Positions 1-64,000 of a stretch of DNA of 64,000 bases are shown piece after piece. The translations under genes and the position numbers were made by a program. Below the pieces are notes generated by a model. That model did no database searches. It was given only the letters and a program-made list of their open reading frames with translations, and was not told where the DNA came from. Source of the DNA: Ziziphus jujuba. Lineage: Eukaryota; Streptophyta; Magnoliopsida; Rosales; Rhamnaceae. Position 1 is the stretch's first letter; each line of letters opens with the position of its first letter. The stretch covers positions 5,902,501-5,966,500 of the forward strand of contig NC_083381.1 of the NCBI RefSeq assembly GCF_031755915.1, given 5' to 3'.

Positions 1-339
1 TCGTTTTACACACTGGATAAAAATGAATTGCATAATTAAAGTTCTAAATATCGTTAAATTATGTTTATACCATTTTCATCAAGTTTATATGTCAAAAGGC
101 ATGATTGGATTGTTATGAAAAGAAATAATAGTTCAGGGGAAGGAGCGTTTTCTAGTTTTGGGGATAAAATGAAAAATGTATAACAGTTAAGGGAGTGAAG
201 TAATAGTTATCCAATTTTTTTATTTTTTTTAATTATATTTTTATGTCAATTTAATGAACACAAACCATTGATAAAATTGAAGTTATGTTTGGAGTGAATA
301 GTTTTGCTAATTAGTTTTTATTTTTCTCATTTTTTTTAG
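1..339 (+). other. Probable last intron of the SDR gene
   Basis: This AT-rich stretch ends in a T-rich tract and an AG at 338-339, directly before the recognisable SDR exon. It has no long open frame. I read it as the 3' part of an intron whose upstream exons lie outside the window. Confidence 0.6.
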
Positions 340-717
340 AACATAAAAAATGATTGGGCAAAAGGAATTTTTAGTGATGTTGAAAGCCTGACAGAGGAGA
401 GAATAGATGAGGTTTTGAGAGAGTTCCAAAAGGATTTGAAGGAAGGTTCGCTAGAAAGTAAAAACTGGCCAACTACTGCATCTGCCTACATAGTATCGAA
501 AGCAGCCTTGAATGCTTATACAAGGATTCTAGCCAAGAAGTATCCTAGCGTCCGAATCAACTGTGTCTGCCCTGGTTATGTCAAGACCGATTTGAACTTC
601 AATTCCGGCATCATATCTGTCGAAGAAGGTGCTGCAAGTCCTGTGAAGTTCGCCTTGTTGCCAAGTGATGGCCCTTCTGGCTTTTTCTTTATTCGGTCCG
701 AAGTGTCATCTTTTTGA
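340..717 (+). CDS. Short-chain dehydrogenase/reductase, terminal exon (partial gene)
   Basis: C-terminal exon of an NADPH-dependent SDR of the salutaridine reductase / (+)-neomenthol dehydrogenase group (SDR114C type), which reduces carbonyls of terpenoid or alkaloid metabolites in the cytosol. The frame is open from the AG at 338-339 to the TGA at 715-717 (125 codons). It begins [15 protein letters not shown], contains the active-site YxxxK as [12 protein letters not shown], the following [13 protein letters not shown], and ends in [13 protein letters not shown], the usual C-terminus of this group. The Rossmann cofactor exons would lie upstream of base 1. The exon shows no damage, so the gene is probably functional. 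The true substrate cannot be told from this exon. Confidence 0.9.
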
Positions 718-1004
718 AATTTTGGAATCCACTCTTTGAGACATTTTTTTCTTTGTGGAATTTTATATGAATTCTCTAATGATGTCGTGTTAGTTGTATT
801 CCAAATTCCCTATTTGAAAGGAGCATGTAAACTTTATGTTTTTATAGAACTTCTTTTAATAAGATTCAGATTTCATTACAGGATGTTTCATACAGTTTCA
901 AGATAAGACGTCTACTTTCTCACCATGATTTGATCAAACACAGCATAAATGCATCCTTAGAAGTAATTATCGAAAGCAATAAAAAATGTATGGAGTCATA
1001 TAAA

Positions 1005-1293
1005 TGTTGTGATTCTTTGATCACAAAAAATACAGAAAGCAAACATAGAAAACAAAAAACACAAAAAGATCAAGAAGAAAAGGTATATTATTATTTCTCT
1101 CTGAATTCAATACATAAAAAATTTATTCAAAGCTTTTTTTGGAGTCTCAATAAACTCTGTGTTATTCGTGTAATACGAGATTGAAAACCTAACACCTATT
1201 TATAGTTTCATAAGGTTGTCTTTTTTACAAACAACTTAATCATCAAGTAAAAATCTAATGGGCTAAACTTTAGAAGTTAGGCCAGACCTTACA
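1005..1293 (-). repeat. Copia-1 3' LTR
   Basis: It aligns by eye with 5340-5612 and with 51082-51361. It ends ...CTTACA directly before ATTCTTCCTG, the complement of a purine-rich polypurine tract, as expected for the 3' LTR of a minus-strand element. Confidence 0.75.
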
Positions 1294-1327
1294 ATTCTTC
1301 CTGTCCAGTCGCATTCAAAACTAATGG

Positions 1328-1690
1328 TCACCTATCATCCATTACAGCTATATCTTTGCACAACTTCAACTTTTTTAGTGTGACAATTTTTGTAAACATA
1401 TCTGCTGAATTCTCCTTTATGTGAATATTCACCAATTTGAGTAGTTTGTAATCCGTGACATTGCATATCCAATAATTATGAATATCAATGTACTTTGATT
1501 GATAATGATATATTGAGTTCTTTCTCAAATCCACGTCATTTCGGCTGTCATAATGTATTTTGTAGTCTTTATGTTTGATGCCCAATTTATTAAATAACCA
1601 CTTTAGCCATATGGCTTCTACTATGGCAATGTACTTAGTTTTTGTCATAGATAAAACTACACACCTCCGTAATTTTGATTGCCATGACAT
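1328..1690 (-). pseudogene. Copia-1 RNase H / polyprotein C-terminus
   Basis: A 120-codon frame matching the end of Copia polyproteins. It reads VSWQSKLQ..-like MSWQSKLRRCVVLSMTKTKY, then a decayed AEYIA-type segment (KTKYIAIVEAIWLKWL), then the conserved tail with VNIHIKENSADMFTK. Family members normally have STTEAEY at the first block and 'KIADIFTK' at the end, so the signature is clear but eroded. The homologous segment of the second element (51399-51605 and 51678-51890) confirms the identification. Confidence 0.85.
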
Positions 1691-1762
1691 AGGTCATCTA
1701 GCAAAAGTGTACAAATAATCTAAAATTGAGTTTATACTATCAAGGATCTCCAGCTATATCTA

Positions 1763-2435
1763 GACCTGGCAATTTGGATCATGACACGGCGACACGACTC
1801 GAAAACGACACGGAATAAATGGGTTTGGGTTTATTATAAATGGGTTCGGGTCATAATCGGGTCAACCCGTTTAATACGATTATTAATCGTGTCATTTTCG
1901 GGTTGACCTGTTTAACTCGAAATTGACCCGTTACGACCCATTTATTAAACGTGTCAGTTTCAACCCGACATGATTATATACCTATTACAACCCATTTAAA
2001 TTTAATTTTAAATTAATATTTTATCACTAATATAATATTTAATAACTAAAAAATATTATAAATTAAAAATTTTATAAAAATAATTTTCTATTACTAATTT
2101 TTTAAAAACAAAAAATACATCTTTAATAAAACAAAAACATAAAAATAAAAAAAAAATTCGGGTTAATAGGTTAATTTTCGGGTTAACGGGTTAATAGGTT
2201 AGTTTTCGGGTTAATAGGTCAATTTCAGGTTAACGGGTTAATAGGTCAACACAACCCGTTAAAATAATCGTGTTAAACGGGTCGTGTCGTGTTGACCTGT
2301 TTATAAACAGGTCGGGTTAGTGTTTTAGGTACCTGACACGATTAATAAATGAGTCGTGTTCGGGTTAGGCATTTTTGACACGATTATTAAACGGGTTGAC
2401 ACGAACACGACCCACCAACCCGAATTGCCAGGTAT
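1763..2435. mobile_element. Long-TIR MITE (MULE-like) inserted in Copia-1, 11-bp TSD
   Basis: The 673-bp insert begins GACCTGGCAATTT and ends AATTGCCAGGTAT, giving inverted ends around ACCTGGCAATT. The body is made of repeated blocks such as CGGGTTAACGGGTTAATAGG and GACACGACCCG in inverted arrangement, so the whole unit is nearly fold-back. The sequence AGCTATATCTA flanks it exactly on both sides (1752-1762 and 2436-2446). Removing the insert plus one copy restores the Copia minus-strand frame 'GYTNVDIAGDP', so the boundaries are firm. TSD length and long TIRs suggest a Mutator-like MITE; no coding capacity is seen. Confidence 0.85.
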
Positions 2436-2446
2436 AGCTATATCTA

Positions 2447-4126
2447 CATTTGTATAGCCTTCTAGAATTGGATAACATCTCCCATAACACAAGTATACCT
2501 TTGATGTACCTTTAAGGTATCCGAGAATTCACTTGAGTAATTTTTAGTGTTCTTTTATAGGATTTGAAAAAAATCTATTCACGATACCAACTAAAGCAAT
2601 CTCCTTTATCTTTTCTCTCACAAGGAGCATGATCTCTTATTTAACTTGAAAAGGTTTTTGAGTGGAATGCTAATTGGTTTTGCCTTATACAGGTCGAATC
2701 TCTTTATTAGTTGTTCGACATACTTCTTCTGAGATGGTTATTACATGTGATTCATCCTGTCTCGAACCATTTGCATTCTTAAAATCTATTAAGCTGATCG
2801 TAAGTCGATTATATCAAAAGACTTGGACAATTCCTTCTTCAACTGATTAACTTTTATTACATCTTGTCTAATGATCACCATGTCATTTACATAGAGCAAA
2901 AGTTCAATGAAGTTTCCATTTGGAAATCTCTGAATGTAAATATGTTGGCTTACGTGAGTCTTCTTATAACCTTAATTCACCATAAAAGATCAAACTTCTT
3001 GTACCATTGTCTAGGTACTTGCTTGAGGCTGTACAAGATCTTCTTTATATTGCAAACGAAGTTCTCTTTTCCTAAAATACTAAAACCTTCTAGTTGCTCC
3101 ATATAGAATTCTTTATGTAGATCATTATGAAAAAAATATTGTCTTCACATCCATCTGCTCAAACTTTAGGTCTAAATGGGTTACTAGATCGAAAATAATT
3201 CATATTGAAGTTATCTTCGTTGCTAGCGAGAAAATCTCATCAAAGTTAATTCTTTTTTTCTGTTAAAAACCTTTTTACTACCAATCGAATTTTGTATTTT
3301 ACCACTTTTCCATTTATTTATTAGTGCCTTCTTATTTATTGGAAGTTTAACCAACTCATGAGTATGGTTTTTTTACAAAAACTCCATCTCATTTTACATT
3401 GCTTGTAACAACTTTTCTTTACCTTGATAGGATTCAGCTTCCTAGAAACTCTCTGGCTCCCCATTTTTAGTAAGAAAAATATACGAAGATTCTAGATATC
3501 TCTTTGATGGATCATGACCTCATTAAGATCTTTGAACTTATAACTTGTTGGTTTCAAGAGGTATATCATCATTTAAGCATTGTTATTGTCCTGCAATTTT
3601 TGGTGATTAAGTCTCTCCTTGCTCAACATCATCTTCTCTCTCCTATTCTACTTTAGCGATTCTCTATGCACTTTGTTGTCATCTATGGTGGTTTGTGCTA
3701 GATGATTGATGATGAACAAAATCATAGGTACTAGAATTGGAAGACTTCATAGGCTTTTTAATGTCTTCTATTGCATGGTTTTCACAGAATACATCCTTGC
3801 TTCTAACAACCTTCTTTATCTTTCGATCTCATAGTCTATTTTCTAGTTCGTCATCTTCAGATCTTATAAAAATGCATGGAGTAGCCTTTACTTTGAGCTT
3901 CTACTTGAGCTCCTTAGATATATATGTAAACGTTAAATATCTAAATACTCTTAAATGAAAGTAGAAGGGGTTCTTGCTAGACCACACTTTGTATGAAATT
4001 TAAAAATTCAATGATACTGATGGTAAGTTATTAATCAAATAGTAAACGATATGAACAACTTTTTCATAAAATGGCTTTGATAGCTTAGCCATATTGATTA
4101 TGCTTATGACTTTTACCATGATTGAT
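2447..4126 (-). pseudogene. Copia-1 reverse transcriptase and integrase C-terminal region
   Basis: On the minus strand this stretch aligns block by block with 51900-53560 of the second element. At 3690-3960 the translated order is FTYISKELK, KATPCIFI and KKVVRSKDV followed by KPMKSS, the linker between integrase and RT. At 2840-3100 the region around the YVDD-type box is still recognisable but frameshifted. Many stops interrupt every frame, so it is not functional. The homology stops at about 4127, where gag sequence follows directly. Confidence 0.75.
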
Positions 4127-4669
4127 TACCTTATTGCTATCTCCTTGTTTCTCTATGACAAGGGCCTATGATTGATGATTATCTATGTCCTCTCTTTCGG
4201 CCTCCTTATTAAATAAAGCATCTTTTATCATAGCCAGTAATTTTTCATTTGAGGACGAATTATTGAGAGACTACTAGCTCCTTCCAGCTATTTGGAAGAA
4301 GCAAAGAAGCAGGAGTGCTTATTCCCCATCCCTTAGTTGTAACTCCATTGCAAATTGTTGATTTACTAAGCTTTGAAACTCACCAGTATGTTCGGAAGCT
4401 TCACTCTTTAACTTTAATTTATCAATCACCTCATCAACAGGGCTATATTCTGAAAGGTCTTGGCCTGATACATGTTCTCTAACTTTGTCCAAAATGTATA
4501 TACGTCTGTCTCCTACGTAACATGATAGAAGACATTCTGATCGATTCATTGCTGGATCTGATTGATTCTTGTTTAACTTCTTCCATTGTGGTTCTTTGGT
4601 GGCATCAAGATTCTTTTCCTTACCATCCAAATGGTCAAACAAAACTTTACAATTAAGCAGATACTCCAT
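4127..4669 (-). pseudogene. Copia-1 gag fragment
   Basis: The minus strand starts MEYLLNCKVLFDHLDG...KEPQWKKLNKN, the usual N-terminal gag block of Copia elements. It continues, after a frameshift, with a frame containing ENMYQAKT, returns with EHTGEFQSLVNQ (consensus EHINEFQSLVNQL) and then LPNSWKELVVSL, and ends with LLAMIKDALFNKEAERE. These are the conserved gag blocks in correct order, with at least two frameshifts and several stops. The start chosen at 4669 is the first Met of the continuous frame; the original gag start is not preserved. Confidence 0.75.
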
Positions 4670-5326
4670 CCTAGGTCTCTAAATTGTACAATTGGTGGTA
4701 GTGAACTTGATTTAGCTCTCCGAAATGATTCTTTCATTGACATCATGCTTTATAATGGCTGATCATAAACTCAGAGATGAACTTAGAAAAATGGAGTCTA
4801 TCAGTGCATCCAGAATGGTTGAAAACATTGGATTTAACTTTTCTAGAGTCAAAATTTGAATCTTAGGAAATTTAAGGCAAAAGTACAGTTTTCAAAAATT
4901 TTGGGTCAAATTGCAAATACCAAAGGTTATAGGATAAACTTGCAAATACTAGTTACTATAGGATTATATCTACAATTTTTGAAAAATTTGGAAACTGCCG
5001 TTGATGTGTCAGATAATATGGTAGATCTATTGACATGTCACTAACGTGTCACAATGTGACAGATGATGTGGCGCTAATGTGGTTGCTGACATGGCATGAT
5101 CATATGACACCTTATAGGCGCAACTCGGCTTGGCTCGCAGCTTGGCTCTTGTGGTTGGCGCATGTAGGGGTGTAGCGACTCATGTTACCTGTAGGAAACT
5201 TTGATTAACATGTGGCAGTACATGGAGTTCCGGTTGGGCTCTTTCTTTTCATCTCTGCTAGATTTATCATTTGCTCAAATTTTTGTTTGGAGTTTGTTAG
5301 TAGCGAACTCTATCTCTGAATCTAGA
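4670..5326 (-). other. Copia-1 leader region, non-coding
   Basis: The stretch between the gag start and the primer-binding site has no coding similarity that I recognise. It contains a GC-richer block near 5040-5170 with repeated words such as GTGTCA and GCTTGGCTC. Confidence 0.4.
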
Positions 5327-5338
5327 GCTCTATACAAC
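5327..5338 (-). other. Decayed tRNA-Met primer-binding site of Copia-1
   Basis: GCTCTATACAAC resembles GCTCTGATACCA, the complement of the TGGTATCAGAGC primer site, and directly abuts the LTR start at 5340. Confidence 0.55.
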
Positions 5339-5339
5339 T

Positions 5340-5612
5340 TGTTATAATTCCTTGACCACAAAAAAACACTATAAACAAAGAAAACAAAAAACATAAAAAA
5401 AATAAAAATTAAGAAGGAAATATGTATTATTATTTCTCTTTGAAATCAGTAAATAAAAAAACTTTTCTCAAAACTTTCTTTGGAGTCCTTGAAAAATTTG
5501 TGTTATCTATGGGATACAATATTGAAAGTTTAACACCTATTTATAGGTTTATAAGATTGGATTTTTTACAAACAACTTAACCACCAAGCAACTAAATCAT
5601 CACGTAAATTTA
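5340..5612 (-). repeat. Copia-1 5' LTR, truncated by insertion
   Basis: It begins TGTTATAATTCCTTG and aligns with 1005-1293. It is interrupted after GTAAATTTA, where the Harbinger TIR GGGCTTGTTTGG starts. TTA at 5610-5612 is the probable target-site duplication. Confidence 0.75.
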
Positions 5613-7778
5613 GGGCTTGTTTGGTATGCTATAGTATTAATATGTAGTGTATTAACCTGTATTGTATTAGTCTGTATTGTACTAATATTGTGTGCTATGT
5701 TTGAAGTAGGATCTTACTTGTATTGTAAATTTTTGTAAAAAAATTATTTTTTATTAGAAGAGATTGATTGTTATTATTCATATAATTTTGTATAAAGAAT
5801 TATATTATTCAATAAAAAATTAAATAATCATCATTTTTAAAATTATAATCAATTTTCTTAAATATTTATATTTTCTTTAATACACTAAATTGAATATTAA
5901 TCATTATTCATAATAATAATAATTCATTACCTAAAATTATATAATACTGAACAAAATTAAGAAAAACATAACATTTTTCACAAAAAAATAATAATAACAA
6001 AGAAAGTTAACATCAACAAGTGAAATGCATCTTTTCAAAAAAAAAAAAAATAATAATAAAAGTGTAGTGCATAATTCACCAACGACATGTTTGGCACCTT
6101 ATATTAGTGTGTATTAAGAAAAATGTATTATCTATTACAATGTTTGGTGGTGCAAGGGTATTGTATTATGCAATACTCCTCTGTGTTTTTTAATCTGGCC
6201 AATGGTGTATTAGTAATACACTTGATTTTCTTTGTATTAACTAATACCAAATAGATCGAACCCAATATCTGCAACTATGCCGCCTCTCCTCCCAACAACT
6301 GCATGGTCGACTAATCTCTGCAATTAAGGCTTTTTAATTTTTTTTCTTTCTACAATAAAGCTTTTCTTTTTTTTTTTCTTTGTATTATTTCTATTTTTTC
6401 TCTCTTCTCATTTTCAATTTTTCCTTCCTGTTATCTTTCAACTACAAGAAAACTAGAAGAATAATAGTGATCTATCTTCTCCCAACATCTACACGGCCAA
6501 CTGGTCTATGCGAGTAAGGCTTCTCAATTTTTTTCTTTTCTTTCTTCACGGTCGACTAGTTTTCTTGCCTTCTCTCAATAATCGCGATCTGGATTTCAAC
6601 ATCAATTTTTTGAGTTTCTTGCCTTATTATTTGTTTTTTTTTCCCCTAATTTTTTATGCTTATGTATTTTCTGCCAAGATTATGTTGCTTCCTCCCTCTC
6701 TCTGGTATTGTATTGTGGCCTCCTATTAGTTTGATTGAGAATTCATAACTTGGGTCCATGAAGCAGGCGGGTTCCTCTTGCTCATGGGATTGAAACTTGA
6801 CTTTACATTCATGTTATTTTGACTTGGTAACAAATGATATGGGCAGGCCGATGTCAGGTGGATAGGCTTCCATGGGAAGCGCAATTAGTTTTGCACTTTA
6901 TTTAATTTGTTGGCAAAGTGGTAGGGCAATCACAACTTTTTGATACTTGCAACTCATTGATTACATTTACAATGCCATTCTTCTCTTTTCTATATCACAG
7001 TTGAGAATGGAAATGTGAATGAGAACTTTAGCACTATGCTCTTTCTTCTTCTTCTTATTCTTTGTGCTTAAGTTTTCTTGATATTTGTGATGATAACTCA
7101 TCATCATTTAAATTTATAGTGCCATTCTTCTTTTTTTGTATAGAACAATTGACAATGAGAATTTTATCACTCCAGTAATTATTTATTATCTCCTAAAAAA
7201 CAATTAATCAAAGATAAAAAAGAGGAGAGAGGGTTTTATAATGCACTATCCCTGCATAAATATAAAAAGAAATTATGGAGAATATGATAACAAAATCCAA
7301 AAATAATAAAAGTAATTTAGAAGAAATAGTAAATGGGCTCATTTTTTAGCCAGGCCTTAAAGTCATTATCTTGGATTGGATGGCTTTATCATGTTGATGG
7401 CCTTAGATCCATTTCTCAGCCTGTAATAACAACAGCAAAAACAATTATAAATTCCCTCTTTGTGCACCACAATACAATTTTTTTTTTTATTTGCCAAAAA
7501 CAGATTATTAATGTTATTTTGACATGTAAAACATAGTCAAAATATGAAATATTGTTTTTAAAAAAGTTATATTACATTACGTAATAAAACAACACTATAT
7601 TTTATTTCTTAATTAGAATTATGTGTCATGAATTTTGGATGATAATCATTAGGAGATAAGTTAACGAGGCCAAATGTCATTTGCAAGTAGGACTTTCTTA
7701 ATTATTATTTTCAAATTTGTTGCGTATTCTTTTAAAACTGATAATATTGATTTACTTTTATTTTTCTTATAGGTAAAT

Positions 7779-9130
7779 ATGGATCAAAAAAAGGTATTTA
7801 CATTTCCAATCATAAGGGTATGGCACTTACACATGATGGGTCTAGTGTTGATGATGATGTTGTGGATACTAAAGAAAAGACAAATGCATTATAACAACTA
7901 CATGCTTAGAGACCAAAGCTTTGTTAGGCATGAGATGAGATTGAGTTATATAGACAGTATAATAGGCAATAGTGACTTGCAATGTATTAATCAACTTTGA
8001 GTGGATAGAAGAACTTTTAAAATATTACGTGAGCTACTTCGTAATGACGGAATGATCAAGAAGGATGGCATCGTATCCTTAGAGGAGCAAGTATGTATGT
8101 TTTTAAATATACTTGCTCAACATGTGAGGAATCGTACAGTTGGCAATAGATTTAAGAGATCGAAAGAAACAATTAGTAGGTATTTCAATTCTATATTGCA
8201 TGGTATATTACAGTTGCAAGGTAAATTACTTCATGTTCCATAACTAGTTTCTGAAAATTGTATCGATGATAGATGGAGATGGTTTAAGTTAAGCTAACAA
8301 GAGTATAGGAAATTTTTAATATATTTGCACTATGTTGTTTACATACTAATTTTTATACTACATAGAATTGCTTGGGTGCATTATATGGAACTTATATTAA
8401 GGTTCGTGTGTTTGAACATGATAAACTAAGTTATTGAACTAGAAAAGGAGAAATTGCAACCAATGTTTTGGGTGTTTATTCACATGACATGAAGTTTATC
8501 TTTGTGTTACTAAGGTGGAAAGGTTCTGCTTATGATTCTAAAGTACTTTGGAATACAATAACTAAGCCAAATAGGGTAAGAGTCCCCACATGTATATAAT
8601 GATTTATGTGATTTAGTTGATTAAGTAATAAAATAAAAAACACCTATAAAAACTAATGTTTTTCTTTATAATATAGCAAATACTTTGTTGATAGTGGGTA
8701 TACAAATTGGGAGGGGCTTTTTACACCTTATAGAGGAACTCAATATCATTTATTGGAATAGAGAGAGGGTGGTTAACCTTTTAATCCTGCAGAGTACTTT
8801 AATATGAAACATGCTTCAGTAAGGAATGTTATAGAAAGATGTTTTGGATTGCTTAGAAATGCGATGGGGCATATTGAGGAGTCTAGCTTTTTACTTCATC
8901 AAAACTCAATGCTGAATAATTACTGCGTGTTGCTTGTTACATAACCTTATTAGAGGTAAAATGATTGCTGATCCAATGGAGAGTGAAGCACATATAAATG
9001 GTAGAAATCTAGAAAATGAAGAAAGCGAGGGAATAGACACAATTGATTCAATTGATTCTTCAAATGAATAGACAATTTGGAGGGATAACTTAGCAAATCA
9101 AATGTATGAAGAGTGGAGAGGAGATATGCA
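7779..9130 (+). pseudogene. PIF/Harbinger DDE transposase (HARBI1/ALP1-like), inactive
   Basis: The N-terminal part includes DRRTFKILRELLRNDG, then EEQVCMFLNILAQHVRNRTV and FKRSKETISRYFN, the helix-turn-helix region of plant Harbinger transposases. After an intron-like gap ending near 8365 comes NCLGALYGTYIKVRV, where the family has GALDGTYI: the first catalytic Asp is Tyr (TAT at 8384-8386). The second Asp is kept in GSAYDSKVLW (about 8520-8560), then DSGYTNWEGLFTPYRG (about 8690-8740), and the catalytic Glu in RNVIERCFGLLRN (about 8820-8860). Several frameshifts and stops also occur. Family proteins are about 400 aa, and this one is dead. Confidence 0.88.
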
Positions 9131-9514
9131 CCTTTAACTTGTATTTCTATATTTGATATCTAGTAATGGAAGGATTGTTTTGATATTTTAACATTATGTA
9201 TGTTTGAACTATTATTACTTATTAGTGTAATTGCTGTTTGTACTTGTTTCTTTGCTTGTATATAATTTATTTAAACTGTAATTTTTTGATTTGGATCCAT
9301 TTATGTTTATTCTCTTCTTTCAATTTTATTTCCTTTTGTATATTTCTATATATATTTTATGAATATTATTTATGCAAATTATTGTGTTAATATTCGTATG
9401 ATGTGGTTAATTAATGTGGAATTAAAAAATTTTGAGACTTACAACACTATATATGTTCAAATAAACTATTTTAGGAAGCATAGTATATAAATTAAATCAT
9501 TGTGACATTTTGCT

Positions 9515-10478
9515 GTGAATGTGTCTAAAATTATTAATATGCACATATATATTGGAATGATTGGACAAAATAGTCAATCAAAATCAAGACAATCATGGAG
9601 TAAAATTGAAAAAGATGCTTTACTATCTATACTTGAAGATGTAGTAGCATTTGGATTTCGGTGTGATAATGGATCTTTCAAATCTGAAACCATGATCCAT
9701 GTTGAGAAGGCTTTGAAAGTAAGATTTCCTAATTCAGGCATAAAAGCTAACCCTCATATATATTCAATGTTGAGATATTAGAAAAAATAATGTGGAATTG
9801 TTTTTAACATGCTTAATACAAGTGGATTTCCATGGAATGATGTGTTGAAATGCATTGAGGTGGATAGCGATGAGGCATGGGATAACTATGTCCAGGTTTA
9901 ACTTAAAACTACTAGACAAATTTATTTGTTATAATATTTAGAGCATAATAATATAATTAAAATTAATTTTGGTTTTTTGTATTGTAGCATAACAAGAATG
10001 CTGATGAATGGAGAGAAAATATTTCGTTATATTTGATAGATTAGCTAATATCTTTGGAAAAGATAGAGCAACTGGAAGGGGAGCTGAAACTCCATTGGTA
10101 TGGTTGAAGAGGTAAATAGATAAGATGATAATATTAATACTCTTGATATGGAAGAGAGCTCTTCAATTTCAGTTCAAAATAGGTCAATCACTACTTCAAC
10201 CCATAAAAGGAAAAAGAGAGCATATTCTAATGTAGAGGATATTCTACTGACTTCATTTAAAAAATGTGTGATAAATCCATCGATAAATTGAAGGTGATAG
10301 TAGATACCTTCGTGAAACATTATGAAGATTGATATGATATTTCTAAAATAAATTAAAAGATATGGGACTATCTGTTGAGGATCAACTTGATGTCTTTGGT
10401 TTTGGTACAGTTAAGGAGATGTTTATGAGGAGGTTACTTAGAAAATTGAGAGGAGGTCCATCAAGTTTGGATGACTAA
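9515..10478 (+). pseudogene. Harbinger ORF2, Myb/SANT-like DNA-binding protein
   Basis: The frame at 9515-9781 contains RQSWSKIEKDALLSILED, then GSFKSETMIHVEKALKVRFP and IKANPHIYSM, the Myb/SANT-like (Myb_DNA-bind_3) domain that accompanies the transposase. After stops, GFPWNDVLKCIEVDSDEAWD follows. A spliced exon at about 9988 gives HNKNADEWRE, with LANIFGKDRATGRGAETP in a shifted frame. The tail has the basic segment THKRKKRAYSNVEDIL. This protein normally binds the TIR region and recruits the transposase. It is broken by stops at 9779 and by frameshifts, so it is a relic. Confidence 0.85.
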
Positions 10479-11339
10479 CTTTGTTGTATCGTTTTATGGT
10501 TGCATTCTATTAATTTTATTTAGTTTTAGTTTGGATTGTGTGAACCTTATTTGCTAGAGTGCTATGTGTTAGTATGGACTATGTTAACTTTAGTTGCTTA
10601 TTTCTGGCATAATTATAGATCGTATGAAATATGTTTGAGCCATTATGTAGAATATTGTTATGTTGTGTTGTTATAACTATATATATATATATATATATTT
10701 TAAACTGTTTTTAAATTTATATTGTAACATATAATTTTATTTTTTCTATATATAGATTGCATATGGTATGTGCAACTGTTTATGTTGTTTTTAAAGGTTG
10801 AAAGATTGAAATTCATCACTTATGGCTGGAATGTCAAGAACAAGTTAACAGATTCAAAGGACATATATATATAAATTATATTGTTCATTAGAAGAAGCTT
10901 AGAAGGAGTATATCTTATATCTTTAACATCAAAGAGAGGCCCTTAAAAAATATGCTCAAATGAGAATGATCAATTTTATCCAATTTTTGAAAATACTTAT
11001 AGTGGATGGAAAGTTTTTCTTATTGGATGCATTGTAGGAGCAACAGTCATGAATATAGTTACAAAAATATTAAACTAATGATATGTAGATGATATGTAAT
11101 ATGTATTGGAGATATTAGTAATTAGATGTGAACAAACATTCTTGTTTTTATTTAACTGCTAATTTAGTAATTTTGAAGTTTTTTTCAAAGTTTTTTTTTT
11201 AAACTATAGGATACCATTAATTTTTTAATTTCTTTTAATATTAAACTTTATTATTGTCATAAATTGTAATCATATACAAAATGGAAAGAGGAACATATTA
11301 TATTTTTGTAATGTTTATTTTTTTGTTAGCAATAATTTG

Positions 11340-11506
11340 TGAAATAAAAAATAATACAGTACAATATATTTTTGTACCAAACAGTGTATTATTTTATACG
11401 ATCCTGCACTAAACACAGTATAGGTATAGTATAATACATTCTAATACAATTCAATACAAGATAACTCATACCAATACAATCCAATACTGTACACTAAACG
11501 AAGCCC
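11340..11506. repeat. Right subterminal/terminal repeat of inner Harbinger element
   Basis: AT-rich sequence with repeated AATACA words, ending ACTAAACGAAGCCC, the complement of the left-type TIR. About 120 bp of it is closely similar to the right end of the separate element at 27888-28878, for example AAACAGTGTATTATTTTATAC versus AAACACTGTATTATTTTATAC (first 20 shared positions differ once). Confidence 0.75.
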
Positions 11507-11520
11507 AAGTGCATTAACAA

Positions 11521-11950
11521 AGAAGAATGAGTTTTTTTTTTTTTTAAAATTTTTTTTAATAACAAAGTTTAGGAATTTTAGGAGGGGAAAAAAAAGAAAG
11601 AACAAACTTTTTTTTTTAAATAACAAAATGTGGGAATTTTAGCAACCAAAAAAAAAAAAAAGAAAGAAAGAAAGAAAGAAAGGAGTGTAGACATGAAAAT
11701 GAGCAGTTTTTTGGGAAAAAAAAGACTTTTTCTAATAAAAAGTGCAGCGACATAGCCAAAAAAAAAAAAAAAAAAAGAAAAGGAAGAAGAAGAAAGAAGA
11801 AAAGAAATGAGAAGTGAGAAAGTGCAGTTTTGTAAAAGAAAACAAAAAAAGAATTTTTTCAAAATAAAAAATGCAGCATTGTAGGAAAAAAAAAAAGAAG
11901 AAAAAAGATAAGAAAAGAAAGATGTAGGCGTGAAAAAGGTCAAGCATGAA
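11521..11950 (+). repeat. Purine-rich low-complexity tract
   Basis: About 430 bp of A/G-rich sequence on the plus strand, interspersed with three or four decayed blocks such as AGTGCAGTTTTGTAAAAG and AATGCAGCATTGTAGG, suggesting an old tandem array. The F- and S-rich minus-strand frames here are artefacts of the composition. Confidence 0.7.
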
Positions 11951-12492
11951 AGAAAAAATAGTATTCTTTTGGTATAACTGATGAAAGTAGAGCTTTTATC
12001 TGTAGTTTGTATAATAAATCTTTTCAGAAAAGAATTTTTATTAAAAACTAATGGTTGTAAATAAAATAGCTATATTAAATGTTCATTAGATTTACTACAT
12101 AAACCAAAAAATTAGTTTTTTTAAAGAAGTTTAAAATTTGGATTTCTCTAAAACAACTTTAAAAATATACTTTTTTGGTCGATAAATGCTTGTTAACTCT
12201 TATCAAATATTCTTATTTTAAGATAACAGAGTTTTTGACCATTAAATAGAGTTTTTGACCAAGAAAAAAAAGCTCTGCCAAATGAATAAATAGCCCAATT
12301 CAATAGTAATTGAACCCTTCCATGGGTTTATATAATCTTAGTGCACACTACATTAGATGATTAGCCCCACCTCTTTTTATACGTCTTGTTAGATGCAGTA
12401 ATCCAAACCAAATACACTATAAAACATCTTATACAATACTACACCTCTAAATCCATTATACATGCTACCAAATGAGCCTTTAATGTTCAATA

Positions 12493-13014
12493 AGGATGAC
12501 AATGGGGAGCGGTGGGGTAGGGGCAGAGCCCGGGTAGACTCCTTCATGCCCACCCCTCCCCTTAAAATGTACCCCATCTTCACTTTGTTTCCTTACTTTG
12601 TTTGAAAAAAGACAGGATGGGGATTCCCTATTTATATGTAAAAAAAAATTAAAATTTAATTTTTCAAATATACTTTTCATTTATTTCACATTAAAAAATA
12701 TATTTATACAAAATATTGTGTAAATATAATGCTTATGACCCAAAGTATGATTAATATCATAAAAAGTATAAATATATATTAGAATAAAAGAAAAAAATTA
12801 TAACAAAAGACAAAAATTGTATATTTGAATAAATATGTATATATATATATATGTATTTAAATATATATACATAAATGGGGTGGGAAGAACAATCCCTTTC
12901 CCTGCCTTTCCATGCCTCGGTTGCAGCCTTGTTCTCCATTTATTGGGGAATCCCTACCCCATTAGATACGGATCCAAATGGAAACCGAATTATACGAGTT
13001 GTTTTGCCATCCTT
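12493..13014. mobile_element. GC-ended MITE with AGGATGGCAA-type TIRs
   Basis: The left end reads AAGGATGACAATGGGG and the right end TTGCCATCCTT, inverted copies with one change. Both ends are GC-rich (GGGGCAGAGCCCGG; AATCCCTACCCC) around an AT-rich core with TA repeats. Flanks AATGTTCAA (12482-12490) and GATGTTTAA (13015-13023) match at 7 of 9 positions, a possible decayed 9-bp TSD as in Mutator-like elements. Confidence 0.55.
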
Positions 13015-13547
13015 GATGTTTAAAAATATGTTCGTTAGTTACTAATCCATTTTCATTTCAAAAATATGTAAAATTTATCATGCACTGGGCACATGGGATG
13101 ATTAGGAAAGGACTAAAATGCAAAATTTATCTTTTAGTTTTATATGGTTTAGGAATCATACATATAATAATTACATAAAAATTAAGTTGTTTTTTATTGA
13201 AATGCATTTGTACTAATAAATATATGATTATAATTTACAAATATATAATATATTTTAAAAATACATATTTTAATATTAAAATAATATTTTAACAAATATT
13301 TTGTTGTTATTATTATTATTATTATTTATAGTTGGAAACTAATAATCCAACATAGCTATATTTCCCCATTGGAGAATTCTCACCCCACTTTGATTCCAAA
13401 AAAGTGGGATACTGGGCAGGGATGGTGCAAGTTTAAAGCGCAGGTGTGGATGTATTGGGGAGGCCACCATGGCCTTGTCTCTTTCTGCTGTTATTTTTGA
13501 TTAAAAAAAAAAAGTGTGGCTTTTTGTCTTGTTTTTTAATGTTACAA
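13015..13547. other. AT-rich intergenic DNA
   Basis: I see no gene. It includes a (TTA)n run at about 13301-13326 and a GC-richer patch at 13365-13500 that may be another fragment of the GGGG-ended MITE family. Confidence 0.4.
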
Positions 13548-14632
13548 CCTTGAAATCAAGCTTTAAAAAATTGAAATTTTTGTGAAAATTTCATTGACAT
13601 TTCCATATTATCAAAGGGTGAAAAAGAAATCTTAGTCTCAAGTGGAAATGATTAAAATTTTCCACCGAAATTTTCAATATTGTCAAAAAATCCATAATTT
13701 CTATGGAAAATTTTGAAATTTCTATGAAATTTTAATTTTTTAAAAAATTTTATAAATATTATTGATTTCTAATTGTCTACCTATCCATTAATTGTTTTTA
13801 CCAAAATAAGTTTAATATTTCTATAAATATTATAAAGTAAATATAAATTATAATACAGATAAAAATACGAATAAGCATAGGAAAGAAATGATAAATATTA
13901 TAGTATAAATATTATGAAGATGTACAACGATTATATCTTTTTCAAATCTAGTTATATGAATTGATGAAATATTTATAGATTGTCGTCAATTAGTATCTCA
14001 AAGGTATTATTTCAAACTCAACTATCAAAAGCAATATCATAAAATAATTATTAATAAAGATAGCCGCATTTAATACAAGATATATATAATTGGTAAATAA
14101 ACAATTATGTACAAAATTATTAAGGAGATATAATTTTTAATAATTATTTCTCGTTATTTCACATGTCAAAATGAGCATAAGGAAGAGACTAACAATTTTT
14201 AACTATCCAGAATTCTGAATGGTATTGAGATGACATTTTATAACATATAATATAATTATAATATTGCTTTATATATATTAATTAATAAATATTTCTATCA
14301 AATATATATTTCTATAGTATATTTTTAACTTATAATAATATATTTACAATCATTAACACTTGCTATATATTATTACTAAGAAAAATATCAAATCCATTCA
14401 ATATTTTTGTAATTTTTATAATCAATTTAATAATTAATTGATTAAATAAGTTAAACCTAAAATTTTAATAAAAATTTCCATTTTAAAAATAAATATCAAT
14501 CAATTTATATCATTTTTTAAAATTTTTTATTGATATTCAATAATTTTCAATATTTTCATGGATATTTTTGTATTTTGAACCATCGATATTTTTATTGATA
14601 TCAATTTTTTAAACCTTGCTTGAAATATAACA
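13548..14632. mobile_element. Possible AT-rich foldback/MITE
   Basis: The left border contains CAAGCTTTAAAAAATTGA (13557-13574) and the right border its near complement TCAATTTTTTAAACCTTGC (14601-14619). The inner parts carry repeated words such as ATTTTCATGGATATTTTTG and CGATATTTTTATTGATATC, a composition common in plant Mutator-like MITEs. No coding sequence is present and no clear TSD was found. Confidence 0.35.
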
Positions 14633-15229
14633 GGGAAATAATCCACATGTGCACTTAGCGCTTCAAAAAGATGCTAATTTGAACAATATCATAGGTGCGA
14701 ATGAATGAGAAGATGTGATGTAATAACCCTAGTTGGTTTGCTATTCCTCCAGGATCTCTTCTACAATGCTTCTTTACTTCTACTATTGCCATAACTATGA
14801 ACAAACTAAGAAGGATTGTCTTCTTTTTGGTAAAAAAAAATGTGGGTATATCTATTATATATATATAAAGGAGGATTGGTGAATGCTTTTTTCCATCTTC
14901 CATATATTTTGTCATTTTCTTAGTTTGTTTTGGTCCTTTTTTTTTTCCCCTTTCTTTTTAGTCTTTTAGCTTCAAAATGGTCACGTTTTAGACTTCAATT
15001 TATCCGAATGCTTGATTTATCCTCGATGTTGTGGAAGATGTGAGAATGAAAGTTAGTTATTATGGTAACTTCAGTATTTTCCCCTTAGTATTTTCCCCTT
15101 TTTTTTAAGCATATTTGTATGATTTTGATGGTTTCGATAACTGTTTTTGTTGGGTTGTTTGTTAAAAAGAAAAGAGAAAAAGAGCTTGAATTCTCTTATG
15201 TGGTTGGTTTTTTGATATTTGACTGTCTA

Positions 15230-15256
15230 CCCCCCCCCCCCCCCCCCCCCCCCCCC
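15230..15256 (+). repeat. Poly-C tract (27 C)
   Basis: An uninterrupted run of 27 cytosines between TCTA and TTCTATT. The complementary strand is poly-G and could form a quadruplex. The exact length may be affected by assembly error. Confidence 0.9.
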
Positions 15257-16009
15257 TTCTATTTTAGTTTATGTTTGTTATTAATTTTTACAGATTTTTG
15301 TAGTTGGAAAGGCTTGCTATGATTTTTATTTTAGCTAATGTGCTTTGGTTGGTTCTGAATTTTTTGGATGCTTGATTCTGATAATTTTTTCTCTTGTTTC
15401 TGTATTGTGTTAAGGGTGCTTTAGATTTGACGTTTACTAAGAAACTGAGAACGAATTTGATGGCGACCAAAAGAACATGTCTTTGTATTTGTTGCCTGAA
15501 TTAATCACATGTGATGTGTATTAAAAGTTGGGAATTTTCCTTTCTTACTGCTTCAAGCAAAATCGGTGTCTTCCACATTCTTAGATATATATGTATATAT
15601 ATATTTTAAAAATTTTTCCAGCTAAAAGTTTATGGATCTAGATAAATTATGTATCAATTTTGATTAGAAAACTTTTTTGAATATTTTTTGTTGAATTTAG
15701 GATTTGAAATTGAGTACTTTGGCTTGAAAATTGGTTAAAATTTGAAAATTTAGTAAATATATGTCGAATGAAGTTTTTTAATGGAAGTCATTATAAACCA
15801 GCTTTTGTGAGAAATTTGTATAAGGTATCTTCTAAAAATACAGAGATGAAAAGAACAGCTATGATTTGATCGAAAATATGGCCAGAAGTGCGAGATCTTG
15901 TTGGGTTAGAAAGCGGGTTTGCAACTTGCTTTTCTATAAACGCGTCGACTTGGCGCCCATCCCAAGTTGAAGGAGGGCTGGACAACATGCTGTTTGGTCC
16001 AATCCTAGG

Positions 16010-16029
16010 CCAAACAACATGTTGTTTGG
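16010..16029. repeat. Perfect 20-bp palindrome
   Basis: CCAAACAACATGTTGTTTGG is its own reverse complement. A decayed half copy (GACAACATGCTGTTTGG) lies 30 bp upstream. The local GC content is far above the surroundings (15880-16040), which suggests a retroelement LTR fragment. Confidence 0.9.
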
Positions 16030-17193
16030 ATGCTAACATCACTGATGATGTCATTTTTATATTTTTTTAAAAATATAAATTTTTTTGGGTTTAATTCCTC
16101 TTTATAACTTTTTTATTTTTTGAAAATATTGCTTTTTAAAGCTAAATAGTTTTTTTTTGGGGGTGAATTATGATCTCTTTAACGAGTATGATAGACTAAT
16201 ATGCATTGTTATGATATTTTTCCATTTGTTTTATAAGATTCATATATATTATCTAAAAGTTGGAATAATTTTGATGAATATGCTTATTAATAAATGTGTT
16301 TGATTATTTTTTATGCTATCCAATTGATTTATAGGTATTTATTTATATATACGTATATATCTATGCACTTAAACGAGGATAAAAAATTGATTAGCGTTGT
16401 CAATTTATATTTATAGGCTTTTTTTATTCGTTTCATTTTTAATTTAGTTTGTTGATTACTCGCATTCAGTAATTGATACTTGTTACTATTTGAACTTTTA
16501 GACTTTAGATATTCTTAAAAAAATTATGCGAAACAACGAAAAAGAATGCATATTGGTTTTGATTTTTTTATTTGATTTTTATTTAAGAAAATATAGGAAT
16601 GGAGTATGGGGTTGAGATGAGGTGGGAATATAATAGTTTGAATTAATTAATTTCGTAAGTCAAAACAAAGAAATGGATATGACATTTTTTTAATATAGAT
16701 GAGATCCTTCATATTTGTGTTTTGTTATTTTTATTATAATCTCTATATAGGTTTCAGCAGTTGTTTTGGTTTTGTTATTTGGAAAAGCTTATCGCTTCAA
16801 AATTGAAAGGTATTATTAAATATATTTTGTTTTGTAATGTATACATTTATGTAGTTTTGTTATATTTAATATTGTATTTGTATTTGTCATTTCTCTTTTT
16901 ATTATGCTCCTATGTTCAGCTGAAACTTACTAGTTTCCCTTTTGGTGTAACTATAGAATCATTCAATATATACATGTTCTCTTTTGATGTAATTATATAA
17001 TCATTCAATATATATATGGAAGTAATTTTAATTTCTTTAAAAAGGATATATATATATTTTTATTTATTTCTCTATTTGTTTGCTCTTCTTTGTAGATGGA
17101 AAAATAAAAATAAAAATGAACGAAACAATTGATGATTTATGAAAATATAAAAAGGAATATAACAGTAAAAGATGTAGACAAAGAAATGATATT

Positions 17194-17331
17194 ATGTTAA
17201 TGGAAAAAAAAGAAGTTACAAAAAGTGAGAAGAAAGAGATGCCAATATGTCTACGGAGAAAAAAGAACAAATTAGTGAAAAAAAGAAAGAAAGATATGCT
17301 AATATGTTGGAAGAGAAAAAAGGAAGAAATT

Positions 17332-17365
<34 letters not shown>

Positions 17366-17572
17366 AAACAAAGAAAGATATGCTAATGTGTGCAAAGAAA
17401 AGAAAAAATAAAAAGAAAAAAAGATATGAGTAGAAAAAGGAAAGAAAGAAACAAGAATATGTCAAAAGACAAAAAACAAGAGATCATTGAAAAACAAAGA
17501 GAAAGATGTGGCAAAAATCTTTCTATTAATAAAGGTAGCGGTGTAACTAAAAAAGAAAAAGGAAAAATATAG
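17194..17572 (+). repeat. Helitron N-terminal tandem repeats with poly-A tract
   Basis: Imperfect tandem repeats of roughly 60-75 bp encode units such as ERDANMSTEKKEQISEKKK and ERYANMLEEKRKKL, then ERYANVCKEK in another frame. Such R/K/E-rich repeats are common at the N-terminus of plant Helitron proteins. A run of 29 A (17335-17363) interrupts the array and shifts the frame. Confidence 0.7.
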
Positions 17573-17799
17573 TAATAATAATGATGCAAATGATTATATC
17601 AAAAATCGTATTATACATTTAGGATTTTCACATATTCAAATAGATATAAAAAATATGAAGTACACACCTATTGTATTATAGTTATTAGTGAAGAAATTAA
17701 TATAAAAAATAATGAAAGTATTAGAGAAAATAATAAAGGTGAGGCTAATTATGTATTTCAAAAAAGAAGAAGGAAAAATGAAGCAAAATATATAGAAAA

Positions 17800-20700
17800 T
17801 ATAGTTGATAAAGTTGATGTATTAAAAAAACCTACATTATGCAAATATTGTAATGCTAAGAAAATGCAATGTGACCCTAAAGAATTTTGTTTTGTTGATG
17901 GTGAAATTTTGTCGATCCATAGTAAAATACTTAATGAATTGTATGATCTTTTTACTGATGATCATTAAAAAGGAAAAGAATTTAGAACATATGTAGATAC
18001 TTATAATAATACAAAATCATCTTTCTTGTGCTGATGTATTGAAAGTAGATATTTTACAGAAGTTAATCAAAATATTAAAACTGAATCCTTATGTTATGTT
18101 TTTTTGTAATCTTGAAGACCTAGAAAATTTAAATCATTCTTCCATTCAAATAAAGTATGATACAAGTCTAGATTAAAGAATTTAGAATGCCCCTCTTGCG
18201 TCTCAAATTATTGCCATATGGATCAAAGATGAAACTGATGTTGATAATAGATGTCATGAAATTATTGTTAATAGCCATTCTGAATATAGTTATAAAGTTG
18301 AATATTTTTTTGGTTGTTATGATACATTGCAATATCACTTGATATTTGCCTACGGAGATGTCAATTGGCACTAAGGGATACAGAAAATAGATAAAAATGA
18401 AAGACAACCTTATTGTGAAGGATAGATTGTCAGTGAGTTATCCAAAATGGCTTATATTGTGGAGATGCTTGATAAAGAAGCTAAATGTTGGTGGTTATTT
18501 TGTTGTATGTGTTGAATTATTTTGTATTCTTGCTTAATATGAATGTTTTATTGATATATGATTTTGTTATATTTATATTCTTCTTCGTTTCAGTTACGGG
18601 TATGAGGAAAAAGAGAGTAATAGTTTCATGTCATGAGAATTACTGCTACAGGTTACATATTAGAGAAGTAAGTGATTTAATGATTTTAAAACAAATCATC
18701 TTTTGCAGCGATATGTTGTAGATATGTATGTTAAATTAGAAAGTTCATGGCTTGATTATTTTTGTTGCAAATAGTTTGAGAGTCGTGTTGAATTATATCA
18801 AGAAATAATATATAATGTAAATATTAGAGAAAAAAGAGGTATCAATGTTAGACACAGAACGATACTTCCTGCTTCTTTTATGGGAAGTCTTAGAGATATG
18901 CATAGAAAATATATAAATGTAATAACGTTACTTCAATTGTATAGAAAGCTAGTCATTTTTATACAATGACGTGTAACCCAAACGGGATTCAAATTCATCA
19001 AGAATTATTTAAAAATAAAGAAGTACAAAATAGCCAGATTTGGTTGCATGTGTTTTTAAAGCTAAATTACAAACTTTGGAAAAAGAGATGTTTGAAAAAG
19101 AAATATGCAAAATTAGTTTCTTTTGATGTTTTTGATAAAATTGTTTGTGTTGAAATTCTTGATAGAAATGAGAATCCACCTTTATATGCCGCTGTGATTA
19201 AACATATGATGCATGGATTATGTGGTACTTTGAATCTTAAGAATGCTTATATGAAAAGAATGGTCCATGTAAAAATCGATATCTCAAGCCATTTATGTTG
19301 AATAATATTGTCAGAAAAGATTGCTATTCATGTATAGGAGAAGAGATGGTGCTATTTATGCTGTTGTTAGAAATTGTGTACTTAATAATCGCTAGGTTGT
19401 TCCTTGTAATTGATATTTGTTTGCAAAATTTGATTGCATTTGAATGTTGAAATATGTTCTATGATTAAAATAGTCAAATATCTTTATAAATATGTGTACA
19501 AAGGTCATGATAAAATTGTAATAAATATTAATGCAAGTAATGATGTTGAAGATGTTAATGAAATAAAAAGATTTCAATGTGCTAGATGGATATAACCATC
19601 AGAAGTAATATAAAGAATTTATAGTTTTTTATTAAATAAAATGCGTTTACATGTATGACATTATAGGTGAATCTTGAAAATAAATAAAATTTAATTTTCA
19701 AATATTCTGATTGTTTACAGTTTATAGTGAATAACAATTTTTTCAATAGAACAATGCCAGCAAATTAGGTTTTTGCTATGAATAAAATAAGTCAAAAAGG
19801 TAGACAACTGTTATATAGAGAAATGCCAGCAAATTATGTTTGAGATAGACAATCAAAATCATGGAAAAAGAGGAAGAATCAATGTGTTGTTGGTGGTAAA
19901 CTTGTCATTGTTAGTCCTTTATATTATTTTAGATTATTGCTAAATCACATTAGAAGACCAACTTCTTTTTTGAATTTGAAATTTGTGAATGGTGTTTAAT
20001 GTTTTCCTTATTCTGATACAACGTTATCATATGGATTATTAGATACAAATAATGATGTTGAAAAATATTTAAAGGAAGCATCTTTATATGAAATGCCTTG
20101 TACATAACATAGATTGTTTGCTAATTTACTAGTATATTTTAATCATGATGATCTTAAGAGTTTGTGGGATAAATTTGAGAAAATACTGTGTGATGATTAT
20201 AGAAATTTTGCTGGTAGACTTGTCATAGTTTAGTTGTTGAATAAATGAGAGAAAATGTGTGATTATGAGATGGTTAATTTTTATTTTTGTACAAATGATA
20301 TACATGATGAATATAGAGAAATTAATGAAGAAATTTCAATTGTTGTAAATAATGAGGATATTTTAGTTGCTAATTCATTAAATGATGAAAAAATGTGCAT
20401 ATGATTAGATACTTTATTGAGTTTTTATTTCAAGCTTAGAAATTTTTTTATAGATAGTCCAGGAGGTAGTGGAAAAACATATTTTTATATGTCTATTTTG
20501 GCTGCTGTTCGATCAAAGGGTTTAATAGCAATTGCTATAGCTTCTTTCGAAGTTGTTGCTTTTATTTTATCTGGTGGTAAAATTGCATATACTAGTTCAA
20601 GATTCCATTTATTATAGAAAATAGAGGTACTTGTAACATTAGTAAACAATCAGGATTGGCTCAACTGTTAAAGGATGCAATATTGATAATTTGGGATGAA

Positions 20701-21330
20701 ACTCTTATAATGAAGAAAGAGTACATAGAGTCATTGGATAAAATGTTACAAAATATAAACAATTGTGATATTCTTTTTTGTGGTAAAATTCTTGTTTTTG
20801 GTGGTGATTTTCGGTGGGTGTTATCCATTGTTCCAAAATTAAATAGGCAAGAAGTTCTAGATTCAAGTTTGGCCAATTTTATAACTGTAGAAGCTTTTAA
20901 TCAAGATGAAATTAAGAAAGAATATGCGATCACAATAAAATAGATTATTTTGTGAATTATTATTGCGAATTGGAGATGGAATTGAGGAGTGTGTTGTGAA
21001 TGATTATATACAATTGCCATCGACAATGGTAATATCTAACGTGGATGATAAAGTTGGATTAAACGCTATGATTGATTATGTGTTTTCTAAATTAGAAATG
21101 TATGATCAAAATATAGATTTGATGACAAATCGTGAAATTTTGACATCGAGGAATAATTACGTAGATGATATAAATAATATTTTGATACATCGATTTGTTG
21201 GTGATGTTGTGACATATTAAAGTTTTGATGAATTTATAAATAAAGACTTAAATTATGTTCATAAGGATTTTTTAAATTCGTTGATCCAATTTTAAAAACC
21301 TTGGAAGAAACTATAAATTACCCTATTTTA
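17800..21330 (+). pseudogene. Helitron Rep-helicase, HUH region deleted
   Basis: Blocks in order: LCKYCNAKKMQCDPKEFCF (about 17840), LASQIIAIWIKDETDVDNRC (about 18190), VEYFFGCYDTLQYHLIFAYG (about 18300), VDMYVKLESSWLDYF (about 18720), RTILPASFMGSLRDMHRKYI (about 18860) and MTCNPN (18966). IVCVEILDRNENPPLY and VIKHMMHGLCG follow, with no block containing the HUH nuclease motif between (junction near 19120). Later come KIVKYLYKYVYKGHD, RRPTSFLNLKFVNGV, Walker A SPGGSGKTYFYMSILAAVRS (20450-20510), Walker B ILIIWDE (about 20690) and GGDFRWVLSIVPKL (about 20805). At least ten stops or shifts are present. Plant Rep-helicases are about 1,400 aa, and the C-terminal helicase motifs after about 21300 are missing. 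Confidence 0.88.
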
Positions 21331-22494
21331 AAGTTAATTAACAAATGAATTGAGATATAGGTATGTTGAGTCTATGGTAACTAAGGTAGTTATTTTATGA
21401 TAGATCAACAGAAAAAGCTAAAGCATGTAAAACCAAGAAATAATAAAAACAGTGATGCCTTAAATCTTAAAGTTAAAGTTCTACTTGAGATAAAATAGGG
21501 CACTTGATTATCCACAATTTATTTTTACAAATTAACTTTAAAATCGATTAATTGTTATAGTTTTAACCAAAGATTTAAAATTTTACATGGATATTTATAT
21601 TATTATTTGTGAATGTAATATTATATGATATATTTTGACAAGACTAGGATGAAGATTTGGAATTGATATATTTCATAAAAATTAGGTGGACTAAGAAGTT
21701 TGTAAATGTATATATATATATATATATATATTTATTGTTATCACGTAAAAAAATAGGTGGACTAAGAAGTTTATAAAAGGTTTGGAAAGTTGAATATGTT
21801 TTGTGTATGCAGGTTGCTTTATTCACACAGATGCCTCTTTATTTTTTTTTTCATATATAATTGTATTTATATTTAAATAATAAAATAAAAATTCAAAATT
21901 AAAAAAAAAAACTTTATTATGTTTTTAATAATTCAAATAATATGATAAATGATTAATGATAAAATATGTGAGAAAATTGAACCCAATTTGAAAATCCATT
22001 GATGATTTAAAAATATTTTTTTTATGATTTATTAGGTGCTAAATGTTAAAGTTTTAACGAACATAATTTAGGTTTTATATAAGAAAAATTTGGGTTACAC
22101 CAAATTATTAATTTTATATTATGATTGTATAATTTTTTGAAAATTTGATATTATTTATTTACCTATTTGTTTTAATAGTTTTTGTCAAATGTTTTTATAA
22201 TAGGAAATTAAATTAAAATTTATTGCTTGTTAAAATTACAAGGTATTGGTTTTTCTAATAAAACATATTTGAACAAAACCGATTACTGTAAATAGAATTT
22301 TTAAAAAAAAAAATAAAAAATCATGCACAAATAATAATTAACCACATGCAAAGAACGTGGGAAAACTGGTGTATACGTGTATATATATATATATATATAT
22401 ATAGATGTTCTGCAGAATAATAGTACTGGTAAATTACAATGCTTCAATAAACTTGCTAAGAGAAATATTTTCTCTTGAAACTTTGAAGAAATCT
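21331..22494. other. AT-rich intergenic DNA
   Basis: No gene is visible. It contains (TA)n runs at about 21708-21731 and 22379-22402. Confidence 0.5.
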
Positions 22495-22608
22495 AGTATA
22501 TTTTAATTATATAGTAGGCACTGCCAAGTATAAAAATATATTGGTGAAAATAGTATATTTTAATTATATGGTAGGCATCGCCAAGGATAGAAATATCTTG
22601 GTGAAAAT
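22495..22608 (+). repeat. 57-bp tandem duplication
   Basis: Two adjacent copies, 22495-22551 and 22552-22608, both starting AGTATATTTTAATTATAT and ending GGTGAAAAT, with about six differences. Confidence 0.9.
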
Positions 22609-25266
22609 ATCAAAGTTACAATTTGAAGAAAATATCGATGGATACATCGATGTCGATGGAAACTTTGGAAAAATACTGTGTGTGTATATATATATATATA
22701 TAGCAATCTATAAGTAAATATAATGCTTATTTAAGAAATATGATAAATATTATCTAAATATATAGATTCTTTAACTATGGTGATTAATTAGTAGTCAAAC
22801 AGTGTATATTGGCACCGGTGACACATCTACTGATAACCTCTGATGAGCACAACATTTCCTTGATAATTCCACAGAAATCTATATTTTTCTTTTCAACTTC
22901 CATTGATAATTGTCAATATCATTAGTAACTACGGATAAGTTTGATATTTCTGTCGATAGAGGTTATGATAAATTTTACCCATAATCAATATCGAATATGT
23001 CAACTGACATATTTTATTCCATATTATCCATGTTAAACATAAAAAAATACAGAAAAATACAGAGATATCGATAGAAAATGTTTATAATATTGTGGATATT
23101 TGTATCCATGGGCATGTACTTGTACAAAAGTTGTAATGCTGTTGATGTAACTGTTCAATATGCAAATAAAATAATTTTGAAGAAGCACATTATCCAAGTA
23201 GCAATTGTGTTTAATGCAATCGTCTTCAAGTTGATGGTATTTGTCAAAATATGCAAGTAAATTAGTTTACGAAAACTTAAGTGCATACCTATATATTTGT
23301 CATGAAAATTTAAGTATCGATTAATTATATGTTATCGTGTTTTTGTTGATAGTACCATAGGTATGGTAAAACTTTTCACTGTTGTTATGCTTCTTGGAAA
23401 GCAATAAACATTCACACTCAATTAAGTATATTGATTTTCAAATCACAATAATTTTGTTATTTTTTAAAATTCATTTTTAGTGTAAAGGATGTTTAGTAGT
23501 TGATTAATCAATTATATGAAACCAATTCAATTTATATTATTGGTGAAAATTAAAATTACGAATAAAATGTAAGTAATAAATACTAAAATTAAACTCACGA
23601 ATAGTTCTATGCAAACAAGTATACATTCCTCCTCAAAGCCTATCAATTTTCATCACACATAAGTTTTAAAAAAAGGGTAAAAAAATCCTCTTCTTATCTA
23701 ATCATTACCTAAAATTTTTAATATCTTTATACATGTAGCATTAATAATTTGCATGGACAAGATCTATTATTTCTATCTAAATATGATTATTTTCTATTAA
23801 GGCAATATCGTAAATATTATATACTAAAATAATAAAATAAATTTTGAAACACTAAATTTCTAAAAATAGTTTGATTTTGAAAATAATAAAAAAATTAAAA
23901 ATTTGTATAAATACTTTAAAAAGTTAAATATGACACAACTTTCAATATGAAATCTGTAGGTTGGTTGTGTTTATTGCTTTCAAAACTATTTTTTTCCTTT
24001 ATTTGTTTTTTAAAGAAATCACTGTCAAAATATATTTTAAATCTATAGATGTTAGAAGACATTATTTTTGTAGTTTTCCTTTCCAAGAAAAAGAAAAATG
24101 TTATCAAACAAAAAAAGTAATCAAATAATTGAGTTTGAAGAGCTTGAGGAAATAAAAACCATCAAAACAAAACTTTTACGGTTTGACAGGAATATCTTCT
24201 TTTTCTCTATCTTCTTCGTCATTTTCTTCCAAATTTTCTCTTAATGTGTAAAATCAAGTATAGCTGCAACCAAATCTCAAATAATGAACAAAATATATAT
24301 ATGAAATTATCACAAAAGTTTGTAAATTTAAAATCTTCCTTATTAAGTATAGTTTTATACAATTTAAGCAAAAATAAAGAAGTTGAATATTATACTAATC
24401 AGCTGTGAGAAAAAATGTCAAACTTAAAAGAAACAAATTGAAAAGCAACAACACTTTCATAGAGCACAAAAGATTGAGTGTAGATTATCCAAAATTATCA
24501 CACAAACTTTGAATAATGATCATACAATACCAAGATTAAAGCTTTTATGTATATTTCACCTTCCTTTCTTTCTTATCAAATGAATACTATTGCTAATATG
24601 ATGTCTTTGAATTCATCATAAATGTTACTTGACATTTCTATATAATCATAGTTATTTTAGACAAAGCCGTTAAAACTTTCTGTTTACTTTAATCTCTACC
24701 AAGCTAACATGTCTAAAGAAAATAAATAAACAAATGAAAAAGAAGAATCTTACAAGGAACCAAATCATACAAAATATGAAGAAACTATAAGGTGGGAAAA
24801 AATAAGAAAAGAAAGTAAAAAGGTTAAATATCAACTTATAGCCTGAAAAAGTAAAAAAGGGACACAAATTTTGAAGTAAACTACAACCTTTTACAACATA
24901 AAACATATTCTAAACTGCAACATGAAAATGAAGTTAGAAAAAAGGAGAAATACCAAACTAATGAAGAGGATTAGCAGCATTAACAAATTCTTTATTCATA
25001 AATGGCAGCCATAACATAAATATCCATATATATAGAGGAGATGAAATTAAATAAAAAGACCTAAAAACCATATTACCTCCACTTGAGAGCCACAAATATG
25101 TAAAACCAACATTAAGTAATTGGAGAGTAAGGGAAAAAAAAAACAAAACTAAAATTCATATCATTTCCATTTAAAACAATAAATGTAGAGAGTACATTTG
25201 TAAAATCAACATTAATAGCATCTCCCATGGTTTCATTTTACCATTGCATACTTATGCTTTTTGTGC
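22609..25266. other. AT-rich intergenic DNA, MITE-like remnants
   Basis: 22609-23075 contains repeated ATATCGATGG/ATCGATAG-type words related to the MITE at 13548-14632. The rest is AT-rich. Short minus-strand frames at 24180-24260 and 24958-25146 have weak splice-like borders but no recognisable product. Confidence 0.45.
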
Positions 25267-25721
25267 TCTTCTATAACACCCAACTTGAGAAAAACACCCC
25301 GAGTTTGAAATTTTGATCTAGTTTGACCAAGATTGATCAAGTGGGTCTTACGGTTGATGTTTTATCCATATAGATTTCGATGTTGACTTATATACTATGT
25401 GATAGTGCTCATCGATATGAGTTCGTAGACTAGCGGCACGTATAATTTGGACCCACGGTTGAAAAGTTACGGGTTTGCAAAGTTATACCTATTTTTCCTG
25501 CAATTGATTTTATCGAGTCATGAAATATATAAAAGAGCCTTTGATTTGTGCCACATGTCACCAGTTGGTGTGTGCCACGTGTCACATTTAGAAAGATACC
25601 AAGTGTCACGACAAGAAAATGCCACATATCATCTTTAACAAAATATTATATTATATTATAGTATTGTTATATTATTCTTTTTCTTTTTCTTTTTCTTTTC
25701 TCCTTTCCCCCCATGAAAAAC

Positions 25722-25723
<2 letters not shown>

Positions 25724-25757
<34 letters not shown>
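25724..25757 (+). repeat. (CT)n microsatellite
   Basis: About 17 uninterrupted CT units inside the solo LTR, next to a CTTTTT-rich tract. Confidence 0.95.
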
Positions 25758-25759
<2 letters not shown>

Positions 25760-26354
25760 ATTGACTAGTCGATTGGCTGCCTACTGCCAGGTGGCGACAC
25801 GCGCCGGTCGGCATGAAAGCCCATGGTTGGACGAAATTGGTGGCTGAATTTTCGAAGGTTTGGCCAGCAGATGCACCAAGATTGGTGGTCCAAAGCCGAA
25901 GGCCAGTGACTTCCCGTTCGTTCATTTTTCAGCTATCTTTGATTGTGAACTTGATCCCTCCCCTTGGTTTTCGACCCTTTGATCCTAAAAAAAGGCCTCC
26001 ATTCGACCAAATTCCAAATGGTTTGTAAGATACATTGGAGGGGAGCTTGGCCGAAACTTCCCAACAGTTTTCTGGCCAAGGCCGGCGACGTTGAACCCAA
26101 TGAAGATTAGTAACGTGTTCCATGTCTCTTTGGCTTTCCTTTGGTACCTTGTTTGTGAATTATGGTGGTGTATTTGTAAAGTTTCCATTTTTGAGTGAAT
26201 TTTGTATTTAGTATGAAATTGAATATACACATATGTGTTTAGATGTATATGTGCATGTATGTTTGCAAATATATATATTTTGTATATATGTATATATTTG
26301 TACATATGTGTATGTGAAAATGTGTATATATATATATATATACATATTGTAAGT

Positions 26355-26460
26355 GTAGGAATGTATACATGTATATATTTGTTTAAATATATTTTTATTG
26401 AAAGCTTGTAGGAATGTATACATGTATATGTTTATTTAAATATATTTTTGTTGAAAGCTT
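26355..26460 (+). repeat. 53-bp tandem duplication
   Basis: Copies at 26355-26407 and 26408-26460, both starting GTAGGAATGTATACATGTAT and ending GAAAGCTT, with three differences, inside the solo LTR. Confidence 0.92.
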
Positions 26461-26477
26461 TTGTATATGGATATAAA

Positions 26478-26490
<13 letters not shown>

Positions 26491-26519
<29 letters not shown>
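26491..26519 (+). repeat. (TG)n microsatellite
   Basis: An uninterrupted TG run following a (TA)n run inside the solo LTR. Confidence 0.95.
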
Positions 26520-26522
<3 letters not shown>

Positions 26523-27210
26523 GTGTGAACATTTATACCTTTTTAATATATATATGTGAATATATGCATGGATATCTATAGATATGTATATATATATATA
26601 TACTTGCTAAAAGGTTGCACATATGTCTGTGTGTGTGAATGTATATTTTGTGTTATTTAACATTTGAAAAGTATTATGTATGTTTTAAAAATTAAGAAAA
26701 TTGCTATTTAATTTTATTATGCTTTTTTATGTGATTTAAATATATTTGTTATATAATATTTATTATATGGTTTGAAAAAATTAATTGAGCTTATTTGTTA
26801 TTGTATTTATTTCATATGAAAAAAATGTATTTATGTGAAATTAAATTATATGTGAATTATGTGTGATTTAATATAATTTTTGCATAAATAAATTTTAATG
26901 ACTTAAGAAGAATAATAAATTTGTATATAAAATATATTGTGTATTTGGATAATCGCGAAATTGAAATTATTGTGAAGGAAATTAATTTCATAAAATTGTT
27001 GCATTTATATGGTTGTTTAAAAGAAAATATTAAATTTTATGAATTTAGTAAAAGCGCATAAATCCGGTTGTTATTTATCAAATCTCGGTATTTATAATAT
27101 TATAATTTTTTTATTTTATGGGTTTTAGATGCAGCATACAATTTTGATATTCTGTATTGTATTGTTGATTAGCACACAAGTATGTATGACCATTTGGTGG
27201 ATGGTTATTT

Positions 27211-27655
27211 ATTATGGCTATCTTGTAGGTGTGATGGACGTGAGGATTGACGAATATATTTGCACCGTGAGGGTCAACAACTCCCTACTTGGCTGCAAGA
27301 TGGTTGTTTATTATATTATGGCTATCCTGGGGGTGCCATGGACTTGAAGGTTGGCAAGTATATATGTACACAGTGAGCATCAGCCATCCCCCTCCTTAGC
27401 TACAGGATTGTTGTTTATTATGTTATGGATCAATGCGCAAGTTATATTTATGGTTGTCCCTTGTGAGTTGTGGTGAGAGAGGGTAGGCAGGTATAATGAA
27501 AAGTGAGCACCAGCCCCCTTGGCCATAGGATGACTATCATTACGGATTAGTATATATGACTATCTTGTGGGAGCTATGGGCTCAAGGTATGACAAGTGTA
27601 GTGCATAATGAGCATCGATCACCCTCCCTTTAGTTGAAGGGCGATTGTTTAGCCA
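27211..27655 (+). repeat. Four degenerate ~104-131-bp tandem repeats in the LTR
   Basis: Units begin near 27211, 27315, 27446 and 27553 with a TATGGCTATCYTG-like word. Each also contains GTGAGCATCAGCC-like and TTGTTTATTAT-like words. Repeats of this kind are common in long plant gypsy LTRs. Confidence 0.75.
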
Positions 27656-27887
27656 TGGCAAGTTATTAGTAATTAGCGCCGCAGGGCGCCAAAGTGATCG
27701 ATTGCAGGTTTCTCTCTTTAACCTCCTGTCAGGTAGTGCTTGGGATGTCGGATATTGTCTGACGTCACTCGTATATCATATAAGGTGTGTTTGGTGGGGT
27801 GTATTAGAGTTTTGTATATTATTATTTTTCAATACAATGTTTGGTAATACAAATGGATTAGATTATCCAATACCCTTCCCACCTTTA

Positions 27888-28878
27888 AGGCTTGTTTGGT
27901 AGGATGTATTATGCGGTATTGGGCTGTAATGTATTACGTAATACAATGTTTGATGATAGCTGACACGCAAAGGATATTGTATTATGTAATACCCTTAATA
28001 CACAACTTTTTCTTTGTATTACCTAATACAATGCTGTTTCTCCCTTCTACTTCTCTCCCACTGGTCTTTGCTACGTCTTCTCCCTTTTTTTTTTTTTTTT
28101 CTCTCTTCAATAAATCTGTTCTTTTCGGATTCCTTTTTTTTTTTTTTTTCAATAAATCTCTCTTCAACAAACACAATCTCAATAAAATCCAGAACCAAAA
28201 ATCTAAAAAGGAAAAAAATTCACTTGTTCAAAAGAAAGAACATCAGAGCCGAACCTCATCAGCTCCCCTTTATCACATTTGATGGATTTGAGCACATGGG
28301 GAATGCAAAATCCACCGATGCCTATATCCCGGAGCTGATCGTCGTTGACGGTAATGGATCTAGGGTCGGGAAGCAAGCAAGTTTTAGAGTACTTAAGGAT
28401 GAAAACCCAAAAACTCAGTTTGTTTTGTTTTTAAAAAATTTTCACCAAAGGATGAAAACCCAATTGAAAATGATAAGAACCCAGCGAAGAAATTCTAAGA
28501 ACGAGGATTTTTCATGCATATAAAGAATGGGTTTTGGGTCTTTTTCTGTGAAAGTTTGAGTTTTTCCTTTCCTTTTTTACTGTTTATTCCTGGTTTTGAA
28601 GATTGGTTAAAGATGAGAACTTTTTCAACGTTGGGAGGTTCTTATGGCTTTGTAATCATGATTTTTTTATATTTTTTTATTTTTTAATAAATATATATTT
28701 GTGTGAAAGAATTTGTTTTTATAAAATAATTTATAAAATAAAAATAATAAAAAATAATATAGTACAATCCACTTTTGTATCAAACACTGTATTATTTTAT
28801 ACAATTCAGCATCAAACACAGTATATGTATAATATAATACATTTTAATACAATTCAATATTGCATACCAAATGAGCCC
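27888..28878. mobile_element. 991-bp non-autonomous Harbinger element, TSD TTA
   Basis: It begins AGGCTTGTTTGGTAGG, ends CATACCAAATGAGCCC, and is flanked by TTA on both sides (27885-27887 and 28879-28881), typical for PIF/Harbinger. The right 130 bp matches the right end of the transposase-bearing element at 11340-11506. A GC-richer core at about 28240-28380 is foreign to the AT-rich ends and may be a captured fragment. Confidence 0.8.
28014..28523 (+). other. Open frame in the 991-bp Harbinger element, product unknown
   Basis: A 169-codon frame made of a Ser/Phe-rich low-complexity start and a less biased centre (ITFDGFEHMGNAKSTDAYIP, then ELIVVDGNGSRVGKQ; about 28270-28380). I do not recognise the central segment. 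Its base composition differs from its surroundings, suggesting captured host sequence. The whole ORF is unlikely to be a functional protein because of the homopolymer-encoded N-terminus. Confidence 0.3.
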
Positions 28879-28933
28879 TTAATACACCCTACAGTGTATT
28901 AACCAATACATCCCAAATGAGTTGTATTAACTA

Positions 28934-29398
28934 ATGCAAAACTCATACACACGAGAGAAAAACCAGAAAAAAGCCAAACCCCCCCATTGTCTTCTTCCTC
29001 TTTCTTCAGTCTTCTTCCTCTTCACTCCCACCATAACCCCTAAACCGCTCCCCCCCGCTATCTGCATAATCGGCGTCGGCATCGGCGGCTTCTCTTTTTC
29101 CCACTTCCTCCGTACTTACTCTACCAATCCCATTTCCAATTTGAACATCTGAATCTTCGAGCGAAATGGCTTCGTTGGCGGCTGCATGGCCACCGTCAAC
29201 GTTATCGGCAATACCTTCAAGGCCGGTGCCTCTATCCTCCACCAAAAGAATTTACACGCCTTGAGCTACACTAAGCTCCTTAATCTCAAGGTCAATGATC
29301 ACTATTCTTCTTCTTCTTCAATAGGAATCTGGGACGGCAAGAAGTTCCTATTCAAGACCTTGAGCTTCCACCGCAAACTTCCATTCATTAAAAAATGA
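28934..29398 (+). pseudogene. FCLY: Farnesylcysteine lyase (prenylcysteine oxidase) exon-1 fragment
   Basis: In one frame this encodes the N-terminus of plant farnesylcysteine lyase, the FAD-dependent thioether oxidase that breaks down farnesylcysteine released from prenylated proteins. After a Ser/Leu-rich signal-like start (about 28990-29050) come the FAD-binding ICIIGVGIGGFSFSHFLR, then IFERNGFVGGCMATV, HQKNLHALSYTKLLNLKV and IGIWDGKKFLFKTL. The frame is interrupted once, by TGA at 29150-29152. The family has Arg at this position, so CGA to TGA is the likely change. The sequence ends soon after, at about 29396. Only about 150 of some 500 residues are present, so it is a captured fragment inside a Harbinger-like element. 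Confidence 0.8.
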
Positions 29399-30139
29399 CA
29401 ACCACCAAAGCCAAAGCCATTTACTTTACCTTTTCCTTGAATTTCTAGGTTCTTGATTAAGCAGAAGCATGTTGAATAAAAAAAATGGTTTAAGAATTTT
29501 GGGTGAATAAGATTTGGATTAACAAGAACAATAATTTTTTTTTTTTATTGATCTAGATTAGATGACCAGAAGAATGATAGATTAGGGTTTTTAAGAAGGG
29601 ATAGTTTTTTGTTTTGTTTTGTTTTGTTTTTCTTTCAAGCGGACATATATTTTTATTTTAATAAAAATAAAAATATATAGTATAATACATTATAATACCA
29701 AATGCAGTATAGTATTACATTATACAATTTATTCCAATCCAATCCATTCCAATCTAATCCAATTCAATACATTTCCATACAAATACAGGATACTAAACGA
29801 GCCCATAGTGCATCGAGTATCTTTTTCATATATATGTGTATATATATACATTATGTTATGTTTTTATGTGCCACACCATGCGGGGGCAACAGTCTGACTC
29901 GATCCATGAATAGCTTAGCTCCATAATTTTGCTGCCTACAAGTCTAGGGGATCGAATGGCCATTATAGACAACCATTTTTGATCGTATTGGTAACAATAT
30001 ATCTGCGATAGCTGATATCATGATATTGCATATTAGTATGTTATATGGTATCGTATGTACCTCCACTATGAGTGTGCATATTTTGTAGTATATTTATTAA
30101 TTTTTAAATTTTATTTATTGTATTTTATCTTATCTATTC

Positions 30140-30603
30140 ATGATTATGACTTTCTATTATTATCCTTATTTATTATTATTATTATTAATTGTTGCTAATG
30201 ACTTATTATTATTATTACTATTCATCATTGTTATTGTTATTAATATCGTTATTGTTGTTATTGTTGTTGTTATTGTTGTTGTTATTGTTGTTGTTGTTAT
30301 TATTATTATTAGTATTGTAGCTATTTTTATTTTTATTATTATTGATTATTGATATTGTTGTTAATTATTATTGTAGTCATTATTATTAATTATTATAATT
30401 ACTATTATTATTATTAATGTTGTTACTGTTATTATTATTATTATTATTATTTATTTATTATTATTATTATCGTTATTATTATTTGTCATTATTCTTCTTC
30501 TTATTATTATAATTATCATTATTACAAATTATTATTGTACTTATTATTATTATTATTATGACTATTTTATGTTATTATCATGTATTATTATTATTATTAT
30601 TAT
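30140..30603 (+). repeat. Long (TTA/TTG)n trinucleotide region
   Basis: About 460 bp of imperfect ATT/GTT trinucleotide repeats within the solo LTR. The hydrophobic frame read through it (V/I-rich) is an artefact. Confidence 0.95.
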
Positions 30604-30607
30604 ATAG

Positions 30608-30707
30608 TAGCCCTCGGGCAAGTATAATAGCCTTTGGGCAAGTATACCAGCCTTCAGATAAGTATTGCAGCCTTCGGACAAGTGTAGTAGCCTTCATGTA
30701 AGTTGTA
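30608..30707 (+). repeat. 20-bp minisatellite, five copies
   Basis: Five adjacent units of exactly 20 bp with consensus near TAGCCTTCGGGCAAGTATAA, starting at 30608, 30628, 30648, 30668 and 30688, in the 3' part of the solo LTR. Confidence 0.92.
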
Positions 30708-31592
30708 TTATTGATCTTAATGTTACTAATATTATTGTTGTTTTATCACCTTTTTATTTACATTTATGCATTTGGCATGTTCGTAAAGCGCTGTAAAAAT
30801 GTAGTACTATAGTAAGTGGATAGTATGGATAGACACAAATTATAAAGTTATTTATATTCTATTAAATTATTCTTGTGACTATATCCCTGTGCTATTGTTA
30901 TACAAGTCCTAAAAATTTGTCAAATCTCTTGTAGTAAGGTGGGAGGAATAATGTGATGCTATATAGGAGTGTATGTTGGTGCAGAGAATTTTTGGGGCAT
31001 GCTCAATGTTTAGGGGAGATACTGCCTGATTTTCTGTAAGATGGTCCCGTAGAACTTTCCTTAGGATCAGGGTTTATTTAGAGTTTTGATAAGGGATCCT
31101 GGATGGGTCCTGATATCTTCATAACAAATTGCAAAAAATATCAATTAATTTGGCACCAAAATGCAACTGATATTTTTTAATAATTGACCCCATTACAATA
31201 AAATTTGTAGGGTCTATACAATTAAATAATACAATTTTTAATTTTTAATTTTTTTAAGTGTTAAAATTTAACGAGATTAGGACCTAGTCCACCATTCTTT
31301 CTTCCACCATTTTGCCAATGCTATTCTTTAGCATATGCTATTAGAGAGGGTATACCAATGTCAAAATATGGAAATACCAATGGCAATATAACAGTTGCCA
31401 TTGGAGATGTTATAATTAATCGGAGAGAAAGGAAAAAGTAGTAACACTACACGCTTGATAAAACAATATATATTAAAAAAATTATATAAGTGTCATCTAA
31501 CTCTTTATTTACACTTATATATTGCTATAGAAATTAGTTATCAGATGGCCTTGAACTTGACAATTATGACATATAAAAACGCTAAAAGGAAA

Positions 31593-31706
31593 GGAATGCA
31601 AGTTAAGGATGCAAAATATAACAATATATTATAGCCGGCCTTAAAAAAAAGGAACGCAAGTTAAGGATGCAATATATAAGAGTATATTGTAGTCGATCTC
31701 AAAACA
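31593..31706 (+). repeat. 58-bp tandem duplication
   Basis: GGAATGCAAGTTAAGGATGC at 31593 recurs as GGAACGCAAGTTAAGGATGC at 31651. The copies diverge moderately towards their ends. Confidence 0.85.
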
Positions 31707-31997
31707 ATTTAGATGATATTAATTATTTGGTGATTAGTATTAATTACTAGCTCTTAGTTCAAACTTGGATAGTTGCAAACCACTAATTAGGCTAATTACA
31801 CTTTTGTAACTTATATTTTGGTAACCTTATATATTGAGTCCTCAAATTTAAAATGCTACATACTAAATTTTAATTTATAATTTATTTCACATTTGGTTTA
31901 GCAGAAAAATATTTTTGCATTTTCGAATTGCCATAATTGTCCTTGTAATTTTAAGTTTCAGTTAAAGAACATTGATACTACTATAAGAAAATTATAT

Positions 31998-32055
31998 GAT
32001 TAAAATACAATCATTAACATTATTCTGATTAAAATGCAATCATTAACATTATTCA
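31998..32055 (+). repeat. 29-bp tandem duplication
   Basis: GATTAAAATACAATCATTAA... at 31998 is repeated at 32027 with one difference over 29 bp. Confidence 0.92.
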
Positions 32056-32758
32056 GTGTAGTTAGACTACAACCCCTAATTTTTCTTTTATTTTTTTATA
32101 TAGATTTCTAAAAAATCTTAGTTCCAATATCCATGACTTTTGTCGTTAGAAAAAACAAAGAATATTCATAACCTTCCATATACTTTTTCAATATTTAAAA
32201 ATCAAGAGCTACTGCCTTCCCTTTGATTCTCATGCCTTAATCATCTGTTTCCTCTCCAAAGGCATTAACCCAAAGACTTTTCCCTCCATGTCTCATCCCA
32301 TCTAAACTTAAATGTATTAAAATCTTTGCCTACGATCATTTGTTCTCTTCCTTTGTCAAAATTCATGAAAGGACTAATACTACTAATTTAATCTTTGACC
32401 CAACCACTACAAATTGAATTCCAAGGCTGTGTTTACCAAAGATGACTTTTGGTATTTTTGGTGTAGATCTTTGATTGGGAGATTAAATTTTGGATAGAAT
32501 ATAATGATGATACTTTTAGAATCCAACGAAAATGAGATAGTGTCAATCAAGATGTGCTCATATTGAACAAATGTGTAGTTTAGGAGAGCCATTCTTGCTG
32601 TAATAGACCCAACCTTCTATGTAAAGAAAGAATGATCCATGCTGAAGTGGACCAATAAAAGCATCTTATGCTTTCTAATAGGTAGAATTCTCTTAAGAGC
32701 CAAATCCAAAATATATTAACATTCAAAGCTCATTTAATATTATAATAAAGATATAGAT

Positions 32759-32834
32759 TTGTAGGAAGGAGAATAAAATTTAGAAACTCAAAATTTTTGT
32801 AGGAAGGAGAATGAAATTTAGAAACTCAAAATTA
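32759..32834 (+). repeat. 38-bp tandem duplication
   Basis: Two adjacent copies share TTGTAGGAAGGAGAAT and AAATTTAGAAACTCAAAAT with one substitution in the centre. Confidence 0.9.
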
Positions 32835-33264
32835 GGTTGAAGCATTGGAAATATTTGTTTATTATACTAAATAGATAAAATTCATTAAAATATTCAGTGT
32901 CCTAAATTCGTAATAATCTAAATTTAAGATTTTATTTTTTTTAAAATTTCGACGGCTTTTAAGAGACTCAAAAACATTTCTTGCCCTTTTCATCGCCCTC
33001 AGGAACCGGGCAATTTAATCTAACCCGAAACCAAAAGAGAAACAAATTTCTAAGGTGTAAAGTTAATCCAAATCAATTTACTTGAACCGGTTAGTTCTAT
33101 AACAGTGCCACTCCTTTGACAGTGAGAGAGATAGAGAGATACTACTCCTCTCCTTCATTTATTCTCTATTTTTTTTTCCCTCGAGGAAATGCCCTAAAAA
33201 CATCATTGAATTCTGGAGACTATGTGGAGGATACCTCGGCATTGGGCATGGACACTCACCTAAC

Positions 33265-33631
33265 TGGTGGAGCAGAAGGCTTAAAAAAAAAAAAAAAAAA
33301 ACTTTGCTATCGTTGCATTAATTTTGAAAGACAATGTCGTAGCTTCGTTCACATCCCTCCTGGAAAGTCTTTGCCAATCCACAATGTTTCATTAAAACAA
33401 CTTATTTTGTTTTTACTATCATTAGTTGACTCCATGGATTAGTTTAGCTTTGTTTTCTCTATCTAAAAGGCTGATCCTTCTCTGATAGAAAGGGATCTTT
33501 GCTGGTCATTTTCTGAATGTACTAAGGAATTGTAAATTTCAATAAATTTTGCCACCACCGATCCTCACATTTCTCTGTGAGATGGTTGTTTGGAATTTTC
33601 TACTTCTGTTTACTAATTTACTGCATCAAAT
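33265..33631 (+). repeat. Gypsy-1 5' LTR
   Basis: It begins TGGTGGAGCAGAAGG with an internal A19 run and matches the partial 3' LTR at 38308-38452. It ends just before a decayed primer-binding site (AAGCATCAGAGC, consensus TGGTATCAGAGC). Confidence 0.75.
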
Positions 33632-33665
33632 AAGCATCAGAGCATTGGTTCTAACCAAGCTCACC

Positions 33666-34990
33666 ATGACCAATTTAGATGAAGGTAGCAGCAAAATTAT
33701 AGGTGATGAATAGGGAACAAAAGCCATCTAGGCTGCAATTCGAAATCAAGAGCAAAAGTTAGATAGTTATTCCATGGCGATTCGTTAAGCTTTATCCTAA
33801 CGGAACCACATCACATCATTGAGCCTCAGCATCCATGTCGCATCGTTAGGTCTTAGTGTTTCTGAATTGATAGAATGAGATATGGCTCATATACCAGCAG
33901 AACTCACTCGCACCACTTTCTCATCTCTTCCACAACACTTACCTAGATCTGAACCTTCCATTTTAATAGATCTAACCCCTCAATTCACTCCCTATATTCC
34001 ATCATAATACTCTGTTGACCATGGGGATTCAGATGATCAGATTAAGGCTTCATTACTCTGGGTAACCAGGCATCGCTTTCAACCAACTTTCAGCGAGCCT
34101 CGCTTAGGGAATCAGGTTAAGTATAATTGAAATAAAGAACATTTTGACTATAAGGTTAAGATCGATATTCCTTATTTCAATGGCCATATGGATATCAAAA
34201 TTTTTTTGGACCGATTACATGCTATTGAAAGTTTCCTATATTATATGAATATTTCAGAGTCATAGTAAGTGAAGTTAGATACATATAAATTGAGAGATGG
34301 TGCTGCTACTTGGTGGGATCAATTACAATTGAATCGAAGGAGAGAGGAGTAGAGAGTATTAAGACTTGGCATCGAATGAAGCAACTATTAAAGGCTAGGT
34401 TCTTGCGCATCGATTATGATAAGGTTTTCTATAAGCAATGTCATTATTGCCAACAGGGAAATAGGACTGTGAATGAATATGCTGAAGAGTTTTATCAGTT
34501 GAGTTCAAGAAATAACTTGCTTGAGACAGAACGGCAGCAGGTGATTCATCTCAGGATTGAATGGAGGCATTCAGGAAAAACTTGAAATGAGCTTAGTTTG
34601 GTCCCTTAATGATGCAATTAACTTAGCAAACATTGTGGAAAGGCAGCATAATGGACCTAAATCTTATAACATATGGAGACCCTTGACTGATTTTCACCAG
34701 GACAAACATAAAACCAATTTACCAATGAACACAGACACCTCCACCACCATTCCAAATATCACAAACAACAATGTTAGAACACATTGAATTTCTGCAAAAA
34801 TAATCCCAGAAATACTCAAGATTATAATAACAAACAACAATGTAACACATGCTAGACCAAAAAACCACTATGCTAGACCAGCACCTATCAAGTGCAACAC
34901 ATGCAACTAAGTTGGGCACCAATCCAATGAGTGTCCCCAAAGAAAATTGTTGAAAATTCAAGAGGAAGAAGAAGATGGGAATTTTATTGA
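33666..34990 (+). pseudogene. Gypsy-1 gag
   Basis: It opens MTNLDEGSSKI near 33666 and contains IPYFNGHMDIKIFLDRLHAI (about 34160), DGAATWWDQL (about 34295) and the retrotrans_gag blocks KARFLRIDYDKVFYKQ and QQGNRTVNEYAEEFYQLSSR. These are followed by QEKLEMSLVWSLNDAINLAN and a CCHC zinc knuckle, CNTCN-stop-VGHQSNEC, near 34890. The knuckle has a stop codon inside it, and several other stops and frameshifts are present. It was the nucleocapsid precursor and is no longer functional. Confidence 0.85.
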
Positions 34991-35099
34991 ATAAAACTAT
35001 GAAGAAGAAGAATAAGAGGAGATCAAAGAACTTATGGGAGGCCCTGGAGACCTTATTGTCTGCATCTTTAAGAAGTTGCTATTATTTGCTAAACTCCCC

Positions 35100-38000
35100 A
35101 ACCAAACACAAAGGAAAGCAATTTTTTGGACTAGATGCACTATTAATGGACATGTCTGTGAGCTGATTATTGATAGTGGAAGATGTGAAATGTGGTTTCA
35201 AAGTCCCTTGTAAAGGTTCTAAAACTTCCAGCTTCTAAACACTTTAAACCTTATAAAATAGGTTCAGTTTTAAAAGATAACATGAAAATGGTTGATGAAA
35301 TTTGTCGTGTGCCATTATCCATTGACAACCACTATTTAGATGAGTAGAATATGATGTTGTAGAAATGGATCATGTCATTTGCTTCTAGGAAGACCCTAGC
35401 ATTTCGATAGAGATGCTCAACATAATGGGAAGAATAATACTTATTCTTTCTAGTGGAAGGGAAAAAAGGTAGACTTGTTGCCTTGTACCCCAGAGTAAAA
35501 ATCCACTCCCAGCAAACACAAACAACCACCTAAACACTCTAATCCAATCCCTCAAACTACCTAATAGCTTAGCAAACCTACCTTCCTCATGGCCTTTGTT
35601 CTTTCCAATAAAAAACATGAGAATTTAACCTTTTTAGAAATAATAAAGTCCATTCTGCAAGCATTTCAAGATATTACAACTGCTGAACTACCAGATGGAC
35701 TTCCTCCTATGAGAGACATTCAGGACAACATTGCCTTAGTTTCGGGGTCTAAAATTCTAAATTTACCTCATTATAGAATGAGTCCCAAGGAGCATGAGAT
35801 ATTACAGGGTATCATTGATGATCTGTTGGAGAAAAAACTCATTAGTGAGAGTTTAAGCCTATGTACTTACCTGCTTTGATTGTTCCTAAAAAAGATAAGT
35901 CATGGCAAATGTGTATGGATAGTAGGGTGATTAACAAGATAACTATCAAATACAATTTTCCTATATTGAGACTTGAAGATATGTTAGACAAACTAGAATG
36001 TTCTCAAGTTTTCTTAAATTTAGACATAAAGAGTAGATATCATCATATTCGAATTAGACTTGGAGATGAGTGAAAGACCACATTTAAAACTAAAGATGGG
36101 CTATATGATTGGTTAGTGATGCCATTGGCTTGTGCAACGTGCCAAGTACCTTCATGAGGTTAATGAACAAAGTTGTGAAGCCATTTCCCTTTGTTCTTTT
36201 CGACTTCGATGATATTCTAATTTTTAGCATGGATATATAGCAACATTTGGCCCATTTGAGGATGGTTTTTCAAGATTTCTGAGATAACAAATTGTATCTC
36301 AACATCAAAAAGTGTGAGTTCTTGATGAACAATTATTATTATTGGGGTTTATTGTAAGCAAGAATGGAATACACACTGATCCATAAAAGATAAAAGCCAT
36401 CTTGGATTGGAAATCTCTTGCCAATGTTTCTAAACTTCATAGTTTCCATAGGTTGGCTACTTTTTACAGAAGGTTTATAAAAACTTCAGCACCATAGTTG
36501 CTCCATTGACCAACTGCTTAAAGAAATGAAATTTTCATTGGGAAGATGAACAAGAAAACAACTTCAACTTGCTTTAACAGTAGCTAGCATAAGCACCAGT
36601 CCTTACATTGCATAATTTTAGCAAAGTCTTCGAAGTGGAAATTGATGCCTCTGAATTTGGCATACGAGCTATGTTGAAGCAAAAAGGAAAACCAATTGAT
36701 TTTTTCAATGAAAAATTGTGTGAGGCTAGATAGAAATGGAGCACCTATGAATAGCAGTTGTATGCGGTGGTTTGTGCATTTGACCATTGGGAGCATTATT
36801 TGGTTCAACGAGACTTTATTCTAAGAAGTGACCATCAACCACCTTTAGTACCTTAACTCTCAAAAGAAATTAAATAATCTCCATGCATGTTGGTTGCAAT
36901 TTCTTCATAAATTCCACTACTCCTTTCAACATCGTGTTGTAAAACTCAACACTATAGCTGATGCTCTAAGTAGGAAACCTATGCTGCTTGTAACTCAACA
37001 CTGTAGCTGATGCTCTAAGTAGGAAACCTATGATGCTTGCAACTCTCCAAGTTTCTCTTTAAGAGTTTATTACTATCAAAGAACTCTATCTCTCTGACCC
37101 TGATTTTGGTGACATCTAGAGAAAATGTGAAAAACATGAGTATGCTGTAGATTATCATATTATTGAATGCTTTCTATTCAAAGGGAATCAATTGTGCATC
37201 CTCGATACTTCTCTCTACATTCATCTAATTGGAAAACATGCTGAGGCCAGCCCATCTTTGTCGAGATAAAACCATCGTTGTAGTCACTTCTCAATTCTTT
37301 TAGCCTCATGTTAAATGAGGTATATCACTTGTTTTGTCCAAAGATGTGTTATTCGTCAGTAGGCCAAGGGTAGCCTTCAAAACACTGGACTTTATTCCTC
37401 TTTACGCGTCCCTACGACTATATGGGAGGATCTTTCAATGAATTTTATACTTGGACTGCTTGTCACCCAACACCGAGTGGATTCCATATAAGTAGTGGTT
37501 GATCGATTTTCCAAAATGGCCCATTTTATCTCCTGCAAGAAGACTATTGATGCAAGCAACATCGCCAATATATTCAAAGAAATTGTGCCACTCCATGGTG
37601 TACCTAAGTCCATCATTTCTGACCGAGATATCAAGTTTGTAAGCCATTTTTGGAAAGTCTTGTGGTCCAAATTTGGTACCCAGCTTTAGTATAGTGGTGC
37701 CTACTATCCCTAAATTGATGGCCAAATAGAGGTTGTGAACCAAACATTAGGAAATATGCTCCGACGTCTTGCCCATGACAAGCCAAAACAATGGGATTTT
37801 GTTCTACAACAAGCTGAGTTTGCTTATAATAGTATGCTCAATTGAACAACCAATTTCAATCTGTTTTCCATTGTGTATACTAAACCTCCAAATCACACCA
37901 CTGATCTGCTCATATCAAGGACCATCCACACAATAAAGCCAACACTTTTGTAGAGCAATATGTTACTTTTCACGTAGAAGTTCAGCAACGCATTACAGCT

Positions 38001-38290
38001 TCCAATGCTAAATATAAAGAAGTCATCATTGCAGGACTAAGGCTTATTAGGATGGCGATATTGTGATGGTTTTTTTGCCTAAAGAACACTTGCAGCTGGC
38101 ACTAATAACACGCTATAGTTGAAGAAGATAGGTCCTTTTCCCGTGCTCAAGTGACTTGGCGAAAATGCTTGTACAATTGATTTACCTCCGAAGCTCAAAA
38201 TCTCTTCTACTTTCAACGTTGCAGACTTCTACCCATACTATCCATCAGATTCAGTCTAACAATCAATACTGAACACGAGGACGAGTTCTC
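35100..38290 (+). pseudogene. Gypsy-1 pol (protease, RT, RNase H, integrase)
   Basis: Order of domains: protease motif ELIIDSGRC (about 35158); RT with [19 protein letters not shown] (about 35866), [15 protein letters not shown] (about 36010) and FDDILIF, the catalytic YxDD region with Tyr lost (about 36205). RNase H follows with [12 protein letters not shown] (about 36630) and YAVVCAFDHWEHYL (about 36760), then NTIADALSRKP (about 36950). The integrase has [15 protein letters not shown] (37492), [13 protein letters not shown] (about 37615) and GQIEVVNQTLGN (about 37720), giving Asp, Asp and Glu. The C-terminus PPKLKISSTFNVADFYPY is near 38190. At least a dozen stops or shifts make it inactive. 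Confidence 0.88.
36943..37040 (+). repeat. 49-bp tandem duplication inside Gypsy-1 RNase H
   Basis: Copies 36943-36991 and 36992-37040 differ at about three positions and cover the ADALSRKPM codons. Because 49 is not a multiple of three, the duplication itself shifts the frame. Confidence 0.9.
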
Positions 38291-38307
38291 ACAGGGTGAG
38301 GAAGAAA

Positions 38308-38452
38308 TGGTGGAATATAAGACGTGAAAAAAAAAAAATCCTTTGACACCATTGCATTAATTTTGAAAGATGACATCGTAGCTTCCTTTACAACCCTCCT
38401 AGAAAGTCTCTGCCAAACCACACCATTTTATTAAAACAACTTATTTTGTTTA
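38308..38452 (+). repeat. Gypsy-1 3' LTR, truncated
   Basis: It begins TGGTGGAATATAAGACG after the purine-rich GGGTGAGGAAGAAA and aligns with the first 160 bp of the 5' LTR. It stops at TTATTTTGTTTAGG, where opposite-strand gag sequence begins. Confidence 0.75.
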
Positions 38453-39295
38453 GGATCATCCACAATGTCAGCCCTCATCATGAGAACCTCCATATTTTTG
38501 TAATAATTCTCCATGCATTTACTATTCTGTGATAAAGATTGAAGCTTTTGATAAAGCATTTTATAGTAGTACTCAGGGACAAACCTTTTCCTCACGATTT
38601 GTTTCATCTCCTCCTAAGTCTCCGCTAGATGTTGACCTGCTTTTTTTTGGGCTATGGACTCCTTGTCCCACTATTTAATGGCATAATCTCCAAAATCTAG
38701 GGTAGTAAGCTTAGCCTTCTTGGCTTCTGAAAAGTGTTGACACTCAAATACCATCTCCAGGCATAGGTCCCATTCTAAGTATGCTTTTGGATCATTCTTA
38801 CCTTGAAAATGTGGAATCTTGAGCTTAATACCACTTAAATCATCCTCCCGGTCTTATCTTGTCCTCCCACGTGGTTGTCTTGTGTAGGACTCGAATTTCT
38901 CCTCCAATTCTTCCTCTAATTTGTTTCCATAGTTACCACATTCAAACTGATCTCAGTTTTGTCTATGTCCTGTACCACGTCCTTGTGGTACATTCCAAAT
39001 AAGTTGTCAAAATGTGGATGCTCTAGTATTCATAGCTACTTGGATTTTGAGTTCCTCCATCTCCTTAACCATTCGCTGCATATCTTCCATCAAGGTGGTG
39101 AATAAATTAGCGTTAATCTCTATCTTAGAGCTTGATGACTCCTCTTTGTTTTTGGACATGTTTACTTGTTGATTGTTAGTGGAAGATTGAATTCAAGATT
39201 AATTTTTGGTGCTCTTTCTTTATAGCAGTTTACAACCATATTTCATCTTTTATGCATAAAACAAATAACAAACCAAACTGTAACCGAGTACCAAT
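38453..39295 (-). mobile_element. Fragment of a second Ty3/gypsy element (Gypsy-2): gag and leader
   Basis: The minus strand has a start ATG at 39157-39159 and encodes MSKNKEESSSSKIEINANLF, then MEDMQRMVKEMEELKIQVAM, DLSGIKLKIPHFQGKNDPKA and the retrotrans_gag blocks KLTTLDFGDYAIK and EEMKQIVRKRFVPEYYYK. CCGAGTACCA at 39284-39293 resembles the complement of the Met-tRNA primer site, so an LTR should begin just right of it. In-frame stops are present (for example in RQN-stop-DQFE). Pol is missing. The fragment butts against the truncated Gypsy-1 LTR. Confidence 0.8.
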
Positions 39296-40139
39296 TTCTA
39301 GAATAAAATTTATTTGCAACATTTTTAAGTGATTGAATTTCTCAACCTATTGTCTAATCCTGTATTCTTTAAGATTCCAGGTCAACCTGCATAATCCATA
39401 TACCTGATCATAAAGATAATTATGAGGAAAATAAAATAGAGCTAGCATATTCAGAATCTGGTATTGTAATTTGGTTTGGAATATAATTAGCTAGGAGTGT
39501 GAATTATGTGTATATTTGAAATTTTACAATGTTTCATGGAATCATGGGGTGGATCATAAAATATTTTTACATAATTTGCTTATCTATAAACACCATATGG
39601 GAACATACTTTGCCTCGCTGCCCAGAGATTCATTGATAGCCTTACATGGGATAATCAATGCATTTGTTACAGCTGTACTAACCTGAAAAACATTGCCATT
39701 GCTCATAGAAAGGTAAAGGGACATAGAAACCATAAATCATATGCGCTAAAAATGTTGAAGCTGGAAATTTGAAATGAAAAATCAGTATTACCTATTAAAG
39801 ACAGCAGTAAACTACATAAGCAGAAAGCAATATACAATGTGACATTCTAATTAAATTGAAAAATAAATCAAACCAATTGTCTTACAAATAGAGCAGGTCT
39901 TATTTCAAAGACCACACACTTAAATTTAGATGGAAGAAGATTAAAAAAGAAAATTATAAAGAGCTTGTGGCTGAATGTTTTCTCATCGAATTGGCCCAGT
40001 GCCTTCTTCGGAATTTGTCTGGTTTTACACATGTTTTTCACCTCCTAGCACTAAAAAAATGGCTCATGGGCTAACTGGTTAAGCTATTAATTCTATTGAA
40101 TACAATAGTGTTTGGTTGAAGAGCGTCTAGTATTAAAGG
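39296..40139. other. Probable Gypsy-2 LTR remnant and intergenic DNA
   Basis: The start of this stretch would be the 5' LTR of the minus-strand Gypsy-2, but without a partner its end cannot be fixed. The last 80 bp include TGGCTCATGGGCTAACTGGT, discussed as a possible SINE head. Confidence 0.4.
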
Positions 40140-40148
40140 TTTAGTTTA
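40140..40148. repeat. Left 9-bp target-site duplication of the Pack-MULE
   Basis: TTTAGTTTA directly precedes the left TIR and is repeated exactly at 48724-48732 after the right TIR. Confidence 0.92.
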
Positions 40149-40230
40149 GGGGAATTTGGCCCAATACCCCCATAGGACCGAGCTTCATGAATTTTGCCCC
40201 CTCAATTCATTTCTTTTTTGATCTACCCCT
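40149..40230 (+). repeat. Pack-MULE left TIR (82 bp)
   Basis: Exact inverted copy of 48642-48723. It ends TTTTTTGATCTACCCCT, and similarity stops abruptly afterwards. Confidence 0.95.
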
Positions 40231-40452
40231 TAATATCCCTTATAACCCTCAAACAAAAAACAATTACTTACATATCCTTTTATTTATTTTAAAATATATA
40301 TAAAAAAAAAACACTTGGTGAGCGCAAAAACCCATGGCGTGAGAACCAGAGGCCGTATCATCGAGACCATTTTGTGGAGATCGCGGCTTTTCAGTCAGCC
40401 GCCGGCGCGGTACTGTGTGATCTAGCGCAGAGAAAGTTGAAGATTGAAGAAG

Positions 40453-42420
40453 ATGGCATGGAGGCAAATGCTCTTCAAGGGGAGCCCAATTTCTCAACCC
40501 CTTTCACCAACTGGGTTCGCTAGATTCTTCTCCAAGCCATCCCCTTATGCAGGTTAGTGATTTTTTTGTCCTGGGTTTAGTAACCCATAAAAAGATTTTC
40601 TTACTTTCTGTTGGGTTCCCAGAGCAAGAAAAGAGAATTGATAAAGAAGAAAATTTTTCTGGGTTCTTGTGAATTTTGTGATTTGAACTTTGTAAAAAAA
40701 TTGTCGATAGAAAGAGAGATCCAAGTACCTGTTTTTGGCTGCTGAGTTAGAATCGAAATGGGTAAAATTGAATTTTATGTGTAAATCCAGGATTTACAGA
40801 GTGAGAAACTTGGCTGGTATTGAAGTTAATAGATTCACAGATAGGAAACATAGAGGAAAAAATGATGAATAAGGTTGATTATGCTTAGTTTCCCGCATTG
40901 TTTGGTTGGTGAGAAAGATGGGGAATAAAGGAAAAGGAAATATTGGTTTATAATTTATTTATCATTATTTGAGAAACTTATCTATACCAAGCTGATTACT
41001 GAATGCTGAATAACTCTTTAAGTTGGAAAAAGAAACATGGTTTTTGTTTCAACGTTATTATAGCATTGAAAAACCGTGTTCACTCTTGTTTGGTTGCTAA
41101 ATGACTGATAAAGATGAAGAAAAGCAGAATTTGATGTTCTCTGTTTTGGTGATTTTACTTTTAGTGACTGGGAATTAATCCTACAAATCATGTTTTATGT
41201 TGGCTCAAGTGAGCAAGATTCATGCTTCCTGATGAGTGATGTACTTGAGCATGAAAGTTTATATGAAATAAAATTTGTTAGAATTAGATTAGATTACTGT
41301 GAAAGTGTTATAGTCAGTAGGAGATCTAAAGTTGTTGCTTTTGTTGCAGTGAAAGTTGGAATTCCAGAATTTTTAAATGGAATAGGCAAAGGGGTGGAAT
41401 CCTATGCGGCTAAGCTTGAAACCGAGGTGGGCGACTTCCAGAAACTGCTTGTCACTCGGACGCTCAGGCTGAAGAAACTTGGCATCCCTTGCAAACAGGT
41501 ATTTCCTAAATCTTTATCTACTATATATGCACATACTTGAAGCCCTCTGCCTTTTGGGTATATTATAATTCTTTCAGTATATCCGTCAATACATCTGATA
41601 GTATTGCAGATCAGAAAATTTGGTTATAGATTGCTTGCTTAAATCTAAGTGAAAGATTTCATGAAAATTAGGGTGATTAATTTATGTTTATGGTTTTTTA
41701 AACTCTTCTAACGAAGAAAGTTTAGGGATGCTTAAAGGAAACTCTGACTATCCGGGAATGGTTAATTTATCTTTTAGTTTGGCAATGGTACTGCAACTTG
41801 AAATCACCCTAGTTCTGGAGTTTTGTTCTTTGTTCTGTTCCAATGGTTGCAAATATTTTTGTTTTACTGGGCAAAAGTGAAAATGTTTCAGGAAGACAGC
41901 ATGCAGAATTGCTTTGAGAGCTGTCATTTATATCATACTGGTAGAAAGAAAAGATGTTATTTAACGAAAATGTTTACCAAAATTGAAATGCAGTGCCGGA
42001 GTATGTGTTGCTTTATATTTGGTAATGATATAAACTTTCTAAATACTGACTCAAATGAGTTTAGGCTTCTTCCCTAAGTGATGTAATATTTTCTTGTCTT
42101 GTTGTACTGACTTTTGCTTCTGAAATACTGTAGGCCTTGTCTTCTTCTTCATTTCTCTATCTAAGAAGAAAGAGTTAAAAGTAGTGCATATATTTTTTGT
42201 TCTGCTACTTGTTAAATTTGTTGGTGAAAGGCGTAATGAAAGTTGCGGTTTTCTTTAGGATTAAGTTCTTTGGGACTTAGCTTCATTTGATGGTTTGAAG
42301 AGATTAGATTACTTATATCTGAATATGATTTTTGTTTTTCAGAGGAAGTTGATATTGACACACGCCCACAAGTATAGGCTGGGACTATGGAGGCCTCGAG
42401 CGGTACCAATGAAATCCTAA
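40453..42420 (+). CDS. mS41: Mitochondrial small ribosomal subunit protein mS41 (IGR motif), three exons, apparently intact
   Basis: Exons 40453-40552, 41350-41498 and 42343-42420 join at GT...AG borders with matching phases (1, then 0) into a 108-aa protein. Residues 1-33 (MAWRQMLFKGSPISQP..., then ARFFSKPSPYA) look like an Arg- and Ser-rich mitochondrial presequence. Residues 34-108 form the IGR/mS41 domain with GIPEFLNGIGKGVESYAAKL, then KLLVTRTLRLKKLGIPCKQ and RKLILTHAHKYRLGLWRPR. The family (yeast Fyv4, human mS41) is a mitoribosomal small-subunit component, and about 100 residues is its normal plant length. No stop, frameshift or lost splice site is seen. The ATG lies 222 bp inside the left TIR, with a GC-rich 5' UTR-like segment (40320-40452). 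It could be a captured copy or the only copy; this window cannot tell. Confidence 0.85.
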
Positions 42421-44060
42421 CTAGTTTAGGACTAGCTTGCTTATTGAGAATGTATCAAATGTCACATTACAGGTGGAACTATGCAGGTTTTACTTTTGTT
42501 TCTTAGTAAAGATGTCATTGCAGAGTGATGTAGGAAACATGCAGAATTTGATGTCATCTGGTGTTCAACGTTCACAATGCCTTGATAAGCCCATTATCAT
42601 TGTGAAGTTTCGAATTATTTTGATATCCTTCTGGTTCAAATTAATTTGTTTAATTATCAACTTTATCCCGGATAACCAAATAATAGGATAAATGAGTTTT
42701 AATTAGTTCAACTTAGTTTAAAAAACAAGTAAGAAGTTGAATTAGTAATGAATATTCATCCAACAATAATGTTTACAGTAGTAGCAGAGGCATAGACTAT
42801 GCAATAGAATTCTCCGTTATTGTATTCTGCTGTTTCTGCTACATGAAGAAATAGCTCTTTAAAAACTCGTTACAACCTCAAACTTGGTACTCTGTTCTGT
42901 AAGCCAAATTCAGCTCTCACTGTTTGTGTCTCGAAACATAATACTCATCTAAATGGTAGTCGAACTCGAGACCTTATGTCTAAGATAAATGGAAGAATTC
43001 AGAGCTCCTTATCATGCTCAAAGCCAAACAAGTTGCTTTCATCTATAAAATAAAAGCGAAAATCATATAGTAAACTAAGAAGCAACATAGGCATAGTATC
43101 TTCAAACTTAATCGGCCTCAAAACTCCAACTGAATGGAGTTGGTTGAATACACAATTGGTTTTAAAGACTGCCATAATGCCAGTGACAACTGATGTACAT
43201 GCTTGGAGTCTTAGGCACTTCAACATTCTCATCATATCTTCTGATGTATACAAATTCTACAATGGACCCAATAGAGGTACCTATAAGATAAAACATAAGG
43301 TAACTTCTGGTTAGAACTCACAAAATCCATGTTAGCAATAGCTGCAGACAGTTTATATGAGAACTCGACCGGTATAGAGAAAACATACGTGGGTAGAGAG
43401 GAGCAAGGTCCAGATGGGTTGTTATGGGTACAAAACTTGCTTCATGCCATCGAAAACCACTACATTGCTCCCTGGTTTGTAGTTCGTTTACACTGCAATC
43501 ACATCTGGAGCAAGTTCCTGAATTCATAAAAAGCCTATTACAATGTATCGTGTAGTCACAAAGATTATAACATGAAAACTATTCTCAAGCTTGCGAACAA
43601 AAAACATAGGAGAAAGTACTTGAAATAGGTCATACTCATGAACAGATACACAAAAGGATGACAGAACATTTGGTTGCTAATTCATGCCTGCCAGTGCTAC
43701 GTGTGGTGACAATATGTATGAGATTGGTTCCCCATACAGCCTGATCGAAAGATGAATTCATATTGCCCACTGGAGTAATTATAAAAGAATACAACAAAAA
43801 TAAAGGAAAAAGATCGATGGGAAAATCGTACATGAATCCATATGGTTTTACAATTTTGAAGATGAACACAGGAAACTGCATCACATCATACACGAGAACC
43901 CAAGATACCTGAAAGTTAGAAAACAAATATACCAATACAGTTATCTTCACCTTGTAAAGTTACCCTAAAACAAGAGACATAACCCCAATAAGCAGAGGTA
44001 TCTTTACCTTGTAAAATTATCACAAAGCAGAAGATAATGGTAACAGCCATCGCAATCAGG
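42421..44060. other. Pack-MULE interior, unrecognised host-like sequence
   Basis: The first 250 bp are probably mS41 3' UTR and flank. Less AT-rich blocks at 42990-43260, 43310-43530 and 43670-43760 have intron-like AT-rich spacers and some GT/AG borders on the minus strand, as if exons of a captured gene were present. No frame in them gives a protein that I recognise. Confidence 0.4.
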
Positions 44061-44063
44061 TTG

Positions 44064-44373
44064 ATATTGGGTGATGATACACGTCACCTCCAATTGTAGC
44101 ACCAATAGTTGGCGCTAAAGATGTTAGAGCTAAAGATGCGTCCAAAGCTGGGGAGCATTCTAGTGGCCCTCTAGATTCTAATTTCAGGGTATGCAATTGT
44201 TACTTGCACGCAAATTTGTATTTCATATGTTGTACTAATATATGTTGACTTATGTTTTGGATATTGATATTGATTAGCTTGCTTGCTTGGAGGCAAAAGT
44301 TGATGAATTAAATAAAGAGATGGCAGCGTTAAGGAAGATGCTTAGTTCTGTTATTGACCAACAAAAGCATCAG
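44064..44373 (+). CDS. Two-exon reading frame with coiled coil inside the Pack-MULE
   Basis: Exon a (about 44064-44188) encodes PPIVAPIVGAKDVRAKDASK and ends at AGG before GTATGC. Exon b (44278-44373) encodes LACLEAKVDELNKEMAALRK then MLSSVIDQQKHQ before GTATCA. The 89-bp intron has GT and AG ends and the exons join in frame (phase 0). Exon b has a leucine heptad pattern. C-termini of this sort are seen in plant En/Spm (CACTA)-type transposon proteins, an impression I cannot test. The next intron would contain the 255-bp tandem array. The 5' limit is uncertain, and the frame is probably a captured or nested transposon fragment. Confidence 0.45.
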
Positions 44374-44451
44374 GTATCATTTAGACAACTTAGTATACTT
44401 TACTTTAGTGCTTCAGCATTATTAAATTACATATTGTAATTCAGCAATTAC

Positions 44452-46310
44452 AATTTTTCCAGAGGGCATTTGTAGTTTCCCGATAGTTTCGTCGGTAATT
44501 TCCCGAGGGTGAACAGTCATCAATTTTTTGCAAACTTTGATACACTTTTATGAACTTTTTTGATTTTCTCTCCTTAGTACAATTATACAATCCATGTTTT
44601 GCATGTTTTTTCATTCAACACACCTTAGGGGCCTTGTGGGGTAAAAAAAATTGGCAAAACAATACGTACTGTACATCCTCGGGAAATTACCGACGAAACT
44701 GTCGGTAATTTTTCCAGGGGGCATTTGTAGTTTCCCGACGGTTTCGTCGGTAATTTCCCGAGGGTGAACAGTCATCAATTTTTTGCAAACTTTGATACAC
44801 TTTTATGAAATTTTTTGATTTTCTCTCCTTAGTACAATTATAGAATCCATGTTTTGCATGTTTTTTCATTCAACACACCTTAGGGGCCTTGTGGGGTAAA
44901 AAAAATTGGCAAAACAATACGTACTGTACAACCTCGGGAAATTATCGACGAAACTGTCGGTAATTTTTCCAGGGGGCATTTGTAGTTTCCCGACAGTTTT
45001 GTCAGTAATTTCCCGAGGGTGAACAGTTAGCTTATTTTTTGCAAACTTTGATACACTTTTATGAAATTTTTTGATTTTCTCTCCTTAGTACAATTATAGA
45101 ATCCATGTTTAGCATGTTTTTTCATTCAACACACCTTAGGGGCCTTGTGGGGTAAACAAAATTGGCAAAAAAATACGTACTGTACATCCTCGGGAAATTA
45201 CCGACGAAACTGTCGGTAATTTTTCCAGGGGGCATTTGTAGTTTCCCGACGGTTTCGTCGGTAATTTCCCGAGGGTGAACAGTCATCAATTTTTTGCAAA
45301 CTTTGATACACTTTTATGAAATTTTTTGATTTTCTCTCCTTAGTACAATTATAGAATCCATGTTTTGCATGTTTTTTCATTCAACACACCTTAGGGGCCT
45401 TGTGGGGTAAAAAAAATTGGCAAAACAATACGTACTGTACAACCTCGGGAAATTACCGACGAAACTGTCGGTAATTTTTCCAGGGGGCATTTGTAGTTTC
45501 CCGACAGTTTCGTCAGTAATTTACCGAGGGTGAACAGTTAGCTTATTTTTTGCAAACTTTGATACACTTTTATGAAATTTTTTTATTTTCTCTCCTTAGT
45601 ACAATTATAGAATCCATGTTTTGCATGCTTTTTCATTCAACACACCTTAGGGGCCTTGTGGGGTAAAAAAAATTGGCAAAATAATACGTACTGTACACCC
45701 TCGGGAAATTACCGACGAAACTGTCGGTAATTTTCCCAGAGGGCATTTGTAGTTGCCCGACAGTTTCGTCAGTAATTTACCGAGGGTGAACAGTTAGCTT
45801 ATTTTTTGCAAACTTTGATACACTTTTATCAAATTTTGGGATTTTATCTCCTTAGTACAATTATAGAATCCATGTTTTGCATGTTTTTTCATTCAACACA
45901 CCTTAGGGGCCTTGTGGGGTCCAAAAAATTGGCAAAATATGCCGCACTGTACACCCTCGGGAATTACCGACGAAACTGTCGGTAATTTTTCCAGAGGGCA
46001 TTCGTAGTTTCCCGACGATTTCGTCGGGAATTACCGAGGGTGAACAGTATACTTATTTTTTTGCAAACTTTGATACACTTTTATGAAATTTTATGATTTT
46101 CTCTCCTTAGTACAATTATAGAATCCATGTTTTGCATGTTTTTTCATTCAACACACATTAGGGGCCTTGTGGGGTCCAAAAAATTGGCAAAATATGCCGT
46201 ACTGTACACCATCGGGAATTACCGACGAAACTGTCGGTAATTTTTCCAGAGGGTATTTGTAGTTTACCGAAGATTTCCTCGGGAATTACCGATGGTGAAC
46301 AGTTATTGAC
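44452..46310 (+). repeat. ~255-bp tandem array, seven full units plus a partial one
   Basis: The marker GCATTTGTAG (with variants) recurs at 44466, 44721, 44976, 45232, 45487, 45743, 45998 and 46253, a spacing of 255 or 256 bp. Around each join is a long inverted repeat, CCTCGGGAAATTACCGACGA ... and its complement TCGTCGGTAATTTCCCGAGG, about 29 bp per arm with a spacer of about 25 bp. Units 2 and 4 are nearly identical over 183 bp (44687-44869 versus 45198-45380), and units 2+3 resemble 4+5, so a 511-bp dimer has been duplicated. The 60-codon minus-strand ORF in the units is incidental. Confidence 0.95.
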
Positions 46311-46826
46311 AAGAGAATCATGTACAAAAACTAAAAACAAAATCTGAATATGGAAGAAATTGGATCCTTTCACAAATATGGAAGTTTCCTTTTTTTTTTT
46401 TTTTCTTTTTTGTTTATTACATTTTGGTATCTTTTTTTCTACAAAAATCCAGCTGAACACAACTCTATAATTCCTATGTTCCAAGATTATGTATAAGATT
46501 CGAAACATATTGGATACAAAGTCCTACAAGGTAGCAGACATGGCAAGACTTTGCTGGCATACCTCATGCTGAACCAGAATCCTGATATCCCAAACAAAAA
46601 TATATAAAAGAAAGAAAAAATTTGTGAAAAATTAAGTGAAAATTCAAACTCCAATGCCTGTTATCAACTGGCCCAGCGTGAAGGATTCTTTTCACATATA
46701 CCAGGTTAGGCCATCTGCCTCTGTGCTAATAAGCCTTTGCAATTCAAATTTTTTTATGATGCTGAAGAATGATGCCTAAAATTCACACAGCAGCATGCAT
46801 CTCTAGCCATCTTTGTGCTAAGATTT

Positions 46827-48247
46827 TCAAATTTGTTCAGAATGCTTTGAAGCAACCTGTGTGTCCACTGTTCTTGTGTCATGCTTTCTCTTGCTTCGTC
46901 TCTTTGTAGGATGCTTTACAGCATGCTCTTGGATGCCCAACACTACATTTTCATTGGTAGGGAGTTCAGGAGGGGCATCAGGCCATGGTGTGCGTTTTGA
47001 TGGTACATTGACCTCCAGAGGAGGATCAATTATCCATCTGTAAAGAGACCACACTAATGTCAAATGCATGTGCATAGGAAGAGATTCTGCTAAATGAATT
47101 TTAATTAAATAGGCAATTGACTGTCATGATTTTTGTGTGTCAATGATATATATTGAAATTTAGATGGCTTGATGAGGGGTGGGGGGAAAAAAAGCATTTC
47201 CATATGACAAAATTATTGACTAAAGATAAACATTTGCTGAACCAAAGTAAAATAAAAAGAAGCATGCTACATAAAATCATAGTACAATTATATAAGTCAA
47301 TTGTTTAAAGGATTGTAGTCAAATTGCAAGTAAGAAAGCCCTTGGGAATGAGGTCAGAGGACTGAACAGAAATACATTGAAATGCCACACCAATACCACT
47401 TGACCACTTGAAACAATGCAATGACATTCACTTGAAAAGAGAAGTTGAGCATCATTGTCACATTCACAGGTAGGTTACTAATTTTAAGTTCTACCCATGT
47501 GTGATATTCAAAATCACAATTTCACAGCCACAATTTTATGCTTTGAAAATAAATTAGAGACGCATAGTACTTAGAAATTGAAGGATATAACAGCAGAAAG
47601 TTTAACATGACAAGATTATTACAAAACATTTCTACCAATTGTATATGATCATTGGCACTGTTGACTCCATCTATGCTTCAAATTTTTTAAACAACCATGA
47701 CAGCTTTCAGAATGCAAAAACCATATGCACTATAAAATGGAAAATGGATTGGAGACACAATAGGAAAGAAGATATGGTACCTGTAGGGCCAAACCATAAC
47801 CGCCATTCACATCTTGCTCGAAATAAAGTAACTGGAAAATAAAGCAATTAGATTATAAATTTAATGTCACACCAGCAACACAAAAGAAAATGCAGATGCA
47901 GAGAGAGAGAGAGAGAGAGTTCATAGTCATCAAACATGGTATATAAACAATTTAAATGCAAAAATATGAAATATACATACCTTAAATTTGCTTTGTGCAT
48001 TTGAAGTAACTCTTTCTACAATACCACACTCGGCTTGTTGCTTGTTGATCGTAACACCAAAGAAATGAGCATTTTGCTTATCCACCTGCAACAAAACAAA
48101 ATCAACCAAACGGAAAATTCCAGAAAGAATGAAAGTCCATGATAACAAACATGAAAGCACCTTTCCACTAACTGATGACAGAATGGAATGTATCCCTACT
48201 TGGCTGTACTCCATCCAGCATCATATCATCATACATATCTCTCAGCA
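46827..48247 (-). pseudogene. Minus-strand gene patchwork in the Pack-MULE (PPR-like piece and unknown exons)
   Basis: From the right end inward, 48247-48160 reads RHFLLRDMYDDMMLDGVQPS then RDTFHSVIS-stop-WKGA, resembling a pentatricopeptide repeat (family: FHSLI.GTMKGA) with one in-frame TAG. Exon-like 48085-47981 (VDKQNAHFFGVTINKQQAEC..., then VTSNAQSKFK) and 47831-47781 (LLYFEQDVNGGYGLALQ) have GT...AG borders and join in phase 0. A last block, 47037-46827, is open in the frame WIIDPPLEVNVPSKRTPWPD but does not join the previous exon in phase (MDN-stop results). I do not recognise the later exons. A GC-rich 5' UTR-like segment at 48400-48560 faces inward from the right TIR. Confidence 0.45.
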
Positions 48248-48641
48248 AGAAATGCCTACCACCACCGTTATTTAAAAAAAAAAAAAAAAACCAGAACACA
48301 ACTTTCACAATTTCTCTTTCACAATTTCTCCCAAAAAAAAAAAATTCCCAACACCACTAACAGAAAATCAAAATTAGAGCTGTTGCCTACTTGTTGCTTC
48401 TGCTTCTGCTCCTAGGGCTCTCTAAAATCCTGCAGTTTTCTCTCTGAGTCGCCTCTTCACCATCTCCTTCAAAACGCGCAGTCTCCACGCTTACAATCCG
48501 GCCGATTCATGAAAGGAAACAGAGGGCTCCTAAGGTCTGGTTATGGATAAAGAGATGGAGGGGAAAAGTCGAAGAAAGGAAAGAAAAAAACATATAAAAA
48601 AAAAAAACACATAAGGGTATTTTGGGATTTTAAAAGATTGG

Positions 48642-48723
48642 AGGGGTAGATCAAAAAAGAAATGAATTGAGGGGGCAAAATTCATGAAGCTCGGTCCTAT
48701 GGGGGTATTGGGCCAAATTCCCC
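48642..48723 (-). repeat. Pack-MULE right TIR (82 bp)
   Basis: Exact inverted copy of 40149-40230, beginning AGGGGTAGATCAAAAAAG and ending CCAAATTCCCC. Confidence 0.95.
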
Positions 48724-48732
48724 TTTAGTTTA
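48724..48732. repeat. Right 9-bp target-site duplication of the Pack-MULE
   Basis: TTTAGTTTA, identical to 40140-40148. Confidence 0.92.
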
Positions 48733-48746
48733 ATATTGTTGTAACT

Positions 48747-48797
48747 TAAAAATAAAAAAATAAAAAAATAAAAAAATAAAAAAATAAAAAAATAAAT
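48747..48797 (+). repeat. (TAAAAAAA)n microsatellite
   Basis: Six or so 8-bp units of T plus seven A, just outside the Pack-MULE. It may be the 3' tail of a SINE split by that element. Confidence 0.9.
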
Positions 48798-50644
48798 CAA
48801 TTTTAGTTGTTCTGTAAAAATAGTTGTTAAATATTTGGTAAAATATTATTTTATAATTATTATATGATTAGAAATTAAAATTTAAGTGTTCAGTAAATAA
48901 TAGTGTTTGACTGATCTTATATATAATAATCAAAAATAAATTATTTATTATGATCTCTTTATTTATAATATTATATTTTTGTTAATATATATAACATAAA
49001 TTACTAAATATTTACACAATTTTTTTCATCACTTATAGTAAATGTTAACCCAAATATATATATATATATATACAAAGTAAATTTAAAAAAAGAATAAAAA
49101 TTCTGATCATAACATTACTGAACAAAATATAATAGAAATAGAATAAAAAAAATGGTATTAACATTTTAATAAAAGATAAAATTAGTATTTTAATTTTGTA
49201 GAGAAAAAATAAAATCAAAATTTCAAAAATTAATTTTTTTTTAACTATTTCTCAAAAAATTCAAAAATTCTAATTATATAAAAATTTAATAATTTTTAGA
49301 TTCTCTAATAATCAATTTTGAAATTTTAAAATTTATCCCAAATAGCGGAGGGAAAAAAAAAACAATTTTAGGGTTAGTTATCCAAGTCAATACATCAAAT
49401 TAATGTAGTGCTTTTTTTTTTTCTTATTTGACAGATGAAAAGTTTTTTTTTTTAAATAAAAAAAATATTTGGCAAGAATTAATAAGTGTTTATTAATAAA
49501 AAAAAAAATTTTTTTTAAATTGTTTAAAAAAAATCTAATTTTTAAATTTGTTTTAGAAAATTTTTTTTCTTTTTAATTTATATAGAAACCAAAATATTTA
49601 ATATAATTTTTTTATTTATAATTAAATATTTATTAATTTTTTAATAGATTTAGGATATAAAACTTTACACGTTAAAGCCGTACTTTTATACAAACACTTG
49701 ACATAACTCAGAAAACTTAATTTAAGACCTCTTTGTCATATTTGAAGAAGCTATTTTTTAAAACTCATATCCGGCAACCTCTAAGTTCACCGGTGGTCAA
49801 ACTTTTTGTTAACTCTTCCGGTCATGCTTTGCCACATAGCCGACACCATTGGATTCAGAATCCGATGATCTACGCCTTCCTCTCAGCTTCAAACCACACA
49901 TCCGTCTTCTAAAATATAAGCCATCCACTATGCTCATCCCCTTCCTCTTTGTTTATATATTTGTTATATATTTTTTGCTCCGACTCATTAGTATTTGCTC
50001 AGTTGCGCAAGTGAAGAATCCGAAAACAGCAAATCCCATTACTAGTGAAAGTGAAAGAGCACATTAATTTTCTTTTTGTCTTTCACAGTAAGCGTTTGTT
50101 TGAAAGGCTAAGCTTTGTCTAGTTTGGTTGATTATTGTAGCTGGGATGTTGGTGGTTCAAGTTATGGTAGATGATAGATGGATCAGAATCGAAATCATCG
50201 GATCATCAGCCAGTTGGTAGTACTGTTTTGAACCCATCATCATCATTGGAAGGTGGCACCATTGGATTCAATTCCTTTGCCAGAGTTGGAATTTTCTTGA
50301 GAAAATGCTGAAGGAAAAGGATCGCGAAAGAAGATGAAGAATATTAATTTAATATATTAACCTTTAACTTTTAACTTTCATCATTCATGTGGGATAAATT
50401 TGTCATTCTAAGTCTCATGCCAACTATATGTAATTATTAAGGATAATTTGATCTTTCAATAAAAAGTATAATGTCGTATCATTTTCATATTTATGTGTTT
50501 AAATTGAAAAAAAGTCATATGCCATTTGTCTTTTTAAGGTCTATTATGGTACGTTTGGCACGTAGCATATGTTACTGTACAGCATTAAATGGTGTAATTT
50601 TCCTTTTGAACCACAGTAAAATTGATGCAGGATCCACTTATAAT

Positions 50645-50776
50645 ACCTCTATACTATGCTATTTAAATCCAACAGAGCATGAGTTTAAATTGTATAAGAA
50701 ACTCTCTCATACTTCTACACTGTGCTATTTAAATCCAACGGGGCATGGGTTTAAATTGAATAAGAAACTCCCTCCA
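50645..50776 (+). repeat. 66-bp tandem duplication within an open frame
   Basis: Copies 50645-50710 and 50711-50776 encode TSILCYLNPTEHEFKLYKKL and TSTLCYLNPTGHGFKLNKKL, 22 codons each. The 119-codon frame (50471-50830) has no other support and lies in MITE-like sequence, so I list the repeat and not a gene. Confidence 0.85.
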
Positions 50777-50848
50777 GCAGCAACTTGGGCACATCTGTTT
50801 TGCACCCAAACTGATTCTTTTCAATCGTGAAAATAAAAATAAAAAGCT

Positions 50849-50849
<1 letters not shown>

Positions 50850-50897
<48 letters not shown>
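50850..50897 (+). repeat. T homopolymer (48)
   Basis: An uninterrupted run of 48 T; its length is sensitive to sequencing error. Confidence 0.9.
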
Positions 50898-51081
50898 CTA
50901 TCAACAAGAAATACCTTCTTTTTTTCCAATTTTGGTTGGCTAGGCATAAAATATGGAAAAATTCAAATAGCTATTTTATTTTTTTCTTTCATTTTCTTAT
51001 TTTACTTCTCACTTCTTTTTTTACACAAATAACTACTTTTTTATTTCTTTTATTTTTTTCTAATTTATTAGTTGTTAATTT

Positions 51082-51361
51082 TGTGATTCTTTGATCATGA
51101 AAAACACATATAAGCAACACAAAAAAATAAAAATAAAAAGATAAAAGAACGAAAATTTGAGAAGAAAATATTGTATTACTATCTTTGAAATTAGTACATA
51201 AAAAAACTTCTCTAAAACTCTCTCTTAGAGTCTAAAAAAAAACCTGTATTGTCTCTAATCAGTGTGTTGTATACAAGACTGAAAAAATTAAGCATTTATT
51301 TATAATGCTCTAGGGTTGAACCCTAATGGGTCAGGCTTTAGGAGAAGGCTGGACCCCCACA
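51082..51361 (-). repeat. Copia-2 3' LTR
   Basis: It aligns with 1005-1293 and 5340-5612: TTTGTGATTCTTTGATCA near the left border, a TATTTATA block in the centre, and the end at CCCCCACA beside the purine tract complement. Confidence 0.75.
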
Positions 51362-51398
51362 ATTCTCCCCCTCCAACAACACATCAAAAACTTAATGG

Positions 51399-54300
51399 TC
51401 ACTTACCATCTATACCAGCTATATCTTTACATAGCTTCAACTTCTCTGGTATGATAATATTTGTAAACATATCTGCTGGATTCTCCTTTATGTGAATATT
51501 CACAAATTTGAGCAATTTATATTCTATCACATGGCATATCCAATGATAGTGGATATCTATGTGCTTTGTCCGGAAATGATACGTTGAGTTCTTACTTAAA
51601 TCCATAGCACTCTGACTGTCATAATGTATTTTATAGTCCTTCTGCTTGATAACCAGTTCATGGAGTAAAGGCTTTAACTACAATATTTTTTTATTGGCTT
51701 CTGCTGCAACGACGTACTTTGCTTCTGTTGTAGATAAAGCTATACACTTTTGTAATCTTAATTGCCATGACACAGTTCCTCCAGCAGAAGTGTAAAGATA
51801 ACCTGAAATGGATTTTTTATTATTAACGTCTCCGACCATATCTGCATCTGTATAGTTTTGTAGAACTGAATCACCTCCTCTGTAACACAAGCATACTTTT
51901 GATGTGCCCTTAACTTATCTGAGAATCCACTTGACTGCTTCACAGTGTTCTTTTTCAGGATTTGAAAGAAATTTGCTCATGATACTAATTGTATGAGCAA
52001 TGTTCGATCTGGTACAAACTATTGCGTATATCAGACTTCCCACCACTGAAGAATAAGGCTCTGAAGCCATCTCTGCTATCTCTACTTGCTTAACTTGAAA
52101 TGGTTTGCTAGTAGAATGCTGATTGGTTTAACTTTATTCATGCCAATTTCTTTATTACTTTTTTGACATACTTCTCCTAAGATAGTTATAACTTGTGATT
52201 CTTCCTATCTCGCGATATTTGCATTGCCAAAATCTAGTGAGCTAATCCCAAGTCCTTCATATCAAATGACTTGGAAAGTTTCTTCTTCAGCTGATTAATT
52301 TTCATTACATCTTGTCCAACGATCAATATGTCATCAATATATAGCAAAAGTACAATGAAGTTTCCACATGAAAATCTCTTATTAGAAACACATTGGTCTG
52401 CAACAGTCTTCTTGTATTCTTGACTCATCATAAAAGAGTAGAATTTCTTATACCACTGCCTAGGTGCTTAAGGCCATATAAGGTCTTCTTCAGCTTGCAA
52501 ATTAGATTCTCTTTCCCTAAAACCTCAAAATCTTCTGGATGCTTCACATAAATCTCTTCATGTAGATCACCATGAAGGAATGATGTTTTCACATCCATCT
52601 ACTTAAGCTCTAGGTGTAAATAGGCTACTAAACCAAGAATAACTCGTATTGAAGTCATCTTTACCACTGGTGAAAAAATCTCATCAAAATCTATTCCTTT
52701 CTTTTATAGGAAGCTTTTGATGACCAATCGAGCTTTATGCTTTACCAACCGTTTGCTGCCATCTTTATTGAGCTTGAACACCCATATATACTTCAGTGCC
52801 TTCTTTCCTTTTGGAAACTTAACCAACTTATAGGTATGGTTCTTTTGCAAAGACTTCATCTCATCTTTCATTGCATATAGCTATTTTTCTTTGTCTTGAT
52901 TAGAATTAGCTTCCTGAATATTCTATAGCTCACTCTCTTCAGTAAGCAGAATATATTAAAATTCTGGATATCTTCTTGATAGAATACGGCATTGTTTAGA
53001 TCTTCGTAGATGTATAACCATCATTTGACTACTGTGATAGTCCTGCAGCTTCTGGTGTTTGAGTCTTTTCTTGCTCAACGACTTCTTCTCTCTCCTATTT
53101 TGCTTTTGGTAATTCCCTATACATCTCGTTGTCATCTATGGTGGGTTGTGTTGGTGCTAGATCAGGAACAAAATCATAGACATTAGTACTAGAAGACTTC
53201 ATGGGCTTCTCAATGTCTTCTATAGTCTGGTTTTTATGAAATACTACATCCCTGCTTCTAATAACCTTCTTTACCTTTGGATCCCATAATCTATATCTGA
53301 ATTCTTCATCTCCATATCCAATAAAGATGCATGGAGTAATCCTTGCGTCGAGCTTCTGTCTGAGCTCCTCGGATACGTATGCAAAGGCTAAACATCTAAA
53401 TACTCTTAAATGAGAGTAAGATGGATTCTTACTAGACCACACTTTTTCTGGAATTTCAAAATTCAGTGGTACTGATGGCGGTATGTTAATTAAATAGCGG
53501 ATGGCACAAACAGCTTCTCCTCAGAATGGCTTTGGCAGCTTAGCCATATTGATCATGCTTTTGACCTTCTCCATAATTGTCCAATTCATTATCTCGGCTA
53601 CATCATTATTTTGTGGGGTGCAAGGGACCATCTTCTCATACCAAATATCCTGTTCTCTACAATAACCATCAAATTCTTGAGAAGTATACTCACCTCTATT
53701 ATCTAAGTGAAGACACTTATGCTTTTTTTTTGGTCTCACGCTTTACCATGGTATGAAAATCTTTGAAGTAATCTAAAACTTGATCCTTCATCTTCAAGAA
53801 ATAAACTCACACCTTCTGAAAAGCATCATCTATAAAGGTCATGAAGTATTTATTACCACCTAAAGATTCTCCTCCAAAGAACCACAAACATTAGAGTGCA
53901 CTAGACTAAGCAAGTCTATCTTTCTCGTTGAAGAAGACTTAAATGGGACTCTGTGTTGCTTACCATATAAACAGTCTCTTGTGCCATAGATTTTAAGATA
54001 CCTCGCATTCTGTAATGTTGGGGCTATCTACACAAATCTTCACATGAGTCTTGTAAAGTGTAACACAAATATGTCCTCAAGCGACAACCATAGTACATTT
54101 TGACATTTTCCATGTATCATTGTAAAAGTGGTTGCCAAAGCCTTTCTTATCAAAAGCTATATCGGACATCCTTCAAAGTAATTATGTGTCCAACGTTGGT
54201 TTTTATTTGAACATTTCTAGTTCCAACAACTTATGAAACTATTATTTCCCATCTTCATTGTGCCAAAGTCTCATACTTTGCATGTTTTGAAAAACTCTAC

Positions 54301-54594
54301 TTGTGAAGTAACATAGTAGGATGCTGCAGTATCAACTATCCATTCGACTTATAGACTTGAAATGTGAAGGCATTTCTTCATGTATGTAACAATATGCTCC
54401 TTCTCCTTTGACAGTGACCAAAGTTTCACCATCCTTCTTCAACTAATTACTTTTTTGTCTTTGCTCTCATAACATCTTCTTACAGTACTTTTTCAAATGA
54501 CCTTTTCAGCCATAATAATAACACCTATATGTTGGCCTCCTTCCATCTATGGATCTACTTCTACTTTTGCTCCTGCCTCTTCCTTTGTAATTTT
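51399..54594 (-). pseudogene. Copia-2 gag-pol polyprotein, degenerate
   Basis: Read on the minus strand: zinc-knuckle remnant CYYYG-stop-KGHLKKYC (about 54540-54490; the second Cys is Tyr); protease-like DTAASYYVTSQVEFF (about 54330); integrase core CLHLDNRGEYTSQEFDGYC and TPQNNDVAEIMNWTIMEKV (53521-53739, consensus PQHNGVAERMNRT). Then come the integrase C-terminus and linker PSYSHLRVFRCLAFAYVSEE to KPMKSSSTNVYDFVPDLAP (53095-53442), RT LLLYIDDILIVGQDV (52234-52431) and RNase H TDADMVGDVNNKKSISGYLY with LSTTEAKYVVAAEA (51678-51890). The C-terminus ENPADMFTN is at 51399-51605. Stops and shifts between blocks make it inactive. Confidence 0.9.
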
Positions 54595-55573
54595 TCATGC
54601 CATTCTCCAAACAAGTCCAAATCAAACCCAAAGTAAAACCAGCTTTCGAAGTTTCAAAGCCCGTTTACTCATTTTGGCCCAACTATATAAAATCCCAATC
54701 ATAAAATTCTCTTTTTCGTTTCACTTTCTTCTTCAATCATTTTGATTTTCTCTGTTTTTTTTTTCTCCCCTTTTTATTTTCCTTTTGGTCTTTGCAATTT
54801 CATTCTCATTTTCATTTTCCTTTATAGAAGATTATCATAATTCCAAGACAAAAGACAGGTATTTCATTCTCTTCTCGTTTTTTATTGTTGAAATTAAATC
54901 TTGCAATTTATCTTAGGAAGATATCAATGATGCTAAGATCATATGCGATACAAATATTTTGTGACAACTTTTTGTTTAATAAAAGTATAATAATAATTAT
55001 GAGTTTTTAAGATTTTACTTATATTTTCCATGATCATTTTTTAATTTTTTGTGTTTCTTTTAGTTAATATATAAATTCATCAATGGTTTAATCTCATCAT
55101 AATAGACTAGAATAAAAATAAATTGTTTATATATTAATTAGTTTTAAAATTATTTATTCTTAGTATATAGCTAAAGACAACTCAATATTGATGGGTCTAT
55201 CAAGAAACTTTTGAAAGGATAAAGTTAGGATCCAATTAGGAATGGTAACAGTTGTTATTTTTCTAGATCTTCTGCTAATCTAGGAGTTAAAAGTGTTTTT
55301 GCTTCTGAATTATATTATGAGATTTACATATTAGGCTTAATCTAGCTTGGAATAAAATAATTAATTTCTTTATGTTTATTAATAATTTATAACACTCTAT
55401 TTTAAAATTGGATTATGCTAAAGAGATTTAAAAATATTAATTTAAAAACTTTTTAATTAAAACTTTTTCAAATTAATTAAAAATTATCAAACACTCAAAT
55501 TTTAAACTAAACATGTGCATCGCAAGTGGCCATACCTAGTTCATAAAAATTTATGTAGAAGTACTACAATATG
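54595..55573. other. AT-rich intergenic DNA
   Basis: This follows the truncated Copia-2. The pyrimidine-rich part at 54690-54840 looks like a 5' UTR or LTR fragment, but no coding sequence is recognised. Confidence 0.45.
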
Positions 55574-55657
55574 CTAATTATTACCGCTGATGTCGTCAAT
55601 AGATTCTACAATATCTAAGCCAATATCAACGGCTTGAATTGCTCCCTCCGTTTTGTT
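55574..55657 (-). pseudogene. Orphan terminal exon of an EF-hand/CaaX gene paralogue
   Basis: A 28-codon exon preceded on the minus strand by TTTTCAG. It begins NKTEGAIQAVDIGLDIVESI and is homologous to the last exon of the gene at 59573-61316 (NKREGANEAVVMGLGIAKFI). A 5-bp net deletion near the end shifts the frame, so it stops as ...ISGNN instead of reaching the CSIM prenylation box. The matching first exon with the EF-hands is absent from the expected position (about 55690-56560), although duplicated promoter-side sequence follows at 56560. It is therefore a decayed duplicate. Confidence 0.75.
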
Positions 55658-55936
55658 CTGAAAACATGTAACCAGAGAGCAATAAAAAAAGTCATGCATC
55701 TAAAATCAACCATATAATTATTTAACCCAAAAGAAACGAAAAAACAATAAAAGCAAAAAAAATATCAAATTATATTTTGCATGTGTAAAGTACATGATAT
55801 ATATATATATACATATATATTTTTATATTTTTTCTGCGTTATCCAGAATTATTGTGTGTAAGGCGTCTGCAGATGCCTTTTTTTAAGTATGCCATCAAAT
55901 CCCAGGGCAATTTTTTGATATAGTGAGTACACATTC

Positions 55937-55971
55937 TTTTTTTTTTTTTTTTTGGGGGGGGGGGGGGGGGG
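55937..55971 (+). repeat. T17-G18 homopolymer junction
   Basis: A run of 17 T followed directly by 18 G, in the region where the EF-hand exon of the left duplicate is missing. The G run could form a quadruplex. Its length is sensitive to assembly error. Confidence 0.9.
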
Positions 55972-57016
55972 TATAATACTTGAACTTTTTGTATGATACA
56001 TAATACCTATATGTAATACGTATATGCATTGTGCCCAAGTTAATTCCATTTTGCATAAGCAGGTGTTATACAAAATACATATCTATACTAGTTTTTGTTA
56101 TGCAAAATAAATTTTCTAATATATGTTTTTCTGTTATTTATTTTTATTTTTTTTAACATTTTTTGATATTTGTTGTTTTTAATGTAATTGTCTTTCAAAA
56201 ATATTTAAATTAAACAAAGGTATTCCTTAACAGGAAATTCAATATGTTAAACACGCTAGAATAAAGCAAATTGATTTGTTAATAAAAATTACAAATATTA
56301 GATTGGTTATATGGATGTACATAATATGTTAAATCTTAATAAAAAATTAATAATTTTTATTGGATAGGTCTATAGTTCAGATGATAGGCCAATCCTATTG
56401 AATAATTTCTCATCAAAATAATTTTCTACTTTTGTTTTTGTTAGACATAAATTTTCAAATAAAATACAAATTTAACAATAAGAAGGAAAGAAGACCGAAT
56501 CATGAGTTATAATTAAAAAATTTAAGCACAACTTTAATTAATTATATAATATATATATATATATATAATTATATACGGGATTGTGATTGGAAATTAACGC
56601 GGAATAATTAATTAAAATAAATCATATATAATTGACTTTGTCATAAGCCCCAGCCGGCATTGAATTGATCGAGTATTAATTCCTCCCTATATGCATTGAG
56701 ATTATATAATACCAATAGAAGATGAGTCATGACAATTAAATTATTTATGGAATAAGTGATGGTATTTTATGAACCAATTATTTATCTATATATTGTCTAG
56801 TTCAACGACGAAATATATATATATATATATATCTTTTCCCATTGTCAGTCTTTACGAAAGTACATTGTTGTAATTTTCTTCAAAGTCTATTATTATAAAA
56901 AAATTTCTCCAAAGCTTATATATACTGTTTCAAATAAATTTAATTAAACTAGTTAGAGGACCAAGGAAGTCAAACTAGTTCTAAAACTTACACATATATA
57001 TATATATATATATATA

Positions 57017-57178
57017 CAGTCCGTCTATGGTGCGGACGGTCTTCATGTGTATCACAGTATTAATGACGGTTTTTTATAGTATTGGTGACGATTTTCTAAT
57101 AAACCGTCGTTAATACTATGAAAAACCGTCACTAATACTGCGATTTTCATACGGACCATTCTCACCATAAAATTTCTG
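57017..57178. mobile_element. 162-bp fold-back MITE
   Basis: The two halves are inverted copies: left GTATTAATGACGGTTTTTTA and right complement GTATTAGTGACGGTTTTTCA, then GTATTGGTGACGATTTTCTA against GTATTAACGACGGTTTATTA. Ends are CAGTCCGTCTATGGTG and CACCATAAAATTTCTG. It sits in a (TA)n run. The duplicated locus at about 61765-61800 has the run without this insert, which is an empty site. Confidence 0.75.
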
Positions 57179-57700
57179 CATATATATATGCATATATATA
57201 TACTCATTCGAAAAAGAAATAAATAACATGTTAAACAAACGGTACGGATCATTTCTTTCTTTCTTTCTTTTCTTTTTCTCTTTCTTTTTTTCTTTTAAAG
57301 GAAGGTAATGAAAAGAAAACTCAAATTACTTGTTAATTTTCCTTTTGTCACTGTTTGACCATTTGTTCATTTTCTCACTTTTTTAATTTTTGGAATAAAT
57401 TACAGAACACATTTTATGCTTGAAACTCATTAGAGAGAAAGGATTATTGATAAAACACAATTGAAGTCAAAACCTGGTATTGGATGTTGAACTTCGTTAT
57501 TTTTTTTTTTCTTTTTTTTTCTCATTATAAACTTCATTATTTTAAATTTAGTTCAGAAAATTTAAAATAATTCAGTAAAATTCAGTTCATTATTGCAACA
57601 ATGGCACATATATTATTGTTTTTAGTTATTTATCAAAAATATGTTATTTAGATCTTATTTATCATTAATATCCTTGCAGATATTATATACTGAAGCTGCA

Positions 57701-59572
57701 TCCCCCTCCCTTGGAAATTGTGCAGTTCTTTTGTAGACCCAGGGCCCATTATATGTGGCAATTTTGTCAAGCTCCATCTCCCTTTTGGGGAAATTGTGCA
57801 GGTATACAATTGTGATTTAGGAGTCTATTTAGGTTATCATGTATGACAATCATTTTTATTGTTATTTGAAACAAATTACAGCGTGATCTATATACTTTAT
57901 AACAATTTAATTAGTCAACATAAAAAAATTTACTTTTTCTTACTCATTTTTCAAAATTTAACAATAAAAAAATATTGTCAATTAATATCATTATTTATAA
58001 CTTATAAATTCTATCCCCACATAGTCAAATATATGAGGTAGCCAATTACCAAAATTTTGAAGTAAAAAACAGACTACTACAACCACCACTTAGACAACTA
58101 TAATCTATCTAATATCATTTTTATCTACAACTAAAATACATTTCTGATCATTAAAAGGATAGACAAAAATGACTGACAAATATTTTTTATGATTTATTTA
58201 TTTTTTATGTTTTTTCTTTTTATACTTTTCATTTTATTTGTTCTTCGTACTAGTTTTCAAATTTTTAAAATATATATATATATATTATATGTATATTACC
58301 AGATTTTTATATAAGAATGCTAGTTTTTTTCAAATTGAAAAAAAAAATTTATTATATATATATTACCAGATTTATATAGAGTGAAGTTGTTCAATAAATA
58401 TAATCTTGATATTTTAAAGTTACTAAAGCTATCTAATCTAAAGTGGTTAATGGCTAATGGAATCTATATATATAAACCAAATAAAAATTCAATAATAAGT
58501 AAAATCAGTAAAATCATTAATATATATAATTTGGATATTTTGAACTCATGTGAATTATGTAGAAATTTAATAGTAAATGAAATCGTTCAGCATATATAAT
58601 CAAGATGTTTTGAATTTATCGAGGTTATATATTTGGTAGAAGATAATTGGATTTGGTCTATATAAATTTAACAAAAAATGATTTATAGGTAAGTTATTAA
58701 TATATATACTTATATATATATATATATATAGTTTAGATGTTCTGAAGCTGTTTGAGTTTTGTATGCTGGAGAATACAAAGTAATCCGAAATTAAATAAAT
58801 AATCAATTATTTATATTTATTTAGGTGCCTTCGAAGATTAACGTGTATGCAAAGAGTCATGCAGGAATTAGGTACAAGAGGTCGAACATGACTGGAACAT
58901 AGCCAACATATTTCAATCTGAACTAGTATTATTCAAGATATTTAACCGATTTCAAATGAAATTAGGGGTACAAGTAATATAGGATATATAATTTTATTTT
59001 ATGATAAGGATAAATTATATATATTTTAAAGTATGAATAAAACAACCATTTAAAATTTAGTCAACTTATTTTGCTCAAAATTACAATTTTATTTTTCATA
59101 TGTTTAAAAAATCCATTTTCTAATACCAATCATAATTCGTTAAGATTTTTTTATGACTATTATCCATTTATTTTAACAATACGCATGTATAAGAATTATA
59201 ATTGTTGTTTAAAATTAAATATAAAAAATAATAAATATTGACCCTGTTTGTGTATACTAATTATATGTGCACATCTGTGTGTTGTTAGAAGTCAATTATT
59301 TGAGTTTAGCTTTATTTTGTCCGAAAATAGAAAAGGTTAAAATTGCCATTTTGTTATAATTGTTATTTAAGTTCAGCTTTATTGGTTCTTTTTTTCTTTT
59401 TTTTTTTTTTTGGTGGTGAAGTAGATAGAAATGAGTCAAATGAGCATAATATTAAAGTAGAAAAGCAGTATATAAAAGTATTTTTCCCATACCATGTAGT
59501 ACAATCGAAATTGAATATAGCCAGATATATTTGCATATCTACATATTTTTTCACAAAATATATATAAAAGTA
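57701..59572. other. AT-rich intergenic DNA between the duplicates
   Basis: It contains many TA and T runs (for example a (TA)n at 58711-58730) and no recognisable gene. Short frames have no family features. Confidence 0.5.
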
Positions 59573-61316
59573 CTACATTATGCTACATGCACTATTAGCG
59601 GTAATCTCAACAATGAATTTTGCAATACCTAATCCCATCACAACGGCTTCATTTGCTCCCTCCCTTTTGTTCTGAAAACAACATGCAGCCAGAGAGCCGA
59701 TAAAAAAGTCATGTATCAACAATCAATCATGCAACCTTGACTTAATATTAACATTCACAATTTTATTTAAGTTATTGCATTAATATTGATTCTCATTGAT
59801 TTATTAACTATCACATCCCTCATAGGTTATGCCATATTACATCTATGTATATAAGTTTTGGATTTTAGCCAGGCTCGGACCTTAAATTTAAATCTATCAT
59901 CCTAACGGGTTTTATATTAATATTTTTTTTACTATTATATTAATATATGATTATTTTTTATTTTGTCTAGGATATATGTAGGATGCATATCAATATAGAA
60001 TTTAAAGAATTTTAAAATTTTTTGAAAGTTTAAAAGTATTCGATTTAAATTTTAAAAGAATCTATACAAGTCTAATAATATTTAGTTAAGATATTAATAG
60101 ATTTTATAAAAATTCATTAAAATTCAATTAGAATTTTATAAAATTATTTTAAATCCGAATTGCACTTTTACCACTATACTATACTTACTCCAATTCAATT
60201 ATTGTATATAAATGGACTTTTTGTCGGACAAAAAATTCGGCGAGATTGAAAGATACAATCAGAAAAATGCATTGTGCACAAATCCATAATTCTATTTTTT
60301 TATTATATGCATATTTTTATTATTTTTTTATTTCATTTAAATATCAATAAACAAAAAAATAATTCAAAAAGTCACTAATTTTGAAAGAATTTAAAAAATT
60401 ATAGATTTTAATAGATTTAAAAAGATTTTAAAATTGAAATTGTAAAATTATATATATCAATATTAAATCCAGCATGAATATTAGAGATTTCGTTGGATTC
60501 TTATAAATTAGTTTATTAAATTCCATAATAAACCTATAAGACTTTTAAAATCTAAATTTATTAAATTCTAAATTAAATACATCCCTGTAATTTAGTTTTT
60601 ATATGTTAAATTAAAGCTTATTATTATTTTTATTAAGTTTAACATTTTGTAATACTTTTATGCGCATTCCTTACTATTATTTTTTTGTTATATTAAATTT
60701 CTATATAACATTTATCTATCAGAAAAATAACTACTATTTTAAAAAATTACAATGGCAAAATTAAGAACCTGGTAGTCAAGTTATCAAACAAGCACTTAAA
60801 TAAATAATTAATTAAATAAATGAAATTAATCAGATATTAATCATGTCAAAATGCTCTTACGCTGTATCCTTTGGCCATAAAATGCAGCAAGGCAAAATTA
60901 TCCAGAAAAATAGCATGGTTATGGAGAAAATTCTTGCCGCTGAAGCAGGAAGGGCAGAGATCGAAATTCTTTTCGCATTGGAAACAGTGAACACAAGTGA
61001 AGTAGAATCCTTTGAGAAAAGCTCCACATCCATGGCCGTCGCAGAAGAGCAGCCTCTCACTTTTAATAAGATAGTATAAGCTTAGAAACTCTTCGAAATC
61101 CAGATTTCCATCTCCGTCTCTGTCAAGCTTCTTGAAGAAATTCGGGTTGCTACACAATTTATAGCCCTTCTTTGACAATATCTCAAGGTACTCACTCAGG
61201 CTTAGACTCCCATCTTCATTCGAATCCATTGATTGGAACATTTGTTTAGCACTATCCTTTTGGCTTTCTGTTAGATTGTTGTAATAAGCTTTTGCAGTTT
61301 CATGAATTTCCTCCAT
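59573..61316 (-). CDS. EF-hand and Cys/His zinc-binding protein with CaaX box, two exons
   Basis: Exon 1 (61316-60861, 152 codons) and exon 2 (59671-59573, 32 codons plus stop) join at AGC|GTAAGA ... TTTTCAG|AAC in phase 0, giving 184 aa. Residues about 1-25 are helical (MEEIHETAKAYYNNLTESQK). EF-hand 1 has loop DSNEDGSLSLSE and EF-hand 2 DRDGDGNLDFEE, both with full Ca-binding ligands. A Cys/His region follows (FCDGHGCGAF, FTCVHCFQCEKNFDLCPSC, HNHAIFLDN), resembling a ZZ/DC1-type zinc site. The C-terminus is ...NSACSIM, a CaaX box suggesting farnesylation and membrane attachment. A plant family with this layout ends similarly. The first ATG follows a pyrimidine-rich leader at 61317-61350. 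If the intron were retained, the protein would end VRAF at 156 aa without the CaaX box. Confidence 0.85.
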
Positions 61317-62127
61317 GGAGATCTCTCTTTTCTCTTTCTCTTCCTCACTTTAATTTCCTTTATATAGTCTGTGAATAAGAATTATTAAGTACAATTTTGA
61401 TGAATTCTACAATGATAAATTATTATATAGTGATTAGATATTAACACGGCATAATTCATGATGTAAAACACTCAATTGACTTTGTCATGAGCACCAGCTC
61501 GTATTGAATTGACCGAATATTAATTTGTTTCCTATATGTGTATTGAGATTAAACTAATGATACAAATAGTATATGAGTCGGCTATTAATTGTATTATATA
61601 ATTGTATTTTTGGACCAATTAATTCACCATGCCATTGTCGTTTCCCCTTTTACCATTCTCTGCGACAATACATTATGATTATTTTTTTCGAAGCTTATAC
61701 TGTTTCAAAACAGATTAATTAAACTAGTTGGTGGACCAAGAAAAGCTAAACTAGTTCCAAAAACTTAAATATATATATATATATATATGTAAATACTGAT
61801 TCAAAAAAAAAATTAATAACATAATAAATAACAAGCTAAACTAACTGTGAGGATAATTTCTTTCGTTTTTTTTTTTTTTTTTTTTCTCTTTTGACAAAGC
61901 TAACTGTGTGGATAATTTCCTTTTTCTTTCTTTTCTTTTTTTTTTTTTGGGACAAAGAAAGTGTAAAGAAAAGAAAACACAAATTACTAGTTGATTTTTA
62001 TTTTGACAATTCCTTTTCTTACTTTTTTTGTTTTTGGGAATAGATTAGAGAACACTTTTTATAATTAAAACTCATTAGAGAGAGAGAGGATTGTTGATAA
62101 AACGAAATTGAAGTCAAAACCTGGTAC

Positions 62128-62262
62128 TGGATGTTGAACTTCACTATTTTTCCTACATTTTTTTTCCATTATAAACTTCATAATTTTAAATTTATTGGAT
62201 GTTGAACTTCACTATTTTTTTTTCCCTTTTTTTGTATTATAAACTTCATTAGTTTAAATTTC
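62128..62262 (+). repeat. 68-bp tandem duplication
   Basis: TGGATGTTGAACTTCACTAT occurs at 62128 and 62196, each followed by a T-rich run and ATTATAAACTTCAT. The left duplicated locus has only one copy (about 57482). Confidence 0.88.
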
Positions 62263-62435
62263 GTCCAATAAAAGTGTAAAATAATTCAATAAAATTCAGT
62301 TCAGCATTTCAAATGCATCTTAACAATCCAAAAGACAATGGCACATATATTATTGTTTTTGGTTTTGTATCAAAAATATATTATATAGTTGTTATTTATT
62401 ACGACCATCCTTATAAATATTATATACTGAATAAA

Positions 62436-63586
62436 GCCGGAAAGGAATCCAATTTTGACCAATTTGTTGGCAATTGTGTTCTATTGATTGCTTGTCAAAT
62501 TAAAAGTGCAAGCAGGGGCTGACACATGTTTGGCCAAATGGCACCTCTAGATATTTTTAATTTTTTAAAACTTCAGTATTTATTTTATCTAATTATACTG
62601 TTTTATTCTGACGTAGATGAAAAGTGCCCCCTCCTTTCCTTCTATCTCTACGCCGTCGTTTTTTTCTTTTTCTTTTTTTTTGGTCTTAATTCCCCCCCCC
62701 CCCCTCTTTTTTTTTTTTTTTTTTTTTTCTCACATCCATATATAATTTTATTTCTCTCTCCTATATATAATCATATAGTTATTTAATGTAGTTATGTTAT
62801 TTATATATAATAGTAAACAATATAATACTTATTTAATTAACATTTTAAATATTATTACTAAAATTTTTTTTTACACAAGTGTCACCGTTGCATACAATTA
62901 ATTAATAGCAAAAAAACAATTTATAATATTTATTATATAACCTTTTTTTTTAATTTTAAGCTATTATTTTTCTTAATTACACATTTTTTTGTTATTTTTT
63001 CTTCTACTTTTCAATTACATTAGTTTTTTAAACCCTAATAACATAAAAGTTTTGTTTTGTTTTTTTTTTTTTTTTGAATTTATTTCGCGTCAAGTAATGT
63101 GTATATTTTCTTTATATAATGGATGTACAATAAATTTATTCCATATTACAGAAGTACTGAAAATAATAATTTTCTACATAGAGAAAAATTAGAAAAAAGA
63201 TTTGAAAAAGGCATAGCAAAAATATTGATTTCTATATATATATATATATAGTCTTTCTATAATCAGGACGAACCTGAAACAATAAAATGGTACTGTCCAA
63301 AAGCATAAAAAAATTAATAACCATGGATTCAAAACTCATCAAACAAAATGTTCAAATTAAAATATACCTCACGTGAGAAAAAAATTAGTAAAAAACATTC
63401 CCAAATCTCTTAAAAAGAAGAAGAAGATGGAAGAACAAAATGATATCAGTTCTTGTGGGTGGTATTATGGTATTTCTGCTTTATCCATTAGAAACCAACA
63501 GAAGCACCATCTTTGACCTTTTTAACGCCGTTGGAAGCCATTGCTTTGGTCTTGATGAGTCCATTGCCCACCTTCTGCTCATATTT
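62436..63586. other. AT-rich intergenic DNA
   Basis: It contains a C13 plus T-run at 62692-62729 and a (TA)n at about 63232-63250. No gene is visible. Confidence 0.5.
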
Positions 63587-63720
63587 GCTGCATTTCCTCC
63601 GTCATGGCCATTCTTCTTTGAGTTCAAAACTGGTTGCAGATCACTGCATTTCCTCCACCATGGCTGTCCGTCTTCGAGTTCGAAATTGGTTGCAAATCGC
63701 TGCGTTTCCTTCGCCATGGC
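63587..63720 (+). repeat. 56-bp tandem repeat, about 2.4 copies
   Basis: Units start at 63587, 63643 and 63699 with GCTGCATTTCCTCC or close variants and contain GAGTTCRAAAYTGGTTGCA. On the minus strand they lie in a 135-codon frame (63888-63481) whose N-terminal part is low-complexity Phe/Ser. The frame is more likely transposon or leader sequence than a gene. Confidence 0.85.
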
Positions 63721-64000
63721 TGCATTTCCTCCCAAGAATCCATCACACAAAGAGAAAAAACAGAATTTTAGAAAATTTTGAGAGAGAGATTTTGAGATTT
63801 CTAAGAGAAAAAAAGAGATTTTGGAAATTGGAATTTGAAGAGAGGGAAAAAAAATTAAAAAAAAAAAATGAAAAGGTGACACTGCCAAAGGAAGAAAAGC
63901 TGACGCAATGTATAGATTTTTACCAATGCTTTTTAAAAAATATCGGTAAAAGCATCCGCTTTTCCTTTTTTTATTTTTTTAATTTTTTATCATTATTATT
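63721..64000. other. Purine-rich sequence and a hairpin near the window end
   Basis: After an A/G-rich tract, 63918-63955 contains TTTTACCAATGCTTTTT and AAAAATATCGGTAAAAGCAT, a decayed inverted repeat that may be the start of a further transposon beyond the window. Confidence 0.4.

Follow-up and report, generated by a model that had tools for sequence, protein, structure and literature searches.

Plant transposons usually carry mere scraps of genes, and Pack-MULEs are usually set aside for that reason. Because scraps are the rule, a jujube (Ziziphus jujuba) element that carries a complete gene offers a natural test of the fate of whole genes after capture. We analysed a 64,000-nucleotide stretch of jujube DNA (the window), in which an 8.6-kb element at 40149-48723 encloses a three-exon gene for the mitoribosomal protein mS41.

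The Pack-MULEs described in the cited parts of two reports on rice and other plants resemble the window element in having terminal inverted repeats (TIRs), a target-site duplication (TSD) and captured host DNA, and in becoming multicopy by transposition (PMC13317346, PMC8277862). Their captures are given there as mostly fragments, with a median of 305 bp (PMC8277862), unlike the jujube capture, which measures 3.78 kb, contains a whole gene and is present in 16 copies. The Ulp1 C48 domain of the KAONASHI and KIU Ulp1-carrying MULEs also occurs in the parental jujube element, there together with DUF1985 (PMC13317346, PMC2528002), whereas the window copy keeps neither domain. Arabidopsis KI-MULEs are characterized in these accounts as non-TIR elements (PMC13317346, PMC2528002), in contrast to the jujube family with its 82-bp TIRs; the Ulp1-carrying MULEs of grape and melon, in the section cited, also include TIR types (PMC2528002).

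The Drosophila Ssk-FB4 Pack-MULE is similar in that a nearly whole, intron-containing gene was taken up by a MULE-like element and carried by transposition to several sites. However, its copies are portrayed in the cited part as few, polymorphic, expressed and apparently functional (PMC8277862), whereas those of jujube number 16 and appear to undergo a neutral, methylation-like decay. The multiple-TIR MULEs outlined for tomato, Arabidopsis, rice and maize are likewise mobile, TSD-flanked elements with an additional internal TIR (PMC3310237). The jujube family differs from them in having a complete second gene between its inner and outer right ends, and in the repeated movement of an element whose extra TIR is on one side only; that report saw no evidence of gene acquisition by tandem-TIR elements, and assigned marked mobility only to elements with extra TIRs at both ends (PMC3310237). 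In the fungal amplification of histone H3 by a hAT element, as summarized in its report, a DNA transposon also multiplied a housekeeping gene whose original copy survived, but the superfamily is another one and inactivation is by RIP (PMC6710886), whereas the decay in jujube consists of C-to-T changes at CG and CHG sites. Our literature search, mostly at the level of listings, found no report of this jujube mS41 case. One genome holds the native mS41 gene, 16 whole or nearly whole mobile copies, most of them open, and a two-gene derivative; direct tests are possible of whether complete captured genes are expressed ahead of silencing, of the speed of their methylation, and of whether small RNAs from them reach the native mitoribosomal gene.

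Structure of the window element and its parental family

A preliminary description of this DNA had claimed TIRs identical over 82 bp, a perfect 9-bp TSD and a three-exon mS41 gene, all of which were confirmed, as well as the lack of a transposase, with which the frames examined agree. The features are as follows.

40140..40148, no strand: left TSD, TTTAGTTTA, matching the right flank
40149..40230, + strand: left TIR, 82 bp, 82/82 against the right end
40149..40294, + strand: left end, 146 bp, common to elements without adjoining mS41
40302..44080, + strand: captured block, co-linear with the C10 mS41 locus and 92-96% identical to it
40453..40552, + strand: mS41 exon 1, with the start codon
41350..41498, + strand: mS41 exon 2, with H52Y in the window copy
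42343..42420, + strand: mS41 exon 3, with the stop codon
44078..44450, + strand: remnant of the parental MULE interior
44452..46305, no strand: 255-bp tandem repeat, 7.3 units, common to the parental family
46306..48641, no strand: right arm of the parental MULE family
48642..48723, - strand: right TIR, 82 bp, 82/82 against the left end
48724..48732, no strand: right TSD, TTTAGTTTA, matching the left flank

The inverted match scored 83, because one base pair of the flanking TSD agrees as well. Comparison with elements without adjoining mS41 placed the start of the cargo between 40295 and 40302, and at the other joint the captured block and the MULE interior remnant overlap by 3 bp (TAC). The mS41 gene has GT/AG introns and a 108-aa frame, and its protein matches Pfam SAM_Ribosomal_mS41 (E = 3.4e-19). 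The gene had been described as free of lesions, which is true of its frame and splice sites but not of its protein, where H52Y hits a residue that is invariant across 18 aligned plant sequences. Between stops, the element has no frame that reaches 150 aa, and Pfam recognised no transposase in the frames submitted, although a decayed or split one may lie outside them. In the right arm and in the downstream part of the captured block, the reverse-strand frames submitted had no match in Pfam.

Two features of MULEs were found, long TIRs (82/82) and a 9-10-bp TSD at each insertion, and the presence of host DNA within these ends, with a parental copy elsewhere (on C10, 92-96% identical), makes the element a Pack-MULE. 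In the search for further TIR family members that the preliminary description had proposed, the left end matched at least 39 other genomic places at 95-100% among the best 40 of 435 candidates, some of these places being ends of the same elements. The right arm had at least 37 near-full places at 96-100%, window included, among the best 40 of 180 candidates scored. The many matches to the left end, together with the TSDs of all 16 mS41 elements, place the element far above chance.

The one parental element examined (L047) has its left end in common with the window element and matches Peptidase_C48 (E = 1.7e-15) and DUF1985 (E = 2.8e-13) in Pfam; the window copy has 3.78 kb of the mS41 locus in place of this DUF1985 and Ulp1-protease region. 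The family has the Ulp1 C48 domain of KAONASHI-type elements but not their absence of TIRs, and since 82-bp TIRs are present we call it Ulp1-carrying rather than KAONASHI. The genome is rich in MULE domains, with at least 150 places (150 of 1226 candidates listed). When lists were compared by eye, no autonomous partner emerged, none of these best 150 of 1226 places lying within about 60 kb of the listed TIRs.

Sixteen insertions and the C10 gene

The count of mS41 loci suggested in the preliminary description gave 17, one on C10 and 16 within the transposon (17/17 candidates and 51/51 exon candidates scored). The C10 gene is intact, its flanks are unlike those of the transposon copies, and no TIR was found in the 5.4 kb read at this locus. 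We take it to be the native gene, which presumably still performs the mS41 job.

A matching 9-10-bp TSD was found in 16/16 mS41 elements, as compared to 0/240 wrong pairings under the same freedom. With the better of the 9-bp and 10-bp lengths taken for each element, thirteen TSDs were perfect and three had one mismatch; among the 16 are a poly-T run and a TA-rich TSD. An initial pairing restricted to a 9-bp register had yielded perfect TSDs for 4 of 10 elements and imperfect ones for the other 6. The TSDs of C12_6.29, C12_4.31 and C10_21.64 agree in a 10-bp register, and in C4_7.289 and C4_7.310 some letters of the right-end TIR are changed. The inner TIR was rejected as the right end of C2_9.03, C10_7.06 and C4_7.310 in favor of an outer right end, because 1417 bp are shared beyond it. 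With 16 copies, every one of which has a TSD of its own, the earlier proposal that a whole nuclear mitoribosomal gene had been duplicated onto a mobile vehicle is borne out.

We consider it very likely that this is a non-autonomous jujube Pack-MULE with a whole mS41 locus, which was amplified to 16 sites and has since been decaying. The best reading is that of a Pack-MULE of whole genes which is young, multicopy and probably silenced. The left-interior part of a DUF1985 and Ulp1-protease MULE would have been swapped for 3.78 kb copied from the mS41 locus, comprising about 150 bp upstream, the three exons, both introns and some 1.66 kb downstream. Template switching in gap repair is the probable mechanism, as suggested by an A-rich left joint and the TAC overlap at the right. 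The 16 TSDs show that this chimera then moved to 16 sites, in a young, star-like burst for which a putative MULE transposase would have acted in trans. Methylation and neutral decay would then have followed, as the mutation context and the synonymous share suggest.

Mean pairwise divergence was 0.73% among 15 copies, as compared to 4.7% to the C10 gene, from which the TE consensus is separated by 141 differences; the truncated copy L045 was excluded from pairwise means and context counts and included in coding counts. An open frame with GT/AG introns was retained in 13/16 copies, and three were broken. The youth of the copies would explain why most frames are open. The TE-consensus protein was unchanged in five of the 13 open copies, a point against the favored reading, and changes at invariant residues among the copies were H52Y, D62N and R70W.

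Decay, donor and possible expression of the copies

C-to-T changes after the burst were found at 24/114 CG, 46/242 CHG and 29/1004 CHH sites, as compared to 8/106, 3/225 and 19/1000 before it on the TE side (of the 1380 bases downstream, C6_14.46 contributed just the first 550). The CHG signature was missing before the burst, and the CHG:CHH contrast between phases was significant (p = 7.7e-5); the CG part did not differ between the pre-burst and burst phases (p = 0.23). The CG and CHG decay suggests that the copies became methylated, and its context indicates that they are probably silenced. Post-burst coding changes appear to fit neutrality: 11/27 were synonymous as compared to 35% expected (p = 0.55, with little power at 27 variants), which leaves purifying selection after the burst unsupported, and the total of 27 shows no deficit relative to the 19.8 expected. 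A surplus of synonymous change between the TE consensus and the C10 gene (4/8, p = 0.30) was not significant. The preliminary description had allowed for a dead capture, naming another intact mS41 locus as one half of what would point to it, and such a locus is present on C10. A dead capture is possible and is favored by a decay that looks neutral and methylation-like.

There is close to an even chance that the donor was not the present C10 allele but a diverged haplotype, a lost paralog or a related species, and that the bulk of the 4.7% divergence is older than the capture. The absence of pre-burst CHG decay on the TE side (3/225 vs 46/242 later) is consistent with such a donor, as are sites 13 and 16, where the TE protein has the commonest state among the aligned plants and the C10 protein differs. 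However, a mobile TE lineage that was hypomethylated before the burst would give the same picture, and no mS41 locus besides C10 was found outside the transposon in the assembly. The TE and C10 sides also showed no significant contrast in CHG:CHH (p = 0.32), in a comparison of differences unpolarised by outgroup DNA.

We think it rather unlikely that this MULE lineage acted as a vehicle for complete genes. Such a vehicle would have gathered two whole host genes, mS41 and a glycerol-3-phosphate transporter, would have preserved mS41 undamaged and without transposon-type methylation up to the burst, and would have delivered usable copies, some of them expressed. It would be surprising if the TE-borne mS41 copies were expressed so as to add functional dosage or a tissue-specific mitoribosomal protein, their frames being kept by selection. 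Such expression would agree with the 13 open frames and their GT/AG introns, the five unchanged proteins, the captured 150 bp or so of C10 upstream region, and the jujube NCBI entry LOC107403566 (P0001), which matches the C6_9.37 copy at N38 and M79. However, post-burst coding changes are at the neutral expectation, three copies are broken, H52Y, D62N and R70W fall at residues invariant elsewhere, and the CG/CHG decay indicates silencing. Annotators should be aware that three public jujube gene models (P0001, P0005 and P0027) resemble transposon cargo.

Alternatives of duplication and enclosure, and the transporter cargo

Segmental duplication or an assembly artefact, instead of transposition, is barely credible. 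The high identity of the copies could fit it in principle, but the 16 sites all differ and at every one a separate 9-10-bp TSD adjoins the TIRs, and copy-specific variants match entries apparently belonging to var. spinosa and to a different jujube assembly. In the loci read, the sole sequence that copies share past a TIR is the transporter unit of four copies, which is closed by a TIR of its own. The other alternative raised at the outset, an essential gene enclosed in place by TIRs that arose by chance, is rejected with a probability near zero, because the intact C10 gene has flanks of its own and its locus, as far as it was read, contains no TIR. The genome search yielded nothing in favor of enclosure, nor any sign that the C10 gene is the derived copy. 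The TSDs, and the existence of C10 as a distinct locus, also rule out chance flanking repeats.

The transporter unit contains a glycerol-3-phosphate transporter 5 gene, which is also carried by 4/16 copies. It sits between their inner and outer right ends and is open in two of them.

The mS41 element and its presumed native counterpart

The window element, a Pack-MULE that carries an mS41 gene, comprises the parts listed below.

Parts of the window element (window positions, strand where assigned)
40149-48723, window element with 82-bp TIRs and TSD
exons 40453-40552, 41350-41498 and 42343-42420, +, mS41 gene in three exons, window copy
44078-44450, remnant of the MULE interior
44452-46305, tandem array of a 255-bp unit (7.3 units)
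3' of the tandem array, right arm

As the preliminary description had claimed, the left and right 82-bp TIRs match at every base, and the TSD, TTTAGTTTA, flanks the element at both ends. The gene consists of 108 codons plus a stop, and its product matches the Pfam family SAM_Ribosomal_mS41. The earlier view that the gene bears no lesion holds for its open frame and its GT/AG introns, but not for residue 52, where it carries H52Y in a column that is invariant in 18 aligned sequences.

A count of mS41 loci, which had been proposed as a check, was made in a genome of 394 Mb in 14 contigs, taken to be that of jujube; the top-scoring proteins were Ziziphus jujuba entries. The DNA search with the cargo gave 17 loci (17/17 candidates scored): 15 copies of full length, of which one is the window's and the other 14 match it at 99%, one truncated copy on contig C4, and one locus on contig C10 at 92-95%. 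The protein search found the same 17 (51/51 exon candidates scored) and, up to an E value of 0.1, no further mS41 locus among these candidates. Over the 5.4 kb read at the C10 locus no TIR was seen, and the intact product of this locus matches the jujube entry LOC107406696 (P0002) at every residue; the locus was therefore taken as the native mS41 gene, and the other 16 as transposon cargo.

Within the captured block, the part downstream of the gene (42421-44080) contains reverse-strand frames that may represent the end of a neighbouring gene; a Pfam search with two of these frames gave no match. Elsewhere in the window, 60846-61349 (-) holds an open frame of 167 aa that is EF-hand-like by eye.

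Transposition and a second host gene

Comparison of left and right flanks proved that the mS41 elements spread by transposition. A TSD of 9 or 10 bp with at most one mismatch was found in 16/16 elements (13 perfect, three with one mismatch), and 0/240 mismatched flank pairings satisfied the same rule; the 16/16 count uses corrected ends, whereas pairing in a fixed register, in part with inner TIRs, had yielded 4/10 perfect pairs. Taken singly, the TSDs of C6_14.46 and C12_4.31 are weak because they are a poly-T run and a TA-rich sequence, respectively. The C4_7.289 element (L053, C4:7296770-7300016) has a perfect TSD despite a degenerate right TIR; no similarity to the window right arm was detected in its right part, and its right half has perhaps been swapped.

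In four mS41 elements, C2_9.03, C10_7.06, C4_7.310 and C6_14.46, an inner right TIR is followed by approximately 2.8 kb of DNA that contains an MFS gene of two exons, then by about 372 bp of right end (C2 and C10 compared) and an outer TIR, which a matching TSD adjoins.

Stretches with transporter-carrying mS41 elements
L015/L048 (C2:9043352-9046524)
L019/L049
L053
L056

The MFS product (511 aa) has its best match, at 99%, in jujube glycerol-3-phosphate transporter 5. C2_9.03 and C4_7.310 have stops in the transporter frame, but C10_7.06 and C6_14.46 keep it open, and each of these two thus carries two host genes with open frames. The genome holds 10 near-full copies of the transporter (36/36 candidates scored): these four, five elsewhere without mS41, three of which are separated by about 1.4 kb from right arms among the matches listed, and one on C1. 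The C1 copy has no TE end, and no TIR was found in the 801 bases read upstream; it was taken as the native gene.

The vehicle family and the capture of mS41

Right-arm DNA is repeated: among the matches listed (40/180 candidates scored), all 40 are at 96% or more, and at least 37 places including the window's are nearly full-length. The whole of 42700-44440 was matched at at least 14 places including the window's, and at least 23 further matches run from 44078 onward only, among the matches listed (40/245 candidates scored). In four of the stretches read (L003, L005, L006 and L007), similarity on the left extends only to 40294. A longer read of the L003 element, L047, has the same left end as the window element and encodes a DUF1985 domain and an Ulp1 Peptidase_C48 domain, parts of which lie in two different frames. 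Its identity with the window element returns at 44078, and window 40302 to 44080 is co-linear with the C10 locus. The structure of this parental element indicates that a C10-like stretch took the place of the interior from 40295 to 44078. The left junction lies within an A-rich run, and at the right junction TAC is common to the C10 and parental sequences; these junctions would fit capture by template switching during gap repair, which is discussed for Pack-TIRs in PMC8277862.

On the reverse strand of L047, a frame at 1644-2021 (-) weakly matches a CCCH zinc finger, with an E value of 6e-4 that falls slightly below the Pfam cut-off, and is perhaps another captured fragment. Among the 150 MULE-domain places listed of 1226 candidates, none lay closer than about 60 kb to a listed TIR, as compared by eye, and none of them could be connected with the element as its transposase source.

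By its TIRs, TSD, captured host DNA and unlinked parental copy, the mS41 element is a Pack-MULE. Compared with Pack-MULEs in the published descriptions consulted, its cargo is larger and more complete, and it differs in having so many copies, most of them with open frames, and in its two-gene derivative; the nearest parallel in those descriptions is Ssk-FB4 in flies (PMC8277862). Our literature search, whose coverage excluded most subscription journals, found no report of a jujube mS41 Pack-MULE.

Condition, age and decay of the copies

An open frame and canonical introns were retained in 13/16 element-borne mS41 genes; of the other three, C5_2.13 is frameshifted, C12_4.31 is interrupted by a stop at codon 64, and C4_7.310 is both truncated and interrupted by a stop. 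The protein of the TE consensus (of element-borne copies) is encoded unchanged by 5/13 open copies, and changes at invariant columns in other copies include D62N and R70W. Four amino-acid and four silent changes separate the consensus from the C10 gene. The commonest state among the aligned plants is present in the TE protein at sites 13 and 16, where the C10 protein differs; Q83 is unlike the usual H, yet is present in 4/16 other-species proteins aligned. Since the burst, 27 distinct coding changes have arisen (14 amino-acid, 2 stop, 11 silent), against a context-aware neutral expectation of 19.8 changes, 35% of them silent (silent share, p = 0.55).

Mean pairwise divergence was 0.73% among 15 copies, as compared to 4.7% between these and the C10 gene, and the copies have few variants in common, which points to a young and star-like burst. 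The mean copy-to-consensus distance outside CG/CHG sites is 0.22%; at a plant substitution rate of ~7e-9 per site and year, this would date the burst to about a few hundred thousand years ago. Among database proteins, P0001 (LOC107403566) has the N38 and M79 pair, as in C6_9.37. Of two var. spinosa entries, P0005 (partial) agrees with C2_9.03 in having N38 and I79, and P0027 agrees with C5_2.13, a frameshifted copy; some insertions, at least, therefore seem to occur in wild jujube too.

Methylated plant transposons leave a CHG excess. We compared C to T changes since the burst with those on either side of the TE and C10 comparison, whose sides are unpolarised.

C to T changes by context
Since the burst: CG 24/114, CHG 46/242, CHH 29/1004
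TE side: CG 8/106, CHG 3/225, CHH 19/1000
C10 side: CG 11/112, CHG 9/240, CHH 23/990

The CHG:CHH contrast of the burst differed from those of the TE side (p = 7.7e-5) and the C10 side (p = 0.003), and no difference was found between the two sides (p = 0.32) or in CG:CHH between the burst and the TE side (p = 0.23). A CHG excess after the burst and not before it suggests that the mS41 copies have been silenced since then and that the earlier lineage was free of CHG methylation. Two histories would account for this: a diverged donor supplied the captured gene not long before the burst, or hypomethylation of the element lasted until then. At the C10 mS41 locus (C10:19951459-19955256; L044, L046), CHG C to T changes were 9/240 versus 3/225 on the pre-burst TE side, which is not significant; trans-silencing of the C10 gene is possible.
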